Assembly (NCBI GenBank): GCA_029781795.1
Contig: JAKOWB010000194.1
Location: 1 to 64,000, forward strand
Length of the DNA: 64,000 bases
Source: Pseudomonadota bacterium
GTDB lineage: Bacteria; Pseudomonadota; Alphaproteobacteria; Kiloniellales; JACOMY01
Direction of reading: 5' to 3'
Below are positions 1 to 64,000 of this stretch, piece by piece. The position numbers were made by a program, and so were the translations under genes. A model generated the notes under the pieces. It did not search any database. It was given only the letters and a program-made list of their open reading frames with translations, and had not been told where the DNA came from. Each line of letters begins with the position of its first letter. Position 1 is the stretch's first letter.

Positions 1-408
1 ATCGCCAACGAGCAGGCGCTGGCCGACATCGGCGCCGCGGTGAACTGGCTGAAGGGCGAGGGCCTGCAGGTCGCCGTCATGGGCTTCTGCTGGGGCGGCC
101 TGCTCTCCTGGCTGTCCGCTGCGACACTGCCGATCGCCGGCGCGGTCAGTTTCTACGGCGGCGGCATCGACGGGCAGGCCGACAGCTTCAAGCCGAAGAC
201 GCCGATCCAGCTCCACTACGGCCTGCAGGACGGCTACATCGGCCCGGAGGCGCGCGCCAAGGCGCGCGCGGCGGCGCCCAGGGCCGAGTACTTCGAGTAC
301 CCGGCCGACCACGGTTTCTGCTGCGACGAGCGCGGCAGCTATCACGCCGACAGCGCGGCGACGTCGCGCGGCCACGCGCAGGATTTCCTGCACCGCGTAC
401 TGGGCTAG
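1..408 (+). CDS. Dienelactone hydrolase family protein, 5' end outside window
   Basis: The reading frame is open from base 1, so the start lies upstream of the window and 135 codons are visible. It looks like the C-terminal part of an alpha/beta hydrolase of the dienelactone hydrolase (carboxymethylenebutenolidase) family. The nucleophile elbow GFCWGG carries the cysteine (visible residue 30) used by this family in place of serine. A later GLQDGYIGP segment supplies the acid, and ADHGF supplies the histidine near the C-terminus. Such enzymes hydrolyse cyclic ester bonds in the cytoplasm; the true substrate cannot be told. It converges on the kinase gene, with 9 bp between stop codons. Confidence 0.85.
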   Translation: MANEQALADIGAAVNWLKGEGLQVAVMGFCWGGLLSWLSAATLPIAGAVSFYGGGIDGQADSFKPKTPIQLHYGLQDGYIGPEARAKARAAAPRAEYFEYPADHGFCCDERGSYHADSAATSRGHAQDFLHRVLG

Positions 409-417
409 CCCCGCCGG

Positions 418-975
418 TCAGAGCGCGAAGCGCCGCCTGATCGCCTCGGCCGCCTGGTCGGGCGACAGGCGACTGGTGTCGACCTCCAGGTCGTAGGTCA
501 CGCCCTGGTGGACACGGGCGAACTGCCAGCGGGCCAGGCCGAGCGCCCGGTCGCCACGCTGGCGCTCGCGCGCCTCCAGCACCTGGAGCGGGGCCATCAC
601 GGCGATCCAGTGAACCGTGAAGGGCGCGAGGACGGCGCGGTAGTCCGCGGCGGCCTCGTCCAGCAGGACCTCGTCCAGGATGATGTCGTTGCCGGCAGCC
701 GCCAGCGCCGCAACCGCGCGCCGCATGCCGGTCATCAGGCGCCGGCCAGTCGGCCCCTCCTGGATGGCGAGACTGGGCCGGCCGTCGTCTTCGCCGGGCA
801 CCAGGCGATAGCCCTCGTCATGGTCCCACAGCGCCGGCGGCAGCATCGCCAGGAAGGCATCCATCGCGACGTTGAGGAAAGGCGTCGCGGTGATCGCCTG
901 CAGCGCCCTGGCGATCGACGACTTGCCGGCGCTGCCGACGCCGTTCAGCAGGACGATGCGCGCCGGCTGGCTCAC
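418..975 (-). CDS. Chloramphenicol phosphotransferase-like kinase
   Basis: A 185-residue P-loop protein. The Walker A motif GVGSAGKSS is at residues 12-20. An aspartate at about residue 39 in VAMDAF fits the catalytic acid position of chloramphenicol 3-O-phosphotransferase. Length and overall pattern fit that family, which transfers phosphate from ATP to a small-molecule hydroxyl. Many chromosomal members have no known link to resistance, so the substrate is open. Its ATG overlaps the stop of the upstream TauD-like dioxygenase by 4 bp (ATGA), so the two are probably translationally coupled and act on related substrates. Confidence 0.8.
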   Translation of the reverse strand: MSQPARIVLLNGVGSAGKSSIARALQAITATPFLNVAMDAFLAMLPPALWDHDEGYRLVPGEDDGRPSLAIQEGPTGRRLMTGMRRAVAALAAAGNDIILDEVLLDEAAADYRAVLAPFTVHWIAVMAPLQVLEARERQRGDRALGLARWQFARVHQGVTYDLEVDTSRLSPDQAAEAIRRRFAL

Positions 976-2021
976 GGCGCCACGGCAATGCCGCCGCGCA
1001 GCGCGCCGGCGGCGACGTTGCCCCAGAGGACGGCGTGGTCCTCGGGCAGGGCGCGGCTGTTCGGCATGGCCAGCCAGACGCGATAGAGCCGGCGCACCTT
1101 CGCCTGCGCCGGATCGTTCTGGAAGGCCTCGCGCGCGTGATAGACGACGTGGTTGTTGACGAACTGCAGGTCGCCCGGCGCCAGCGTCATGCGATAGCAG
1201 AGCGCCTCGGCCACCGCGTGCAGCAGGTCCAGCGCCTCGAGCTGCGCGGCGCTGAGGCGCGGCGCGCCGGGCAGCATCTGCGCCGCCTCGATGAAGGTGC
1301 GCGAGTAGTGGCTGGTGAAGCGCCCGTCGCGCAGGCCGAAGACGGGCAGCAGGTAGAAGAGCTCCTCGCCGCCCTTCTCCTCGCCCAGGCGGCTGCGCGG
1401 GTAGGGCTGGTACAGCAGCTCGAGCAGGTCCGGCCGGCGCCGCAGGATCTCGTTGTGCACCGCCAGGGTCGAGACCACCTTGCTGAGGCCGCCCTCGCTC
1501 GCCTGCCCGGCGCAGAGCAGGCCCACGACGTCGGTGCGGTCGGTGTGGAAGCGCAGCGGCCCGGTCGAGACCGCGCGGCTGTAGCTGCCGAGGAAGGTGC
1601 CGTTCGCGGTTTCCAGCTTGCCGTGGATCGCCGGGGCGGCGGCGCCCTCGTCCTGGATAATCTTCATGCGCAGCCCGGCATTGCTCTGCGATACCGGCGT
1701 GCCCAACAACTGGCCCAGGCCGTACCAGAGGCGCCTGAGGTCGGCGTCGTCGTAGCGCTCGACCGGCAGGCCGCTGATCAGGGCGACGCCGCGCCCGTGC
1801 TCCAGGCCCTCGGCGACGCGGTCGAAGAGGGCCCGCACCGAAGGGGCGCGGAAGTCGCCCGGACCGATCTCCTCCCAGCCCAGGCCGCGGCGCTTGACCT
1901 CTTGCAGCGCCGCGTGAATCTCCGCCGTCATCGCCGGAGTCAGGCGGTAGCGCCAGTCGCTGGCCTCCGCCAGTTCCGCCCCGGTCCAGAGGCTGGCGCC
2001 TTCGAGCGCTTGACGCGGCAT
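972..2021 (-). CDS. TauD/TfdA family Fe(II)/2-oxoglutarate dioxygenase
   Basis: Predicted 349-residue non-haem iron dioxygenase of the TauD/TfdA type. The iron-binding HxD is in FHTDRTD (H159, D161). A distal histidine in NNHVVYHAR and a 2-oxoglutarate-binding arginine in RRLYRVW lie near residue 300. An in-frame ATG exists 15 bp upstream (2036). The ATG at 2021 is preferred because GGGGAGAG lies about 6 bp before it, while the upstream one has no Shine-Dalgarno sequence. It is coupled by a 4-bp overlap to a chloramphenicol phosphotransferase-like gene. The substrate is unknown; family members hydroxylate taurine, aryloxyacetates, amino acids or natural-product intermediates. Confidence 0.85.
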   Translation of the reverse strand: MPRQALEGASLWTGAELAEASDWRYRLTPAMTAEIHAALQEVKRRGLGWEEIGPGDFRAPSVRALFDRVAEGLEHGRGVALISGLPVERYDDADLRRLWYGLGQLLGTPVSQSNAGLRMKIIQDEGAAAPAIHGKLETANGTFLGSYSRAVSTGPLRFHTDRTDVVGLLCAGQASEGGLSKVVSTLAVHNEILRRRPDLLELLYQPYPRSRLGEEKGGEELFYLLPVFGLRDGRFTSHYSRTFIEAAQMLPGAPRLSAAQLEALDLLHAVAEALCYRMTLAPGDLQFVNNHVVYHAREAFQNDPAQAKVRRLYRVWLAMPNSRALPEDHAVLWGNVAAGALRGGIAVAP

Positions 2022-2143
2022 CGGCTCTCTCCCCATGTCTAGTGGATCGGACGCTAGGAGCGCCCGGCCGGCCCGGTCAAGGCGACCCTGCCATGCGACA
2101 GGCGGCGGGGGAATGCGGACCCCGGTCGCGGCGTAGAATCGGC

Positions 2144-2758
2144 ATGACCCGCGCGCACCCGCTGTTGCTGTGCCTCCTGCTGGCCCTGGCCGCCTGCCAG
2201 GCCGCCAAGCCGACGGCCTATGGCCCGGTCACGGCGACGAGCGAATACGGCTACAAGGACCAGAAGCTGGACGAGCGCACCTGGCGCGTCTCCGTCGCCG
2301 GCAACAGCCACACCGACCGCGACCTGGTGGAAAACCAGTTGCTCTACCGCGCCGCCGAGATCGCCCTCGCCAACGGCGCCGACGGCTTCGTGGTGCTGGA
2401 CCGCGACATCGATCGCGACGTCAAGTACCGGACCACCTACAACCCCTATTACGCCTATCCCTACGGTGGCTTCTGGGTCGGGCGGCCCTACTACGATCCC
2501 TTCACCCGCCGACTCTATCCCCCGGGGTTCGGCCCCTGGGGCTTCTATGGCTTCGGCGGCTATTCGGCCGGCGCCGGCATGATCTTCGGACCGCCGGCGC
2601 GCGCGACGACGCAGGCAGTGACCCGCTATACCGCCTATGCCGAGGTGCAGCTCTACAAGGGTACGCCACCCGAGGGGCAGGGCGCCGCCTATGATGCGCA
2701 GGAGTTGTCCGAGCAGCTCGCCGACAAGGTGAACAAGCCGAAGCCGGGCAAGAGCTAG
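2144..2758 (+). CDS. CC0125/CC1285-type lipoprotein
   Basis: A 204-residue predicted lipoprotein. A short basic start is followed by a leucine-rich stretch and lipobox LAAC, with the acylated cysteine at residue 18. The body has the pattern of the alphaproteobacterial CC0125/CC1285 lipoprotein family: a GYKDQKLDE segment, WRVSVAGNSHT, and a helix LLYRAAEIAL. A Tyr/Gly/Pro-rich section at about residues 105-150 follows. The frame is open further upstream, but the ATG at 2144 is chosen because it places the signal sequence at the N-terminus. No function is established for the family; it is probably membrane-anchored in the envelope. Confidence 0.8.
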   Translation: MTRAHPLLLCLLLALAACQAAKPTAYGPVTATSEYGYKDQKLDERTWRVSVAGNSHTDRDLVENQLLYRAAEIALANGADGFVVLDRDIDRDVKYRTTYNPYYAYPYGGFWVGRPYYDPFTRRLYPPGFGPWGFYGFGGYSAGAGMIFGPPARATTQAVTRYTAYAEVQLYKGTPPEGQGAAYDAQELSEQLADKVNKPKPGKS

Positions 2759-2765
2759 CGAGGCT

Positions 2766-3848
2766 CTAGTCGAAGGCAACCTGCGCTACCGGCGGCAGGT
2801 GCCCGGCGAGCTGCGTCCAGGCCTCGCCGCCGTCCTCGCTGATCCAGAGATTGCCGGTGGTGCTGCCCATGGCGAGGCGCCGGCCTGTGGCGTCGACGTC
2901 GAGCGCGTGGCGATAGACCAGGTCGAAGGCCTCGCGCTGCGGCAGTCCCTGGCCGAAGGCGCCGAAGCTCCGGCCGCCGTCGTCGCTGCGCAGCACCACC
3001 AGGCGGCCGTCCACCGGCACGCGGCACTCGTCCTTCACCGCGGGCACGAACCAGGCCGTGTCAGGCTGGCTCGGATGCGCCGCCACGGCGAAGCCGAAGG
3101 CGGAGGGGGCCGGCGCTTCGATCTCGCGGAAGGTGGCGCCACGATCGTCGGAGACGAACATGCCATTGTGATGCTGGCACCAGATCCGGTCGGGCGCCGC
3201 GGCCGTCGCCGCGAGGCGATGCGGGTCCTGGCTCTCCGGTTTGAAGGCCAGGTCGGGCGGCAGGTAGGCGGCGCGCAGGCCCTGGCCACCCTGGCGCCAG
3301 GAGGCGCCGCCGTCATCGCTGAGCCAGGCGCCGCCGCAGGAGATGCCGAGGGTCAGCCGCCGCGAGTCGCGCGGGTCGACCAGGATCGAGTGGATGCCTG
3401 GCGCGTCATAGCCGCCACCGAACCACTGGGCGCGCTGCGGCACTGCCCAGAGCGGCTCGTTGAGCTGCCAGCTCTCGCCCCGGTCGGCGCTGCGGAACAG
3501 TGCGCCCGGAATCGTGCCGGCCCAGAGCACGCCCGGCTCGTCCGCGCCGCCGGCCGCCAGGGTCCAGATGAGTTGCACGCTTGGCGCCTTGGCGGCCTCG
3601 CCCGCCGGCGCCGGCGGGAAGGCCGGGGCGGGCAGCTCGCTCCAGGTCCCGCCGTCGTCGCTGCAGTGCAGCTTGACGCCGAAGTGGCCGAGGTTCAGCG
3701 CCGCGTAGAGCGTGCCGTCCCGTGCGTCGTGCAGCAGCGCGCTGACCGGCTGGCCCAGGAAGGCCGGCGCCTCCAGCTGCCAGCCGTCGGCGTGACGGCG
3801 CGCGCAGAAGAGGCCCTTGCGGGTGGCGATGCGCAGCGTGTCGGACAT
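2766..3848 (-). CDS. BNR/Asp-box beta-propeller protein (sialidase-like fold)
   Basis: A 360-residue protein built of repeats. Six Asp-box motifs of the S-x-D-x-G-x-[ST]-[WF] type are visible: SDDGGTW, SADRGESW, SDDGGASW, SDDRGATF, SDDGGRSF and SEDGGEAW. This indicates a BNR beta-propeller like exo-alpha-sialidases and VPS10-type proteins. No signal peptide is apparent, so it is probably cytoplasmic. The sialidase arginine triad was not identified, so enzymatic activity should not be assumed. It follows a MoaD/ThiS-like gene with only 5 bp between them, so the two form an operon. Confidence 0.75.
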   Translation of the reverse strand: MSDTLRIATRKGLFCARRHADGWQLEAPAFLGQPVSALLHDARDGTLYAALNLGHFGVKLHCSDDGGTWSELPAPAFPPAPAGEAAKAPSVQLIWTLAAGGADEPGVLWAGTIPGALFRSADRGESWQLNEPLWAVPQRAQWFGGGYDAPGIHSILVDPRDSRRLTLGISCGGAWLSDDGGASWRQGGQGLRAAYLPPDLAFKPESQDPHRLAATAAAPDRIWCQHHNGMFVSDDRGATFREIEAPAPSAFGFAVAAHPSQPDTAWFVPAVKDECRVPVDGRLVVLRSDDGGRSFGAFGQGLPQREAFDLVYRHALDVDATGRRLAMGSTTGNLWISEDGGEAWTQLAGHLPPVAQVAFD

Positions 3849-3853
3849 GGGAC

Positions 3854-4123
3854 CTAGCCTCCCGAGAGCGCCTGGAACACGAAGACCTCGTCGTCCGCCG
3901 CCAGCGGGTCGCTGAGCGTCACGCGGTCAGCGAGTGGCTTGTCGTTGACGTAGATGATGACGTGGCGGCGCAGCCTGCCTTGCTCGTCCAGGATGTAGGA
4001 GCGCAGGCGCGGATTCTCGGCGAAGACGCCGTCCAGCGCCTGGCGCAGCGTGCCGCCGGCATGCGGCCGGGGCGGGCAAGCAAGGTGGCGCTGCAGATTG
4101 GCGGTGAAGCGGACCTGACCCAT
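3854..4123 (-). CDS. MoaD/ThiS-family ubiquitin-like small protein
   Basis: An 89-residue protein ending in LSGG. The C-terminal Gly-Gly is the hallmark of the MoaD/ThiS sulfur-carrier family, in which it is adenylated and thiocarboxylated. The internal pattern (RSYILDEQGRLRRHV, VNDKPL, DEVFVFQALSGG) fits the beta-grasp fold. No moaE, thiG, thiF or moeB is nearby; thiE and thiM are over 57 kb away and unlinked. The downstream partner is a six-Asp-box propeller, so it may serve an unknown pathway rather than molybdopterin or thiamine synthesis. Confidence 0.75.
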   Translation of the reverse strand: MGQVRFTANLQRHLACPPRPHAGGTLRQALDGVFAENPRLRSYILDEQGRLRRHVIIYVNDKPLADRVTLSDPLAADDEVFVFQALSGG

Positions 4124-4146
4124 GGGCGGATGGGCCTTTCGCGCGG

Positions 4147-4180
4147 CTCAAAAGGGTTAGACGCGGCAGAGACTGCCGCG
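4147..4180 (-). terminator. Putative rho-independent terminator after dxs
   Basis: On the minus strand, an 8-bp perfect stem CGCGGCAG/CTGCCGCG with a 3-nt loop (4162-4180) is followed by TCTAACCCTTTT. It lies 20 bp past the dxs stop and before the MoaD/ThiS-like gene, and would separate the two units. The T-tract is interrupted, so strength is uncertain. Confidence 0.5.
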
Positions 4181-4200
4181 CCGTCACCCGAAGGGCAAGG

Positions 4201-6141
4201 TCAGGCCCGTGCCGGCTGGTCCAGGCGCTCTTCCAGGCCGAGGGCGGTCAGCGCCGTGGCGACGATGGACTTGGCGTCCAGGCCGGCCTGCTCGATCTGC
4301 TTCTTCGGCGAATCGTGGTCGATGAAGATGTCGGGCAGGGTCATGGGCCGGAAGCGCAGGCCGCGGTCGAACACGCCATGCTTGGCGAGGCAGGTCATGA
4401 CCAGGGTGGCGAAACCGCCGGTCGAGCCTTCCTCGATGGTGATCAGCACCTCGTGCTCGCGCGCCAGGCGCAGGACCAGGTCCTCGTCCAGCGGCTTGGC
4501 GAAGCGCGCGTCGGCGACGGTGGTGGAGAGGCCGCGGGCGGCCAGTTCCTCGGCCGCCTTCAGGGCGTCCTGCAGGCGCACGCCGAGCGACAGCAGGGCG
4601 ATCTTGCTGCCTTCGCGCAGCACGCGGCCCTTGCCGATCTCCAGCACGCTGCCCCTGGCCGGCAGCTCCAGGCCCAGGCCCTCGCCGCGCGGGAAGCGCA
4701 CGGCGGTCGGCGCGTCGTCCACCGCGACCTGCGTCGCGGTCATGTGCATCAGCTCGACCTCGTCGGCCGGCGCCATGATGACCATGTTCGGGATGCAGCC
4801 GAGATAGGCCAGGTCGTAGCTGCCCTGGTGCGTCACGCCGTCGGCGCCGACCATGCCGGCGCGGTCCATCGAGAAGCGCACCGGCAGGTTCTGGATGGCG
4901 ACGTCGTGCACCACCTGGTCGTAGGCGCGCTGCAGGAAGGTCGAGTAGATCGCGGCGAAGGGCTTGTAGCCCTCGCAGGCCAGACCGGCGCAGAAGGTCA
5001 CGGCATGCTGCTCGGCGATGCCGACGTCGAACATGCGGTCGGGGAAGATCTCGGCGAACTTGTGCAAGGACGTGCCGGTCGGCATGGCGGCGGTGACCGC
5101 CACCACCTTGGGGTCGGCCTTGGCCTCGGCGATCAGCGCGCGGGCGAAGACGTCCTGGTAGTTCGGCGCCTTCGGCGGCGACTTGTGCTGCTGGCCGGTG
5201 ATGACGTCGAACTTCACCACGCCGTGGTACTTGTCGGCGGCGGCCTCGGCCGGGCCGTAGCCCTTGCCCTTCTTGGTCACGCAGTGGATCAGCACCGGGC
5301 CGTCCCACTCGCCGTCGCGCACGTTCTTCAGCACCGGCAGCAGGTGGTCCAGGTTGTGGCCGTCGATCGGGCCGACGTAGAAGAAGCCCAGCTCCTCGAA
5401 CAGCGTGCCGCCGGTCAGCATGCCGCGGGCGTACTCTTCGGCCCGCTTGGCCGCGCGCTCGAGCGGCTTGGGAAACTTCTTGGCAACCTCCTTGGCCAGG
5501 TGCCGCACCGACTGCACCGGCTTGGAGGAGATCAGCCGCGCGAGATAGGCGCTCATGGCGCCGACCGGCGGGGCGATCGACATGTCGTTGTCGTTCAGGA
5601 TGACGATCAGGCGCGACTTCATCGCGCCGGCGTTGTTCATCGCCTCGTAGGCCATGCCGGCCGACATGGCGCCGTCGCCGATCACCGCGATGACGTGGTT
5701 GTCGCGCTTGTCGTAGTCGCGCGCCACGGCGAAGCCGAGGCCGGCGGAGATCGAGGTCGAGGAGTGCGCGGCGCCGAAGGGGTCGTAGACGCTCTCCTTG
5801 CGGCTGGTGAAGCCGGAGAGGCCGCCGCCCTGGCGGATGGTGCGCATCTGGTCGCGCCGTCCGGTCAGGATCTTGTGCGGATAGCACTGGTGCGACACGT
5901 CCCAGATCAGGATGTCGTCCGGCGTGTTGAAGACATAGTGCAGCGCCGCCGTCAGCTCGACCACGCCGAGGCCCGCGCCCAGGTGTCCGCCGGTCATCGA
6001 TACCTGGTCGATCAGGTCGGTGCGCAACTCGTCGGCAAGCTGCCGGAGATCGCTCTCCTTCAGCTTGCGAAGGTCGGCGGGCACCTTCACCTGGTCGAGC
6101 AGGGGGGTCTTGGAAGCGCTGTTGTGTCCGATCTGATTCAC
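4201..6141 (-). CDS. dxs: 1-deoxy-D-xylulose-5-phosphate synthase
   Basis: A 646-residue thiamine-diphosphate enzyme. It condenses pyruvate and glyceraldehyde 3-phosphate to 1-deoxy-D-xylulose 5-phosphate, the first step of the MEP isoprenoid pathway and also a precursor for thiamine and pyridoxal. Visible features are [16 protein letters not shown] near the N-terminus, the cofactor-binding [15 protein letters not shown], and the C-terminal transketolase domains with [17 protein letters not shown]. The GTG at 6141 is chosen: GGAAAGG lies 7 bp before it, and the protein then begins just before the conserved TPLLDQV. A longer reading frame upstream overlaps the ispA terminus and looks spurious. 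It ends the deacetylase-xseB-ispA-dxs block. Confidence 0.97.
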
Positions 6142-6253
6142 TTGACTACCTTTCCGGACCCCTGCGGGTCCGTGGTCCTTGATCCCCTGTCCCCGGTGAG
6201 CCTGGGACCCCGCCCCGAGTGGGGTCCATCCGGATGGCGGCGCCCTGGCACCC

Positions 6254-7144
6254 TCAGGAGCGACGCTCGACGACGAAGATGGCCGTCTGGCGCAGAAGGT
6301 CGGCCCTTTCCTTGAAAGAATCAAGTCGTTGCTGCGCCGCAGCAACCAGGGTTTCAGCCTGGCGTCGCGCCCCGGCAACACCCAGCAACTTCACGAACGT
6401 CGCCTTGTCGTTGCCGGCGTCGGCCCCGGCCGGCTTGCCCAGCTGCTCGGTGGTGCCCTCGACGTCCAAAAGGTCGTCGGCGATCTGGAAGGCCAGGCCC
6501 AGGTCCCGGGCATAGCCGGCCAGGGCCTGGTGCTGCGCCGGGCTGGCGCCGCCCAGGATGGCCCCGGCGACGCAGGCATGCTCGATCAGGGCGCCGGTCT
6601 TAAGCGCCTGCAACTCCTTGATTCCTTCAAGATCCAGGCCGTTGCGCTCGGGCGAGAGGTCGATCATCTGCCCGCCCACCATGCCGGCGGGCCCGGCGCC
6701 CTGGGCCAAGGCGGCGACCAGGGCGATGCGGACGGCCGGGTCGGGGTGGGTCTCGGGCTCGGCCAGCACGGCGAAGGCCTCGGTCAGCAGGCCGTCGCCG
6801 GCCAGGATCGCGGTGGCGTCGTCAAAGGCCTTGTGAACCGTAGGCTTGCCGCGGCGCAGGTCGGCGTTGTCCATGGCCGGCAGGTCGTCGTGGATCAGCG
6901 AGTAGCAGTGCACCATTTCCAGCGCCACGGCGGCGTTGAGGGCACGCTGCTCGGGCACGTCGAACAGGCGGGCCGACTCGATCACCAGGAAGGGACGCAG
7001 GCGCTTGCCGCCGTTGAGGGCGCCGTGGCGCATCGCCTCGATCACCCGGCCGCGCGGGCCGGCGGTGGTAGCCAGGCGGCGGTCCAGCTCGCGCGTGACC
7101 TGATCGGCCGTGGCGGCCAGCGCCGCTTCCAGGGTCCGGGACAT
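6254..7144 (-). CDS. ispA: Farnesyl diphosphate synthase (polyprenyl synthetase)
   Basis: A 296-residue short-chain polyprenyl synthase. It adds isopentenyl diphosphate to dimethylallyl and geranyl diphosphate. The first aspartate-rich motif is [17 protein letters not shown] and the second is DDLLDVEG, with GGKRLRP near the N-terminus. The ATG at 7144 gives a normal family length and lies 8 bp after the xseB stop; the longer frame would run through xseB. It sits between xseB and dxs, a common alphaproteobacterial arrangement that joins precursor supply with chain elongation. Confidence 0.95.
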
Positions 7145-7152
7145 GGGCTGCC

Positions 7153-7398
7153 TCAGGCCTGCTCGAAGGGCTCGCTGGAGACGCCCTTGGCGCCGGCCGA
7201 GACGCGCTCGATCTTGAGCTGCGCTTCCTTCAGCTTGGCCTCGCAATGGGCCTTGAGCTGCGCCCCGCGCTCATAGGCGGCGATGGCCTCGTCCAGCTTG
7301 GCCTGGCCGCTTTCCAGGCTCTCGACGATGCGCTTCAGCTCCTCCAGCGCCTGCTCGAAGGAGAGGCTGTCGACGGGGGCGGGTGTCTTCGGGCTCAT
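7153..7398 (-). CDS. xseB: Exodeoxyribonuclease VII small subunit
   Basis: An 81-residue helical protein with the family pattern SFEQALEELKRIVESLESG followed by LDEAIAAYERG. It is the small subunit of exonuclease VII, which with the large subunit XseA degrades single-stranded DNA. xseA is not in the window. The ATG at 7398 gives the normal length. It is followed after 8 bp by ispA and preceded by the deacetylase gene, so it is probably cotranscribed with both. Confidence 0.93.
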   Translation of the reverse strand: MSPKTPAPVDSLSFEQALEELKRIVESLESGQAKLDEAIAAYERGAQLKAHCEAKLKEAQLKIERVSAGAKGVSSEPFEQA

Positions 7399-7470
7399 GG
7401 GCGGAACCCTATAGGCCAAGGGGGCCGGTGGTCGCAACCCGCGGCTGCCGCCCTGGGCGCCTGAAGGGCA

Positions 7471-8406
7471 TCACAGATCCTCCATCAGCGCCTGGACGTG
7501 GGCGGCGGCCGACGCGCCCAGTGCGTCGAGGTGGTAGCCGCCCTCCAGGGTCGAGACCAGGCGCCCGCCGCAGTGGCGCCGGGCCAGCCGGCGCAGCTCC
7601 AGCGTGATCCAGTGGTAGTCGGCCTCGACCAGTTCCAGGTTGGCCAGCGGGTCCTCGCGGTGGGCGTCGAAGCCGGCGGAAACCAGGATCAGCTCCGGCC
7701 TGAAGCGGTCGAGCGCGGGCAGCAGCGCGCCGCTCCAGGCGGCGCGGAAGTGCCCGCCCCCGGCACCGGGCGGCAGCGGGGCGTTGACGATCTGGCCGTG
7801 CGCGCCGCGCTCCTCGCTGGCGCCGCTGCCGGGATCGAGCGGCGACTGGTGCGAGGAGGCGAAGAAGGCCTCGCCGTCGTCCCAGAACAGCGCCTGCGAG
7901 CCGTTGCCGTGGTGCACGTCGAAATCGACCACGGCGATCCGCTTCAGGCCGTGCGCGGCGCGGGCGTGCAGTGCGCCGACGCCGACGTTGTTGAAGACGC
8001 AGAAGCCCATGGCGACCTCGGGCTCGGCGTGGTGGCCGGGCGGCCGCACGGCGCAGAAGGCGCTCGCCACTTCGCCGGCCATCACCGCGTCGACCCCGGC
8101 GATCACCGCGCCGGCAGCCCGCAGCGCCGCCTCGCCGGAGCCGGGGGAGAGGATCGTGTCGCCGTCGAGGCCGACATAGCCCGTCTCGGGCACCGCGGCC
8201 AGCGCGCGCTCGACGAAGGCCGCGGGGTGGGCCAGGGCCAGTTGCGCCGCCGTGGCGCGCGGCGCCTCGCGCCAGGCGAGGCCGGCAAAGTCGGCGTTGT
8301 CCAGCGCCTTCAGCACGGCCGCCAGGCGGGCCGGGCTTTCCGGATGCCAGTGGCCGGTGTCGTGGCGGGCGCAAGCCTCGTGGGTGATCAGCAGGGCAGG
8401 GGTCAA
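7471..8406 (-). CDS. Histone deacetylase / acetoin utilization (AcuC) superfamily protein
   Basis: A 311-residue zinc-dependent deacetylase-fold protein. Visible motifs are RPPGHHAEP (active-site His pair), DFDVHHGNG (zinc ligands) and SAGFDAHREDPLA. It probably deacetylates lysine or small acetylated amines. The start is a TTG at 8406, not the first ATG of the longer frame: GGAGG lies 8 bp upstream and the protein then starts at the family-conserved LLITHEACARHD. It is the first gene of the minus-strand block ending in dxs. The region to 8626 separates it from the divergent RND genes. Confidence 0.87.
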   Translation of the reverse strand: MTPALLITHEACARHDTGHWHPESPARLAAVLKALDNADFAGLAWREAPRATAAQLALAHPAAFVERALAAVPETGYVGLDGDTILSPGSGEAALRAAGAVIAGVDAVMAGEVASAFCAVRPPGHHAEPEVAMGFCVFNNVGVGALHARAAHGLKRIAVVDFDVHHGNGSQALFWDDGEAFFASSHQSPLDPGSGASEERGAHGQIVNAPLPPGAGGGHFRAAWSGALLPALDRFRPELILVSAGFDAHREDPLANLELVEADYHWITLELRRLARRHCGGRLVSTLEGGYHLDALGASAAAHVQALMEDL

Positions 8407-8555
8407 GGCGTCGTCCTCCAGGTCTTGCCCCTTATAGCCCGCCTGACACGCCGACGGGACCGCGGGAGTCCGCGTCCTGTCCTGGGACCTATGCTGCATC
8501 GCCGCATGACAAGCCCACCCGCGAGGCCCTAGCCTGCTGCGGCACAAAGTTTTTT

Positions 8556-8569
8556 CCCCGCGCGCGGGG
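8556..8569. promoter_or_regulatory. Perfect 14-bp palindrome, possible operator
   Basis: CCCCGCGCGCGGGG, preceded by six T on the plus strand, lies between the divergent deacetylase and RND adaptor genes, 57 bp before the adaptor start. The T-run is on the wrong side for a terminator in either direction, so an operator or promoter-proximal element is more likely. No local repressor gene is seen. Confidence 0.3.
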
Positions 8570-8626
8570 ATGCGGCGGCCGGCCCCGGCGTAAGGGGCTG
8601 GAGAGGCAAGGCGGCAAGGCGACCCC

Positions 8627-9742
8627 ATGTTGATGGCTGAAACGCGCGGCCAGGCGCTGCGGCGCATCCTGCTCCTGCTGGGGCTGGCGGCGCTGGGCCT
8701 CGGCGTCTGGTGGAGCCACGGCCGCTGGTGGGGCGATATCCCGGCGCAGGCGCAGGAGCCCGCCAAGGCTTCCGCCGCGCAGGCACCGCCCCCCCTGCCG
8801 GTCGAGGTCGCCCAAGCCAAGGAAGAAGCCGCCGCCGTCGAGATCAGGTCGGTCGGCACGCTGGAATCCGACGAGTCGGTGCAGATTGCCGCCGAGTTGC
8901 CTGGACGTATCGCCGAGATCCTGTTCGACGAGGGCCAGCAGGTCGCCGCCGGCCAGCTCCTGATCCGCCTGGACGACCAGCTCGCCCAGGTCGAGCTGAA
9001 GGACGCCGAAGCCAGCCTGGATCTGGCCAAGGCCAACTACGAGCGCGCCGCCAAGCTGGCGCAGAGCGGCAGCGGCACGCAGCGCACCTTGGACGAGGCA
9101 CAGACCGAGCTGGCTCGCGCCGAGGCCGCGGTCGACCTGATCCGCGTGCGGTTGGACAAGCTCTCGCTCACCGCGCCCTTCGACGGCGTGGTCGGCATCC
9201 GCAAGGTCTCGCTCGGCGCCTACATCACCGCCGGGCAGGAGCTGGTGAACCTCGAGAAGATCGACCGCCTGAAGGTCAGCTTCAAGGTGCCCGAGCTCTT
9301 CCTCGCTCAGATCAAGGTCGGCCAGGCGGTGATCGTGAAGCTGGACGCCCTGCCGGGCCGCAGCTTCGAGGCGCGCATCTACACCATCGACCCGCTGCTC
9401 GACATCAATGGCCGCGCGCTCAACGTCCGCGCCCTGCTGCCCAATCCCGACGGCTTCCTGCGTCCCGGCCTCTTCGCCCGCATCACCGTCCAGGTCGACG
9501 AGTCGCGCCGCGTGGTGATGGTGCCCGAGGAGGCCATCGTGCCGCGCGACAAGGATCACCTGGTCTTCCGCGTCGTCGAGGGCCACGCCCAGCGCGTGGT
9601 TGTTGAACTCGGCGCCCGCCGCGCCGGCCGGGTCGAGGTGCTGAGCGGCCTCAAGGACGGCGACGTGGTGGTGACCGCCGGACAGAACCGCCTGCGCGAG
9701 GGCTCGCCGGTCGAGGTGCTCGCCGGCGGCACGGCGAACTAG
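8627..9742 (+). CDS. RND efflux periplasmic adaptor subunit (MFP)
   Basis: A 371-residue membrane-fusion protein. The N-terminus has a single hydrophobic anchor (ILLLLGLAALGLGVWW). A biotinyl-lipoyl-like segment (GRIAEILFDEGQQVAAGQLLIRLDD) leads into a helical hairpin, then the second lipoyl half (LTAPFDGVVGIRKVSLGAYITAGQ) and beta-barrel and proximal domains. It bridges the inner-membrane pump and an outer-membrane channel. The pump gene starts 15 bp downstream. A second ATG two codons in is an alternative start. No outer-membrane factor gene is present, so the pair must borrow one. Export of toxic compounds is the usual role; substrate unknown. Confidence 0.93.
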   Translation: MLMAETRGQALRRILLLLGLAALGLGVWWSHGRWWGDIPAQAQEPAKASAAQAPPPLPVEVAQAKEEAAAVEIRSVGTLESDESVQIAAELPGRIAEILFDEGQQVAAGQLLIRLDDQLAQVELKDAEASLDLAKANYERAAKLAQSGSGTQRTLDEAQTELARAEAAVDLIRVRLDKLSLTAPFDGVVGIRKVSLGAYITAGQELVNLEKIDRLKVSFKVPELFLAQIKVGQAVIVKLDALPGRSFEARIYTIDPLLDINGRALNVRALLPNPDGFLRPGLFARITVQVDESRRVVMVPEEAIVPRDKDHLVFRVVEGHAQRVVVELGARRAGRVEVLSGLKDGDVVVTAGQNRLREGSPVEVLAGGTAN

Positions 9743-9757
9743 GCGGGGAAGCGGCGC

Positions 9758-12700
9758 ATGCGTCTGCCCGAGATCTGCATCCGCCGCCCGGTCTTCGCCT
9801 CGGTGCTGAGCCTCGTCCTGCTGCTGGTCGGCATGATCTCCTATGGCCGCCTGACGGTGCGCGAGTATCCACGCATCGACGAGCCGGTGATCTCCGTCTC
9901 CACCAACTATCCCGGTGCCTCGGCCACCATCATCGAGAGCCAGGTGACGCAGATCCTCGAGGGCTCGATCGCCGGCATCGAGGGCATCGACGTGCTGGAG
10001 TCGATCAGCCGTTCGGAATCCAGCCGCATTACCGTCCGCTTCAACTTGAGCATCGATCCCGACGTCGCCGCCAGCGACGTGCGCGACCGCGTCAGCCGCG
10101 TGCGCAGCCGCCTGCCGGACGAGATCGACGAGCCCACCATCGCCAAGGTGGAGGCCGATGCCCAGGCCGTCATCTACCTGACCTTCGCCGCCGAGGGCTA
10201 TTCCGCGCTGGAGCTCACCGACTACGTCGACCGCTACGTCGTCGACCGGCTGAAGAACCTGACCGGCGTCGCCGACGTGGTGATCTATGGCGAGCGGCGC
10301 TATGCCATGCGCATCTGGATCGACCGCGAGCGCCTGGCGGCCTATGACCTGACGGTGCAGGACCTGGAGGAGGCGCTGCGCCAGCAGAACGTCGAGGTCC
10401 CCTCGGGCCGCATCGAGAGCCAGACGCGGGAGTTCTCGGTGCTCTCGCGCACCGGGCTGGAGACGGTCCAGCAGTTCGAGAACATCGTCCTCAAGTCGGT
10501 CGAGGGCTTCCCGGTCACGCTGAAGGACGTGGCGCGGGTCGAGCTCGGCGCCGCCAACTCGCGGCGCGAGGCGCGCTACAACGGCAAGCCCACCATCACG
10601 GTCGGCATCATCAAGCAGGCCGTCGCCAACCCGCTGGACGTGTCGAACGCCCTGCGCGCCGACCTGCCGGCGATCAACGAATCGCTGCCCAAGGGCATGA
10701 TCGCCGAGATCGGCACCGACAGCGCCGTCTTCATCGACCGCTCGATCAAGGCCGTCTACACCACGATCGCCGAGGCCGTGATCCTGGTGGTCCTGGTCAT
10801 CCTCTTCTTCCTGCGCTCGCTGCGCGCCTCGCTGATCCCGGTCGTCACCATCCCGATCTCGATGATCGCCACCTGCACGCTGATGTACGTGCTGGGCTTC
10901 TCGATCAACACGCTGACCTTGCTGGCCATGGTGCTGGCCATCGGCCTGGTGGTCGACGACGCCATTGTCGTGCTGGAGAACATCCACCGCCATATCGAGC
11001 GCGGGCAGAAGCCCTTCGTCGCCTCGATCCTCGGCATCCGCGAGATCGGTTTCGCCGTGGTGGCCATGAGCCTGACCCTGGCCGCGGTCTATGCGCCGGT
11101 CGCCTTCACGCCGGGGCGCACCGGGCGCCTCTTCATCGAGTTCGCGCTGACCCTTGCCTGCGCCGTGCTGGTCTCCGGCTTCGTCGCCCTGACGCTGACG
11201 CCGATGATGTGCTCCAAGCTGCTGAAGCACCACGAGCATCACGGACTGGTGTTCCGCCTGCTGGAACGCGGCTTCAACGCGGTGGAGGCCGGTTACAAGC
11301 GGCTGCTCGCCGGCACGCTGCGGCTGCGCCCGCTGGTGGTGCTGGTCGCGCTTGGCGTCGCCGGCGCCAGCGCCTACTTCTACCCGCTCCTCCCGCAGGA
11401 GCTGTCGCCGGTCGAGGACCGCGGCGAGGTCATGATCTTCGCCAGCGCGCCCGAGGGCTCGACGCTGGCCTATACCAACAACCAGGCTGCGAAGATCGAG
11501 GCGCTGGTGGCGCCGATCGCCGACAAGCGCGCCTTCCTGCTGATCGTCGGCTTCCCCGAGGTCACCGACGTGCGCTCCTTCCTCAGGCTGAAGGACTGGG
11601 ACGAGCGCGATACCAAGCAGCAGAGCATCGTCAACGCGCTGACGCCGCAGTTGAAGCGCATCCCCGGGCTCTCGGTCTCCGCCGTCAATCCGCCTTCGCT
11701 CGGCCAGAGCCGCGGCTCGCGGCCGGTGGAGTTCGTCATCCAGACCTCGGGCACCTACGAGCAGCTGCAGGGCTACGTGCAGGCGGTGATGGACAGGGTC
11801 GCCGACTATCCGGGACTGGTGAACCTGGACAGCGACCTGAAGCTGAACAAGCCCGAGCTGCGCATCGAGCTGGACCGCGCCCGCGTGGCCGACCTCGGCC
11901 TCGACGTCTCGGTCATCGGCCGCACGCTGGAGACGCTGCTGGGCAGCCGCCAGGTCACCCGCTTCGAGCAGAACGGCGAGCAGTACGACGTGCTGCTGCA
12001 GCTGGCCGATGCCGACCGCACCTCGCCCGAGGTGCTGGACACCATCTTCCTGCGCGCGCCCGACGGGCAGATGGTGCAGCTCTCCAACGTGGTGAAGATC
12101 CGCGAGACCGTGGCGCCGCGCGACCTGCGCCGCTTCAACCAGCTCCGCGCCGCGACCCTCAGCGCAACCCTGGCCGAGGGCTATTCGCTGGGCCAGGCGC
12201 TGGACACGCTGGAAGCCGCCGCCAGGGAGGTCCTGCCGCAGGGCGTGCTGATCGACTTCAAGGGCCAGAGCCGCGAGTTCCGCACCTCGAGCGCCAGCCT
12301 CGGCCTGGTCTTCGGCCTGGCGCTCTGCTTCATCTTCCTGGTACTGGCGGCGCAGTTCGAAAGCTATACCGACCCCATCATCATCCTGCTGACCGTGCCC
12401 TTCTCGATCACCGGCGCTCTGGCGGCGTTGCACTACGTCGGCGGCACCTTGAACGTCTATTCGCAGATCGGCCTGGTGACGCTGATCGGCCTCATCACCA
12501 AGCACGGCATCCTGATCGTTGAGTTCGCCAACCAGAAGCGCGTGCAGGGCCTGGACCGGCGCAAGGCGGTGATCGAGGCCGCGGCGCAGCGCCTGCGACC
12601 GATCCTGATGACCACCGGCGCGATGGTACTGGGCGCCGTGCCACTGGCGCTGGCCGAGGGCGCCGGCGCCGAGAGCCGACAGCAGATCGGCTGGGTCATC

Positions 12701-12844
12701 GTCGGCGGCATGACGCTGGGCACGCTGATGACGCTCTTCGTGGTGCCGACGGTCTATACGCTGTTGAGCCGTCGCCGCGTCGCCTCGGCGGTCGGCACCA
12801 TTCCGCTGCCGCCCGAGCTGTCGCAGGGCCAGCCGGCGGAGTAG
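9758..12844 (+). CDS. RND multidrug efflux permease (AcrB/MexF type)
   Basis: A 1028-residue inner-membrane transporter of normal family length. The first helix begins PVFASVLSLVLLLVGM. The proton-relay aspartate pair is in GLVVDDAIVVLENIHRH, and the matching lysine is in GLITKHGILIVEFAN, so drug/proton antiport is likely. Two large periplasmic loops follow the first and seventh helices. It is cotranscribed with the adaptor. A large antisense reading frame over this gene is a codon-bias shadow. Confidence 0.95.
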   Translation: MRLPEICIRRPVFASVLSLVLLLVGMISYGRLTVREYPRIDEPVISVSTNYPGASATIIESQVTQILEGSIAGIEGIDVLESISRSESSRITVRFNLSIDPDVAASDVRDRVSRVRSRLPDEIDEPTIAKVEADAQAVIYLTFAAEGYSALELTDYVDRYVVDRLKNLTGVADVVIYGERRYAMRIWIDRERLAAYDLTVQDLEEALRQQNVEVPSGRIESQTREFSVLSRTGLETVQQFENIVLKSVEGFPVTLKDVARVELGAANSRREARYNGKPTITVGIIKQAVANPLDVSNALRADLPAINESLPKGMIAEIGTDSAVFIDRSIKAVYTTIAEAVILVVLVILFFLRSLRASLIPVVTIPISMIATCTLMYVLGFSINTLTLLAMVLAIGLVVDDAIVVLENIHRHIERGQKPFVASILGIREIGFAVVAMSLTLAAVYAPVAFTPGRTGRLFIEFALTLACAVLVSGFVALTLTPMMCSKLLKHHEHHGLVFRLLERGFNAVEAGYKRLLAGTLRLRPLVVLVALGVAGASAYFYPLLPQELSPVEDRGEVMIFASAPEGSTLAYTNNQAAKIEALVAPIADKRAFLLIVGFPEVTDVRSFLRLKDWDERDTKQQSIVNALTPQLKRIPGLSVSAVNPPSLGQSRGSRPVEFVIQTSGTYEQLQGYVQAVMDRVADYPGLVNLDSDLKLNKPELRIELDRARVADLGLDVSVIGRTLETLLGSRQVTRFEQNGEQYDVLLQLADADRTSPEVLDTIFLRAPDGQMVQLSNVVKIRETVAPRDLRRFNQLRAATLSATLAEGYSLGQALDTLEAAAREVLPQGVLIDFKGQSREFRTSSASLGLVFGLALCFIFLVLAAQFESYTDPIIILLTVPFSITGALAALHYVGGTLNVYSQIGLVTLIGLITKHGILIVEFANQKRVQGLDRRKAVIEAAAQRLRPILMTTGAMVLGAVPLALAEGAGAESRQQIGWVIVGGMTLGTLMTLFVVPTVYTLLSRRRVASAVGTIPLPPELSQGQPAE

Positions 12845-12848
12845 CGGC

Positions 12849-13070
12849 TCAGGCCTTGGCGGCGATGCGCAGGCGGACCTCGCCGGCCGGCGCCTCGAGC
12901 ATCTCCAGCAGCAGGTCGGCCTCGGCGGCGAAGTTCCTGAAGTCCTTGGGCGCGGCTGGGTCGGTGGCCAGCACCTCGAGCCACTCGCCTGTGGGCAGCG
13001 CCTTCAGGGCGCGACGCGCCTTGAGCACGGGCAGGGGGCACTTCAGCCCGCGGGCATCCAGCGTCGCCAT
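12849..13070 (-). CDS. tusA: TusA-family sulfurtransferase
   Basis: A 73-residue SirA/TusA protein. It has the invariant Cys-Pro motif at residues 11-12 in DARGLKCPLPVLKAR, which carries persulfide sulfur for tRNA thiolation or other sulfur transfer. The size fits the family, but the exact acceptor is unknown, since genomes often hold several TusA paralogues. It follows the DUF423 gene with 3 bp between them. Confidence 0.85.
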   Translation of the reverse strand: MATLDARGLKCPLPVLKARRALKALPTGEWLEVLATDPAAPKDFRNFAAEADLLLEMLEAPAGEVRLRIAAKA

Positions 13071-13073
13071 GGG

Positions 13074-13451
13074 TCAACTCCTCTGCCGGGCGCGCATCGC
13101 CACCCAGCCATGCACCGCCAGCAGCAGCCAGCCGAGGATCAGCAGCGTGCCGCCGAGCGGCGCCAGCGGGCCGAAGCTGCGGCCGGTCATAGCGCCCAGG
13201 TAGAGCGCGCCGCAGAAGAAGAGCGTGCCGAGCAGGAAGGCCCAGGCCGCCGCCTGCAGCAGGCGGGTGCCGCCGTTCCAGCCCAGGACCGCGACCAGCC
13301 CCAGCGCCAGGGCGTGCCAGAGCTGATACTGCTGCGCGCTGGATACCAGCAGCGCCCGGCCCGGCGCGTCGGCGAAGAGATGCGCGGCGACGGCGCCCAT
13401 GGCCGCGCCGATCGCCCCGCTGATGCCCGCCGCCACCATCCAGCCACGCAT
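13074..13451 (-). CDS. DUF423 family membrane protein
   Basis: A 125-residue protein with four predicted membrane segments. It has the DUF423 (YgdD-like) pattern: GAIGAAMGAVAAH, then QYQLWHALAL, LFCGALYL-like and LAPLGGTLLILGWL segments. The role is unknown. It lies directly upstream of tusA with 3 bp between them, so the two are probably cotranscribed. Confidence 0.85.
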   Translation of the reverse strand: MRGWMVAAGISGAIGAAMGAVAAHLFADAPGRALLVSSAQQYQLWHALALGLVAVLGWNGGTRLLQAAAWAFLLGTLFFCGALYLGAMTGRSFGPLAPLGGTLLILGWLLLAVHGWVAMRARQRS

Positions 13452-13516
13452 GGGTCCGCTCCCTTGTCCTGGGGCGGAACATGGCCCCTTGGCGCTGCCG
13501 CGTCGAGGGGGAGGGG

Positions 13517-14272
13517 TCAGTTGCCGGATTCGCCTGCCTCGCCGCTTTCCCCGGCCTCGCCGCTTTCCCCGGCCTCGCCGCCGTCGTCGGACTGGCCGGG
13601 CTGACCCAGGCTCTGGCCGCGTTCGCCGCCCTCGCCCTCGCCCTCGGCCAGCGCCGGCAGGTCGAGTTGCGCCGCCAGCAGGCCGCCGGCCACCAGGGTG
13701 ATGGCCGCCGTGGCCGCCAGGCGCCCGGTGCCGGCCAGCGGACGCTCGGCCTCTGCCGCCGCCGGCAGTTCCTTGCGGCCGGTGATCATGGGGCGGACGA
13801 TGTTCTCGCGCGCGCGCCAGCTGTGCAGCAGCACGCCGCCCAGGTGCAGGGCGATCAGCACCCAGAAGAGGCTGACCAGGATCTCGTGCACCTCCTTGGC
13901 CCAGTGCTGCTGCTGCGCCGCCAGGATGCCGGTCGCTACCTGCGCCAGCACGGTCGCCAGCAGCGCCAGGATCATGTAGCCGCCAAGCGGCGTGTGCCCG
14001 GCGTGCGGGCTGACCCGGCCGCGCAGCAGTTCGCCGCCATAGGCCACGGCCTTGCGCGGGCTGACGATGAAGTCGCTGAAGCGGGCCCGGGGCGAGCCTA
14101 CGAGGCCCCAGAGCACGCGGAAGACCACCAGCAGGCCGGCGGCATAGCCCAGCCAGACATGCAAGCCATAGAGGCCGGCCTCGTCGCCGCCGATGATCAG
14201 GTTGACGATGATCAGCAGGGCCAGCGACCAGTGAAACAGCCGCACACCCAGATCCCAGACCTTGACCGGCAT
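13517..14272 (-). CDS. Cytochrome b561-like di-haem membrane protein with acidic C-terminal repeats
   Basis: A 251-residue protein of the cytochrome b/b6 (b561, Ni-hydrogenase b-subunit-like) type. Membrane helices carry likely haem-ligand histidines in RLFHWSLALL, GLHVWLGYAAG, KEVHEILVS and IALHLGGVLLHSW. It probably passes electrons between quinol and a partner c-type cytochrome. After a fifth hydrophobic segment, the last 45 residues are acidic and end in short GEAGES repeats encoded by an 18-bp tandem DNA repeat. The start lies 68 bp from the divergent AlkB-like gene. Confidence 0.83.
   Translation of the reverse strand: MPVKVWDLGVRLFHWSLALLIIVNLIIGGDEAGLYGLHVWLGYAAGLLVVFRVLWGLVGSPRARFSDFIVSPRKAVAYGGELLRGRVSPHAGHTPLGGYMILALLATVLAQVATGILAAQQQHWAKEVHEILVSLFWVLIALHLGGVLLHSWRARENIVRPMITGRKELPAAAEAERPLAGTGRLAATAAITLVAGGLLAAQLDLPALAEGEGEGGERGQSLGQPGQSDDGGEAGESGEAGESGEAGESGN
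13536..13580. repeat. 18-bp tandem repeat, 2.5 copies
   Basis: GCCTCGCCGCTTTCCCCG occurs twice in tandem (13536-13553 and 13554-13571), followed by a half copy. It encodes the acidic GEAGES repeats at the C-terminus of the cytochrome b561-like protein. A unit that keeps the reading frame can vary in copy number by slippage. Confidence 0.85.
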
Positions 14273-14340
14273 GCCTGCGTCTCCTTCAAAACTGCTGCGA
14301 CTTGCGGCCGGCCGCCCGGGCCGGCATAGCTTCGCGCGCC

Positions 14341-14964
14341 ATGAGCAACGCCTTTCCCCGACCGGTCGAGGCCTGCGCCGTCGCCTTGCAGGAAGTAGTA
14401 CACAACGGCGCTGGGTTTCTTCCCTGGCTCGACCTGCGGCAGACCGCCGCGATGGCAGAGGCCTGCGCCGGCCTGGCCTATCGCGCCGCCCGGCCCCTGG
14501 TCGGCACGGCCGGCCGCGAGGTGCGCCAGGACTTCGAGCTGACGATGGATATTCCCCAGGCCCACCCGCTGCGCGACCTGGCCGCCGCGCTGACCGACCT
14601 GACCCTGGCGGCGCTGGCGCGGATGGCGCCCAATCCCCTGCCGCAGGGCCTCGTCTACAACGACCTGATCGTGCAGCGCTATGCCGCCGGCTCGGCCGGG
14701 ATCACGCCGCACCGCGACCACATCCGCTACGTCGGCCTGGTGGCGCTGGTGACGCTGGCGGGCGATGCGCGCTTCTTCCTCTGTGACGACCGCGCCGGCA
14801 GCAACCCGCGCGAGTTCGGCATGGCGCCGGGCGGCATCACGCTGATGCGCGCGCCGGGCTTCGCCGGCCGCGACGAGCGCCCCTTCCACTGCGTAACCGA
14901 GATTCGCCAGCCGCGCCTGTCGCTCGGTCTGCGTCACGACACCCGCCCGGGCCAGCCGACCTGA
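14341..14964 (+). CDS. AlkB-like Fe(II)/2-oxoglutarate oxygenase
   Basis: A 207-residue oxygenase. The iron site is HRD in [11 protein letters not shown] (H124, D126) with a distal histidine at 183 ([10 protein letters not shown]). Arginines 192 and 198 in RLSLGLR fit the paired-arginine signature of AlkB-type enzymes. AlkB relatives repair or demethylate DNA, RNA or proteins. Its TGA overlaps the queA ATG by 1 bp (TGATG), making it the first gene of a queuosine tRNA-modification operon, so an RNA substrate is worth considering. The ATG at 14341 is preferred over an upstream in-frame start without a Shine-Dalgarno sequence. Confidence 0.75.
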
Positions 14965-15995
14965 TGCGCACCGCCGACTTCGATTTCCATCTGCCCGAGG
15001 CGCTGATCGCCCAGCGTCCGGCACAGCCGCGCGACGCCGCGCGCCTCCTGGTCGTCGGTCGCGTGCTCGAGGACCGGATCGTCCGCGACCTGCCGGCGCT
15101 GCTGCAGCCGGGCGACCTGCTGGTCTTCAACGACACCAAGGTGATCCCGGCGCGCCTCGCCGGCCGGCGCGGCGAGGCCAGGGTCGAGGCGACCCTGCAC
15201 AAGCAGGCCGGTCCGGCCCGCTGGTGGGCCTTCGCCCGCCCGGCCAAGAAGCTGCGCCTTGGCGAGCGGGTGGACTTCGACGGCGGCCTTTCCGCCGAGG
15301 TGGCGGACAAGCGCGACGGGGGCGAAGTGCTGCTGGCCTTCGCCTGCGACGATGCCACGCTGCTGGCCGCACTGGAGCGCGCCGGCGCCATGCCGCTGCC
15401 GCCCTACATCCGGCAGGGGCGCGGCGATGCCGCCGACCGCGGCGACTATCAGACCGTCTATGCGCGCGAACCCGGCGCCGTCGCCGCCCCGACCGCCGGC
15501 CTGCACTTCACGCCGGCATTGCTGGAAGCGCTGGCGGCGCGCGGCGTCGAGAGCGCCTGGGTGACGCTGCACGTCGGCGCCGGCACCTTCCTGCCGGTGA
15601 AGAGCGAGGACCCGCGCGAGCACCACATGCATGTCGAGTGGGGCCTCGTGCCCGAGGCGACCGTGGCCGCCGTCGCCGCCTGCAAGGCGCGCGGCGGGCG
15701 CGTGGTCGCCGTCGGCACCACCGCCCTGCGGCTGCTGGAGAGCGCGGCGGCGGATGGCACGCTGCGGCCCTTCCGGGGCGAGACGGGAATCTACATCCTG
15801 CCCGGCTATCGCTTCCGCGTGGTGGAGCGCCTGATGACCAACTTCCACCTGCCGCGCTCGACACTCTTCATGCTGGTCGCCGCCTTTGCCGGCCTCGGTC
15901 GTATGCAGGCGGCCTATGCCCATGCCATTGAGGCCGGCTATCGCTTCTACTCCTATGGCGATTCCAGCCTGTTGACCCGAGAGGACCTGCTGTGA
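14964..15995 (+). CDS. queA: S-adenosylmethionine:tRNA ribosyltransferase-isomerase
   Basis: A 343-residue enzyme of normal length. It transfers and isomerises the ribosyl group of AdoMet onto 7-aminomethyl-7-deazaguanine in tRNA, giving epoxyqueuosine. Visible family segments are [16 protein letters not shown] at the start, the middle [25 protein letters not shown], and the C-terminal [18 protein letters not shown]. It is coupled to the AlkB-like gene upstream (TGATG) and to tgt downstream (GTGA overlap). Confidence 0.96.
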
Positions 15996-17122
15996 CCGCC
16001 TTCGGCTTCGAGCTTCTGGCCAGCGATGGGGCCGCGCGGCGCGGCCGCGTCGCCACGGCGCACGGCACGGTCGAGACCCCGGCCTTCATGACCGTCGGCA
16101 CGGCCGGCACGGTAAAGGGCCTGGCGCCCGCGCAGGTGCGCGCGACCGGCGCCGAGATCCTGCTGGGCAATACCTATCACCTGATGCTGCGGCCGGGGGA
16201 CGAGCGGGTCGCGCGCCTCGGCGGGCTGCACGAGTTCATGCGCTGGCCGGGGCCGATCCTGACCGACAGCGGCGGCTTCCAGGTCATGTCGCTGTCCGAG
16301 CTGCGCAAGATCACCGAGGAGGGCGTGACCTTCCGCTCGCACGTCGACGGCGCCAAGCACCATCTGACGCCCGAGCGCGCGATGGGGATCCAGCGCAACC
16401 TCGACGCCGACATCACCATGGTGCTGGACGAGTGCACGCCCTTCCCGGCGACGGAGCCGGAGGCCGCCGCCTCGATGGAACGCTCGCTGCGCTGGGCCGC
16501 ACGCTGCCGCACGGCCTTCGCCGAGCGACCGGGCTATGGCCTCTTCGGCATCGTGCAGGGCAGCGTCTATCGCCCGCTGCGCGAGCGCTCGGCCGAGGGG
16601 CTGAAGGCCATCGGTTTCGACGGCTATGCCGTCGGCGGCCTGGCGGTGGGCGAGGGGCAGCAGGCCATGTTCGAGGTGCTGGACTGGACCGTGCCGCTGT
16701 TGCCGGTGGAACGGCCACGCTACCTGATGGGTGTCGGCAAGCCGGCCGACCTGGTGGGCAGCGTGGCGCGCGGCATCGACATGTTCGACTGCGTGCTGCC
16801 GACGCGCTCTGGCCGCACCGGCCAGGCTTTCACCCGCTGGGGCAGCCTCAACATCAAGAACGCGCGCCACCAGGAGGATACGCGGCCCCTCGACCCCGAC
16901 TGCCGCTGCGCCGCCTGCGCCGGCGGCTTCTCGCGCGCCTACCTGCACCACCTCTTCAAGGCCGGCGAGATGCTGGGGCCGATCCTGCTGACGCAGCACA
17001 ACCTGACCTGCTACCAGGACCTGATGGCCGCCATGCGCGGGGCCATCGCCGAGGGCCGCTTCGCCGCCTTCCAGGCCGACTTCGCCGCCCTGCAGGCGCA
17101 GGGCGACCTGCCGCCACTCTGA
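15992..17122 (+). CDS. tgt: Queuine/preQ1 tRNA-guanine transglycosylase
   Basis: A 376-residue enzyme that exchanges guanine-34 for preQ1 in tRNAs with GUN anticodons. The first catalytic aspartate is in [10 protein letters not shown] (D92) and the nucleophile is in the later [13 protein letters not shown] zinc site is formed by CRCAAC and a histidine in the following LHHLFKAGE. The start is a GTG overlapping the queA stop (GTGA), indicating translational coupling. Confidence 0.96.
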
Positions 17123-17135
17123 TGCCCCACCGCCA

Positions 17136-18245
17136 ATGACCGCCGCCGACCCCAAGGCCTTGCTGCGTGCCGAGGCGCTGCGCCTGGGGTTCGACGCGGT
17201 CGGCTTCGCGCCGGCGCGGCTGGCGGCGGAGACGGGCGAGCGCCTGATGCAGTTCATCGCCGCGGGGCGGCACGGCGACATGGGCTGGCTGGCCGAGCGC
17301 GCCGAACAGCGCCGTTCGCCCGACGCGCTCTGGCCGGCGGCGAAGAGCGCCATCGTGGTTGCGCAGAGCTACGCGCCGGCCGGGGATCCGCTCGCCAACC
17401 TGGCGCGGCCGAGCGTCGGCAACCTCTCGGTCTATGCGCGCCACCGCGACTACCACGAGCTCATCAAGGGCCGCCTGAAGCACCTGGCGCAGTTCGCCGC
17501 GCGGCGCCTGGGGGGCGAGGTCAAGGTCTTCGTCGACACCGCGCCGCTGCTGGAAAAGCCGCTGGCGCAGCTGGCCGGCCTCGGCTGGCAGGGCAAGCAC
17601 AGCAACCTCCTGTCGCGCGACCTCGGCAACTGGTTCTTCCTCGGCAGCGTGCTGACGACGCTGGAGCTGCCGCCCGAACCACCGGCAGCGGAGCACTGCG
17701 GCTCCTGCCGCGCCTGCCTCGATGCCTGCCCGACCGATGCCTTCCCGGCCCCCTTCCAGCTCGATGCGCGGCGCTGCCTCTCCTACCTCACCATCGAACA
17801 CCCGGGGCCGATCCCGACAGAGTTCCGCGCCGCCATGGGCAACCGCATCTACGGCTGCGACGACTGCCTGGCGGCCTGTCCCTGGAACCGCTTCGCCCAG
17901 GCGACGCGCGAGGCGAAGCTGGTGGCACGTGCCGACCTGCTGGCGCCGCCGCTGGCAGAGCTCGTCGCGCTCGACGACGCGGGCTTCCGGCAGCGCTTCG
18001 CCGGCTCGGCAGTGAAGCGCATTGGTCACGCTCGCTTCCTGCGCAACGTGCTGATCGCCATCGGCAACAGCGGCGAGCCTGCCCTGCTGCCGGCGGTGCT
18101 GGCCCGGCTGGATGATGCCGCGCCGCTGGTTCGCGGCGCCGCGGTCTGGGCGCTGCGGCGCCTGGCGCCGGCACAGGCGGCGGCGGAACGGTCCTTGCGC
18201 CGCGCCGGCGAGACCGACCCGGCTGTCGTTGCCGAGTGGGACTAG
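17136..18245 (+). CDS. queG: Epoxyqueuosine reductase
   Basis: A 369-residue cobalamin-dependent enzyme that makes the last step from epoxyqueuosine to queuosine in tRNA. Two ferredoxin-like 4Fe-4S motifs are clear: CGSCRACLDACP and GCDDCLAACPW. The C-terminal 50 residues (SGEPALLPAVLARLDD, VRGAAVWALRRL) look like a HEAT repeat, as in known QueG proteins. It starts 13 bp after tgt, completing queA-tgt-queG. Its TAG stop shares a CTAG with the convergent methyltransferase stop. Confidence 0.94.
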   Translation: MTAADPKALLRAEALRLGFDAVGFAPARLAAETGERLMQFIAAGRHGDMGWLAERAEQRRSPDALWPAAKSAIVVAQSYAPAGDPLANLARPSVGNLSVYARHRDYHELIKGRLKHLAQFAARRLGGEVKVFVDTAPLLEKPLAQLAGLGWQGKHSNLLSRDLGNWFFLGSVLTTLELPPEPPAAEHCGSCRACLDACPTDAFPAPFQLDARRCLSYLTIEHPGPIPTEFRAAMGNRIYGCDDCLAACPWNRFAQATREAKLVARADLLAPPLAELVALDDAGFRQRFAGSAVKRIGHARFLRNVLIAIGNSGEPALLPAVLARLDDAAPLVRGAAVWALRRLAPAQAAAERSLRRAGETDPAVVAEWD

Positions 18246-18883
18246 AACTCCAGCAGGACGCGTTGGCGCTCGCGCGGATAGAGCACGGCGAAGCAGCGTG
18301 TTTCCGGCGTCCAGGCGCGCGCCTGCCAGATGCGGTCGGTCCACCAGCCGGCCGTGCGCTGCGTCACGTGGTAGTTGGCGCCGTCGGCGAGGGACCAGGG
18401 CGAGGCGTGGCAGGCGATCGAGAGGAAGAGGAACCCGGTGGCAAAGCCAAAGAGCTCCGCCAGGACCCAGTCGACATCCTCCTCTGGCGTGAACTCCAGC
18501 ACGTGCGTCGCCAGCACCGCGTCGAATCTCTGCTCCGGCAGTGCCGCGTATTGCCTCAGGGCCGGATCGAAGAAGCTGATCTGCTCCAGGCCCCAGAGGT
18601 CCTGCAGACCTTCGTCCCGCCTGCCATCGGGATGGCTGGCGCGGGTCCCGCTATAGGCCTTCGCCTTGCCGCAGCCGTAGTCCAGCAAGCTGCGCGGGCG
18701 GAAGCGCACGCAGAGCTGGCGCACCACTTCGAGATGGGGCACGAGGCCCCGTCCGTCGAAGACCTTCTCTGCCGGGATGCCGTTCGCCAGGTCGCCGTTC
18801 AGGTGCATGTCCGCATAGGCGGACATGAGCCGGTGGAAGCTGTCGCTGGGTGCGGGTTGTGGCGGCTGCAGTCTCGCCTGCAT
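18242..18883 (-). CDS. Class I SAM-dependent methyltransferase
   Basis: A 213-residue protein. The SAM-binding motif I is LLDYGCGKAKAY, preceded by a conserved-looking FDGRGLVPHLEVVRQL segment; RFDAVLATHVLEFTPEED corresponds to motifs II-III. Similar methyltransferases occur with surface polysaccharide genes, but the target cannot be told here. The ATG at 18883 is chosen. A TTG-started frame reaches 18943, but its extra 20 residues look unconserved. It is divergent from the first DLFG-pair gene and shares a CTAG stop with queG. Confidence 0.72.
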   Translation of the reverse strand: MQARLQPPQPAPSDSFHRLMSAYADMHLNGDLANGIPAEKVFDGRGLVPHLEVVRQLCVRFRPRSLLDYGCGKAKAYSGTRASHPDGRRDEGLQDLWGLEQISFFDPALRQYAALPEQRFDAVLATHVLEFTPEEDVDWVLAELFGFATGFLFLSIACHASPWSLADGANYHVTQRTAGWWTDRIWQARAWTPETRCFAVLYPRERQRVLLEF

Positions 18884-18969
18884 CTCGACTCGCGTCGCGG
18901 TCAAAGGGATCGACAGTCTGCAGGGCCGCCATCGCGGCGCCAACCTGATGACTTGGATATGCGACCGGC

Positions 18970-18983
18970 GGCTGTAGACAGCC
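18970..18983. repeat. Short inverted repeat upstream of the first DLFG-pair gene
   Basis: GGCTGT-AG-ACAGCC, a 6-bp perfect dyad in the divergent region between the methyltransferase and the gene at 19066. It could be an operator half-pair or chance. No transcription signals around it are convincing. Confidence 0.25.
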
Positions 18984-19065
18984 CTTTGCCTGCGTGGGAA
19001 ACTTCAGTTCGCCGGAGCGGGCAGTGTGTCCGTGATGCGGCTCTCGTGTCGGTCACGACAACCTG

Positions 19066-19842
19066 ATGCGCCAAGAGGCTGCCCTACGCGTTGACGACCT
19101 GACCTCGGCGAGCAGTCTGCCGCTGAGCCGCGTGGAGCTTGCCGCCTTGGCGGCGGCGAATCCTGGACCTGTGCCAGACACCGGCCTTCCGCCCGATCCG
19201 GCGACGGCGGCCAGCCCGGCCGTGGCCGAGTTGCTGGCGCTGATCCGGCAGGGCTACGCCGAGCCGCCGGCAACCGAGGAAGCGCAACCCCAGGCGTCGG
19301 GCGAAGCGCATCAGGTACTCGCGCTGGGTCCGGACACCCATGATCCGGCCTCGCTGCCTGAAGCTACTCACTACAGCATCGAACTCCTGGCCACGCCCCA
19401 GTCGCCGGTCCTGTCATTGGATGACCAGGATCTCTTCGGCCAGGGCCTGCCGGTTGCGCCGCAGTCGGTCGACCAGGGCGCGACGGGGGATTTTTTCCAT
19501 GGCTTCCAGGTCGATCTCTTCGGCCAGCAGCCACCCGTCGGGACAACCCTGGAGGCCGGACTGGACCCCGGCCTGCCGCCGCTCGTCGAGCCTACGCTCT
19601 CTGCGGGCCTCGTCACGATGTACGAGGGCCGTAGCGTGTTCGAGCTTACCCCCGAGCTCGCGGCGACGCTGCTGGACGAGCAGGGCAACCTGCTGGTTGT
19701 CGGCGATGGCGACGACGTCGTCGTGCTTGGCAGCGGCTGGAATGCGACCGACGCGAACGGTAGCAGCGACTACGCCTACTACCTCAACGGCGATGCCGGC
19801 ATCACGGTAGCCATCAAGGGCGCCGACGTCATCTTCGTCTAG
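19066..19842 (+). CDS. Acidic cysteine-free protein with paired DLFG motifs and GDGDD C-terminal module (first of three)
   Basis: Not assigned to a known family. It is 258 residues, with one lysine, no cysteine and many Asp/Glu. The N-terminal 100 residues are Pro/Ala-rich with one helix-like VAELLALIRQG. Two DLFG motifs follow at 122-125 (LSLDDQDLFGQG) and 150-153 (FFHGFQVDLFG). The last 60 residues contain LLVVGDGDDVVVLGSGW and a YYLNGDAGITVAIKG strand pattern ending in VIFV. This tail resembles modules in type I-secreted RTX-like adhesins. There is no N-terminal signal peptide. Secretion by a type I system is an inference; no such exporter is in the window. No good Shine-Dalgarno sequence precedes the ATG. 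Confidence 0.65.
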   Translation: MRQEAALRVDDLTSASSLPLSRVELAALAAANPGPVPDTGLPPDPATAASPAVAELLALIRQGYAEPPATEEAQPQASGEAHQVLALGPDTHDPASLPEATHYSIELLATPQSPVLSLDDQDLFGQGLPVAPQSVDQGATGDFFHGFQVDLFGQQPPVGTTLEAGLDPGLPPLVEPTLSAGLVTMYEGRSVFELTPELAATLLDEQGNLLVVGDGDDVVVLGSGWNATDANGSSDYAYYLNGDAGITVAIKGADVIFV

Positions 19843-19922
19843 GGTTGGCCGCCAAGGCCGATGGCGGCGACTTGATCAAAAGTCCCGCGCGGGTGTCGCT
19901 GGATGGACAGCATAATATTTTA

Positions 19923-19952
19923 TTGTCATTCTTCCATCCTGCGTTCCATAGC
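19923..19952 (+). promoter_or_regulatory. Candidate promoter of the second DLFG-pair gene
   Basis: TTGTCA (19923-19928), an 18-bp spacer and CATAGC (19947-19952) lie 34 bp before the ATG at 19987. Directly upstream, 19911-19922 is the most AT-rich tract of the neighbourhood (CATAATATTTTA) and could act as an UP element. Such AT content is unusual in this GC-rich DNA. Confidence 0.4.
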
Positions 19953-19986
19953 GGGACGCGGACCCACCTAGGGATCCGTTCCGGCC

Positions 19987-20895
19987 ATGCGGCAGGTCAA
20001 GATCGACGGTGCGAGCGAGCAGGCGGCCGTGACGGCGGCGGCCTCTCCGGCTGCGCGTCTGGCCGCGCCGGAAGATCTGCTGGCTGCACAGCTTCTGGCC
20101 GAGCAGTTCGCCGCGGTACCGCGGGATCTCCCGGTGCCCCTGCCGGACTCTCTGGACGCTGGCCCGCCCGCCGCGGCGCCACCGTCCGGTGGCGAGGTCG
20201 ACGCCTCGAGCGTCGTTGCCTGGCAGGCGGCCATCGAGCAACTCCTGCAGCTCATCGGCCCGGACTCCGTCAGCGGCCTGCTCGGCGGTGCCCAGCCGCC
20301 GACGCCGTCCAGCTACGTCGCGGTTCCGGATGCCGCTGCCGTCCCTCCCGGCGAGGCGCCGCCCCTGACCGAGACGACGCCGGCGCCCTCGTTTGTGATC
20401 GAGGCGCTGCCGGGCAGCGATCAGCCCCTGCTTTCGCTTGATGAGAGCGATCTCTTTGGTGCTGGCGACGAGCAGGGATCGGTTCGGCTCCTGTCCGTTG
20501 GTCCTGGCGCATCGCAGCCACTTTTCAATGGGATGGACAGCGATCTTTTCGGTCCAGGTCAGATGGAGGGACCGATCAAGATCGCGGTCGAGGGTGTCGG
20601 CGGCGTGCAGGGACCCACGGTCGGGCCGGTGTCGCCAGATCAGAAGCCGCCGCCAAGCGGCGACGGCTATCTCAGCCTCCTGGACGGGCCGCACGAGGTC
20701 AAGCTGACCGTGGACGGTGCCAAGAGCCTGGCCGACGCGTCCGGCAGCCTGTCGATCGAAGGCGATGGCGACGACCACGTCTACCTCAGTGGCGACTGGG
20801 TCTATTTCGGCGCGGCAAAGAGCGCGACCTACTACGCGGACTCGACGGGCACCGTGAACCTGGTCATCCACAATACCGAGGTGGTGCTGGTCTAG
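19987..20895 (+). CDS. Acidic cysteine-free protein with paired DLFG motifs and GDGDD C-terminal module (second of three)
   Basis: Unrecognised 302-residue paralogue of the gene at 19066. It has no cysteine and is rich in Pro, Ala, Asp and Gly. The core LSLDESDLFGAG (DLFG 155-158) matches LSLDDQDLFGQG of the first protein. The second motif is LFNGMDSDLFG (186-189) against FFHGFQVDLFG. The C-terminal SLSIEGDGDDHVYLSGDW, a TYYADSTGTV segment and the hydrophobic end VVLV align with the first protein. Both proteins start MRQ. The pattern suggests a conserved terminal beta module, perhaps calcium-binding through GDGDD, as in RTX-type proteins. No signal peptide is seen. The gene probably has its own promoter. 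Confidence 0.65.
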   Translation: MRQVKIDGASEQAAVTAAASPAARLAAPEDLLAAQLLAEQFAAVPRDLPVPLPDSLDAGPPAAAPPSGGEVDASSVVAWQAAIEQLLQLIGPDSVSGLLGGAQPPTPSSYVAVPDAAAVPPGEAPPLTETTPAPSFVIEALPGSDQPLLSLDESDLFGAGDEQGSVRLLSVGPGASQPLFNGMDSDLFGPGQMEGPIKIAVEGVGGVQGPTVGPVSPDQKPPPSGDGYLSLLDGPHEVKLTVDGAKSLADASGSLSIEGDGDDHVYLSGDWVYFGAAKSATYYADSTGTVNLVIHNTEVVLV

Positions 20896-20922
20896 GCGGG
20901 CCGAGCCGCGCCGGCGCCCGCC
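20895..20922 (+). other. Hairpin after the second DLFG-pair gene
   Basis: GGCGGGC pairs with GCCCGCC (7 bp) across a 14-nt loop, starting at the last base of the stop codon. No T-tract follows, so it is either a weak terminator or an RNA-stability element. Confidence 0.3.
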
Positions 20923-20951
20923 CGGCAGGCCCTGGACAGTCGTTCCACTTC

Positions 20952-20980
20952 TTGAGACACTGCCGTCTAACGCGTTATGG
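20952..20980 (+). promoter_or_regulatory. Candidate promoter of the third DLFG-pair gene
   Basis: TTGAGA (20952-20957), a 17-bp spacer and TTATGG (20975-20980) lie 46 bp upstream of the chosen ATG at 21027. The -35 match is good and the -10 match is weak. Confidence 0.3.
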
Positions 20981-21026
20981 CGCGGCCGGGTGGTGGCGGA
21001 AGCTCGGCCGTTTGGGGTGCCAACGG

Positions 21027-21782
21027 ATGGATCAATTCATCGAGCTGGCGGATCAGCGTCTTCATCCCTCTCCTGCGGACGGGATCGGTAGCGCGCGCAC
21101 GGTGGCTCCGCCGATAGCCGGCGGCGGTTCGGCGCTGATGGCCGACCTGCCCGCGCTGTTGCTGGCTGTTCTGCCGCTGGTGCAGGCGATCGACTGGCTC
21201 GAAAGCGCGTCTGCCAGCACGATCCAGACCCTGGCGGCCTTGAGCGGCCCCGCCGTCGACCAGACGCCGGTTCCTGTCGAGGTGCCTTCGCTGCCGGCGC
21301 CGCTGCTGACCGAGCAGATGATCGAACAGGCCCTGTCCAGCGTCGACAGCACGGCGCATCACACGGCCGGCAGCGCATTGGTTTATGCTGCCGACATCCA
21401 GCCGCTGAGCCTGACCATCGCCGTCGAAGACCTCTTTTCCGACGCCGGCGCGCTCTCCGAGGTGACGCCTCGGGTGGCGACCACGAGTTTCGTCGCCAAC
21501 GTCGAGAACGACATCTTCGGGCGCGAGATGAACGTGGCCGAGACGCCGCTGTACGAGCCGGGAAAGAGCTCGGGCGGACCGTCGGCCGGTGTCTTGCCGG
21601 TCGACGAAACCAGCGGATCGAACACCGATCCGGCCGGCGGCGGAACCGACTCGACGGCGTCCAGCAATGGCGACAGCACCAGCGGTCTCGTCGCCTATGG
21701 CGATCAACAGGGGCCGGCGACTTTCCTGCTGGTCGACAACGCGCCCGATCCGCTGCCGAAGACCAGCGACATCATTCCCTGA
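21027..21782 (+). CDS. Acidic cysteine-free protein with paired D[LI]F[GS] motifs (third of three)
   Basis: An unrecognised 251-residue protein that follows its two relatives. It has no cysteine, two lysines and many acidic residues. A hydrophobic helix (LPALLLAVLPLVQAIDWL, 41-58) occupies the place of the short helix of the other two. The paired motif is present as LTIAVEDLFSDAG (135-138) and FVANVENDIFGREM (162-165), with nearly the same spacing. The C-terminal 70 residues are Gly/Ser/Thr/Asp-rich, and the GDGDD module of the other two is absent. The ATG at 21027 is chosen over an upstream start, whose extra 25 residues are basic and contain cysteines, unlike the family. No Shine-Dalgarno sequence is obvious. 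Confidence 0.6.
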   Translation: MDQFIELADQRLHPSPADGIGSARTVAPPIAGGGSALMADLPALLLAVLPLVQAIDWLESASASTIQTLAALSGPAVDQTPVPVEVPSLPAPLLTEQMIEQALSSVDSTAHHTAGSALVYAADIQPLSLTIAVEDLFSDAGALSEVTPRVATTSFVANVENDIFGREMNVAETPLYEPGKSSGGPSAGVLPVDETSGSNTDPAGGGTDSTASSNGDSTSGLVAYGDQQGPATFLLVDNAPDPLPKTSDIIP

Positions 21783-21842
21783 TCGCTTGCCCTATCCCAG
21801 GCCCGGTGCCTTGCGGCAGAGTGGCCGCGAGGTGATGAACCC

Positions 21843-22184
21843 ATGGACGACGACCGGCTGCCGACACATCTCTGGGTGATGGCCGAAGTACGCCGCTGCC
21901 TGGCCGAGAACATCCCCGTGGTGGTCGCCCGCAAGGGCGAGCGCATGGGTGGCGGCCTGCTGGTCAAGCTGAACCTGCTGGAGCAGGGTTGCCGCGTGCT
22001 GACCCAGACGCGCGACCTGGAGGGACGGCCGGCCTGGATGCCGGCGCTCAGCGGCAAGCTGGTGTCCGACGCCGAGGCCGACGAGTACATCGCCCGCGCG
22101 GTGAAGCGCGACCCCGATCTCTGGGTGGTGGAGGTGGAGGATCGGCAGGGCCGCAACCCCTTCCCCGGCAAGGTCCTGGCGTGA
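21843..22184 (+). CDS. DUF1491 family protein
   Basis: A 113-residue alphaproteobacterial protein with the DUF1491 pattern: [29 protein letters not shown], and a C-terminal [21 protein letters not shown]. The function is unknown. Its TGA overlaps the GTG start of the following YcgN-type gene (GTGA), so the two are probably cotranslated. Confidence 0.85.
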
Positions 22185-22624
22185 TCGACGAACCCTTCTG
22201 GCGCGCCAAGCGGCTGGACCAGATGAGCAAGGCCGAGTGGGAATCGCTCTGCGACGGCTGCGGGCGCTGCTGCCTGCTGAAGCTGGCCGACGAGGGCAGC
22301 GACCGGGTCGACTACACCGACGTGGCCTGCCGGCTGCTCGACCTCGGCACCTGCCGCTGCAGCGACTATCCCAACCGTCGGCGCAAGGTGCGCGACTGCG
22401 TGCAACTGACACCGGCGAAGCTGGAGCAGCTCACCTGGATGCCCTCGACCTGCGCCTATCGCCTGCTGCACGAGGGACGCGAGCTCTACTGGTGGCACCC
22501 CCTGGTCTCCGGCGACCCGGCGACGGTGGTGGAGGCCGGCATCTCGGTCGCCGGCCGCGTGGTGTCCGAGCGGCAGGTCAGGGATGAGGAACTCGAGGAC
22601 CACATCGTCGAGTGGCCGCGCTAG
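22181..22624 (+). CDS. YcgN/UPF0260 family cysteine-cluster protein
   Basis: A 147-residue protein with an N-terminal [12 protein letters not shown] cluster and a second group [14 protein letters not shown]. These eight cysteines are typical of the YcgN (UPF0260, zinc/iron-chelating) family. The biochemical role is unknown. The start is a GTG overlapping the DUF1491 stop by 4 bp; the longer frame upstream runs through DUF1491 and is spurious. Confidence 0.88.
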
Positions 22625-22655
22625 CAAGAAGCGCGCAACGGATCGGGGGAGAGCG

Positions 22656-23942
22656 GTGAGCGACGACCTGAAGACCACGCCTTACTGGTGGGAGGCCGCG
22701 CCGCGCCTCGACCGCCCCGCGGCCCCGCCGGCCGAGGTCGAGGTCGCCATCGTCGGCGGCGGCTTCACCGGCATGAGCGCCGCGCTGACCCTGGCGCGCG
22801 CCGGCCGCAAGGTCGCTGTACTGGAAGCCCAGCGCCCGGGCGAGGGTGCCTCCAGCCGCAACGGCGGCATGATCGGCTCTGGCCACCGCGTCGGCTTCGC
22901 CGATGCCAGCAGGCAGTACGGCGTCGAGATGGCGCGCGAGCTGCTGCGCGAGGGGCTGAATGCCCTGGCCTATACCACCGGCCTGATCGAGCAGGACAGG
23001 ATCGACTGCGACTTCGTGCGCTGCGGCCGCTTCCGCGGTGCCTGGAGCCAGGCGCACTACGACTCCATGGCCGGCGAGCTGGAGACCCTTCGGCGCGAGA
23101 CCGGCCTCGAATCCTACCTCGTGCCCAAGGGCGAGGTGCCGCGCGAGGTGGCGACCGACAAGTACCAGGGCGGCTGCGTCTTCCCGCAGCATGGCGGCCT
23201 CCACCCCGGCAAGCTGCACAACGGCCTTGCCCTGCTGGCGGAAAAGGCCGGCGCGACCCTGCATGGTCTCTGCCCGGTGACGCGGATCGAGAAGGCGGGC
23301 GAGCGTCATCGCCTGACCACGCCGCGCGGCCAGGTGCTGGCCGACCAGGTGATCGTCGCCACCAACGGCTACACCCGGCCGGGCACGCCCTACTTCGCCC
23401 GCCGCATCATCCCGGTCGCCAGCTTCCTGGTCGCGACCGAGGAGATCGGCGAGAACCGCGTGCGCGCGCTGATCCCCGGCGGGCGCATGATCGTCGAGAC
23501 GCGCTCGCGCCACTGCTACTACCGCGCTTCACCCGACGGGAAGCGCATCGTGCTGGGCGCCCGCCCGGCGCTGCGCCCGGTGCCGGCCGCGGGCACCGTG
23601 CCGGTGATGCGCCGCCTGCTGGAGGACCTCTTCCCCGACCTCAAGGGCGTTGGCATCACCCACGCCTGGAACGGCCTGACCGGCATGAGCAAGGACCACC
23701 TGCCGCACCTGGGAAAAGTCGACGGGCTCTGGTTCGCGCTGGGCTATTCCGGCTCGGGCGTCGCCATGGCGCCCTATCTCGGGCACAAGATCGCGCTGCA
23801 GGTGCTGGGCGATCCGGCCGGCCGCTCGCCCTTCGACCGCACCAGCCACCCGGCGGTGCCCTTCTACAACGGCCGGCCCTGGTTCCTGCGTTTCCTGGAG
23901 CCCTGGTGGCGCTGGAAGGACTGGCGCGAGGGCTCGGTCTAG
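22656..23942 (+). CDS. FAD-dependent amine oxidoreductase (DAO/PuuB-like)
   Basis: A 428-residue flavoprotein of the D-amino-acid oxidase superfamily. The dinucleotide-binding motif VAIVGGGFTGMSAAL is near residue 30, followed by an acidic strand end (VLEAQRPGEGASSRNGG). The C-terminal GYSGSGVAMAPYLG segment is typical of gamma-glutamylputrescine oxidase (PuuB/OrdL) relatives. It probably oxidises an amine with release of aldehyde, ammonia and peroxide. The GTG at 22656 is chosen for its GGGGGAGAG Shine-Dalgarno sequence. Its stop shares a CTAG with the convergent cupin gene. Confidence 0.85.
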   Translation: MSDDLKTTPYWWEAAPRLDRPAAPPAEVEVAIVGGGFTGMSAALTLARAGRKVAVLEAQRPGEGASSRNGGMIGSGHRVGFADASRQYGVEMARELLREGLNALAYTTGLIEQDRIDCDFVRCGRFRGAWSQAHYDSMAGELETLRRETGLESYLVPKGEVPREVATDKYQGGCVFPQHGGLHPGKLHNGLALLAEKAGATLHGLCPVTRIEKAGERHRLTTPRGQVLADQVIVATNGYTRPGTPYFARRIIPVASFLVATEEIGENRVRALIPGGRMIVETRSRHCYYRASPDGKRIVLGARPALRPVPAAGTVPVMRRLLEDLFPDLKGVGITHAWNGLTGMSKDHLPHLGKVDGLWFALGYSGSGVAMAPYLGHKIALQVLGDPAGRSPFDRTSHPAVPFYNGRPWFLRFLEPWWRWKDWREGSV

Positions 23943-24340
23943 GCGCCGAAGTCGCTCACCTGCTCGCCCTCGCCGAGGCGGCGGTTGAGGCAGCGCAGGA
24001 AGACCAGCAGCAGGCAGCCTTTCGGCGAATGGCTCCAGTGTTTCGTGCCGGGCTGGTAGCTGACGAAGTCGCCGGCCTTGAAGACGCGCCCGTCGTGGTC
24101 CACGAACTCGCCCTCGACCACCAGGAACTCCTCGGTCAGGGGATGCTCGTGCGGGCTCGAGGCGGCGCCCGGCTCGTAGTAGGCGTAGTAGGTCGCCTCG
24201 CCGGTCTCGCGGTTGTCGGTGATGGGATGCCACTGCACGCCGGGCTGCGGCGGCCCGTAGCGGTCGAAGGGGCGGAGCTGCAGGCTGTCCTGCGAGATCA
24301 CGCGGCGGGCGGGCAGGGCGGTGGCTGTGCTGTCGGGCAT
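23939..24340 (-). CDS. Cupin-domain protein
   Basis: A 133-residue single-domain cupin. Metal-binding residues are visible in PHEHPLTEEF (two histidines and a glutamate) and in the second motif GTKHWSHSP. The start at 24340 is preferred over an ATG two codons upstream because GGAGAATGACC places GGAG at the right distance. It follows the nitrilase-type gene by 2 bp, so the two are probably cotranscribed. Substrate is unknown; roles range from dioxygenase to metal-sensing anti-sigma domains. Confidence 0.8.
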   Translation of the reverse strand: MPDSTATALPARRVISQDSLQLRPFDRYGPPQPGVQWHPITDNRETGEATYYAYYEPGAASSPHEHPLTEEFLVVEGEFVDHDGRVFKAGDFVSYQPGTKHWSHSPKGCLLLVFLRCLNRRLGEGEQVSDFGA

Positions 24341-24342
24341 GG

Positions 24343-25224
24343 TCATTCTCCGGCGGCGCGCAGGGGCGCCGGCTGCGTCAGGTCCTCGGGCGGGCGGAAG
24401 GCGCGCGCGTGCTTCAGCGCCGGGATGCGGCTGCGCGCCGCCGCCACCTCGGCCGGGTCGATCACCGCGGTGATGAAGCCGACGTCGCTGCCGCCGTCGG
24501 CCAGCACCCGGCCCCAGGGGTCGACGATCAGCGAGTGGCCATAGCTGGCGCGACCGCCGACGTGCGTGCCGGTCTGGCAGGGGGCGATGACGTAGCAGCC
24601 GGTCTCGATCGCCCGTGCGCGCTGCAGGATGTGCCAGTGCGCCTCGCCCGTCGTCTTGGTGAAGGCGGCCGGCGTCGCCAGGTAGAGCGCCCCGGCCTGG
24701 GCCAGCGCGTGATAGAGCTGCGGGAAGCGCAGGTCGTAGCAGATCGAGAGGCCGAGCGGCCCCCAGGGCGTCGGCGCCACCACTGCGGCCTCGCCCGGCG
24801 CCACGGTCGCCGACTCCGTGTAGTCCTCGCCGCCCGGCAGGCGCACGTCGAAGAGGTGGATCTTGTCGTAGCGCGCGACGATGGCGCCGCGGTCGTCCAG
24901 CAGGTAGGAGCGATTCAGCATCTTGCCCGCGCCCTTGTGTCCAGGGGGCGTCTCGATGCCGAGCGAGCCCAGCAGCAGCCAGACGCCGAGGTCCGCGGCC
25001 AGCCGCCGGCAGCGCTCCAGCGCCGGGTGCCCCTGCTCGGGCAGGGCGCGCGAGACCAGCAGATCGTTCACCACGTCGAGCGAGGCGAAGTATTCCGGCA
25101 GGCAGATGAGGCGGGCGTTCTCCGCCGCGGCCTGGCGGATCAGCCGCTCGCAGTGGTCGAGGCTGGGCGCCAGTTCCACGTCGGCGGAGTTCTGGATGCA
25201 GGCGGCGACGAAGCGGCTGCTCAT
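24343..25224 (-). CDS. Carbon-nitrogen hydrolase (nitrilase/Nit2-type amidase)
   Basis: A 293-residue cytoplasmic hydrolase with the family Glu-Lys-Cys triad: E44 in CLPEYF, lysine in YDKIHLFD and the nucleophile in SICYDLRFP. The sequence is closest to Nit1/Nit2-type amidases, which deaminate oxidised glutathione or omega-amino-dicarboxylic amides. The ATG at 25224 has GGAGAG 6 bp upstream; the longer frame is not supported. It precedes the cupin gene. Confidence 0.9.
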   Translation of the reverse strand: MSSRFVAACIQNSADVELAPSLDHCERLIRQAAAENARLICLPEYFASLDVVNDLLVSRALPEQGHPALERCRRLAADLGVWLLLGSLGIETPPGHKGAGKMLNRSYLLDDRGAIVARYDKIHLFDVRLPGGEDYTESATVAPGEAAVVAPTPWGPLGLSICYDLRFPQLYHALAQAGALYLATPAAFTKTTGEAHWHILQRARAIETGCYVIAPCQTGTHVGGRASYGHSLIVDPWGRVLADGGSDVGFITAVIDPAEVAAARSRIPALKHARAFRPPEDLTQPAPLRAAGE

Positions 25225-25342
25225 GGGCGCTCTCCGGTCATGCAAGCCGCCAGTATCGGCCCGACGGCGGTCGCTGTCATCCCCATGCGGCGCTGCAACA
25301 TGCGCTGGCCTTTGCCCCCAGCGCCTGGGCATAGTGCGCCCC

Positions 25343-26779
25343 ATGTCCGAGGTCAGTCCCCTGCCGGCCGCGTCCGTGCCGAGTCCCTGGCGCGCCGAGC
25401 TTTCGGCCACCCTGGCGCTCGCCTGGCCGCTGGTGCTGATGCAGGTGGCGCAGATCTCCATCAACACGACCGAGGTCTTCCTGCTCGGCCGGCTCGGCTC
25501 GACCGAGCTGGCGGGCGCGGTCCTGGGGTCGGCCCTGTTCCACGCCGTCTTCCTGTTCGAGCTCGGCCTTGCCATCGCCGTGGCGCCGATCATCGCCCAG
25601 GCGCGCGGGGCCGGGCAGTTCCGCGTCGTGCGGCGCGCCGTGCGTCAGGGCCTCTGGGCTACGACCCTGGTAGCGGTGCCGGGGGCGATCTTCCTGTGGA
25701 ACGTGCGGCCGGTGCTGCTGGCCTTGGGCCAGGACCCCGTGGCCGTGGGCTATGCCGAGGAGTTCGCACGGCCCATGGCCATCGGCCTCGCGCCCTGGCT
25801 CTGGTTCTTCGTGATCCGCAACTACATGGCGGCGATGGGGCGCCCGCAGCCGGCGCTCTGGGTGATGATCGCCGCCATCCTGTTGAACGCGCTGCTCGGC
25901 TGGTGCCTGATCTTCGGCCATCTGGGCCTGCCGGCCTGGGGCGTCACCGGCGCCGGCTTCGCTGCCGCCGGCGTCGGCTGCTTCCTGCCGCTTGCCCTGC
26001 TGGCGTTCGCGCTGACCGACCGGAAGCTGCGGCGCCTCGCGGTGCTCGGCCGCTTCTGGCGGCCGGACTGGACGGTGTTCCGCGAGATCTTCCGCATCGG
26101 GTTGCCGATCGGCCTGGCGCTGCTGTTCGAGACCACGCTCTTCACCGCCGCACTCGGCCTGCAGGGCCTCATCTCCACCATCTCGCAGGCGGCGCACGCC
26201 ATCTCGGCGCAGCTCATCGCCATTGCCTTCATGCTGCCGCTCGGCCTGTCGCAGGCGGCGACGGTGCGGATCGGCCTGGCGATCGGCCGCAACCGGCCGC
26301 AGGAGGCACGGATCGCCACGCAGGTCGCCTTCACCCTGGGCGTCTGCTGCACCACCTTCACCGCGCTGCTCTTCGTCTTCCTGCCCTCGACCCTGCTCGG
26401 GCTGTTCCAGGATCGCACGCATCCCGACGCGGCGGCGGTGATCGCCACCGGCGTCGGTTTCCTGGCCGTCGGCGCCTTCTTCCAGATTTTCGACGGTGCG
26501 CAGGCCGTGGCCATGGGTTGTCTGCGCGGCCTCAAGGATACGCGGGTGCCGATGCTGATCGCCTGCTTCGGCTACTGGGTTGTCGGCTTCCCGCTGTCGG
26601 CGATCCTGGGTCTTTGGGTCGGCTGGGGCGGCGTCGGCATCTGGATGGGCCTGGCCGCCGGCCTCGCCGCCGCCGCCGTGCTGCTGGTGCTGCGTGTCCG
26701 GCGGCAGCTTGGCACCCTGCCGCTGCTCGCCGAGGACGAGGCCGAGACGGCGCTGGCCCAGCCCGCGATTTCGGCCTGA
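25343..26779 (+). CDS. MATE-family efflux transporter
   Basis: A 478-residue integral membrane protein with about twelve hydrophobic segments in two similar halves. MATE signatures include NTTEVFLLGRLGSTELAGA in the first helices and the mirrored ISQAAHAISAQLIAIAF. It should export cationic compounds in exchange for sodium or protons. The ATG at 25343 is chosen so that the protein begins just before the first helix. tlyA follows after 5 bp. Confidence 0.9.
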   Translation: MSEVSPLPAASVPSPWRAELSATLALAWPLVLMQVAQISINTTEVFLLGRLGSTELAGAVLGSALFHAVFLFELGLAIAVAPIIAQARGAGQFRVVRRAVRQGLWATTLVAVPGAIFLWNVRPVLLALGQDPVAVGYAEEFARPMAIGLAPWLWFFVIRNYMAAMGRPQPALWVMIAAILLNALLGWCLIFGHLGLPAWGVTGAGFAAAGVGCFLPLALLAFALTDRKLRRLAVLGRFWRPDWTVFREIFRIGLPIGLALLFETTLFTAALGLQGLISTISQAAHAISAQLIAIAFMLPLGLSQAATVRIGLAIGRNRPQEARIATQVAFTLGVCCTTFTALLFVFLPSTLLGLFQDRTHPDAAAVIATGVGFLAVGAFFQIFDGAQAVAMGCLRGLKDTRVPMLIACFGYWVVGFPLSAILGLWVGWGGVGIWMGLAAGLAAAAVLLVLRVRRQLGTLPLLAEDEAETALAQPAISA

Positions 26780-26784
26780 CGGTC

Positions 26785-27531
<747 letters not shown>

Positions 27532-28254
27532 GCCGGGCCGGCTTGGCCGGCGCCGGCGCCGGTGCGCCGCGATCCATCAGGTGATACTCGGGGTTCGGCA
27601 TCATGTCGGTGGCGCCGGCGACGCGGTTCGACATGTTGAAGAAGCCGACCACGTTGGCCAGGTCGAAGAGGTCCTCGTCGCTGAGGCCGTGCTGGCGCAG
27701 CGCCGCACGATGGCTCTCGCCGACCAGCCAGGGGGTCAGGGTCAGTTCCCAGGCGAAGTCGAGCAGGGCGCGCTGGCGGGCCGGCAGTTCGGCCACGCGG
27801 TAGTTCATCACCATCAGCTCGCCGAGCTGCGGATCGCCGGACAGCTTGCGCACTGCCTGCCCGTGTGCCACCAGGCAGTAGTAGCAGCGGTTGGCGGAGG
27901 AGACGACGACCGCCACCATCTCCCGCTCCAGCTTGGAGAGCCCGCTCTCGCCCAGCATCAGGTCGTTGTAGAGCGTGATGAAGGCGCGCAGCTTCTCGGG
28001 CCTGAGGCTGTAGGCCTGCAGTACGTTCGGCACCATGCCGAGCTTCTCGCGGCAGATGTCGAAATACTTCTGCAGGTCGGCCGCCAGCGTGTCCTCGGAC
28101 GGCACCTTCAGGCGCATGACGTGCTTGGGCTGCGGCATGGTGGCATCTCCCCGGCGCTGCGGACCGGCTCGCCTGCCGGCCCCGCACTCTGCTAAGCAAG
28201 CGCCGGCCCAAAGGCAAGCGCCGCAGCTGGCGCCCGGGGAAGGGGAGTGGAGAG

Positions 28255-28923
28255 ATGCTGCTGAAGATCCCGAACGTCATGGCACCGGCCCAGGTGGCCG
28301 AGCTGCGCGGCCTGCTGGAGCGGGCGCCCTTCCAGGACGGCACGGTCACCGGCCATCCGCGCCTGAAGAAGAACATGCAGATCCTGGGCCGCGCGCCCGA
28401 GGCGCAGCAGGGAGTCAACCTGGTCATGCGCGCGCTGGTCGGCAGCCGCCTCTTCACCTCCTTCGCGCAGCCGCTGAACTTCCAGGTGATGTTCAACCGC
28501 TACGAACCGGGGATGTACTACAAGGACCACATGGACGCGGCCCTGATGGGTGGCCTGAAGGGCGGCGCGCCGCTGCGCACCGATCTCTCCTTCACCGTGT
28601 TCCTGACCGAACCTTCCGAGTACGAGGGCGGCGATTTCGTCATGCGCACCGGCTTCGGCGACCTGCGCGTGCGCGGCGAGCTGGGCCACGCCATCTGCTA
28701 TCCCTCGAACATGCTGCACCGGGTCGAGCCGGTGACCAGGGGCGCGCGCTGGGCCGCGGTCGGCTGGGTGCAGTCGGTGATCCGCGACCTCGACCAGCGC
28801 CTGACCATCTTCGAGCTGGAGCAGCTGCGCGAGCGCGTCACCGGCAACTCGGTCGACCATCCCGAGGACGAGACCTTCGCCCACCTACGCGAGAACCTGA
28901 TGCGCCTCTGGTCCGAGATCTGA
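28255..28923 (+). CDS. PKHD-type Fe(II)/2-oxoglutarate hydroxylase (YbiX/PiuC-like)
   Basis: A 222-residue hydroxylase. Iron ligands H92 and D94 (YKDHMDA) and H155 (MLHRVEPVTRG) and the 2-oxoglutarate-binding R162 are all present. Length and the conserved RTDLSFTVFL and FGD stretches match the YbiX/PiuC family, often tied to iron uptake; the substrate is unknown. It is transcribed in line with an RNA methyltransferase gene that starts 7 bp after its stop. Confidence 0.92.
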   Translation: MLLKIPNVMAPAQVAELRGLLERAPFQDGTVTGHPRLKKNMQILGRAPEAQQGVNLVMRALVGSRLFTSFAQPLNFQVMFNRYEPGMYYKDHMDAALMGGLKGGAPLRTDLSFTVFLTEPSEYEGGDFVMRTGFGDLRVRGELGHAICYPSNMLHRVEPVTRGARWAAVGWVQSVIRDLDQRLTIFELEQLRERVTGNSVDHPEDETFAHLRENLMRLWSEI

Positions 28924-28930
28924 GTCCGTC

Positions 28931-30250
28931 ATGCGGCGCAAGCACCGTCCCGGCGGCGGCCGCCAGCTCGAGGTCACGATCGAGACCCTGGGCGCGCGCG
29001 GCGACGGCGTCGTGCTGCTGCCGGGCGACGACGAGAGCGCGGCCGAGCCGCTCTATCTGGCGCAGACCCTGCCGGGCGAACGTGTGCTGGCGCGCCTCGG
29101 CGGCCCCTCGCCGCAGGGCCTGCGCGGCGAGGTGATCGAGCTGCTGGCGCCCAGCCCGGACCGGGTGGAGCCGCCCTGTCCGCACTTCGGCCCCTGCGGC
29201 GGCTGCCTGCTGCAGCACTTCGCGCCCGCGCCCTATCGCGCCTGGAAGCGCGGCCTGCTGGTCGACGCGCTGAGGAAGCGCGGCTTTGCCGAGGCCGAGG
29301 CGCTGGTGCGCCCGTTGCTGGCGCTGCCGCCCGGCACGCGGCGGCGGGCCAGCTTTTCGGCGCTGCGCCAGGGCCGGCGCGTGCTGCTGGGCTTCAACCG
29401 CCGCTTCAGCCACGCGGTCGAGGACATGAGCGAGTGCCACCTGCTGGCACCGCCGCTGGTCGCCCTGCTGCCGGCGCTGCGCCAGGCCCTGGCGCCGCTG
29501 CTGGCGGAGGGCAAGCCGCGCGACGTCGTGGCGACCCTGACCGAGAGCGGCATCGACCTGCTGCTCGACCTGCCGGCCGAGCCCGGCCTGGCAGGGCGCG
29601 AGTCGCTGGCGGCGCTGGCCGCGGAGCTGGACCTCGCGCGCCTCTCGCTCGCCGTCGCCGGCGCAGCGCCGCTGCCGCTGGCCGAGCGGCGCGCGCCGCG
29701 CATCACGCTGGGCGGCGTCGCGGTGACGCCGCCGCCCGGCGGCTTCCTGCAGCCGACGGCGGAGGGCGAGGCAGCCTTGGCGGCACTGGTGCTTGAAGCG
29801 GTACCAAGCGATGCGGATGCGGTCGCCGACCTCTACAGCGGCTGCGGCACCTTCAGCTTCCCGCTGGCGGCGCGCGGCCACCGGGTGCACGCGGTCGAGG
29901 GCGCGGCCGAGCCGCTGGCGGCGCTGCAGCGCGCGGCGCGGCAGGGCGAGATGGCGCAGCGCATCACCGCCGAGCAGCGCGACCTGGAGCGCGATCCCGT
30001 CACCGCCGACGAGCTGGAAGGCGGCGACGCCGCGGTCTTCGACCCGCCGCGCGCCGGCGCCAAGGCGCAGGCGGCGGAGCTGGCGGCCAGCGACCTGCCG
30101 GTCGTGGTCGCGGTCTCCTGCAATCCCGGCACCTTCGCGCGTGACGCCCGCGCGCTGGTCGAGGGCGGCTTCACGCTCGACTGGGCGGCGCCGGTCGACC
30201 AGTTCCCCTGGTCCGGCCACCTGGAGCTGGTGGCGCGCTTCAGCCGTTGA
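28931..30250 (+). CDS. TrmA/RlmD-family RNA (uracil-5)-methyltransferase
   Basis: A 439-residue enzyme. An N-terminal TRAM-like segment is followed by an iron-sulfur cluster motif: C83, C89 and C92 (CPHFGPCGGC) with C169. The SAM motif is VADLYSGCGTFSFPLA. The catalytic cysteine is C397 in VSCNPGTFARD. This is the RlmC/RlmD/TrmA type that methylates uracil-5 in rRNA or tRNA; the exact target cannot be assigned. Its stop is 3 bp from the convergent aroC stop. Confidence 0.9.
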   Translation: MRRKHRPGGGRQLEVTIETLGARGDGVVLLPGDDESAAEPLYLAQTLPGERVLARLGGPSPQGLRGEVIELLAPSPDRVEPPCPHFGPCGGCLLQHFAPAPYRAWKRGLLVDALRKRGFAEAEALVRPLLALPPGTRRRASFSALRQGRRVLLGFNRRFSHAVEDMSECHLLAPPLVALLPALRQALAPLLAEGKPRDVVATLTESGIDLLLDLPAEPGLAGRESLAALAAELDLARLSLAVAGAAPLPLAERRAPRITLGGVAVTPPPGGFLQPTAEGEAALAALVLEAVPSDADAVADLYSGCGTFSFPLAARGHRVHAVEGAAEPLAALQRAARQGEMAQRITAEQRDLERDPVTADELEGGDAAVFDPPRAGAKAQAAELAASDLPVVVAVSCNPGTFARDARALVEGGFTLDWAAPVDQFPWSGHLELVARFSR

Positions 30251-30253
30251 GGA

Positions 30254-31348
30254 TCAGACCTTCCCGGTCTGCGCGCGGTGGCGCAGCAGGTGGTCGGCCA
30301 GCACCAGGGCCATCATGGCCTCGCCCACCGGTACGGCGCGGATGCCGACGCAGGGGTCGTGGCGACCCTTGGTGACGATCTCCACCTCCTGCATCTCGGT
30401 CGTCACGGTGCGGCGCGGCTGCAGGATGGAGGAGGTGGGCTTCACCGCGAAGCGCACGACGATCGGCTGGCCCGAGGAGATGCCGCCAAGGATGCCGCCG
30501 GCCTGGTTGGAGAGGAAGCGTGGCTTGCCGTCGTTGCCGGCGCGCATCTCGTCGGCATTCGCCTCGCCGGTCAGCGCCGCGGCGGCGAAGCCGGCGCCGA
30601 TCTCCACGCCCTTCACCGCGTTGATCGACATCATGGCCTTGGCAAGGTCGGCATCGAGCTTGTCGTAGAGCGGCTCGCCGAGGCCGGCGGGAATGCCCTC
30701 GGCTACCACCTCGATCACCGCGCCGGCGGAGGAGCCCGCCTTGCGTACGCCGTCGAGGTAGCTCGCCCACTCCGCCGCCATCACGGCGTCGGGCGAGAAG
30801 AAGTCGTTGGCGGCGACCTGGTCCCAGTCCCAGCGCGCACGGTCGATGCGGTGCGGGCCGACCTGGATCAGCGCGCCGCGGATCACCGCCTTGCCGGCGC
30901 CCAGCACCTGGTCCAGCACCTTGCGCGCGACCGCCCCGGCGGCGACGCGCGACGCGGTCTCGCGCGCCGAGGAGCGGCCGCCGCCGCGATAGTCGCGGAA
31001 GCCGTACTTGGCGAAGTAGGTATAGTCGGCGTGGCCCGGGCGGAAGCGGTCGGCGATCTCGCCGTAGTCCTTGCTGCGCTGGTCCTCGTTCTTGATGAAC
31101 AGCAGGATCGGCGTGCCGGTGGTCCGGCCCTGGAACACGCCCGACAGGATCTCGACCTGGTCGGGTTCGCGCCGCTGCGTGGTGAAGCGCGACTGCCCCG
31201 GCTTGCGCTTGTCCAGCCAGGGCTGGATGTCGGCCTCGCTGAGGGCGATGCCCGGCGGGCAGCCGTCGACCACGCAGCCGATGGCGGGCCCGTGGCTTTC
31301 GCCCCAGGTGGTGAAGCGGAAGGATTCGCCGAAGGAGTTGCCGGCCAC
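30254..31348 (-). CDS. aroC: Chorismate synthase
   Basis: A 364-residue FMN-dependent enzyme of the shikimate pathway that converts EPSP to chorismate. Family signatures include [20 protein letters not shown] at the N-terminus, [14 protein letters not shown], and [19 protein letters not shown]. The GTG at 31348 is chosen because the protein then starts two residues before the invariant GNSFG, 13 bp after the fabI stop. The extra 23 residues of the longer frame overlap fabI and are not family-like. It is downstream of fabI and likely cotranscribed with it. Confidence 0.96.
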
Positions 31349-31361
31349 GCGGGGCCCGCCC

Positions 31362-32210
31362 TCAACCCTGCTGCGGGTTGAAGTTCTGCAGCATCTCCGC
31401 CAGCTCCTTGGCGGCATCCACCGCCATCATGCCGACGACGTGGTAGCCGCTGTCGACATGGTGCACCTCGCCGGTGACGCCGCCGGAGAGGTCGGAGAGC
31501 AGGTAGAGCGCGGCCCCGCCGACCTGACTCAGCGAGACGTTGCGCTTCAAGGGCGCATTCAGCTCGTTCCACTTCAGGATATGGCGGAAGTCGCCGATGC
31601 CGCTGGCGGCCAGGGTCTTGATCGGCCCGGCGGAAATGGCGTTGACCCGGATATCCTGTTCGCCGAGGTCGGCGGCGAGGTAGCGCACCGAGGCCTCGAG
31701 CGCCGCCTTAGCCACGCCCATGACGTTGTAGTGCGGCATCACGCGCTCGGCGCCGTAGTAGGTCAGCGTCAGCAGCGAGCCGCCGTTCTTCATCAGCGGC
31801 ACGGCGCGCTGCGCCACCGCGGTGAAGGAGTAGCAGGAGATATCCATGGTCAAGGCGAAGTTGTCCCGGCTGGTGCCGAGGTACTTGCCCTTCAGCTCGT
31901 CCTTGTTCGAGAAGGCGACGGCATGAACCAGGAAGTCGAGGCCGCCCCAGGCCTCCTCCACCGCCTTGAAGGTGCGGTCGATCGAGGCATCGTCGGTGAC
32001 GTCGCACTGCGTGACCAGGGTGGAGCCGACGGACTCCGCCAGCGGCCGCACCCGGCGCTCCAGCGCGTCGCCCTGGAAGGTGAAGCCAAGCTCGGCCCCC
32101 TGGGCATGCACCGCCTGGGAGATACCCCAGGCGATCGAACGGTCGTTGGCGACGCCCATGATGAGGCCGCGCTTGCCGGCCATCAGGCCCCGCTTAGTGC
32201 TCGCTTCCAC
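31362..32210 (-). CDS. fabI: Enoyl-[acyl-carrier-protein] reductase (NADH), FabI type
   Basis: A 282-residue short-chain dehydrogenase-type reductase that completes each fatty-acid elongation cycle. The N-terminal nucleotide site is [16 protein letters not shown]. The catalytic YxxxxxxK is Y161/K168, with the extra tyrosine at about 151 (LTYYGAE). A GTG at 32210 preceded by AGGAAG is preferred; an ATG nine codons later is the alternative. A promoter lies about 50 bp upstream. aroC follows after 13 bp. Confidence 0.95.
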
Positions 32211-32265
32211 GACGCTTCCTTGGCGACTGAAAAGGACTCCACACCCCGAGTCGAGGGTGCGGCGC

Positions 32266-32293
32266 ATCCTACACCAGTCCCCGGGGCAGGCAA
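32266..32293 (-). promoter_or_regulatory. Candidate sigma-70 promoter of fabI
   Basis: On the minus strand TTGCCT (32288-32293), a 16-bp spacer and TAGGAT (32266-32271) would start transcription near 32259, leaving a leader of about 50 nt before the GTG. Both hexamers match 4 of 6 consensus bases. Confidence 0.45.
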
Positions 32294-32354
32294 GTTATGC
32301 GCCGCCGCTGTGAGGGCTTTCCGCTAAAGCCCTGACGTTGTTTTGAAAATGAAC

Positions 32355-33536
32355 TCAAGCCACCAGCCCGTCCAGCGGCGCCACGCGGTCGCTGCCGGGG
32401 AAGACCGTTTCACTCAGCGTCGCACTGCCCAGGCCCAGGTGGCCGGCCAGCAGGCCCTTCAGCGGCGCGCGCAGGTCGAGCGTCGGCTTGAGGTCGCGGT
32501 CTTCGTACAGCGCGCTCCTGCCGAGACCCGGCCAGTCGGCGAGGACCTGGCCGCCGCGGACCGCGCCGCCCAGCAGCAGCGCCGCCGTCGCCGTGCCGTG
32601 GTCGGTGCCGCCCGAGCCGTTCGGCGCCACGGTGCGGCCGAATTCCGTCACCACGGCGACGGCGGTCTGCTCCCAGGCCGCGCCCAGGCCCTTCTGCAGG
32701 CCCGCCAGCGCGGCATCGAGGCCACCGAGCGCGACCGGCAGGCGGCCGCGCGTCGTGCCCTGATTGGTGTGGGTGTCCCAGCCACCCAGTTCGATCACCG
32801 CGATGGTGGGGCCGCCGGCGCTTGCCATCAGCTTGCCCGTGCCCTCGGCTAGCGCCGCCTCGGCGCGCTTGCCGCCCTTGGGCTGCGGCTTGCCGTCCAG
32901 CACCGCCTCGGCCAGGGCGTTGGCCTCCAGCCCCTTGGCCAGCGCGGGGCCCAGCAGCGGGTCGCCGGCATAGAGCGCGGCGACGCGGCCGAGGAAGCCG
33001 GGATCGGCGTCGGGCAGCGCGCTCGGCGCCCAGGTGGTGGCCTGCCCCGGTCCTTGCAACACCAGCGGCAGGTCCTGACCCACCGCCAGGCCCTCGGCGC
33101 CCAGCGGCCCCAGCGCGCGGCCCAGCCAGCCGTCGGGACGGCCATGCGGCTTGTCGCTGCCGTTCTCCAGCAGATCCTGCGCATCGAAGTGCGAGCGCTC
33201 GCGATAGGGCGAGGCCACGGCCTGGATGAGCAGCGCCTGGCGCCGCTGGTAGAGCGCGTGCACCGTCGGCAGCGCCGGATGCAACATGAAGTCGTCGGTC
33301 AAGGGCAGCAGGCCGTCGCCCTTGCCCAGCGCCAGCTTGCCGCGCTGGCGCGCGTAGTCGGGGTCGCCGACCGGCACCACCACCGACAGTCCGTCCATCG
33401 CGCCGCGCAGGATCACCAGCACGAAGCGCCGCTCGCCGGCGGGTCCCTTGGCGAAGGCGAAGCGCCAGGGCAGCAGGCTGGCCCCGCTGGCGAGGGCGAG
33501 GCCGCCCAGCAGGCGGCGGCGGGCGAGATCGGTCAT
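32355..33536 (-). CDS. DUF1501 family secreted protein (Tat substrate)
   Basis: A 393-residue protein with an N-terminal twin-arginine signal (RRRLLGGLALASG...), so it is probably exported folded. The family pattern is visible in FVLVILRGAMDGLSVVVP, GWDTHTNQG and TEFGRTVAPNGSGGTDHGT. DUF1501 has an alkaline-phosphatase-superfamily-like fold, but its role is unproven. A GGAGG 5 bp before the ATG at 33536 supports the start. It follows the DUF1800 gene by 2 bp; the two families occur paired across bacteria. Confidence 0.88.
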   Translation of the reverse strand: MTDLARRRLLGGLALASGASLLPWRFAFAKGPAGERRFVLVILRGAMDGLSVVVPVGDPDYARQRGKLALGKGDGLLPLTDDFMLHPALPTVHALYQRRQALLIQAVASPYRERSHFDAQDLLENGSDKPHGRPDGWLGRALGPLGAEGLAVGQDLPLVLQGPGQATTWAPSALPDADPGFLGRVAALYAGDPLLGPALAKGLEANALAEAVLDGKPQPKGGKRAEAALAEGTGKLMASAGGPTIAVIELGGWDTHTNQGTTRGRLPVALGGLDAALAGLQKGLGAAWEQTAVAVVTEFGRTVAPNGSGGTDHGTATAALLLGGAVRGGQVLADWPGLGRSALYEDRDLKPTLDLRAPLKGLLAGHLGLGSATLSETVFPGSDRVAPLDGLVA

Positions 33537-33538
33537 GG

Positions 33539-34858
33539 CTACCTCCGCTGGAAGGTCGGGCTGGCGAGGACCAGGGCGATGCCCTCGGCCTTGCTCGGCG
33601 CGTTCTTCACCTGGAAGGCCAGGTCGGCGTCGGCGAAGCCGCCGAGCGTCGTCGCCAGCAGGGCGCCGGGATCGGCGATCGCCGCCAGGCGCTTGCCGGC
33701 GGCGGCGGCCCAGTCGACGCGTCGCAGCACCTGGTCGGGCGCCGCCCAGGCGCTGGCGAGGTCGGGGTAGCCGGCGGGCGAGGGCGCGGCGCAGGGCAGG
33801 TGGCCGAACAGCTTCAGCGCCGCCAGGCCGCCCTTGAAGTCCTTGGCGAAACCCACCGAACGGTAGGTGGCAATGACCAGTTCCTGCGGCGTGCGCAGCT
33901 TGGCCAGCGGCTGCGACCATGCGGCCTTCAGGTCGATCAGGGTGCGATAGAGCGAAGGTAGATCGCCGCCGCTCTCCAGAAAGACCCGGGTCAGGGTCTC
34001 GACGGCGGCGGCAGGTGGCGCGTCGGCGACGAAGTGGCGGGCGAGCTTGGTGGCGATGTGGCGCGCGGTCGAAGGGTGCGTGCCCAGGAGGGCCAGCGCC
34101 TGCAGGCCCTCCTGCTCGCCAGCCTCCCGGTAGCTTTTGCCCAGAAGCGTCTTGTCGCCGGGTTCGTGCGCCAGGTCGACGAACCGGAAGGCGCCGGGAT
34201 CGGGGTCCTTCGGCCGCTGCAGCGTCCAGCCGGTCAGGATCAGCGCGAAGTTGCGCACGTCGTCCTGGGTATAGCCGCCGTCGACGCCCAGCGTGTGCAG
34301 CTCCAGGATCTCGCGCGCCAGGTTCTCGTTGAGGCCGCGCTTGGTCTTGCGCCCGGCCGGCGAGTGGGGGCCGAAGGAGACGGCGTTGTCGAGATAGAGC
34401 AGCATGGCCTGGTGCCGGGTTGCGGCCAGCAGCAGGTCGGCGAAGCGGCCGAAGAGGTGACGGCGGATCACCTCCACCGAGAAGGGGCCGGCGAGGCCCA
34501 GCACCGCCGGCCGGTCGACCGACACGGTGAAATGGTTCAGCCAGAAGGCGACGAGCCGCTCGACGAAGGGCGCCTCGCTCTCCACCGCGGCGGTGAGATG
34601 CAGCGAGACGTCGGCGATGTAGGCCTCCTTGGCCTGCCGGCGCAGGAACGCCTCCACCTCGCCGTCGCCCTTGTCGCGCTTGCGCAGCAGCGCCGCCGCC
34701 CGTTCGGTCCCGCCGGGAATCGCCTGCAGGCGCCTGGGCAGGGCCGCGGCCGCAACGAGCTGGGCGGCGAGCCAGCCGCGCGGGTCCTTGCCTACGCGCT
34801 CGTCCGGTGTCGGGCCGAGGCCGAAGCGCAGGCTGGCGTGCAGGGCGGGATCGAACAT
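33539..34858 (-). CDS. DUF1800 family protein
   Basis: A 439-residue mostly helical protein. DUF1800 landmarks are LVAFWLNHFTVSVDRP, the NENLAREILELHTLGVDGGYTQDDV block and TGWTLQRPKDP. No signal peptide is obvious. The function is unknown, but the gene is nearly always paired with DUF1501, as here; the pair has been suggested to act in envelope or extracellular processes. The stop is 2 bp before the DUF1501 start. Confidence 0.88.
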   Translation of the reverse strand: MFDPALHASLRFGLGPTPDERVGKDPRGWLAAQLVAAAALPRRLQAIPGGTERAAALLRKRDKGDGEVEAFLRRQAKEAYIADVSLHLTAAVESEAPFVERLVAFWLNHFTVSVDRPAVLGLAGPFSVEVIRRHLFGRFADLLLAATRHQAMLLYLDNAVSFGPHSPAGRKTKRGLNENLAREILELHTLGVDGGYTQDDVRNFALILTGWTLQRPKDPDPGAFRFVDLAHEPGDKTLLGKSYREAGEQEGLQALALLGTHPSTARHIATKLARHFVADAPPAAAVETLTRVFLESGGDLPSLYRTLIDLKAAWSQPLAKLRTPQELVIATYRSVGFAKDFKGGLAALKLFGHLPCAAPSPAGYPDLASAWAAPDQVLRRVDWAAAAGKRLAAIADPGALLATTLGGFADADLAFQVKNAPSKAEGIALVLASPTFQRR

Positions 34859-34936
34859 CGCGCGGGCGGCCCCCCTCGGCGCACAAGCGGGAGATGCGTT
34901 GTCCTTGATACGCCGCGAGCGGGCCAGGCGTGCCCG

Positions 34937-35830
34937 CTAGTCCTCGTCCGACTTGCCGACGCGCGGGTCGTAGGGGTGCTTCGCGCTCCAGCGCTCCAGG
35001 AAGCGCGCCAGTTCGGCGTCGGGCGGGTCGGGCAATACCACCGTCAGGTGCACGTACTGGTCGCCCTGGCCGCCCTGGCGGTCCGGCAGGCCGCGCCCCT
35101 TGAGCCGCAGCACCGTGCCGCTGTTGCTGCCCGGCGGTACGCGCATGCCGACGGCGCCGGTGACGGTCGGCACCGAGACGGTGCCGCCGTTCACCGCCTC
35201 GCCCAAACTGACGGGGAAGTCGAGATGCAGGTCGGCGCCGGTCCGGCGGAAGCGGCCATGCGGCTCGACCTCGACCTCGACCAGCGCGTCGCCGGCTGTG
35301 CCGCCGTGGCTGCCCGGCAGGCCCTGGCCGACCAGACGCAGCACCTGGCCCTGCTCGACGCCAGGCGGGATGCTCACCTCCAGCTCGCGACCCGAAGCCA
35401 AGCGGATGCGCTGCCGGCCGCCCGCGGCGACGGTCTGCAATGGGACAGCGACACGGTAGGTCACGTCCTCGCCGCGTCGCGGCTGGCGCGAGCGCAGCTT
35501 GTCGACGCTCTCGTCGGTGAAGAAGTCGGCGAAGATGTCGCCGCCGGCGGTCGCCCCGCCCTCGTACTGGTCCCAGCCGCCCCGGCGGAAGGGGAAGTCG
35601 CCCTCGCCGCCGGCCTCGCCGCTCCGGTCGCCGGCATCCCAGCGGGCGCGCGCCACCGGGTCGATCAGCAGGGCATAGGCCTGGGTCAGTTCCTGGAAGG
35701 CCTGGGCCGAGGCGAGGTCGCCCGGATTGAGGTCGGGGTGCAGGCGCTTGGCGCGTTCGCGGAAGGCACGCCGGATCGTGGCCACGTCGGCGGCCGCATC
35801 CAACCCGAGGACGTCATAGGGATCGCGCAT
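34937..35830 (-). CDS. DnaJ-family co-chaperone without zinc finger (CbpA-like)
   Basis: A 297-residue protein. The J domain at 1-70 carries HPD at residues 31-33, then a Gly/Asp/Glu-rich linker (~75-115), then two C-terminal substrate-binding beta domains ([19 protein letters not shown]..., [20 protein letters not shown]). The CxxCxGxG zinc repeats of true DnaJ are absent, as in CbpA. It should stimulate DnaK ATPase and hand over substrates. It is divergent from pdxH, with 73 bp between starts. Confidence 0.93.
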
Positions 35831-35903
35831 GGCTTTGAGGCTAGGCGGAGCCGGTCCGGCCCGGCAAGATGGCCGTCCACAGCCCGCTGCGGGAGAACCG
35901 CCC

Positions 35904-36500
35904 TTGTTCGCCGACCGTCCCCCGGCCGATCCCTATGACCTGTTCGCTGATTGGTTCAAGGATGCCGAAGCCAAGGAAATCAACGATCCCAATGGAATGG
36001 CCCTTGCCACCGTGGGCGCCGACGGGATGCCGTCGCTGCGCATGGTGCTGTTGAAGGGAGTCGATCCGCAGGGGTTCGTGTTCTACACGAACTACGAGAG
36101 CAAGAAGGGCACCCAGCTTCAGGGGCACCCCAAGGCGGCCTTGCTGTTCCACTGGAAGTCGCTGCGCCGCCAGGTCCGGGTCGAGGGCGAGGTAACCCAG
36201 ACCACGCCCGAGGAGGCCGACGCCTACTTCGCCTCGCGTCCCAAGCAGAGCCAGATCGGCGCCTGGGCCAGCCAGCAGTCGCGCCCGCTTTCGGCCAAGT
36301 TCGAGCTGGAAAAGCGCGTCGCGCTCTACGCCGCCAAGTACGCGGTGACCCGGGTGCCGCGCCCGGCGCACTGGTCGGGCTTCCGCATCCACCCGCGCTA
36401 CATCGAGTTCTGGCAGGACGGTGCCTTCCGCCTGCACGACCGGCTGGTCTATCACCGGCAGGAGGAGGGCGGCTGGCGCACCGAGAGGCTCTATCCCTGA
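35904..36500 (+). CDS. pdxH: Pyridoxamine 5'-phosphate oxidase
   Basis: A 198-residue FMN enzyme that oxidises pyridoxamine or pyridoxine 5'-phosphate to pyridoxal 5'-phosphate. Landmarks are [32 protein letters not shown] and the C-terminal [22 protein letters not shown]. The start is a TTG at 35904 with GGGAG 8 bp upstream; this yields the normal length, while the longer frame adds 25 non-family residues. Its stop overlaps the next gene's ATG (TGATG). Confidence 0.95.
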
Positions 36501-37447
36501 TGGGCGGCGCGACCGGCACGCAGAAGGTCGTGAACGGCGCCGTGGATGGCGAGGCGGGGCGCCTGATGCGGCGTGCCACCTATGCCTCGGTGACGGTTGC
36601 GCTGCTGCTGGTGGCGGTCAAGCTGGGCGCCTGGATGGTGACGGATTCGGTCAGCCTGCTCTCCACCCTCGTCGACTCGCTGCTCGATGCCGCCGCCTCG
36701 ATCATCATGCTGGTCGCGGTACGCGAATCGCTCATGCCGCCGGACTCCGAGCATCGCTTCGGCCACGGCAAGGCGGAGCCGCTGGCGGCGCTCGGGCAGT
36801 CGGCCTTCATCACCGGCTCGGCGCTGTTCCTGGTGTTCGAGGCGACGCAGCGCCTGTTCGACCCCAAGGCGGTGCCCGATCCCGAGATCGGCTTCGCGGT
36901 GATGGGTGTCTCCATCGTCGCCACCTTCCTGCTGACGCGCTACCAGGCCTATGTCGTCCGGCGCAGCGGCTCGCTGGCGATCTCGGCCGATTCGCTGCAC
37001 TACCTCAGCGACCTGCTGGTGAACGCCGCCGTCGTCGTCGCCCTGCTGCTGTCGGAGTATCTCGGCTGGATCTATGCCGATCCGATCTTCGCGCTGGGCA
37101 TCGCCGCCTACATCATGAAGACCGCCTGGTCGATCGGGCGCGGCGCCTTCGACATGCTGATGGACCGCGAACTGCCGGATGCCGAACGTCAGCGCATCAA
37201 GGACATGGTCATGGAGGAACCCAAGGCGCGCGGGCTGCACGACCTGCGCACGCGCGCCTCGGGGCCCCAGGTCTTCATCCAGCTTCACCTGGAGCTCGAC
37301 GGCGACCTGAGTTTCGCCGAGGCGCACGCCATCGCCGATCGCCTGGAAATGCGCCTGGCGCAGTCTTTCAACGGGGCAGAGGTACTGATCCACGAGGATC
37401 TCTACGACCCCGCGCGGCCACCCAAGCGGCGCTACCGGACGACCTGA
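36500..37447 (+). CDS. Cation diffusion facilitator (FieF/CzcD type)
   Basis: A 315-residue metal exporter with about six membrane helices and a C-terminal cytoplasmic domain. Likely metal-binding residues are the D-x3-D in TLVDSLLDAAAS and the H-x3-D in DSLHYLSD. RFGHGKAEPLAA follows helix 2, as in FieF. It exports Zn(II), Fe(II) or similar ions by proton exchange. It is coupled to pdxH by a 1-bp overlap. Confidence 0.92.
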   Translation: MGGATGTQKVVNGAVDGEAGRLMRRATYASVTVALLLVAVKLGAWMVTDSVSLLSTLVDSLLDAAASIIMLVAVRESLMPPDSEHRFGHGKAEPLAALGQSAFITGSALFLVFEATQRLFDPKAVPDPEIGFAVMGVSIVATFLLTRYQAYVVRRSGSLAISADSLHYLSDLLVNAAVVVALLLSEYLGWIYADPIFALGIAAYIMKTAWSIGRGAFDMLMDRELPDAERQRIKDMVMEEPKARGLHDLRTRASGPQVFIQLHLELDGDLSFAEAHAIADRLEMRLAQSFNGAEVLIHEDLYDPARPPKRRYRTT

Positions 37448-37461
37448 GGCGTCCCGGCAGC

Positions 37462-37475
37462 TTGATCCATATCAT
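37462..37475 (+). promoter_or_regulatory. FNR/FixK-like box upstream of universal stress protein
   Basis: TTGATCCATATCAT matches the FNR/FixK/Anr consensus TTGAT-N4-ATCAA at all but the last base. It ends 68 bp before the ATG at 37544, a usual place for activation by this regulator family under low oxygen. The second universal stress gene of the window has a perfect match in the same position. Confidence 0.6.
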
Positions 37476-37543
37476 GGCCGCGAAAGCGCCGGTCGGCGAA
37501 GAGTAAGGGCGGCGCGAGAGCCGCCGCAACGCAGGAGGAAGCC

Positions 37544-38416
37544 ATGTCCATCGCCAGCATCCTGACCGTGCTGTCCGGCGAGGAGGGCAGCCAGGGCGCA
37601 CTGAAGACCGCCGTCACCCTGGGCCAGACCTGGGGCGCGCGCGTCGTCGCGCTGCATGTCGCGGTCGATCCCGAACGCTCGATCCCGCTGCTCGGCGAAG
37701 GCATGACGGCGGCGATGATCACCGACCTTACCGCCAGCCTGGAGGCCGAGGCGCAGCGCAGCAGCAAGGCGGCGGAGGCGATCTTCACGGCGGTCTGCCG
37801 CGATGCGGGACGCCCCGTGGTGGCCGCCGACAGCGCGCCGCAGGCGGGGCAGTTCGTCACCATCTTCGACAGCCGCAAGGGTGACGAGGCGCAGATCGTG
37901 GCCGAGGAAGGGCGCCTGCACGACCTCATCATCGTGCCGCGCGGCAACGACGAGGACGGCGCTTCCGGGCCGACCCTGGAGGCTGCGCTGTTCCAGACCG
38001 GCCGACCCGTCCTGATCCCGCCGAAGGGCGGCTACGAGATGGTGCCGCAGCGTGTCGCCGTGGCCTGGAACGGCAGCCGCGAGGCGGCGCGGGCGGTGGC
38101 CGACGCGCTGCCGATCCTGAAGCACGCGCGCCAGCTCTCGATCCTCAGCGGCGAGGGCCGCGACGATCCTGCCATCGCCTATCCCAGCGTGCTGGCCCGC
38201 TACCTCGCCTGCCATGGCATCAACGCGCAGACCTGGCGCTTCCAGCCCGACGACTGGCCGGTATCGCAGTCGCTGGTGAACGAGGCGAAGAAGGCCGGCG
38301 CGGCGCTGCTGGTGATGGGTGCCTATGGCCACAGCCGCCTGCGCGAGCTGGTTCTGGGCGGTGCCACGCGCGCCGCGCTGCGCTCGGGCGAACTCGGCCT
38401 CTTCATGTCGCACTGA
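37544..38416 (+). CDS. Universal stress protein, two UspA domains
   Basis: A 290-residue protein with two UspA-like halves. The second ends in VMGAYGHSRLRELVLGG, close to the G-x2-G-x9-G ATP-binding motif. The first half is degenerate, with the LIIVPRGN strand but no full motif. Two-domain Usps act in survival under stress, including low oxygen. The ATG follows a strong GGAGGAAGCC Shine-Dalgarno sequence. An FNR-like box lies upstream, and a conserved hypothetical gene follows after 8 bp. Confidence 0.9.
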   Translation: MSIASILTVLSGEEGSQGALKTAVTLGQTWGARVVALHVAVDPERSIPLLGEGMTAAMITDLTASLEAEAQRSSKAAEAIFTAVCRDAGRPVVAADSAPQAGQFVTIFDSRKGDEAQIVAEEGRLHDLIIVPRGNDEDGASGPTLEAALFQTGRPVLIPPKGGYEMVPQRVAVAWNGSREAARAVADALPILKHARQLSILSGEGRDDPAIAYPSVLARYLACHGINAQTWRFQPDDWPVSQSLVNEAKKAGAALLVMGAYGHSRLRELVLGGATRAALRSGELGLFMSH

Positions 38417-38424
38417 GGGATGCC

Positions 38425-38793
38425 ATGACGCTGTCGCACATCCGTCTGGAACTGGCACGGGACCACGACTTTCCCGAGGGCAGCAGCCGCCACGGCTACG
38501 AGCTGACGGCGCCGCTCGACGCCTCGGGCCACTTGGACGCCGCCGCCTGGCGCGATGCCAAGGCGCGTTGCCGGGTGCGGCGCTTCTGGCCCGGCGAGGA
38601 CGACGAGATCGGCCACCTCCGGCACCACGGCACGGCCTGGGCCTTCCACTACGACGTGGCGGGCGACGCCGATACGGACGAGACCGGCTACCGCCTGTCG
38701 AGCCACGTCTTCCGTGTCGGCGAGTACGTCTCGATCCGCGAGCAGGATGGCACCCTCAGGACCTTCCGCGTCGCCAGCGTGCGGCCGGCTTGA
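38425..38793 (+). CDS. Conserved small protein of unknown function
   Basis: A 122-residue soluble protein. It has a regular, conserved-looking pattern (IRLELARDHDFPEGSSRHGY, CRVRRFWPGE, HHGTAWAFHYDV, VGEYVSIRE, LRTFRVASVRP) that I recall from unnamed alphaproteobacterial proteins, but no domain can be named. The many His, Asp and Glu residues and a C-terminal beta-rich part (FRVGEYVSIREQDGTLRTFRV) suggest a small barrel. GAGGG lies 6 bp before the ATG. The gene is 8 bp behind a universal stress gene and probably shares its low-oxygen control. Confidence 0.7.
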   Translation: MTLSHIRLELARDHDFPEGSSRHGYELTAPLDASGHLDAAAWRDAKARCRVRRFWPGEDDEIGHLRHHGTAWAFHYDVAGDADTDETGYRLSSHVFRVGEYVSIREQDGTLRTFRVASVRPA

Positions 38794-38906
38794 GCGACCG
38801 ATCACCCTTCTGCTCGTCTTGACTCGCGGTAGGGCGTGCCTGGACACTCCCGGGGCTGCGGCGGCCTGTCGCAGGCGCTACCGAAAATCATAAGGGAGAC
38901 AAGCAG

Positions 38907-39947
38907 ATGAAGCTTACGAGACGCCATGCGCTCGGCGCAGCGACGGCTTTGGCAGGAACCGTGGCTCTGGGCCGCTTCTCTCGCCCTGTCCAGGCGGCGG
39001 GCGTGACCGAGTTCCACATGATCGAGGCCGGCGGTGCGTCCGGTGATTCGATCGAGGCTGGCTATATCGCCCCCTTCACCAAGAAGAGCGGGATCAAGGT
39101 CATCCGCGAGAGCCCCTCGGGCTTCGGCAAGCTGCGCGCCATGGTCGAGGCCAAGGCGGTGACCGCCCCGCTGATCGAGCTCGGCAGCGCCGAGCTGGAG
39201 CAGGGCTTGGCCCTGGATCTGGTCGAGAAGCTCGACTGGGCGGCGATCAATCCCGACCCGATCTATCCCGAGGCGCAGCACGAGTACGGCTTCGGCTATC
39301 AGTACTATTCGACCATCATGGCCTGGCGCGAGGGCCTGCCGTCGCCCACGAACTGGGTCGAGTTCTTCGATGCCGGCAAGTTCCCGGGCAAGCGGGCGCT
39401 GCCGGACTATCCTTCCTTCGTGCTGCCGATGGCCGCCATGGCCGCCGGCGTCGCGCCCGAGAACCTCTATCCGCTCGACCTCGACAAGGCCCTCGGCTTC
39501 CTCGACAGCGTCAAGGACCACATCTCGGTCTGGTGGCAGGCGGGGGCACAGCCGCCGCAGCTGCTGAAGGACCAGGAGGTCGACTATGCCATCGCCTGGT
39601 CCGGGCGCGTTGCCGGCCAGCCGGGCATCGTCTCCTCCTTCGCGCAGGGACAGCTCGACCTTGCCTTCTTCAGCGTGCCCAAGGGCGCCAACCCGGACGA
39701 GAAGGCAGCGGCCATGGGCCTGCTGCACGAGATGAGCGTGGCCGCGAACCAGGCCGTCGCCGCCGGGGTGATCTCCTACACCGGGCCCAGCACGACACTG
39801 GACGCGCTGCTGCCGCAGGATCGCCTGGGCGAGTATCCGACCACCGAGGAGAACCGCAAGCAGCAGGTGCTGTTGAACGGACGCTGGTGGTACGAGAACG
39901 CCGAGCTGGTCGAGCAGCGCTGGCAGGAGTTCAAGCTCTCGCTCTAG
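38907..39947 (+). CDS. Orphan polyamine-type ABC solute-binding protein (Tat-exported)
   Basis: A 346-residue periplasmic binding protein related to PotD/PotF. The N-terminus has a twin-arginine motif (LTRRHALGAATALAG) and a hydrophobic core, so it may be exported by Tat. The binding-protein pattern includes VSVWWQAGAQPPQLL-like ISVWWQAGAQPP, shared with the PotD-like protein at 44199. No permease or ATPase lies beside it; a strong terminator follows, so it is a single-gene unit. It may serve the importer at 42030-46422. GGGAG lies 9 bp before the ATG. Confidence 0.87.
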   Translation: MKLTRRHALGAATALAGTVALGRFSRPVQAAGVTEFHMIEAGGASGDSIEAGYIAPFTKKSGIKVIRESPSGFGKLRAMVEAKAVTAPLIELGSAELEQGLALDLVEKLDWAAINPDPIYPEAQHEYGFGYQYYSTIMAWREGLPSPTNWVEFFDAGKFPGKRALPDYPSFVLPMAAMAAGVAPENLYPLDLDKALGFLDSVKDHISVWWQAGAQPPQLLKDQEVDYAIAWSGRVAGQPGIVSSFAQGQLDLAFFSVPKGANPDEKAAAMGLLHEMSVAANQAVAAGVISYTGPSTTLDALLPQDRLGEYPTTEENRKQQVLLNGRWWYENAELVEQRWQEFKLSL

Positions 39948-39970
39948 TCACGGCCAAGGCAGGAACCTTG

Positions 39971-40006
39971 ACGGGCGGCGACGTGATGTCGCCGCCCGTT
40001 TGCCTT
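39971..40006 (+). terminator. Rho-independent terminator
   Basis: A 12-bp perfect stem ACGGGCGGCGAC/GTCGCCGCCCGT (39971-39999) with a 5-nt loop, followed by TTTGCCTT, ends the orphan binding-protein gene 23 bp past its stop. This is one of the clearest terminators in the window. Confidence 0.8.
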
Positions 40007-40035
40007 CGAGGGTCCCGACCCCTATCGTCCGCGCC

Positions 40036-40788
40036 ATGACCGCTCCCGCAGTGAAGATCCGCCCGTCCGTGGTGCTGACCGGCGCCAGCCGCGGCATTGG
40101 CCATGCCACGGTGAAGCGCTTCGCCGACGAGGGCTGGCGCGTCATCACCTGCTCGCGCGAGGCCATTCCCGACGACTGCCGGCGTGACGACAACTGGACC
40201 CACCACATCGTCGCCGACCTGGCCGACCCGGCCAGCCTCGCCGACTTCGTCGCCCAGGCCAATGCAATCCTGGGCGAGGGGCCGCTGGCGGCGCTGGTGA
40301 ACAACGCCGCGGTCTCGCCCAAGACGCCCTTCAAGGAGCGCCTCGGCATCCTCAACGGCGACCTCGACCTCTGGCGCTGGGTCTTCGAGCTGAACTTCTT
40401 CGCGCCGCTGGCGCTGTCGCGTGGCCTCGCCGTGCCGCTGGGACGGGCCAAGGGGACGATCGTCAACATCACCTCGATCGCCGGCCACGCCATACATCCC
40501 TTCGCCGGCTCGGCCTACTCGACCTCCAAGGCGGCGCTCTCGGCCCTGACCCGCGAGATGGCGGTGGAGTTCGCCGAACTCGGCGTGCGCGTCAACGCGG
40601 TGGCGCCCGGCGAGATCGAGACGGCGATGATCGGGCCGGAGTACGAGAGCCTGATCCCGCGCATCCCGCTGCACCGCATGGGCAAGCCGGAGGAGGTGGC
40701 AGCCGCCGTCTTCCGCCTCTGCACGCCCGACTTCGGCTACGTCACCGGCACCGAGATCTTCGTCACCGGCGGCCAGCACCTTTTCTAG
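40036..40788 (+). CDS. Short-chain dehydrogenase/reductase (SDR)
   Basis: A 250-residue classical SDR. The cofactor motif is VLTGASRGIGHATV, NNAA follows at LAALVNNAAVS, and the catalytic triad is in the serine of NITSIAG with YSTSKAAL (Y-x3-K). It probably oxidises an alcohol or reduces a ketone with NAD(P)(H). The ATG at 40036 is chosen as the first family-like start. The 3' end overlaps the convergent TIGR02466-type gene by 26 bp. Confidence 0.92.
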   Translation: MTAPAVKIRPSVVLTGASRGIGHATVKRFADEGWRVITCSREAIPDDCRRDDNWTHHIVADLADPASLADFVAQANAILGEGPLAALVNNAAVSPKTPFKERLGILNGDLDLWRWVFELNFFAPLALSRGLAVPLGRAKGTIVNITSIAGHAIHPFAGSAYSTSKAALSALTREMAVEFAELGVRVNAVAPGEIETAMIGPEYESLIPRIPLHRMGKPEEVAAAVFRLCTPDFGYVTGTEIFVTGGQHLF

Positions 40789-41443
40789 CGCCTGCCTCGT
40801 CGCCCCAGCGGTAGTTGAAGCTGACCGAGATGCGCTCCGACGCGCCGGCGGTCAACGGCACCTCGTGGCGCAGCCAGGATTCCCACAGCAGCAGCTCGCC
40901 GGGCCGGGCCTTCAGGTAGACGAAGGGGCGCAGCTCCTGCGGCGCCGAGGTTCTGCGCGGCGGCGCGGCCATGAAGCCGCTGCTGCGCGGATCCTCGAAG
41001 CGCAGCGCCGCCGCGCCGGGCGGCAGGGCGACGTAATAAGTGCCCGAGATGACACTGTGGGGATGGATGTGCCCGCTGTGGAAGCCGCCCGGCGGCAGGA
41101 CGTTGATCCACAGCGAGTCCAGCGCCAGCGGCCGCTGGCCGAGGTCGAAGGCGAGCTGCCGGGCGAAGCGCAGGGCGTGTCGGTCCAGCTCCTTCGCCAG
41201 GCGCGCGAAGGCGGGATAGCGCCAGGCAAGGTCGTCCAGCGAGGCGTGCGAGGTATAGCCGGGATAGCCGTGGCGCCGGCACCAGCGCTGCCCCGCCAGG
41301 TCGTCCTCGGCGGTCGCGCGGCAGGCGGCCTCGAGTTCGGGATTGAGGCGCGCGAAGAGACGGCCGTCGAGAGCCGCCTGATAGACCGGGGTGACGAAGA
41401 GGCGGTGCAGGGCCCCCGCCGCGGGCGCCCCTTTAGCCGGCAT
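40763..41443 (-). CDS. TIGR02466-family Fe(II)/2-oxoglutarate oxygenase-like protein
   Basis: A 226-residue protein. The family core is visible as SLWINVLPPGGFHSGHIHPHS followed by VISGTYYV; H125 or H127 supplies the first iron ligand. A distal histidine (H193, WLRHEVPLTAG) and R204 complete the site. It is a predicted oxygenase of unknown substrate. It overlaps the upstream regulator gene by 1 bp (TGATG), so the two are cotranslated. Its 3' end overlaps the SDR gene by 26 bp. Confidence 0.8.
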   Translation of the reverse strand: MPAKGAPAAGALHRLFVTPVYQAALDGRLFARLNPELEAACRATAEDDLAGQRWCRRHGYPGYTSHASLDDLAWRYPAFARLAKELDRHALRFARQLAFDLGQRPLALDSLWINVLPPGGFHSGHIHPHSVISGTYYVALPPGAAALRFEDPRSSGFMAAPPRRTSAPQELRPFVYLKARPGELLLWESWLRHEVPLTAGASERISVSFNYRWGDEAGARKGAGRR

Positions 41444-41964
41444 CAGGCGAGGCGGCGCTGCAGGTCCTGCGCCCAGGCGAGCTGGCGCTCCGCCTTCTCC
41501 AGCTCCATGCCGAGCCAGCCGCCGAAGGGCAGGGCCTCGGCCGGCGAACGCTCCTTGAGCTCGAGCAGACGGGCGAGGGCGCGCTGGAAGACCTCGGCGA
41601 TCATCTCGGCCTGCAGGCGCTGCTCCGCCGCCGGCAGCAGCGGCAGGAAGCGTACCTTGAGCGCCAGGATCAGCTTCGAGACGTCGCTGGTCGGCGCCCT
41701 GAGGTTGGCAGACAGCAGGCGCAGCAGCTCCAGCCGGCCGCGCTCGGTCAGCGCCAGCCCGGCGCCGCCGCCCTCCACCAGGCCTTCGATCTTCAGCAGC
41801 TCCAGCGGCGGGGCCATGAGGTCGAGCGAGGGCCCGACCACGAGCTGCAGGAACTCGCGCACGCCCTGGGCCAGGTCGGCGTAGCTCCGCGGCCGCTCGG
41901 CCAGCAGGCCCAGCGCCAGCAGGCGGATCGCCTCGCTCGGGATCAGGGTGTTGTCGCGGTACAT
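41443..41964 (-). CDS. Winged-helix (PadR-like) regulator candidate
   Basis: A 173-residue helical protein. The N-terminal 70 residues (SEAIRLLALGLLAERPRSYADLAQGV, LLKIEGLVEGG...LTERGRLELLRL) look like a PadR/MarR-type winged helix, and the rest is helical, as in PadR effector domains. Family assignment is tentative. The gene lies directly upstream of the TIGR02466-type gene (TGATG). A promoter is so close to the ATG that the mRNA may be leaderless, and a 17-bp palindrome sits just upstream of that promoter. Confidence 0.55.
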   Translation of the reverse strand: MYRDNTLIPSEAIRLLALGLLAERPRSYADLAQGVREFLQLVVGPSLDLMAPPLELLKIEGLVEGGGAGLALTERGRLELLRLLSANLRAPTSDVSKLILALKVRFLPLLPAAEQRLQAEMIAEVFQRALARLLELKERSPAEALPFGGWLGMELEKAERQLAWAQDLQRRLA

Positions 41965-41970
41965 GGTCTA

Positions 41971-41999
41971 GCTATAGCGCCCTCGGCCGCGCCGGTCCA
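41971..41999 (-). promoter_or_regulatory. Candidate promoter giving a leaderless regulator mRNA
   Basis: On the minus strand TGGACC (41994-41999), a 17-bp spacer and TATAGC (41971-41976); the ATG of the regulator follows only 6 bp after the -10. Transcription would start at or near the A of the ATG, and no Shine-Dalgarno sequence is present. Confidence 0.4.
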
Positions 42000-42005
42000 G
42001 AGAGT

Positions 42006-42022
42006 TTGCGAACGATTCGCAA
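42006..42022. promoter_or_regulatory. 17-bp palindrome, likely operator
   Basis: TTGCGAA-CGA-TTCGCAA is a perfect 7-bp inverted repeat located 7 bp upstream of the candidate -35 of the winged-helix gene and 7 bp past the end of the permease gene at 42030. It fits an autoregulatory operator; a terminator for the transporter operon is less likely since no T-tract follows. Confidence 0.45.
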
Positions 42023-42029
42023 CATATCG

Positions 42030-42857
42030 TCACGGCTTGATCCCGCGCAGCCGTGCCGAGCGCCGGCGCAGCAGTTCGACCGTGGTCAGCATGGTCACGG
42101 CGAAGAGGATCAGCAGCGTTGCCGCCGCGGTGATGGTCGGGCTGATCATCTCGCGGATGCCGCTGAACATCTGCTTCGGCAGGGTGCGCTGCTCCGGACT
42201 GGCGATGAAGAGCACCACCACCACTTCGTCGAAGGAGGTGACGAAGGCGAAGAGGCTGCCCGACACGATGCCGGGCAGGATCAGCGGCAGCGTCACCTTG
42301 CGGAAGGTATGGATCGGCGTGGCGCCCATCGAGGCCGCCGCGCGCGTCAGGCCGTGGTCGTAGCCGCTGAGCGTCGCGGTCACGGTGATGACGACGAAGG
42401 GCGTCGCCAGAACGGTGTGCGCCATGACCAGGCCCAGCGTGGTGTTCAGCACGCCGACGACCGAGAAGAAGAAGAACATGGCGACGGCGGTGATGATCAC
42501 CGGCACGATCATCGGCGAGATCAGTACCGACATGACCAGCGCCTTGCCGGGAAAGTTCGCCCGGCTGAGGCCCAGCGCCGCCAGCGTGCCAAGCACGGTC
42601 GAGGCGCAGGTCGCCAGCGAGGCGACGATGATCGACATCTCCAGCGCGCTGGTCCAGCGCTCGCTGGTGAAGAAGTCCTCGTACCAGCGCCACGACAGTC
42701 CCGGCATGGGATAGCTGAAGTAGGGCTCGGAGTTGAAGGACAGCGGCATGATCACCAGGATCGGCGCGATCAGGAAGATCAGCACCAGGGCGGAGAAGAC
42801 CCAGAGGCCGTAGCGGCTCCAGGTCTCGGTGCGGGTCTCGGCGGCGGCGCGTGCCAT
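42030..42857 (-). CDS. Polyamine-type ABC transporter permease (PotC-like)
   Basis: A 275-residue inner-membrane permease with six hydrophobic helices. The cytoplasmic EAA-like loop is LTRAAASMGATPIHTFRKVTLPLILPGI. It pairs with the PotB-like permease, whose gene ends 3 bp upstream. It is the last gene of the importer unit potD-potB-potC. Substrate is probably a polyamine or related cation, by similarity only. Confidence 0.92.
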   Translation of the reverse strand: MARAAAETRTETWSRYGLWVFSALVLIFLIAPILVIMPLSFNSEPYFSYPMPGLSWRWYEDFFTSERWTSALEMSIIVASLATCASTVLGTLAALGLSRANFPGKALVMSVLISPMIVPVIITAVAMFFFFSVVGVLNTTLGLVMAHTVLATPFVVITVTATLSGYDHGLTRAAASMGATPIHTFRKVTLPLILPGIVSGSLFAFVTSFDEVVVVLFIASPEQRTLPKQMFSGIREMISPTITAAATLLILFAVTMLTTVELLRRRSARLRGIKP

Positions 42858-42860
42858 GGC

Positions 42861-44120
42861 TCAGCCCAGCTTCACTTTGTCGATGCCGACGAGGCGGTTG
42901 TAGATGAAGAACAGCACCATGGTGGCACTGAGCAGGATGGCACCCATGGCCGAGGCCTTGCCCCAGTTGCTCTCGCGGTTCATCGCCTCGGCGATCAGGC
43001 CCGAGATCATCTGGTCCGACGGCCCGCCGACCAGCGCCGGCGTGATGTAGTAGCCAAGGCAGAGGATGAAGGTCAGCAGGCAGCCGGCCGCGATGCCGGG
43101 CAGGGTCTGCGGCATGTAGATGCGGCGGAAGGCATAGACCGGCCCGGCGCCAAGCGAGCGCGCGGCGCGCATGTAGGCCGGCGGGATGCCCTTCATGACG
43201 CTGTAGATCGGCAGCAGCGTGAAGGGCAACTGGATGTGCGTCATGGCGATGATGGTGCCGGCGCGGCTGAAGATGAGCTTCAACGGCTCCTCGCTGAGGC
43301 CGAGGCTCATGATCGCGCTGTTCACCGCGCCGTTGTCCTGCAGCAGCACGAACCAGGCGGTCGTGCGCACCAGCAGCGAAGTCCAGAAGGGCAGCAGCAC
43401 CAGGATCATCAGCAGGTTGGCAAAGCGCGTCGGCATGTTGGCCAGCAGGTAGGCCAGCGGATAGCCGAGCAGCAACGTCATCAGGGTGACGGTCAGGCTG
43501 ATCGACATGGTGCGGATCAGCACGTCGACGTAGACCCGGCGCTCCGGCGCGACGCCGACGATATCGCCGTCGGCGTTCTGCTCCAGGTCCAGCACCTGCA
43601 GCAGATAGAAGGGCGTGAAGCGGCTGCCGTTGCGCTTGATGACGGCCCAGGTCTCGCGCTCGCCCCAGATCTTGTCGATGGCGATGACCTGGTCCTTGTA
43701 GGGCCCGGCCTCCAGCTTCTCGATCTTGCGGGCCGAGGCCAGGATCTTCGAGCGGATGCCCGAGATCTCGTAGTTCAGCCGCTTGCCGATCTGCGCGGTG
43801 TCGCGGTTGGCCTGCGCCGCCGTCAGGTCGGCCACCAGCGCCGCGAAGGCCGGCTCGTCGGGAATGTCCTGGCCGTTCCAGTCCTGCAGCGCCGCCGCGG
43901 TCAGCGGCATGAGGTCGTGGATGTCCGGGTCGTATACCGCGTTCCGCAGCATGTAGATGATCGGCAGGACGAAGCTGACCAGGATGAAGAGGAACAGCGG
44001 CAGCACCAGCGAGAAGGCCTTCAGCCTGCGCTTGCGCTCGACCTCGCGCAGGCGGCGCTTCAGCGCCTCGCCTTCGTAGACCGCGACCTCCGGAATCCGC
44101 TCCGCCGCTACGCTGGCCAT
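42861..44120 (-). CDS. Polyamine-type ABC transporter permease (PotB-like) with long periplasmic insert
   Basis: A 419-residue permease, about 120 residues longer than E. coli PotB. After the first helix (LVLPLFLFILVSFVLPIIYML) comes a mostly hydrophilic, charged stretch of roughly 140 residues with KRLNYEISGIRSKILASARKIEKLE, likely periplasmic and partly coiled. The remaining helices and the EAA loop (YMRAARSLGAGPVYAFRRIYMPQTLPGI) are standard. The ATG at 44120 (GAGAGG upstream) is preferred over a TTG ten codons earlier. Such inserts occur in some alphaproteobacterial relatives; the role is unknown. Confidence 0.9.
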   Translation of the reverse strand: MASVAAERIPEVAVYEGEALKRRLREVERKRRLKAFSLVLPLFLFILVSFVLPIIYMLRNAVYDPDIHDLMPLTAAALQDWNGQDIPDEPAFAALVADLTAAQANRDTAQIGKRLNYEISGIRSKILASARKIEKLEAGPYKDQVIAIDKIWGERETWAVIKRNGSRFTPFYLLQVLDLEQNADGDIVGVAPERRVYVDVLIRTMSISLTVTLMTLLLGYPLAYLLANMPTRFANLLMILVLLPFWTSLLVRTTAWFVLLQDNGAVNSAIMSLGLSEEPLKLIFSRAGTIIAMTHIQLPFTLLPIYSVMKGIPPAYMRAARSLGAGPVYAFRRIYMPQTLPGIAAGCLLTFILCLGYYITPALVGGPSDQMISGLIAEAMNRESNWGKASAMGAILLSATMVLFFIYNRLVGIDKVKLG

Positions 44121-44159
44121 CCGCCCCGACCTCTCACCCGACCGCTGCAAATAGGGGAC

Positions 44160-44187
44160 GGCGGACCGGCCTGTCGGCCGGCCCGCC
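44160..44187 (-). other. Intercistronic hairpin between potD-like and potB-like genes
   Basis: A 12-bp stem with one G-T pair (GGCGGGCCGGCC/GGCCGGTCCGCC, loop GACA on the minus strand) follows the binding-protein stop by 11 bp and has no T-run. Hairpins at this place often stabilise binding-protein mRNA or reduce read-through into permease genes. Confidence 0.5.
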
Positions 44188-44198
44188 GCGATCCATTG

Positions 44199-45248
44199 CT
44201 ACTGCGCCAGCCAGGCGTTGAAGCGCTCTCGCAGCTCCTCGCCGTGATCGGCCCAGAACTGCGGATCGGGCCCGAAGGCCGTGGTCAGGTTCTGCGGCGC
44301 CGAAGGCAGGTTCGGCAGCACGTCGGGGTTGACGTTCGCCGCCGCGTCACGGTTGGCCGGACCGTAGGAGATGTAGTTGGTCTGGTCGGCCATGCGCTCC
44401 GGATCGGAGGCGAAGGAGACGAACTTGTAGGCCTCGTCCAGGCGCGGCGTGCCGGCCGGGATCGCCCACCAGTCCCAGTCATAGGCCTGATGGTCCCACA
44501 TGATGGCGAAGTGCTTGCCCTCGCTCTTCACCGCGTTGTAGATGCGCCCGTTCCACGACGAGGTCATGACCACGACGCCGTCGGCCAGGAGCTGCGGCGG
44601 CTGCGCGCCGGCCTCCCACCAGACGACGTCCTTCTTGATGGTGTCCAGCTTCTTGAAGGCGCGGTCGACGCCCTCGGGCGTGGACAGCGTCTCGTAGACC
44701 TTTTCCATCGGCACGCCGTCGGCCAGCAGCGCCCACTCCAGGTTGACGAAGGGGTTCTTCTGCAGTGCCCGCTTGCCGGGGAACTTCTGCATGTCGAACA
44801 GGTCGGCGATGGTCTTCGGCCCGTCCGGCGTCTTGTCGGTGTCGTAGGCGATGACGGTGGAATAGAGGATGTTCGGCACCGCGCAGTCGGTGACGTCGCC
44901 GCCGATGAACTTGCTGCGGTCGAGGCCGAGCTTCGCCCAGTCGATCACCTCCAGAACGCCCTCGGCGCAACCGGCCAGCGCGGTCTGGGTGTCGACGTCG
45001 ATCACGTCCCAGGTGACCGACTTGGTCTCGACCATGGCGCGTATCTTGGCGATCTCGCCGTTGTACTCCTCCTCGGTCACCTTGGCGCCGGTCTCGGTGG
45101 CGTAGGGCTCGATGAAGGCCTTGCGCTGTGATTCCTGATAGGCGCCGCCCCAGGACACGATGGTGATATCGGCGGCGGCCGCCGCCGAGATTCCGATCAG
45201 GCTGATGGCGGCACCCGCCAGCAGCCCGGAAACGTAACGCTTAGCCAT
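44199..45248 (-). CDS. Polyamine-type ABC solute-binding protein (PotD-like)
   Basis: A 349-residue periplasmic binding protein with a Sec signal (MAKRYVSGLLAGAAISLIG...AAAA). Ligand-site-like segments are VSWGGAYQESQRKAF near the start, WEAGAQPPQLLADGVV and YDWDWWAIPAGTPR. It collects polyamine-like cations for the adjacent permeases. It follows the ATPase gene, but a strong terminator separates the two, so it may begin its own transcript. Confidence 0.92.
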   Translation of the reverse strand: MAKRYVSGLLAGAAISLIGISAAAAADITIVSWGGAYQESQRKAFIEPYATETGAKVTEEEYNGEIAKIRAMVETKSVTWDVIDVDTQTALAGCAEGVLEVIDWAKLGLDRSKFIGGDVTDCAVPNILYSTVIAYDTDKTPDGPKTIADLFDMQKFPGKRALQKNPFVNLEWALLADGVPMEKVYETLSTPEGVDRAFKKLDTIKKDVVWWEAGAQPPQLLADGVVVMTSSWNGRIYNAVKSEGKHFAIMWDHQAYDWDWWAIPAGTPRLDEAYKFVSFASDPERMADQTNYISYGPANRDAAANVNPDVLPNLPSAPQNLTTAFGPDPQFWADHGEELRERFNAWLAQ

Positions 45249-45290
45249 GTTCTTCTGCCTCCCGTTGTCTGCCGGCCTCCGCCGGCGGCC

Positions 45291-45334
45291 AAAAACAGAA
45301 CCCCGCGCGCCTTCCCAGCAGGCGCGCGTGGTTC
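45291..45334 (-). terminator. Rho-independent terminator between ATPase and binding-protein genes
   Basis: On the minus strand, GAACCACGCGCGCC pairs with GGCGCGCGGGGTTC (13 of 14 bp) across a 9-nt loop, then TGTTTTT. It lies directly after the potA-like stop (45340) and 43 bp before the binding-protein start. It would uncouple the ATPase from the rest of the importer, or act as an attenuator. Confidence 0.75.
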
Positions 45335-45339
45335 TTCCG

Positions 45340-46422
45340 TCAGGCGTCGAGCGCCCGGCAGTCCTCCTGGGTCCAGCCCACGCTCACCGCGGCGCCCTGC
45401 TGCAGGGACAGCGCACCGATGGCATTGGGCACCTTGACGATGAAGTTCTCGTCGCCGCAGACGGCGAGCCGCGTGCGGATGTGATCGCCGATGTAGATCA
45501 ATTCCTCGATGCGACCGTGGAAGATGTTGGCGAAGCTTCCGGGCGGCGGGTTCAGCGCCACGCGCTCCGGCCTGATCGACAGCGTGGTCGCCTGGCCTTC
45601 GCCGCTGACCGCTACGCGCGTCGCGCGTACTATCTCGCCGTTCGGCAGGCGCACCTGGCAGAGGCCGTTTCTGGCCTCCGCCACGGTGCCCTTGAGCTTG
45701 TTGTTCTCGCCGATGAACTGCGCGACGAAGGCGTTCTCGGGCCGCTCGTACAGGTCGGCCGGGGTCGCCAGCTGCTGGATGATGCCGTCGTTGAAGACCG
45801 CGATGCGGTTCGACATGGTCAGCGCCTCCTGCTGGTCGTGCGTGACATAGACGATGGTCACGCCCAGGCGCTCGTGGATGTGCTTGATCTCGTACTGCAT
45901 ATGCTCGCGCAGCTGCTTGTCCAGCGCGCCCAGCGGCTCGTCCATCAGCACCAGCTGTGGCTCGAAGATCAGTGCGCGGGCCAGCGCGATGCGTTGCTGC
46001 TGGCCGCCGGACAGCTGACCCGGCCGGCGCTGCGCGAAACCGGTCAGTTGCACCAGCGCCAGCGCCTTCTCGACCCGGCCGCGGATCTCCTCGCGGCCGA
46101 TGCGGCGCACCTCCAGCGGGAACGAGAGGTTCTCCGCCACGGTCATGTGCGGAAAGAGCGCGTAGTTCTGGAACACCATGCCGATGTTCCGCTTGTGCGG
46201 CGGCAGATTGTTGATCGGCTGCCCGCCCAGCTCGATGACGCCGTGCGTCGGTGTCTCGAAGCCGGCCAGCATCATCAAGGTGGTGGTCTTGCCGGAGCCC
46301 GAGGGGCCGAGGAGGGTCAGGAACTCCCCGCGCGCGATATCGACGTTGAGGTTTTTGACGACCAGCGTTTCGCCGTCATAGGACTTCTGCACGTCCTTGA
46401 ACGAGACCAGGGTCTCCTGCAT
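45340..46422 (-). CDS. Polyamine-type ABC transporter ATPase (PotA-like)
   Basis: A 360-residue nucleotide-binding subunit. Walker A is GPSGSGKTT, signature LSGGQQQRIALARAL, Walker B VLMDEPLGALD, and the switch histidine is in VTHDQQEA. The C-terminal third is a TOBE domain (SIRPERVAL). It powers the two permeases downstream. The ATG at 46422 begins the conserved VSFKDVQKSYDG; the longer frame is spurious. The 290 bp upstream hold a repeated operator-like element. Confidence 0.94.
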   Translation of the reverse strand: MQETLVSFKDVQKSYDGETLVVKNLNVDIARGEFLTLLGPSGSGKTTTLMMLAGFETPTHGVIELGGQPINNLPPHKRNIGMVFQNYALFPHMTVAENLSFPLEVRRIGREEIRGRVEKALALVQLTGFAQRRPGQLSGGQQQRIALARALIFEPQLVLMDEPLGALDKQLREHMQYEIKHIHERLGVTIVYVTHDQQEALTMSNRIAVFNDGIIQQLATPADLYERPENAFVAQFIGENNKLKGTVAEARNGLCQVRLPNGEIVRATRVAVSGEGQATTLSIRPERVALNPPPGSFANIFHGRIEELIYIGDHIRTRLAVCGDENFIVKVPNAIGALSLQQGAAVSVGWTQEDCRALDA

Positions 46423-46654
46423 CCAGACTAAATCTCCCACTCTCCCTGACCACGCGCTGTTGAGCGCGGTCGGGTGGTTTTCCGTGTTGCCTCCGGCGTT
46501 GTCATTCTTCTGGTGCAGGTGGCGACGAACCCTGTCCCCGCCCGGCCCTGCCCATGCAGTATTGTCTGCGTTGCGTTTATTGCAGATCAAAGCGGCTGGC
46601 TTGTCCAGCGTCTTAACCGTGCGGGCGTCTTGGATACGATCCTCGCCGTCGCCT

Positions 46655-46689
46655 GCTTATGGACGCATAAGCGGGGGCTTATCGACGCA
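46655..46689. promoter_or_regulatory. Repeated and inverted operator-like element
   Basis: GCTTATGGACGCA (46655-46667) and GCTTATCGACGCA (46677-46689) form a direct repeat with a 22-bp period, two helical turns. The first copy also forms GCTTATG-N4-CATAAGC (7-bp dyad), and ATAAGC-GGGG-GCTTAT bridges the two. It lies between the hemA stop and the potA-like start; no T-tract follows in either direction, so an operator is favoured over a terminator. Confidence 0.45.
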
Positions 46690-46712
46690 CAGTCCCGACG
46701 GGCGAACGCGGC

Positions 46713-47924
46713 TCAGGCGGCACGCGCCAACGAGAGCTCGCCCCAGAGGCGATCCAGCGCGGCCACCAGCGCCTCGATCTCCGCCGAGCCATGCAGCGGC
46801 GTCGCCACCAGGCGCAGCCGCTCGCTGCCACGTGGCACCGTGGGATAGTTGATCGGCTGGACATAGAGGTCGTGCTCGGCCAGCAGCCGGTCGGCCAGGC
46901 GTTTGCAGCGGCGCGGGCAGCCGACGATGACCGGCGCGATATGGCTGCCGTTCGCCAACAGCGGCAGGCCGGCTTCCAGCAGGCGACGCTTCAGCAGCGC
47001 GCCGTTGGCCGCCAGCGCTGCGCGCTCGACGCCGCTGCGCTTCAGGTGGCGCACGCTGGCAAGCGCGCCGGCGGCGATGACCGGCGGGATCGCCGTGGTG
47101 AAGATGAAGCCCGAACCGCTGGAGCGCACGAAGTCAACCAGCGCTGCCGAGGCGGCGATGTAGCCGCCGATCAGCCCGAAGGCCTTGCCCAGCGTCCCCT
47201 GGATCACGTCGAAGCGGTCCATCAGGCCCTCGCGCTCGGCGACGCCGCCGCCGCGCGGGCCATAGAGGCCGACGGCGTGCACCTCGTCGAGGTAGGTGAG
47301 GGCGCCGTGCCGTTTCGCTACCGCGGCCAGCTCGGCCAGCGGCGCGATGTCGCCGTCCATGGAATAGACGCTCTCGAAGGCGACGATCTTGGCGCGGTCC
47401 CGCGGCAGGGCCTGCAGCTTCGCCGCCAGGTCGGCGGGGTCGCTGTGGCGGAAGACCTGCTTCTCGGCGCGGCTGTGGCGGATGCCCTCGATCATCGAGG
47501 CATGGTTCTTCTCGTCCGACAGCACGACACACTCGGGCAGTCGTGCCGCCAGGGTGGAAAGCGCGGTCCAGTTGGCGACGTAGCCCGAGGTGAAGGTCAG
47601 CGCTGCCGCCTTGCCGTGCAGGTCGGCAAGCTCGGCCTCCAGGTCGACGTGCAGGCGATTGGTGCCGGAAATGTTGCGCGTGCCGCCGGCGCCCGCGCCC
47701 TCGGCCGCGATGGTCGCCTGCATGGCGGCCGCCACCTCGGGGTGCTGACCCATCCCGAGGTAGTCGTTCGAGCACCAGACCGTGACCTCACGCGGGCCCT
47801 GCGGTCCGTGCCAGATGGCCTTCGGGAAGCGTCCGGCGGCGCGCGTCAGCGTGGCGAAGACGCGATAGCGGCCTTCGCCGCGCAGCCGCGCCAGCTCGCC
47901 CTCGAAGAAGCCCTCGTAGTCCAT
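46713..47924 (-). CDS. hemA: 5-aminolevulinate synthase
   Basis: A 403-residue PLP enzyme that condenses succinyl-CoA and glycine, the committed haem step in alphaproteobacteria. The PLP lysine is K247 in [12 protein letters not shown]; other landmarks are [36 protein letters not shown], and the C-terminal heme-synthase pattern. GTAAGGAGGGCC precedes the ATG. It is on the same strand as the upstream aminotransferase but is separated from it by a terminator. Confidence 0.96.
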
Positions 47925-47970
47925 CGCCGGCCCTCCTTACCGGGGGTGTAATAACCCCTTGATCCGGACA

Positions 47971-48005
47971 GCGAAAGGGCGGCGCGACCGCTGGTCGCGC
48001 CGCCC
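47971..48005 (-). terminator. Rho-independent terminator after the aminotransferase
   Basis: On the minus strand a perfect 13-bp stem (GGGCGGCGCGACC/GGTCGCGCCGCCC, 3-nt loop, 47977-48005) is followed by TTTCGCT. It lies 27 bp past the aminotransferase stop and separates it from hemA. Confidence 0.75.
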
Positions 48006-48032
48006 CCGGCAATCCCGCCGCGCGGCAGGCGA

Positions 48033-49427
48033 TCAGGCAGCCTGCAGCAGGCCCTCCTGGCGCACCCAGGTATAGGTCTCGTCGAGCGCCTTGCCGAAGC
48101 GGTCGAGCATCTTCTCGACCTCGCCCTCGGTGATGATCATCGGCGGGCAGAAGGCCAGCGCATCGACCATGGCGCGCTGGATCAGGCCATGCTCCTGCGA
48201 GCGCGCCATGAGGTAGCCGCCGACCTTGCCGGCCGGGTTGAAGCCGGCCTTGGTCTTCTTGTCGGCCACCAGTTCCACCGCTGCGATCAGGCCGACGCCA
48301 CGCACCTCGCCCACCAGCGGGTGGTCGGCGAAGCGCCGGCGCAGGCCCTCCTGCATCAGCGGGCCGACCTTGCGGACGTGGCCGATGATGTTGCGCTCCT
48401 CGTAGATCTTCAGCGTCTCCAGCGCCACCGCGGCCGGCACCGGGTGCGCCGAGTAGGTGTAGCCGTGGCCGAAGGTGCCGTGCTTGGCCGAGTTGTCGGC
48501 CAGCGCCTGGTAGATCTTGTCGCTGACCGCGATGGCCGAGATCGGCAGGTAGGACGACGAGAGCTGCTTGGCCATCGTCATGATGTCGGGCTTGATGTTG
48601 TAGGTGTTGCTGCCGAACCAGTTGCCGGTGCGCCCGAAGCCGCAGATCACCTCGTCGGCGATCACCAGCACGTCGTACTTGCGGCAGACCGCCTGGATCT
48701 TCTCCCAGTAGCCCTTGGCCGGGGGCAGCACGCCGCCGGCACCCTGCAGCGGCTCGCCGATGAAGGCGGCCACGGTCTCCGGGCCTTCCTTCAGGATCAT
48801 CTCCTCGAGTTCCCTGGCGCGGCGGGTGGCGAAGTCCTCCTCGCTCTCGCCCGCCTCGCTGAAGCGGTAGTAGTGCGGCGAGCCGGTGTGCAGCACCCGC
48901 GCCACCGGCACGTCGAAGTCGGTCTGCGCGTAGGGCAGGCCGGTGAGGCTGGCGGCGACGATGGTGACGCCGTGATAGGCCTTCTGCCGGCTGATGATCT
49001 TCTTCTTCTCCGGCTTGCCGATGGCGTTGTGGTAGTACCAGACGAACTTGATCGCCGTGTCGTTCGCCTCGGAGCCGGAGTTGGCGAAAGCCACCTTGGC
49101 GTTGGGGATCGGCAGCAGGGCGGTCAGCTTCTCCGACAGCAGGGCGGCCGGCGCGTGGGTCTTCTGCGCGAAGTTGTGATAGTAGGGCAGGGTCTGCAGC
49201 TGCTTGGTCGCGGCCTCCACCAGGCGAGGCTCGTCGAAGCCGAGGCCGGCGCACCAGAGCGCGGCCATGCCCTCGATGTATTCCTTGCCATTGTCGTCGT
49301 AGACATAGATGCCCTTGCCCTTGGCCAGGACCAGCGGGCCCTCCTGCTCGTTCTTGCGCAGATTGGTGTAGCTGTGCAGGTGGTGGGCCACGTCGATCGA
49401 CGCGACGGAATTCGGCCGGATGGTCAT
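48033..49427 (-). CDS. Class III omega-aminotransferase (putrescine/beta-alanine:pyruvate type)
   Basis: A 464-residue PLP aminotransferase. The Schiff-base lysine is K287 in MTMAKQLSSSYLP, with SGSEANDTAIK and GEPLQGAGGV also visible. KGIYVYDDNGKEYIEGMAALWCAGLGF at the N-terminus is typical of SpuC/putrescine-pyruvate relatives, fitting the nearby polyamine-type importer. GGGAGC lies 7 bp before the ATG at 49427; an upstream in-frame extension is not family-like. A terminator follows. Confidence 0.88.
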   Translation of the reverse strand: MTIRPNSVASIDVAHHLHSYTNLRKNEQEGPLVLAKGKGIYVYDDNGKEYIEGMAALWCAGLGFDEPRLVEAATKQLQTLPYYHNFAQKTHAPAALLSEKLTALLPIPNAKVAFANSGSEANDTAIKFVWYYHNAIGKPEKKKIISRQKAYHGVTIVAASLTGLPYAQTDFDVPVARVLHTGSPHYYRFSEAGESEEDFATRRARELEEMILKEGPETVAAFIGEPLQGAGGVLPPAKGYWEKIQAVCRKYDVLVIADEVICGFGRTGNWFGSNTYNIKPDIMTMAKQLSSSYLPISAIAVSDKIYQALADNSAKHGTFGHGYTYSAHPVPAAVALETLKIYEERNIIGHVRKVGPLMQEGLRRRFADHPLVGEVRGVGLIAAVELVADKKTKAGFNPAGKVGGYLMARSQEHGLIQRAMVDALAFCPPMIITEGEVEKMLDRFGKALDETYTWVRQEGLLQAA

Positions 49428-49544
49428 GGACTTGGCTCCCTCGAAACGCGAAGCCGGCACCCTAGCGGAGGGTGCTACCCGCCGGGAAGGGGACGGGCTG
49501 GCCGGGCGGTCCCGCTTCCCGCGCATGGAAGCTGTGACAATAGG

Positions 49545-49574
49545 GCAATATTGCTGTCCCTTGACGACTCAAGG
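49545..49574. promoter_or_regulatory. Two palindromes in a divergent promoter region
   Basis: GCAATATTGC (49545-49554) is a perfect 10-bp palindrome, and CCTTGA-CGAC-TCAAGG (49559-49574) is a perfect 6-bp dyad with a 4-bp gap. Both lie between the aminotransferase start and the small DUF1127-like gene. TTGACG (49561-49566), with CATTCT 17 bp on, could be a plus-strand promoter. The second dyad is two bases too short in the middle for an FNR box. Confidence 0.4.
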
Positions 49575-49672
49575 CTCTGACAACATTCTATTGGTGCACT
49601 GCACAAATAAGCGGTGGTCAGGGTTGGAACGCCTCTGGGATTGAGCTCGAACTCAAAGCCACGGAGGCCACC

Positions 49673-49876
49673 ATGTCGATGCAGAAGTCTTTCTCCGAGC
49701 CGCTGCGCTCCATCTCGGACATCACGCCCGAGGAACTCCAGGCCTACCTGCGTGACGCGCGGAAGATGCGCGCCCAGGCCTTCGCCTCGATCGTCTTCTC
49801 GATCGGACGTCTCTTCGCCAGGCCGTTCCGCAAGGGCGAGCGCCTGCCGTCCGGCGTCGCACATTCCGCCCGTTGA
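49673..49876 (+). CDS. DUF1127-like small basic protein
   Basis: A 67-residue protein. ARKMRAQAFASIVFSIGRLFARPF has the arginine-and-aromatic pattern of alphaproteobacterial DUF1127/YjiS-like small proteins, some of which affect RNA metabolism or phosphate use; family membership is tentative. GGAGG lies 5 bp before the ATG. The gene has its own promoter region with two palindromes, and a long hairpin follows its stop. Confidence 0.65.
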   Translation: MSMQKSFSEPLRSISDITPEELQAYLRDARKMRAQAFASIVFSIGRLFARPFRKGERLPSGVAHSAR

Positions 49877-49885
49877 ATCGACCCC

Positions 49886-49930
49886 GGCGGGGAGCGCTAC
49901 CGCGCCCAGGTGCGGTAGCGCTTCCCCGCC
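49886..49930. terminator. 18-bp hairpin spanning the NHL-thioredoxin stop codon
   Basis: GGCGGGGAGCGCTACCGC pairs with GCGGTAGCGCT-T-CCCCGCC with one bulged base and an 8-nt loop. It lies between convergent genes and includes the end of the NHL-thioredoxin gene. No T-tract follows on either strand, so it may act as a transcript-end stabiliser or a two-way terminator. Confidence 0.45.
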
Positions 49931-51360
49931 AGGTCGTACCTCAGGATGCGGTGGTTGTTGGTGTCGCTGACCAGCAGGTCGCCGGCGCCGTCCAGCCATA
50001 GCCCTGCCGGTTCGCCGAGGCGCGGCAGGCAGAGCGGGTCCTCGCAAAGGAAGTCCGCGGCGAAGAGCTCGACCCGCTGCGCTGCCAGGTCCAGGCGCCG
50101 CAGCGTGCCGTTGTAGCTGTCGGCCACCAGCAGGGCCCCGGTCCCCTGCCAGCAGAGGCCCAGCGGGTGCTGCAGCCGCGCCGCCGCGAAGGCCCCATCC
50201 ACCTGCCCGAAGTCGAAGAGCCCGCTGCCCACCAGGGTCTCGACCCGCATCGCCTCCAGGTCCAGCAGCCGGATGGCCGAGGTCTCGCTATCGGCGAAGG
50301 CCAGCCGCCGGCCGTCCGGCGACAGCGCCAGGCCCGAGGGCTGCGCCAGCACCGCATCCCGCGCCGGGCCGTCGACGATGGCCTCCGCCCCCGTGCCCGC
50401 CAGCACCTCGACGTGGCCATTCTCGAGGTCCAGTACACCGAGTTGGTGCGTGCCGGCGTTGGCGAAGAAGATGCGACGCCCCAGCAACGCCAGGTCCCAG
50501 GGCGAGGCCAGCGCCGTCGCCAGGCCCGGCGCCGCCGCGCCGAGCGGCCGGCCGCGCTTGCCGGTGCCGGCCAAGGTCGCGACCCGGCCGCCGTGCCGGT
50601 CGATGCGCCGGATCGCATGGTTGCCGGTATCGGCGACATAGATCGCCTGCTCATCGGCAATCAGTCCCTGAGGCTGGTCGAAGCAGGGCGTCTCGCCGTC
50701 GACAAATCCGGCCTCGCTGGTGCCGTAGTGCCCCACCGGCTGTCCTGCCGTGTCGAAGACGACAACCCGGTGGTGCCCGGCATCGGCGACGATCCAATGG
50801 CCAGGCGAGCCCGGTAGCGGCCTGATCTTGCCGGGAAAGGCCAGAGTACCGGCGACAGCGGGCTCGGCGCTGAGGGCCACCCGCGCCGGCCGGGCATTGC
50901 CCGAGCGGCGCAACTCCTCCACGGCGCCGGCAATGGCATTGAACAAGCGGTCGGGATCGGGCTCGCCGGCCGCCTGGCCCAGTACGCGGCCGTCGGGACC
51001 GAGGAACACCAGCGTCGGCCAGGCGCGCACGGCGTACTGCCGCCAGAGCTGGAAGTCCGGGTCGTGCACCACCGGGTGGCGGATGCCGTAGCGCGCGACG
51101 GCCGCGCGCACATTCTCCACCTCCTTCTCGGCCGGAAACTTCGGGCTGTGCACGCCGATCACCACGACCTCCTCGGGGAAGGCCTCCTCGATGCGGCGCA
51201 GGGTCGGCAGGATCTGGATGCAGTTGATGCAGCAGGAGCTCCAGAAGTCGAGGATCGCCAACCGGCCGCCGAGCGCCGCCAGGCTCAGCGGCGCCGCGAC
51301 GTTCAGCCAGTCGAGGCCGGGGCGGTCGAGTTCCGGCGCACGCACCACGGGACCGCGCAT
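49897..51360 (-). CDS. Thioredoxin-NHL repeat fusion protein
   Basis: A 487-residue protein. An N-terminal thioredoxin-like domain (residues ~25-150) carries CCINC at 43-47, so a CxxC-type pair (C44/C47) is possible. The rest is a NHL six-bladed propeller with repeats such as DQPQGLIADEQAIYVADTGNHAIRRI and HPLGLCWQGTGALLVADSYNGTLRRL. It resembles NHLRC2-type proteins. No signal peptide is seen. It follows the M48 gene by 2 bp. Confidence 0.82.
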   Translation of the reverse strand: MRGPVVRAPELDRPGLDWLNVAAPLSLAALGGRLAILDFWSSCCINCIQILPTLRRIEEAFPEEVVVIGVHSPKFPAEKEVENVRAAVARYGIRHPVVHDPDFQLWRQYAVRAWPTLVFLGPDGRVLGQAAGEPDPDRLFNAIAGAVEELRRSGNARPARVALSAEPAVAGTLAFPGKIRPLPGSPGHWIVADAGHHRVVVFDTAGQPVGHYGTSEAGFVDGETPCFDQPQGLIADEQAIYVADTGNHAIRRIDRHGGRVATLAGTGKRGRPLGAAAPGLATALASPWDLALLGRRIFFANAGTHQLGVLDLENGHVEVLAGTGAEAIVDGPARDAVLAQPSGLALSPDGRRLAFADSETSAIRLLDLEAMRVETLVGSGLFDFGQVDGAFAAARLQHPLGLCWQGTGALLVADSYNGTLRRLDLAAQRVELFAADFLCEDPLCLPRLGEPAGLWLDGAGDLLVSDTNNHRILRYDLAGKRYRTWAR

Positions 51361-51362
51361 GG

Positions 51363-52871
51363 TCAGACCGTTCGCGTCACCTTCACCAGGTCGTTGGCGC
51401 CGGGCTGCGCGCCGCCGTCCAGATCGTTCAGCACGCGGAAGGCCGCCTCGTTCAGGCTGCCGAAGGGCAGGCCGCGGGCCAGGGTGGCGACGCTGCGCCC
51501 GCTGGCGTTGACGATGTCGATGCGGAAGCCCTTGATCGCGGCCGCCTCGGACGGGGAGAGCCGGCGGAAGGAGTTCAGCACCGAGGTGAAGGCGCCGTTC
51601 CAGCGTCCGGCCTGACCGCCCGGTGCGATGAAGAGGAAGCGATAGACCTGGCTGCCCTCGGCGCGGATGGCGACGGGGATCAGGTCGACCTGGCCGCTGT
51701 TACCCTGCACGCGGGCGAAGCCGCTGGCCGCGTCCAGCCCGTTGACGGTGAAGCGGCGCAGGTCCGAGACGCTGGCGCCGCCGGCCCATTCGCCGGCGAT
51801 GTACTGCGCCAGGTCGCTGGACTGCGCCCGCGCCATGTCGAACACGAAGGCGGCGCCGTTCGGGTTCTGCGCCGTCACCTCGCTCTCGCCATTCAGCAGA
51901 TTGAAACCGCTTGGCGCCTCGAAGGCGATGCGCAGCACGGGGTGCTTGAAGCTCTGGCCATCGATGATGCCTTGCGCCGGATCGTCGCCGAAGCGGATGC
52001 CGTCGATCTGCTGCAGATAGCCGTCACGGTTGATCCGGCCCTCGTGCGACGCCACGGCGGCCTTCTGCATGGCGCTCTGAACGCGGTCGATCGTGCGCGG
52101 ATGGGTGGCCAGCCAGTTGTATTCGTCGACCGACGAGGGGTCGCGCCCGGCCATGCGCGCCTCGAGCTGGCTCCACTCGCGCAGGGTGGCGAGGAAGGTG
52201 ACCATGCCCTCGGGCTGCCAGCCGGCCTTGGCCATGTAGCGGATGCCGAGCGTGTCGGCCTCCATCTCCTGGTCGCGCGAGTAGGACTGCAGGTAAGCCA
52301 CGGCGCCGACCGAGGCGAGGTCGGTCACCGCCTGCGAGCCGGTGGCGATGCCGAGGATGGCCAGGCCGAGCTGGGCAAAGATCGACTGCGTCTGGCGCTC
52401 GGCCGTGTGGCGCGCGGTGACGTGGCCGGTCTCGTGCCCCAGCACGCCGGCCAGCTCGGCCTCGTTGGAGGCCAGCGCCAGCAGGCCGCGCGTCACGTAG
52501 ATGTAGCCGCCCGGCAGCGCGAAGGCGTTGACGATCGGCGAGTTCAGCACCGTGTACCGGTAAGCGAGATTGGGGAACTCGGTCCTGGCCCCGATGCTGG
52601 CGCCCAGGCTCTGCACGTAGCTGCCGAGGCCACGGTCCTCGTACTCGCCGCCGAAGGCCGCCAGGATCTTGGGATGCTCCTGCCGTCCCAGCGCCACGTC
52701 GTCCTCGATCGAGCCGAAGGACGAGCGGCGTCCGGTCGCCGGATTGGCGGCGCAGGCCGCCAGGCTGGCCGCCGCGGCCGAGGCCAGCAGGCCCTTGGCG
52801 AAGCCGCGCCGGGACAGGTGCGGCCCATGCAGGGGACAGGCGCCGCCGGCGTGGGAGTGCGTGCAGGACAT
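51363..52871 (-). CDS. M48-family zinc metalloprotease, Tat/lipoprotein-like start
   Basis: A 502-residue protein. The zinc site HETGH is at 146-150 in the domain SNEAELAGVLGHETGHV. The N-terminus carries RR (21-22) and LAAC with cysteine 40, so it may be a Tat-exported lipoprotein. Before that lies a His/Cys cluster (C3, H5, H7, C12, H15, H18), odd for a signal peptide. C-terminal parts resemble BepA/YfgC-like assembly proteases. GGAGG lies 7 bp before the ATG. Confidence 0.85.
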   Translation of the reverse strand: MSCTHSHAGGACPLHGPHLSRRGFAKGLLASAAAASLAACAANPATGRRSSFGSIEDDVALGRQEHPKILAAFGGEYEDRGLGSYVQSLGASIGARTEFPNLAYRYTVLNSPIVNAFALPGGYIYVTRGLLALASNEAELAGVLGHETGHVTARHTAERQTQSIFAQLGLAILGIATGSQAVTDLASVGAVAYLQSYSRDQEMEADTLGIRYMAKAGWQPEGMVTFLATLREWSQLEARMAGRDPSSVDEYNWLATHPRTIDRVQSAMQKAAVASHEGRINRDGYLQQIDGIRFGDDPAQGIIDGQSFKHPVLRIAFEAPSGFNLLNGESEVTAQNPNGAAFVFDMARAQSSDLAQYIAGEWAGGASVSDLRRFTVNGLDAASGFARVQGNSGQVDLIPVAIRAEGSQVYRFLFIAPGGQAGRWNGAFTSVLNSFRRLSPSEAAAIKGFRIDIVNASGRSVATLARGLPFGSLNEAAFRVLNDLDGGAQPGANDLVKVTRTV

Positions 52872-52981
52872 GGCGGGACCTCCGTGGCTGGAATCGTTCG
52901 GTCGCGATGACCTTGATTCAAGGCTAGCATGACCATCAAGGCAACTTTCGCGGCGTCGGTTCCGCGGGCCTCAACCGCCAT

Positions 52982-52995
52982 TTGATGCAGGTCAA
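52982..52995 (+). promoter_or_regulatory. Perfect FNR/FixK-like box upstream of universal stress protein
   Basis: TTGATGCAGGTCAA has both half-sites of the FNR/Anr/FixK pattern TTGA-N6-TCAA. It ends 59 bp before the ATG at 53055 and about 110 bp upstream of the divergent M48 gene. Position and match make it the best regulator-binding site of the window. Confidence 0.7.
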
Positions 52996-53054
52996 GGTAT
53001 CCGCGCCGCCGCGCCCGCAAGCTGTCGCAACAAGCTGCGCTGGAGGGTACGACC

Positions 53055-53894
53055 ATGGCACTTCGCGACCTGCTGATCCTGGTGGACGAGAACGGCAAGG
53101 ACCAGCCGACCTTGCGCGCCGGCCTCGACCTCGCCCAGCGCCACCAGGCGCACCTGACGGCCCTCCGCCTGCGCCGCCGCCCGCCCATGCCGGCCTTCGT
53201 CGCCGCCCAGCTGCCGGACGAGCTGCTGCCGCAGATCGAGGCACGGGTGAAGGAGGAGGCGGCCGAGGCGCGCGTCCGCGTGGAGCGCGTCGCGCTGCGC
53301 GAGGAGGTGCCCTTCGAATGGCGCGCGCTCGACGTTGCCAATGGCGATGCCGCCGACCTGGTCGGCCTGCACGCGCGCTATGCCGACCTGCTGCTGGTGG
53401 GCCAGCCGCCGCTGGATGACGCGCCCGAGGGTTACGAGGCGCTGGTCGAGACGCTGCTGGTCTCGGCCGGCCGGCCGGTGCTGCTGGTGCCCGCCGTCGG
53501 TGCGCCCAAGGGCTTCGGCAAGCGGATCCTGGTGGCCTGGGATGGCGGGCGAGAGGCCGCGCGCGCCGTCGCCGACGCGCTGCCGCTGCTGCGCGCGGCC
53601 GACCAGGTGGAGATCGTCACGGTCGATGCCAAGCGCCTGCGCGCGCCCGAGCCGGAGCCCGGCGCCGACATCGCCCGCCACCTCGCGCGCCACGGCGTGA
53701 AGGCCAGCGTGACGCAGCTCACGCGCGGGCCGCTGGATGTCGCCGACATCCTGCTGAACCGCGCCTCGGACCACGGTTTCGACCTGATCGTGATGGGCGC
53801 CTATGCCCACAGCCGCCTGCGCGACCTCGTCCTCGGCGGCGTGACGCGGCAGCTTTTGCGGCACATGACCGTGCCGCTCTTCACCGCGCACTGA
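53055..53894 (+). CDS. Universal stress protein, two UspA domains
   Basis: A 279-residue protein with two UspA-like halves. The second ends in VMGAYAHSRLRDLVLGGVTR, almost the same as the end of the Usp at 37544 (VMGAYGHSRLRELVLGGATR), so the two are paralogues. Low-oxygen control is suggested by the perfect FNR-like box upstream. GGAGGG lies 7 bp before the ATG. The last 14 bp overlap the convergent permease gene. Confidence 0.9.
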   Translation: MALRDLLILVDENGKDQPTLRAGLDLAQRHQAHLTALRLRRRPPMPAFVAAQLPDELLPQIEARVKEEAAEARVRVERVALREEVPFEWRALDVANGDAADLVGLHARYADLLLVGQPPLDDAPEGYEALVETLLVSAGRPVLLVPAVGAPKGFGKRILVAWDGGREAARAVADALPLLRAADQVEIVTVDAKRLRAPEPEPGADIARHLARHGVKASVTQLTRGPLDVADILLNRASDHGFDLIVMGAYAHSRLRDLVLGGVTRQLLRHMTVPLFTAH

Positions 53895-54786
53895 GCGGCC
53901 GGCGGCGCGGATCCAGGGCGACCTGCAGGCCGTCGCCCAGCAGGTTCAGCGAGGCGACGGCGAGCAGGATGGCGATGCCGGGGAAGAGCGCGAGGTGCGG
54001 CGCCTCCCACAGCAGGTCCTGCGCCCCTGCCAGCATGCGCCCCCAGGAGGGCGTCGAGGGATCGAGCCCGAGGCCGAGGAACGAAAGCACCGATTCGAAG
54101 AGGATGATCTGTCCGGCCGACAGCGTGGTGGCAACCAGGATCGGCGCGGCGATGTTGGGCAGCACGTGGCGCCTGAGGATGCGGCCCGGTGTCGCCCCCA
54201 TGGCCTTGGCGGCGCGTACGTAGTCCTGCGCCAGGGCCTGGAGCGTGGCGGCGCGCACGAGGCGCGCCGTCGTCGTCCAGCCGACCAGCACGATGACGAA
54301 GACCAGGCGCAGCAGCTTGGTGGCGTCGCTCTGCGCCGCCGCCGCGTCGAGCCCCAGCTTGGTCAGGTCCACGGCCGAGAGCACGATCAGCAGCGGCAGC
54401 AGCGGCAGGGCGATGACCGCGTCGGTGCTGCGCATCAGCAGCGTGTCGATCCAGCCGCCGCGTTCGCCCGCCAGCAGGCCGACCAGGGTGCCCAGCGCCG
54501 CCGCGCCGAGCGCCGCCAGCAGCGCCACCCCGAGCGAGATGCGCCCGCCCTCCAGCAGGCGAAGGCCGAGGTCGCGGCCCAGCTCGTCGGTGCCCAGCCA
54601 GTGCTCGGGCGAGGGCGGCAGCTTGGCGCCCAGCAGGTCGACCTGGCTCATGTCGAAGCCGAGCCAGCCGGCGATCGGGCCGGCGGCCAGTCCGGCGCCG
54701 GCGACGACGATCAGGAAGAGCAGGGCGGCGCTCGCCGCCGGCTGGCGCAGCAGGCGCCGCAGCAGGCCGGGCTGCCCCCGCCTCAT
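53881..54786 (-). CDS. Peptide-type ABC transporter permease (DppC/OppC-like)
   Basis: A 301-residue permease. Domains are an N-terminal OppC segment (QPAASAALLFLIVV), LGTDELGRD, and the EAA loop YVRAAKAMGATPGRILRRHVLPNI. Its ATG overlaps the OppB-like stop (ATGA). The pair forms the membrane channel for a dipeptide-, oligopeptide- or nickel-type substrate. No ATPase genes follow; the Usp gene converges here. Confidence 0.92.
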   Translation of the reverse strand: MRRGQPGLLRRLLRQPAASAALLFLIVVAGAGLAAGPIAGWLGFDMSQVDLLGAKLPPSPEHWLGTDELGRDLGLRLLEGGRISLGVALLAALGAAALGTLVGLLAGERGGWIDTLLMRSTDAVIALPLLPLLIVLSAVDLTKLGLDAAAAQSDATKLLRLVFVIVLVGWTTTARLVRAATLQALAQDYVRAAKAMGATPGRILRRHVLPNIAAPILVATTLSAGQIILFESVLSFLGLGLDPSTPSWGRMLAGAQDLLWEAPHLALFPGIAILLAVASLNLLGDGLQVALDPRRRPLSAR

Positions 54787-55727
54787 GACAGCTTGATGCG
54801 CGGGTCGAGCCGCGCGTAGGCGAGGTCGGCCAACAGGTTGCCGGCCAGCGTCGCCGCCGTCGCCGTCAACAGTCCGACCAGTGCCAGGTTGTAGTCGTTG
54901 CCCATGATGGCGTCGTAGAGCACGCGCCCCATGCCGAGCTGGCGGAACAGGATCTCGGTCACCAGCGCACCGGAGAAGAGCGCGCCGACGCTGAGGCCGA
55001 CCAGCGTGACCAGCGGCAGGCTGGCGGCCGGCAGCACGTGGCGCCACAGCATCCGGCGGCGCGGCACGCCCTTGGCGCGCGCCGTGCGCACCCAGTCCTG
55101 CGTCATGGCCTCGCCGGCCGCGGCGCGCATGAAGCGCAGGAAGTGCCCCAGGCTGCCCAGCGCCAGCGTGGTCACCGGCAGCGCCAGGGCTGCCAGCGTG
55201 CCGCCGAGGGTGCCGTCGCCGCCGCCGCCGGCCGGCAGCCAGCGCAGCTCCACTGCGAAGAGGAAGATCAGCAGCAGCGCCAGCCAGAAGGTCGGGACCG
55301 AGAGACTGAGCAACGCCAGGATCTCGGCAATGCGGTCGGCGAGGCCGCGCGGCTTCGCCGCCGCCAGCAGGCCGAGCGGCACCGCGAGGCCCAGCGCCAG
55401 CAGCAATGCCGGAAGCAGCAATTGCAGCGTGTTCAGCAACGCGCCGCCCAGGATCTCAAGCGCCGGCCGGCTGAAGGAGCGCGACCAGCCGAAGTCGCCG
55501 GTCAGCGCCTGCCCGGCCCAGGCCAGGTAGCGGTCGATGAGCGGCTGGTCGAGGCCATAGAGCGCGCGCAGGCGCGCGGCGTCGGCGGCGGTCAGGGTCG
55601 GATTGCCGGCGATCAGCAGGTCGAGGGGGTCGCCCGGCATCAGTCCGATCAGCACGAAGACCACCAGCGACATGATCGCCAGGACCACCAGGCTGCCGGT
55701 CAGCCGCCGGATCAGGAAGGCGAGCAA
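54783..55727 (-). CDS. Peptide-type ABC transporter permease (DppB/OppB-like)
   Basis: A 314-residue permease with the family start FLIRRLTGSLVVLAIMSLVVFVLIGLMPGDP and the EAA loop VRTARAKGVPRRRMLWRHVLPAA. The start is a TTG at 55727, 16 bp after the binding-protein stop; no ATG fits, and the Shine-Dalgarno sequence is weak. It overlaps the OppC-like gene by 4 bp. Confidence 0.9.
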   Translation of the reverse strand: MLAFLIRRLTGSLVVLAIMSLVVFVLIGLMPGDPLDLLIAGNPTLTAADAARLRALYGLDQPLIDRYLAWAGQALTGDFGWSRSFSRPALEILGGALLNTLQLLLPALLLALGLAVPLGLLAAAKPRGLADRIAEILALLSLSVPTFWLALLLIFLFAVELRWLPAGGGGDGTLGGTLAALALPVTTLALGSLGHFLRFMRAAAGEAMTQDWVRTARAKGVPRRRMLWRHVLPAASLPLVTLVGLSVGALFSGALVTEILFRQLGMGRVLYDAIMGNDYNLALVGLLTATAATLAGNLLADLAYARLDPRIKLS

Positions 55728-55743
55728 GGCCCGCGCCCGCCGG

Positions 55744-57384
55744 TCAGTTGTCCACCGTCCAGTCCTCGATCCACAGCGTCGTGGGACCCAGGTGGCCGGT
55801 GGGCGTGAGGCCGTGCAGCCACTTCGGCAGCACGTAGGAATTGGCGCGCCAGTAGAGCGGCAGGGCCGGCAGGTCGGTCATGTAGATCCGCTGCAACTCG
55901 GCCCAGAGCGGCTTCCGCTTTTCGGGGTCGAGCTCGCGCTCGATGGCGTCGATCACGCCGTCCATGTCGGGGTTGGCGTAGCCGGTGAAGTTCTGTCCTG
56001 ACCAGCCGTTCTCGGCGGTCGGAATCTCGTCCGAGTGCAGCAGCGTCCGATTGGTCGATTCCGGCGCGGCGATCCAGCCGAAGAGGGCGAGGTCGCCGTA
56101 CTTGCGCTCGCGCAGCGTCGCGCCGAACAGCGTGCGGGCCGGCTGGTTGTCGATCCGCGCCTCGATGCCCACGGCCTTCCACTGTGCCTGCAGCACCTGC
56201 TCGACCAGCTCGCGCGTCTTGTCGCCCGCCGTGGTCATGATCGAGACGGTCAGGCGCTTGCCGTCCTTCACCCGGATGCCGTCGCCGCCGGGGACCCACC
56301 CGGCAGCGTCCAGCAGCGCCTTGGCCTGGGCCGGATCGTAGGGATAGGCCGGCAGGTCGCTGGTCAGGTTCGGGTCCAGCGGCGAGATCGGCGAGGTCGC
56401 CACCGGCTGCTTGCCGCCGAACAGCTTGTCGCTGAGTGCCTGGCGGTCGATGGCGAAGAGCAGCGCCTGGCGCACCGCGCGGTCGGCGACGGCACCCTGC
56501 GTCAGGTTGACGTCCATGTGCTCGTAGAACAGGCCGGCCTTGAAGATCACCTGGTAGTCGTCGCCGTGGCGCTTCTCGAAGGCGAGGGCCTGATCGATCT
56601 GCAGGCCCAGTTCGCCGGCGATCATGTCGATCGCGCCGGACAGCAGGTTGGCCTCCAGCGTCGAGGTGCTGGAGACGGTGATGACGCGGATGCGGTCGAA
56701 GACCGGCTGCTTGCCATACCAGCTGGGGTTGCGCTCCAGCACCACCTCGCTGCCCGGGGTCACCCGGGTGATGCGATAGGGTCCGAAATAGAGTCCCGGG
56801 TTGGTCGGGTCGGCGTCGAAGGCGGTGCGGTTGCGCCAGTTCGCCGGGTCGGCCTCGAAGATCGGCTTCTCCACGTGCGCCGGCAGCAGCTCCGTGCCGA
56901 ACGCGCTATAGTCGAAGGTCACGCGGTCGACGTGCAGCACCACGGTCTTGGGGTCGATCACGTCGATCGAGAGGATGCGGCGGAAGGCTTCGCCGCTGAC
57001 TACGCCGGACAGCGGATGGCGCCCGACCTCCCAGGTGAAGACCAGGTCCTCGGCGGTCACCGGCACGCCATCCGACCAGGTCGCGCCGGGCTGCAGCTGA
57101 TAGGTGATGGCCATGCCCTCCTTGCCGTCCGGCAGGGCCTCGCGCTTCGCCAGCCCGTTCTCCAGCGTCGGCAGGGTGACGCAGAGGCCGCAGACCAGGG
57201 TCCAGTCGGGGTCGTAGAGCGTCACCGGACGGCGGGTCATGCCGTCCAGGATGCTGAGCGCGACGCTGGGATCGGTCAGGGGGTTGAGCGTCGTCGGATA
57301 CTGGCTGACGCCGATCTTCAGCTCGCGCGCCGCCGCCGGCAGGGCCGCCAGCAGCAGGGCCAAGGTGAGAAGCAGTCGCGCCAT
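55744..57384 (-). CDS. Peptide-type ABC solute-binding protein
   Basis: A 546-residue periplasmic protein of the DppA/OppA (SBP family 5) type with signal MARLLLTLALLLAALPAAA. Landmarks are VSQYPTTLNPLTDPSVA near the start and YPYDPAQAKALLDAAGW. It is the first gene of an SBP-permease-permease unit that lacks ATPases in the window. The ligand could be a peptide, opine or metal complex. Confidence 0.92.
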   Translation of the reverse strand: MARLLLTLALLLAALPAAARELKIGVSQYPTTLNPLTDPSVALSILDGMTRRPVTLYDPDWTLVCGLCVTLPTLENGLAKREALPDGKEGMAITYQLQPGATWSDGVPVTAEDLVFTWEVGRHPLSGVVSGEAFRRILSIDVIDPKTVVLHVDRVTFDYSAFGTELLPAHVEKPIFEADPANWRNRTAFDADPTNPGLYFGPYRITRVTPGSEVVLERNPSWYGKQPVFDRIRVITVSSTSTLEANLLSGAIDMIAGELGLQIDQALAFEKRHGDDYQVIFKAGLFYEHMDVNLTQGAVADRAVRQALLFAIDRQALSDKLFGGKQPVATSPISPLDPNLTSDLPAYPYDPAQAKALLDAAGWVPGGDGIRVKDGKRLTVSIMTTAGDKTRELVEQVLQAQWKAVGIEARIDNQPARTLFGATLRERKYGDLALFGWIAAPESTNRTLLHSDEIPTAENGWSGQNFTGYANPDMDGVIDAIERELDPEKRKPLWAELQRIYMTDLPALPLYWRANSYVLPKWLHGLTPTGHLGPTTLWIEDWTVDN

Positions 57385-57496
57385 CCGCCGGATCCTCCTT
57401 GTACGTCCCGCGCCCCGAGGCTAGGGGTGCGCAGCGCATTGCAGCAAGCGGATAAGCTGGCTGGACAGCCCGGCGGCCGCCCGGCAGGGTCGCGCC

Positions 57497-57952
57497 ATGC
57501 AAGCGTCATCGACCCCAGGACCCGATCTCGACCCGCTGCGCGCGCGCAGCGGTTTCGCCGACCTCGTCGACTACCGCCTGACGCGCTGGCAGTCGGACGA
57601 GGCGGAGGTGCAGGTTACCATCGGGCCGCAGCACCTGAACCGTTCGGGCGTGCTGCACGGTGGTGTGCTCTGCACGATCCTGGACGCCGCCTGCGGCTAT
57701 GCCGGCTGCTTCCTCGACATCCCGGGGCGGCGGCGGCGCGCCTTCACGCTGTCGCTCAACACGCAGTTCATCGCCACCGCCGCGGTCGGCGCGCGGCTCA
57801 CCTGCGTGGCCCGCCGCACCGGCGGCGGACGCTCGGTCTTCTTCGCCGCGGCGGAGGTCCGCGATCAGGCGGGCACCCTGGTCGCCCGCGCCGATGGCGT
57901 CTTCAAGTATCGCGGCCGCAGCGGCGAGCCGGAAGGCGAGCCGGCCATCTGA
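57497..57952 (+). CDS. PaaI-type hotdog-fold thioesterase
   Basis: A 151-residue hotdog protein. The active-site region HLNRSGVLHGGVLCTILDAACGYAG carries the HGG motif and aspartate of the PaaI family, which hydrolyses acyl-CoA thioesters. It is divergent from the peptide transporter operon with 112 bp between starts, and is followed by the histidine kinase gene. Confidence 0.9.
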   Translation: MQASSTPGPDLDPLRARSGFADLVDYRLTRWQSDEAEVQVTIGPQHLNRSGVLHGGVLCTILDAACGYAGCFLDIPGRRRRAFTLSLNTQFIATAAVGARLTCVARRTGGGRSVFFAAAEVRDQAGTLVARADGVFKYRGRSGEPEGEPAI

Positions 57953-57963
57953 TCGCGGGCGTG

Positions 57964-57991
57964 TTGATTGCAGCCGGCTGGGCGGCATACT
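57964..57991 (+). promoter_or_regulatory. Candidate promoter of the hybrid histidine kinase gene
   Basis: TTGATT (57964-57969), a 16-bp spacer and CATACT (57986-57991), each 4 of 6 consensus bases. Transcription would start near 57998, leaving a leader of about 68 nt that holds a 10-codon reading frame. Confidence 0.4.
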
Positions 57992-58036
57992 AAGGCAATC
58001 GGGAAGCCTGCTGGCGGGCGGGCCGAATCCAGGTCG

Positions 58037-58069
58037 ATGACCACGGTCATGCGGGTTGCACGGCGATGA
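58037..58069 (+). CDS. Possible 10-residue leader peptide
   Basis: A short frame (MTTVMRVARR, stop) starts with ATG after AGGTCG. Its TGA overlaps the ATG of the kinase gene (ATGA). The kinase ATG has no Shine-Dalgarno sequence of its own, so coupled translation from this leader is plausible. It is too short for homology to support. Confidence 0.3.
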   Translation: MTTVMRVARR

Positions 58070-60282
58070 GCCAACGTGCCTCCATCCTGTCACGTATCTG
58101 GCCGGGCCTGCGGCTGTCCGCTGCCGGGCGAATCGCGGTGATCTATGTGGCGCTTGCCGCCGTGTGGATCGTTGCCAGCGACCGCGTGCTCCTGTGGCTT
58201 CTGTCCGGCAGCCCGGAAGCCCTCTCCATCAACCAGACCTTCAAGGGCCTCGCGTTCGTCGCGATCAGCGCCTTGTTGATCTACGTCCTCGTCCGGCGGG
58301 CGACCCGCCGGCAGCGGCGCGTCGAGGACGCCCTGATGCGCAGCGCGTGGCGTTTCGACCTGATCGCCCAGGAGATCGAGGGCTACTCGATCTTTCTGGT
58401 CGACGTCGAAGGCCGGGTGGTGAGCTGGAACCGCGGTGCCGTGAAGATTACCGGCTACCGCGCGGAGGAGATGATCGGCCAGCAGCTCGACCGGCTCTAC
58501 CTGCAGGAGGACCGTCGCGCGGAACTGCCGGGCCGGCTGCTGCAACGGGCCGCCGAGGAGGGGCACGTCTTCGCCCGCGGCTGGCGCATTGCCAAGGATG
58601 GCAGGCGCTATCTGGCCGAGATCGTCATGACCGCGGTCCATGACGCGCAGGGCCGCCTGGAAGGCTTCGTCAACTTCGCCCGTGACGTCACCGACGAGCA
58701 GGCCCTCGCCGACAAGCTGCAGCACGCGCAGGACCGCCTGGCGCTGGGACTGCGCTCCGGCAACATCGGGCTGTGGGACTGGGACATCCTGACGGACCAG
58801 CTCCATGTCTCGCCGGAATGGAAGCAGCAGCTCGGCTTTGCCGACACCGAGCTGAACGCGACCAGCGCGCTGTTCTACCAGCTGCTTCACCCCGACGACG
58901 CCGGCCGGGTTCAGGCGCTGCAGGACGCGGCGCTGCGAGATCCGCAGATCCGCTACGACCTCGAGATCCGGTTGCGGCACAAGGATGGCAGTTGGCGCTG
59001 GATTCATAGCCGCGGCCAGGTCCTGCGCGACGACGATGGGCGCCCGATCCGCATGATTGGTGTGCACTCCGACGTCACCCAGCGGCGCGAGACCGAGGCG
59101 CAGCTGCGCCAGGCGCTGCGCATGGAGGCGATCGGCCAGCTGACCGGCGGCGTGGCGCACGATTTCAACAACCTGCTGACCGTCGTGCTGGGCAACGCCG
59201 AGTTGCTGCGCGACCGGGTCGAGGCGGACGCCACGGCACGCCAGCTCGCCGAAACGACGCTGTCCGCGGCCGAGCGCGGCGCCGCTTTGACGCGCCGCCT
59301 CTTGGCTTTCGCCCGCCGGGAAACGCTGGCCCCCGAACGGGTCAATCCCAATCGCCTGGTCTCCGGCGTGCTGCCGCTGCTGGTCAGCACCCTTGGCGAG
59401 GACATCGAGATCGCGACCGACCTGGGCGCCGAGCTTTGGGACGTCCTGGTCGATCCGCACCAGCTCGAGAACTCGCTCATCAATCTGGTGGTCAACGCGC
59501 GCGATGCGCTGCCCGATGGCGGGCACGTCGTGATCGCCACCCGCAAGCGCGTCGTCGCGGCCGGCTCGCGCGCGTCCGAGCAGACGAATCCAGGCGACTA
59601 CGTGGAGATCCTGGTCGTCGACGACGGCAACGGCATGCCGCCTGACGTGGTGGAGCGCGCGTTCGAACCCTTCTTTACCACCAAGGACGTCGGCAAGGGA
59701 TCCGGACTGGGTCTCTCCATGGTGTACGGCTTTGTCCGCCAGTCCGGCGGGCTGGTGGAGATCGAAAGCCGCGTCGGCCAGGGCACGACGGTTCGGATCC
59801 TGCTGCCGCGCGCTCAGCCTGTCGACGCGTCCGCCGCACGCGGCGGCCCGGCGCTGAATGCCCTGGCCGGCCGGGGCGAGCGCGTGCTGGTGGTCGAGGA
59901 TGACGAGCCGGTGCGGCGCCTGATGGCCGGACTGCTGCGTGACATGAACTACAAGGTCCTCGAGGCGGGCGACGGGCCGCAGGCGCTGGAGGTCGCCGAC
60001 AAGGTGCCTGACCTGGATCTGCTGGTGACCGACATGGTGATGCCCGGCGGCATGAACGGCGTCGCGCTGGCCAGCCGGCTGCGCGGCCAGCATCCGAATC
60101 TGCCGGTGCTCTATGTCTCGGGCTACAGCGACCGGCCGCTGCCAGGCGCGAAGGTCGATTCGACAGAGCCCCACGCGGACGGCACCGGGCCGGTCGATCG
60201 CCATCTCGGCAAGCCCTTCAACCGCCGTGCGCTGGCACGCGCGGTGCGCCAGACGCTGGAGGCCTCCCGGGTCGCCGCCTAG
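58066..60282 (+). CDS. Hybrid sensor histidine kinase (2 TM, 2 PAS, HisKA, HATPase, receiver)
   Basis: A 738-residue membrane sensor. Two hydrophobic helices (~22-47 and ~61-76), PAS1 (~95-215, IFLVDVEGRVVSWNRGAVKITGY), and PAS2 (~225-345, PAS_3-like with HKDGSWRWIHSRGQVL). HisKA has H365 in GGVAHDFNNLL; HATPase has NLVVNARDAL, VDDGNGMP and GSGLGLSMVYGFV. The receiver phosphorylation site is D656 (VTDMVMPGG). The periplasmic loop is short. No partner regulator is next to it. Its TAG stop shares a CTAG with the convergent enoyl-CoA hydratase stop. Confidence 0.94.
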   Translation: MSQRASILSRIWPGLRLSAAGRIAVIYVALAAVWIVASDRVLLWLLSGSPEALSINQTFKGLAFVAISALLIYVLVRRATRRQRRVEDALMRSAWRFDLIAQEIEGYSIFLVDVEGRVVSWNRGAVKITGYRAEEMIGQQLDRLYLQEDRRAELPGRLLQRAAEEGHVFARGWRIAKDGRRYLAEIVMTAVHDAQGRLEGFVNFARDVTDEQALADKLQHAQDRLALGLRSGNIGLWDWDILTDQLHVSPEWKQQLGFADTELNATSALFYQLLHPDDAGRVQALQDAALRDPQIRYDLEIRLRHKDGSWRWIHSRGQVLRDDDGRPIRMIGVHSDVTQRRETEAQLRQALRMEAIGQLTGGVAHDFNNLLTVVLGNAELLRDRVEADATARQLAETTLSAAERGAALTRRLLAFARRETLAPERVNPNRLVSGVLPLLVSTLGEDIEIATDLGAELWDVLVDPHQLENSLINLVVNARDALPDGGHVVIATRKRVVAAGSRASEQTNPGDYVEILVVDDGNGMPPDVVERAFEPFFTTKDVGKGSGLGLSMVYGFVRQSGGLVEIESRVGQGTTVRILLPRAQPVDASAARGGPALNALAGRGERVLVVEDDEPVRRLMAGLLRDMNYKVLEAGDGPQALEVADKVPDLDLLVTDMVMPGGMNGVALASRLRGQHPNLPVLYVSGYSDRPLPGAKVDSTEPHADGTGPVDRHLGKPFNRRALARAVRQTLEASRVAA

Positions 60283-61070
60283 CGGCCCTCGAACCGCGGC
60301 GCGCGCTTCTCCAGAAAGGCGCGGATGCCCTCGGCATAGTCGGCGCTGTCGCAGAGCGCGAAGGGGGCGGCCCACTCGGCGCGGTCGAAGGGGCGGGGAT
60401 CGGCGGCGCGCCGGGTGAATGCGCGGTGGTAGCGGTGCACCAGCGGCGCGCCGGCGGCAATACGGCCGGCCACGGCATAGGCCTCGGCTTCGACCGCCTC
60501 GTCCGGCAGCACGCGCGTCACCAGGCCCTTCTGCAAGGCTTCCTCGGCGCCGTAGATGCGGCCCTCCAGCAGCAGCTCCAGCGCCGTGGAGCGGCCGCAG
60601 AGCTCGACCAGCGGGCGGAGGGCGGAGGTCGGCAGGCCGTTGCCGATGCGGGCGATGGGAATGCCGAGCCGCGCGCCGGCGCCGGCGATGCGCAGGTCGC
60701 ACTGCAGCGCGATTTCCAGCCCGCCGCCGACACAGTCGCCCTGCACCAGGGCGACCGTCGGGTGCGGGCTGTCGCGCAGTGCCTCGCTGGCCCGCTCCAT
60801 CACCGCGGCATAGGCCTCGGCCTGGGCGGCGGAGTTGCGCTTCTCCACGACCTCGGCGATGTCGGCGCCGGCGCCGAAGGCACCGCGGCCGTCGGCCGCC
60901 GCCGCGCCGCGCACCACCAGGCAGCGCAACGCGGTGTCGCGGTTCACCTCGGCCAGCGCGTCGCCCAGCGCCTGCCACATGGCGAGGCTCATGGCGTTCA
61001 TGCGCTCTGGCCGGTTCAGCAGGACGGTTGCGACCGCGCCGTCGCGACTGATCTTGACGAGTTCGCTCAT
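60279..61070 (-). CDS. Enoyl-CoA hydratase/isomerase family protein
   Basis: A 263-residue crotonase-fold protein. The oxyanion-hole regions are RGAFGAGADIAEV and the GDCVGGGLEIALQCDLRI segment with a glutamate near the active site. It is probably a hydratase or isomerase of fatty-acid or aromatic breakdown. The ATG at 61070 overlaps the thiE stop by 4 bp (ATGA), so it is the last gene of a thiM-thiE unit, with no clear metabolic link to thiamine. Confidence 0.9.
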   Translation of the reverse strand: MSELVKISRDGAVATVLLNRPERMNAMSLAMWQALGDALAEVNRDTALRCLVVRGAAAADGRGAFGAGADIAEVVEKRNSAAQAEAYAAVMERASEALRDSPHPTVALVQGDCVGGGLEIALQCDLRIAGAGARLGIPIARIGNGLPTSALRPLVELCGRSTALELLLEGRIYGAEEALQKGLVTRVLPDEAVEAEAYAVAGRIAAGAPLVHRYHRAFTRRAADPRPFDRAEWAAPFALCDSADYAEGIRAFLEKRAPRFEGR

Positions 61071-61714
61071 GCCGGTGGCTCCTGGTCGATGACGGCGCGC
61101 AGGGCGCGGGCGGCGGCGGCCGGGTCGGCGGCGCCGGCGATGGCGGAAACCACGGCGAGGCCCTGCACGCCGGCGGCCATGACGGCGGCGGCGTTGGCCA
61201 GCTTGATGCCGCCGATGGCGACCGCCGGCAGCTTCGGCACCTTGCGCCTGAGGGCGGCCAGCCCCTCGACGCCCAGCGGCGTGCCGGCATCGCCCTTGGT
61301 CGGGGTGGCGAAGACCGGGCCCAGGCCGACATAGTCGACCAGCGCCGGGTCGGCGCTCGCCGCCTCGGCCGCGCTGCCGACCGACAGGCCGAGGATGCGC
61401 TCCAGCGGCAGGCACTCGCGCACCCGGGCCGGCGACTGGTCGTCCTGCCCGACGTGCAGTCCCTCGGCGCCGCTGGCGAGCGTGGCCTCCAGGTTGTCGT
61501 TGACGATCAGCGGCACGCCCAGCGGCCGGAGCAGCGTGATCAGCGCGCGCGCCAGCTCGGTGACATGACGGGTGTCCGCGCCCTTCTCGCGCAGCTGCAC
61601 GACGGTGACCCCGCCGGCCACAGCTTCGGCGGCGACGTCGAGGGGCGAGCGCCCGCCGCAGTCTGCGCTGCCGAGTACGAGATAGAGGCGAAGATCGAAG
61701 GTCGGTCTGGTCAT
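61067..61714 (-). CDS. thiE: Thiamine-phosphate synthase
   Basis: A 215-residue TIM-barrel enzyme joining HMP-diphosphate and thiazole phosphate. Landmarks are VVQLREKGADTRH, LIVNDNLEATLASGAEGLHVGQDD, DYVGLGPVFATPTKGDAG and AIGGI. The ATG at 61714 overlaps the thiM stop (ATGA), so the two are cotranslated. Confidence 0.94.
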   Translation of the reverse strand: MTRPTFDLRLYLVLGSADCGGRSPLDVAAEAVAGGVTVVQLREKGADTRHVTELARALITLLRPLGVPLIVNDNLEATLASGAEGLHVGQDDQSPARVRECLPLERILGLSVGSAAEAASADPALVDYVGLGPVFATPTKGDAGTPLGVEGLAALRRKVPKLPAVAIGGIKLANAAAVMAAGVQGLAVVSAIAGAADPAAAARALRAVIDQEPPA

Positions 61715-62502
61715 TGCAGCCTCAGTCGGCCCACGAGGCCGGCCTTGTCCAGACCGGCAAGGCGGTCGAGAAAGCGGACGCGGAAGCTGCCGGGCCCGTC
61801 GGCGTCGCGCGCCGCCAGCTCGCCGGCGACGCCGTAGATGGCGAGCGCGTGCAGCGTGCCCTCGAAGGCCTCGCCCGTCACCGCGACGCAGGCGCCGACC
61901 AGGGCGGTGAGGGCGCATCCCGTGGCGGTGACGCGCCCCATCAAGGCGTGGCCATTGTCGACCGCGGCGAGCTGCGTGCCGTCGGTCACATAGTCGACCG
62001 CGCCGGTCACCGCGACCACGCCGCCGGTCTTCCTCGCCAGGTCGCGGGCGGCGTCCAGCGCCTCGACCGACGCATTGGCGCTGTCGACTCCGCGTGCCGC
62101 GCTCTTGCCCATCAGCGCCAGGATCTCCGAGCCGTTGCCGCGCACCACGGCCGGCTTCTTCTTCACCAGTGCCTTCAGCACCTCGTTGCGGTAGGGGGTG
62201 GCGCCGGCGCCGACGGGATCGAGGATCCAGGGCTTGTCCAGCTTGCGCGCCCGGTCGATGGCCAGGTGCATGGCCTCGACCCAGGCGGGGTCGAGCGTGC
62301 CGATGTTGACGGTGAGGGCGCCGGCGATGGCCACCATGTCGGCCACCTCCTCGCGCGCGTGCGCCATGACCGGCGAGGCGCCGACCGCCAGCAGCACGTT
62401 GGCGGCCAGATCCATGGCGACGAAATTGACGATATTGTGCACCAGCGGGGATTCGGCGCGCAGCGCCAGTACGGTCCGCCAAACCGCTTCGCCGGACTTC
62501 AT
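61711..62502 (-). CDS. thiM: Hydroxyethylthiazole kinase
   Basis: A 263-residue thiazole salvage kinase. Landmarks are PLVHNIVNFVAMDLAANVLLAVGASPVMA at the N-terminus, ILDPVGAGATPYR and the conserved TATGCALTALVGA. AGGGGG lies 7 bp before the ATG at 62502; an upstream ATG gives an unneeded extension. With thiE it allows thiamine to be remade from salvaged thiazole. No THI-box riboswitch is visible upstream. Confidence 0.93.
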   Translation of the reverse strand: MKSGEAVWRTVLALRAESPLVHNIVNFVAMDLAANVLLAVGASPVMAHAREEVADMVAIAGALTVNIGTLDPAWVEAMHLAIDRARKLDKPWILDPVGAGATPYRNEVLKALVKKKPAVVRGNGSEILALMGKSAARGVDSANASVEALDAARDLARKTGGVVAVTGAVDYVTDGTQLAAVDNGHALMGRVTATGCALTALVGACVAVTGEAFEGTLHALAIYGVAGELAARDADGPGSFRVRFLDRLAGLDKAGLVGRLRLQ

Positions 62503-62614
62503 GATCCGACCCCCTGCGTCGTTCCTGCCGCCGGGCGTTGCCAAGCCCGCGGCTACCTCCTAAGACAGCCCCCGCCACATGGCAACCGACTCTGATCGCC
62601 GCGAGAGGACCCGC

Positions 62615-63310
62615 ATGTCATCCCCGGAGCGCCCCGTCAGCGAGACCGCCCGTCAGACCGCCCGCATCCTGATGGAGATCGAGGCGATCCTGTTCCGCCC
62701 GGACGATCCCTTCATCTTCACCTCGGGCCGGGCCAGCCCGGTCTATGTCGACTGCCGCAAGATCATCGGCTTCCCGCGCGCCCGCGCCGCGCTGATGGAC
62801 CTTGGTGTCGACCTGGTGAAGCGCCACGCCGGCTACGAGGTCTTCGACGTGATCGCCGGCGGCGAGACCGCTGGCATCCCCTTCGCCGCCTGGATGGCCG
62901 AGCGCTTCGGCCTGCCCATGACCTATATCCGCAAGAAGCCCAAGGGCTTCGGCCGCAATGCCCAGATCGAGGGCAACTTCCGCGAGGGCGACCGCTTCCT
63001 GCTGGTCGAGGACCTGGCGACCGACGGCGGCTCCAAGCTCAACTTCATCGACGCCATCAGGGCTGCCGGCGCCCAGGTGGCGCACGCCTTCGTCATCTTC
63101 CACTACGGCATCTTTCCGCAGTCGGTGGCCAAGCTGGCCGAGCGCGGTGTGACGCTGCACGCCCTCGCCACCTGGTGGGACGCGCTGGCGGTGGCCGGCG
63201 AGCAGGGCTATCTCGACGCCAAGGGCATGGACGAGGTGCGTGGCTTCCTGGTCAACCCCGACGCCTGGTCAGCGGCGCACGGCGGCAAGACCTCGGCCGA
63301 CATCGGCTGA
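62615..63310 (+). CDS. pyrE: Orotate phosphoribosyltransferase
   Basis: A 231-residue enzyme of UMP synthesis that joins orotate and PRPP. The PRPP-binding motif is [14 protein letters not shown]; other landmarks are [20 protein letters not shown] and [22 protein letters not shown] lies 5 bp before the ATG at 62615; the frame is open 12 codons further upstream. It is divergent from thiM. Confidence 0.94.
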
Positions 63311-63475
63311 ACAGGCCGACCGGGCCGCGGGATCCACGGCGGCGCCCGGCAGCGCCTGCCCGCGGCCGGCATGCCCGGCACGCCGGCATGGGAGAGTTGC
63401 GTTCCGCGACGAGACCTGAGCCTTGCCCGCCGCCGCGCAGCCGCTAGCGTCTCGCGGTCCAGCCAGCGGAATCCC

Positions 63476-64000
63476 ATGGCCTTCTCCACGACCCTCGGCA
63501 GCCGGCGGCCGCCCTTCACCTGGCACGGCTTCCTGGCCGGCCTGCGCGGCTCGTCGGTCATCATGCCGACCGTCGTCTTCTATGGCCTCGCCTTCGGCGT
63601 GCTGGCCAGCAACGCCGGGCTGTCGGAGCTGGAATCGCTGCTGTTCAGCGCGCTGGTGAATGCGGGCGGCGCGCAGATGGCCTCGCTGCAGGCCTGGGGC
63701 GAGCCGGTGCCGCTGCTGGCCGTGGTGCTGACCACGGCGGCGATGAATGCGCGCTACCTGCTGCTGGGCGCGGCACTCAGGCCCTGGTGGCAGGGCCTGC
63801 CGGGCTGGCAGAGCTATGGCTCGCTCTTCGTGCTGGGCGACGGCAACTGGGCGCTGGCCCTGCGCGAACGCAGCGCCGGGCGCGACGATGCCGCCTTCCT
63901 GGTCGGCGTCGGCGCCGTCGCCTGGGTCGGCTGGGCCAGCTCGACGCTGGCCGGCCACCTGCTGGGCGGCCTGCTGGGCGATCCCGCGCGCTTCGGCCTC
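63476..64000 (+). CDS. azlC: AzlC-family amino-acid exporter subunit, 3' end outside window
   Basis: The frame starts with ATG at 63476 and stays open to the window edge (175 codons). The sequence (FLAGLRGSSVIMPTVVFYGLAFGVLA, NAGGAQMASLQAWG, AAMNARYLLLGAALRPWW) matches the AzlC family, the large subunit of branched-chain amino-acid exporters. An azlD partner would be expected just downstream. No stop is inside the window, so the gene is partial. Confidence 0.88.
   Translation, partial: MAFSTTLGSRRPPFTWHGFLAGLRGSSVIMPTVVFYGLAFGVLASNAGLSELESLLFSALVNAGGAQMASLQAWGEPVPLLAVVLTTAAMNARYLLLGAALRPWWQGLPGWQSYGSLFVLGDGNWALALRERSAGRDDAAFLVGVGAVAWVGWASSTLAGHLLGGLLGDPARFGL

Follow-up and report, generated by a model that had tools for sequence, protein, structure and literature searches.

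A ThiS/MoaD-type small protein and a 3b7f-family Asp-box propeller encoded as a two-gene unit in bacteria

Carriers of the ubiquitin-like beta-grasp fold act with an acceptor enzyme, as in the pairs ThiS-ThiG, MoaD-MoaE and CysO-CysM. CysO, which has been solved with CysM (3dwg) and with BexX (4n6e), is the described carrier most similar to the small protein reported here; it gives the best profile and fold matches, functions with an acceptor enzyme and ends in Gly-Gly. Unlike CysO, the small protein is partnered by a propeller and not by a PLP or other known acceptor enzyme, and it carries R-x-H at positions 52-54, where the solved CysO proteins have H-x-F. The archaeal modifier SAMP1 belongs to the same beta-grasp family and shares the Gly-Gly end, although the small protein scores under its equivalog cut-off. 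On the side of the propeller, Ycf48 (5ojp, 5oj3) is likewise an Asp-box propeller, comparable in size and with a peptide bound in the solved structure, but the identity is approximately 13-14% and Ycf48 is, by name, a photosystem II assembly factor; we know of no ubiquitin-like partner for it. The propeller itself belongs to the same family as the Asp-box propeller 3b7f (Reut_B4987, the YP_299179.1 family). The available text of PMC2716378 classes this family as functionally uncharacterised and seven-bladed, advises its top face as the place to look for a function and contains no mention of a pairing with a small protein. Within the open-licence literature, which excludes most subscription papers and all preprints, we found no paper connecting the two proteins; PMC1779556 and PMC2948915 make no mention of a propeller, sialidase, BNR or similar terms, and in PMC1949818 the word propeller appears once, in the abbreviation list only.

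The gene pair in the window

The window, i.e. the whole stretch of 64,000 nucleotides that was analysed, encodes both proteins on the minus strand with the small gene leading (Table 1). An earlier note on this DNA had described a small protein ending in Gly-Gly followed after 5 bp by a propeller of 360 residues, and the coordinates and translations agree, the gap occupying positions 3849-3853. Five of the six Asp boxes that it counted in the propeller are canonical, while the sixth is a shortened one (SDDGGTW at residue 63). Its observation that no E1-like enzyme or moaE lies nearby extends to the entire window contig (C216), as all of these genes are located on other contigs. A ribosome-binding-like GGGAGG motif falls within the Ser-Gly-Gly codons of the small gene and the propeller ATG follows 9 nt downstream, so the motif may serve the propeller gene and the two proteins are probably translated together. 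The gene preceding the pair is dxs, 77 bp upstream.

Table 1. Features of the window at and around the gene pair.
Feature	Position	Strand	Remarks
Chloramphenicol phosphotransferase-like protein	418-975	-	PF07931, E 2e-44
TauD-family dioxygenase	972-2036	-	PF02668, E 1.4e-29
Asp-box propeller, seven-bladed type, 3b7f family	2766-3848	-	360 aa; ORF and translation
Small ubiquitin-like (ThiS/MoaD-type) protein	3854-4123	-	89 aa, C-terminus ALSGG; ORF and translation
GGGAGG, ribosome-binding-like	3858-3863	-	Read from sequence
dxs and polyprenyl synthetase genes, with a small XseB-like gene by eye	4201-7437	-	Upstream of the pair

The small protein matches the Pfam ThiS family (PF02597; E 6.2e-6, 27.1 bits, cut-off 22.5) and is thereby a member of the ThiS/MoaD beta-grasp family. 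The nearest solved relatives of its profile are Amycolatopsis CysO with BexX (4n6e_B, 4.8e-13), followed by Mycobacterium CysO (3dwg_C, 2.9e-12), a Thermus MoaD-related protein and SAMP1 proteins. The same structures rank at the top for the model of a homologue from locus L122 (pLDDT 91.3, Z 13.6 to 4n6e_B), which has the beta-grasp fold. Against the SAMP1 model NF041918 the small protein reaches E 2e-10 and 41 bits, below the equivalog cut-off of 60.

Distribution of the pair and of lone propellers

The small protein was found in 26 of 190 genomes of the window's class, and in all 26 the propeller adjoins it, the small gene coming first in 16 and the propeller in 10 (L018-L027). When the same 190 genomes were searched for the propeller, 35 gave a strong match, near full length in 34, and the match in G075 is cut by the contig end. 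Five of these genomes (G039, G053, G159, G070, G004) have a divergent small gene beside the propeller, found by profile, and the class total is 31 of 35 propeller-positive genomes with an adjoining small gene. The remaining four are G122, G117, G157 (a distant, ordinary BNR protein) and G075, and none of them has a small-protein profile match anywhere in the genome. A scan of named genomes, with the small-protein alignment as the only query, matched 442 stretches, of which 397 were confirmed and the best 80 kept, many of them from metagenome-assembled genomes. The earlier note had proposed a conserved pair with a dedicated partner, to be dropped if few genomes kept it; both surveys strongly support the proposal, since the pair is kept in the 31 class genomes and, among the best 80 of the 397 confirmed loci, the neighbouring same-strand gene is the propeller in 78. 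The adjacency of the two genes is far beyond chance. As for the two unpaired loci, the contig of L129 stops about 60 bp past the small gene, and a propeller in that genome starts 93 bp from the end of the sequence examined, so this pair was probably split by assembly; the genome of L133 has both genes, on different contigs. The small gene of L133 lies between a lactate-racemase-like gene and MobA-/MoeA-type genes (6726-12247), about 2 kb from the latter.

By title, the best 80 loci belong to six phyla: Pseudomonadota, Planctomycetota, Acidobacteriota, Gemmatimonadota, Myxococcota and Verrucomicrobiota. Plasmid records add pairs in Actinomycetota (Nonomuraea, Arthrobacter), the pair is also present in Cupriavidus metallidurans CH34, and a Pseudomonas aeruginosa plasmid carries it annotated as 'MoaD/ThiS family protein' and 'exo-alpha-sialidase'. 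The intergenic gap has a median of 6 bp over the 77 loci measured and is at most 30 bp in 65 of them. Neighbour clustering of the best 80 loci returned no family besides the pair in more than 5 loci; the pair is a two-gene unit amid unrelated genes. A tree of 115 propellers separates the two gene orders, and the small-gene-first label in it requires 2 changes vs 20.4 for shuffled labels, the tree having been made by a quick method with 46 of 107 inner branches open and L041 mislabelled as paired.

Gly-Gly is the exact C-terminus of the small protein in 25 of the 26 class members and in 76 of the best 80 named-collection loci, and the latter count is unbiased because Gly-Gly was absent from the search pattern. 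One extra residue past Gly-Gly, or a longer tail, is found at L070, L073, L094, L115, L014 and L060, and the paired small protein of Nonomuraea has no terminal Gly-Gly. In the class set, which was found without a pattern, D46, R52 and H54 are near-universal with one exception at position 54 (L064); their invariance among the best 80 is by construction, because the scan pattern demanded these residues. The partner in Arthrobacter (L204) has the Gly-Gly end and F at position 54.

An E1 scores above the family cut-off in all 33 genomes searched (31 with the pair, together with the lone-propeller genomes G122 and G117). The co-occurrence with E1-like proteins, which the earlier note proposed to analyse, is present, but it is unspecific since E1 is common anyway; the lack of a local E1 is explained by its being encoded elsewhere in the genome. 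In the window genome the strong E1 match lies on contig C450 and a further match, weak and partial, on C103, while C426 carries moaE together with a separate moaD-like (ThiS-family) gene. The small gene of the window is not beside moaE, nor is it part of a bacterial ubiquitin-conjugation operon with linked E1, E2 or JAB-type protease genes, E1 being on other contigs. Four ThiS-family matches occur in the window genome, and 11 of the 12 pair genomes examined have two or more; judged by this gene content, the cell has other MoaD- or ThiS-type proteins besides this one. MoaE was detected in 32 of the 33 genomes, and is so common in the class (126/190) that its co-occurrence is uninformative about a link to Moco.

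The propeller also occurs alone. A survey of 398 genomes from the phylum gave propeller-family matches (E at most 1e-40) in 28, and by coordinates the small gene adjoins the propeller in 17. Of the eleven without an adjoining small gene, ten are in family f24 and one in f155, and no small gene is present at the nine of these loci that were inspected. The named plasmid relatives of the lone-type propeller are Rhodobacterales (Marivivens, Rhodobacter, Fuscovulum), so f24 probably belongs to this order. A Streptomyces plasmid propeller likewise has no partner gene beside it. Stand-alone propellers have no conserved neighbour, save for two near-relatives with one whole neighbourhood in common. On the plasmid of Rhodobacter sp. 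CZR27 (L152, 586-4113) the lone propeller lies beside the ergothioneine genes egtB and egtD, a neighbourhood absent from the two other named Rhodobacterales plasmids (L151, L180).

The propeller and candidate roles of the pair

The propeller matches Pfam BNR and Sortilin-Vps10, both above cut-off; it aligns with 3b7f_A by phmmer over residues 5-356 (6.5e-54), i.e. as a full-length member of the 3b7f/YP_299179.1 family, and 3b7f is also its top Foldseek match. GH33 sialidases are recognised by an Arg triad plus conserved catalytic residues (Asp, Glu and Tyr), and GH74 enzymes by two catalytic Asp in a tandem of two propellers. The propeller fits neither family: in 104 paired propellers every Asp, Glu and Tyr outside the Asp boxes stays below 95% conservation, and it is a single propeller of 360 aa with no conserved non-box Asp. 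PADLOC gave no defence match for either protein, and a viral-contig scan with the Nonomuraea propeller as query found no relative.

K11, H210, Q225, H227, R276 and R313 show no variation across the 104 paired propellers, a set that excludes L041 (the same protein as that of the unlinked L058, G122), the second copies of four genomes and the short rows L092, L142, L097, L114 and L065. The same six residues are kept in all 12 stand-alone relatives (eight from f24, three from named Rhodobacterales and that of G117), and also in the L194 and L058 propellers; the distant BNR proteins L066 and L153 keep only H210. Cys, like the three residue types above, does not reach at least 95% conservation outside the Asp boxes of the 104. 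The persistence of six polar residues without the partner points to an active or binding site belonging to the propeller itself, and the basic, carboxylate-free character of the invariant set suggests an anionic ligand and argues against a glycosidase. In the secondary structure of the L122 model all six are at strand ends or in loops; by the usual propeller layout they are expected on the top, in blades numbered here 5, 6, 7 and 1, where they may share one pocket. A single-chain model of the small protein and the propeller has a pTM of 0.84, which we do not count as evidence of docking; the estimate was approximately 0.74-0.77 if the small domain floats and 0.82-0.87 if it is placed with an error of 4-6 Å. 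The last block of the tail is no better ordered in this model than in the small protein alone (pLDDT 67 vs 75).

We tentatively favour the pair as a self-contained unit of a sulfur-carrier-type small protein, activated by a general E1, and the propeller as its dedicated acceptor enzyme, a reading that we place somewhat short of an even chance. By analogy with ThiS, MoaD and CysO, a general MoeB/ThiF-type E1 would adenylate the Gly-Gly end of the small protein, which would then be loaded with sulfur as a thiocarboxylate; the small protein would dock on the propeller, and the propeller would pass the sulfur to an anionic substrate held by the six invariant residues. A general E1 could perform the activation, since one is encoded in every genome searched, and the nearest solved relatives (4n6e_B, 3dwg_C) are sulfur carriers solved with their acceptor enzymes. 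Against this stand the single-chain model, whose tail is not ordered on the propeller, the small proteins with residues beyond Gly-Gly, the unspecific co-occurrence with E1 and MoaE, and the lone propellers in f24/f155, G122, G117 and the Streptomyces plasmid. The Nonomuraea partner without Gly-Gly and the alphaproteobacterial family that keeps the propeller alone further argue against a universal thiocarboxylate mechanism. The preferred reading is placed above one in which the propeller, with no sulfur chemistry of its own, serves as a receptor or chaperone and holds the small protein by its C-terminal tail. Structure titles record peptide complexes of fold relatives (a D1 peptide on Ycf48, neurotensin on sortilin, a C-terminal thermolysin fragment on DAIP) and a basic, carboxylate-free set would fit a carboxylate end; however, the six residues are invariant also where no partner gene adjoins, the Nonomuraea tail lacks Gly-Gly and the tail is not ordered in the model, and we regard such a receptor as unlikely. 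Less likely still is that the small protein is a modifier attached to other proteins, with the propeller selecting or presenting targets or removing the tag. The related SAMP1 proteins are archaeal modifiers whose profile and structures are among the best matches, and the terminal Gly-Gly is almost always present, but the SAMP1 score is well under its cut-off, no E2, protease or other recurrent family lies beside the pair in the best 80 loci, and the propeller has no invariant Cys.

Two other explanations fare worse. A role of the small protein as a spare MoaD or ThiS, in molybdopterin or thiamine synthesis, is very unlikely; its Pfam family is ThiS, MoaE is present in nearly all of the genomes searched and the unlinked small gene of L133 is near Moco-type genes, but in the window genome and others moaE has a separate moaD-like gene next to it, MoaE is common in the class and no link between the pair and Moco genes is conserved. 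The least probable reading, which we hold to be hardly credible, is that the propeller is a sialidase or other glycosidase with a functionally unrelated small gene next to it. Plasmid records do say 'exo-alpha-sialidase' or 'sialidase family protein' and Foldseek matches to GH74 enzymes exist; the propellers nevertheless lack conserved candidates for catalytic Asp, Glu or Tyr and the linkage of the genes speaks against mere adjoining. A further form of the favoured carrier and acceptor reading, possible but more doubtful than it, is that an Asp-box-propeller sulfur-transfer enzyme would move sulfur from its own ubiquitin-like carrier into an anionic metabolite; it would occur in scattered members of many phyla, and one alphaproteobacterial group would have a version that works without the carrier. 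For the 3b7f family, whose structure was released in 2007 with no function assigned, the results supply a partner and a small set of residues as candidates for the active site. Should the sulfur reading be true, the propeller would be a new acceptor fold for ubiquitin-like carrier systems and would hint at a novel sulfur compound. The pair is present in workable organisms, e.g. Cupriavidus metallidurans CH34, and is thus directly testable.

Small-protein relatives outside the pair

The small-protein profile gave matches in 93 genomes, and the propeller adjoins the match in 17. Among the other 76, 13 loci were inspected and none is of the pair type; nine are CysO-like, two are fused to an E1-like protein and two are others. 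A cysteine-synthase-type gene, as in the CysO pathway, is neither beside the window pair nor a recurrent neighbour in the best 80 loci, whereas f167 loci do have a CysO-like gene beside a cysteine-synthase-type gene. The CysO-like proteins at L181-L183, L185-L188 and L192 mostly have one extra residue after Gly-Gly, and cysteine-synthase-like, threonine-synthase-like and E1-like genes are seen near them by eye. At the fusion loci L190 (2661-4631) and L193 (3106-4998), of genomes G411 and G237, one long open frame includes a ubiquitin-like stretch containing an internal SGG, after which an E1-like start comes, and the N-terminus of the L190 frame is, by eye, apparently JAB-like.
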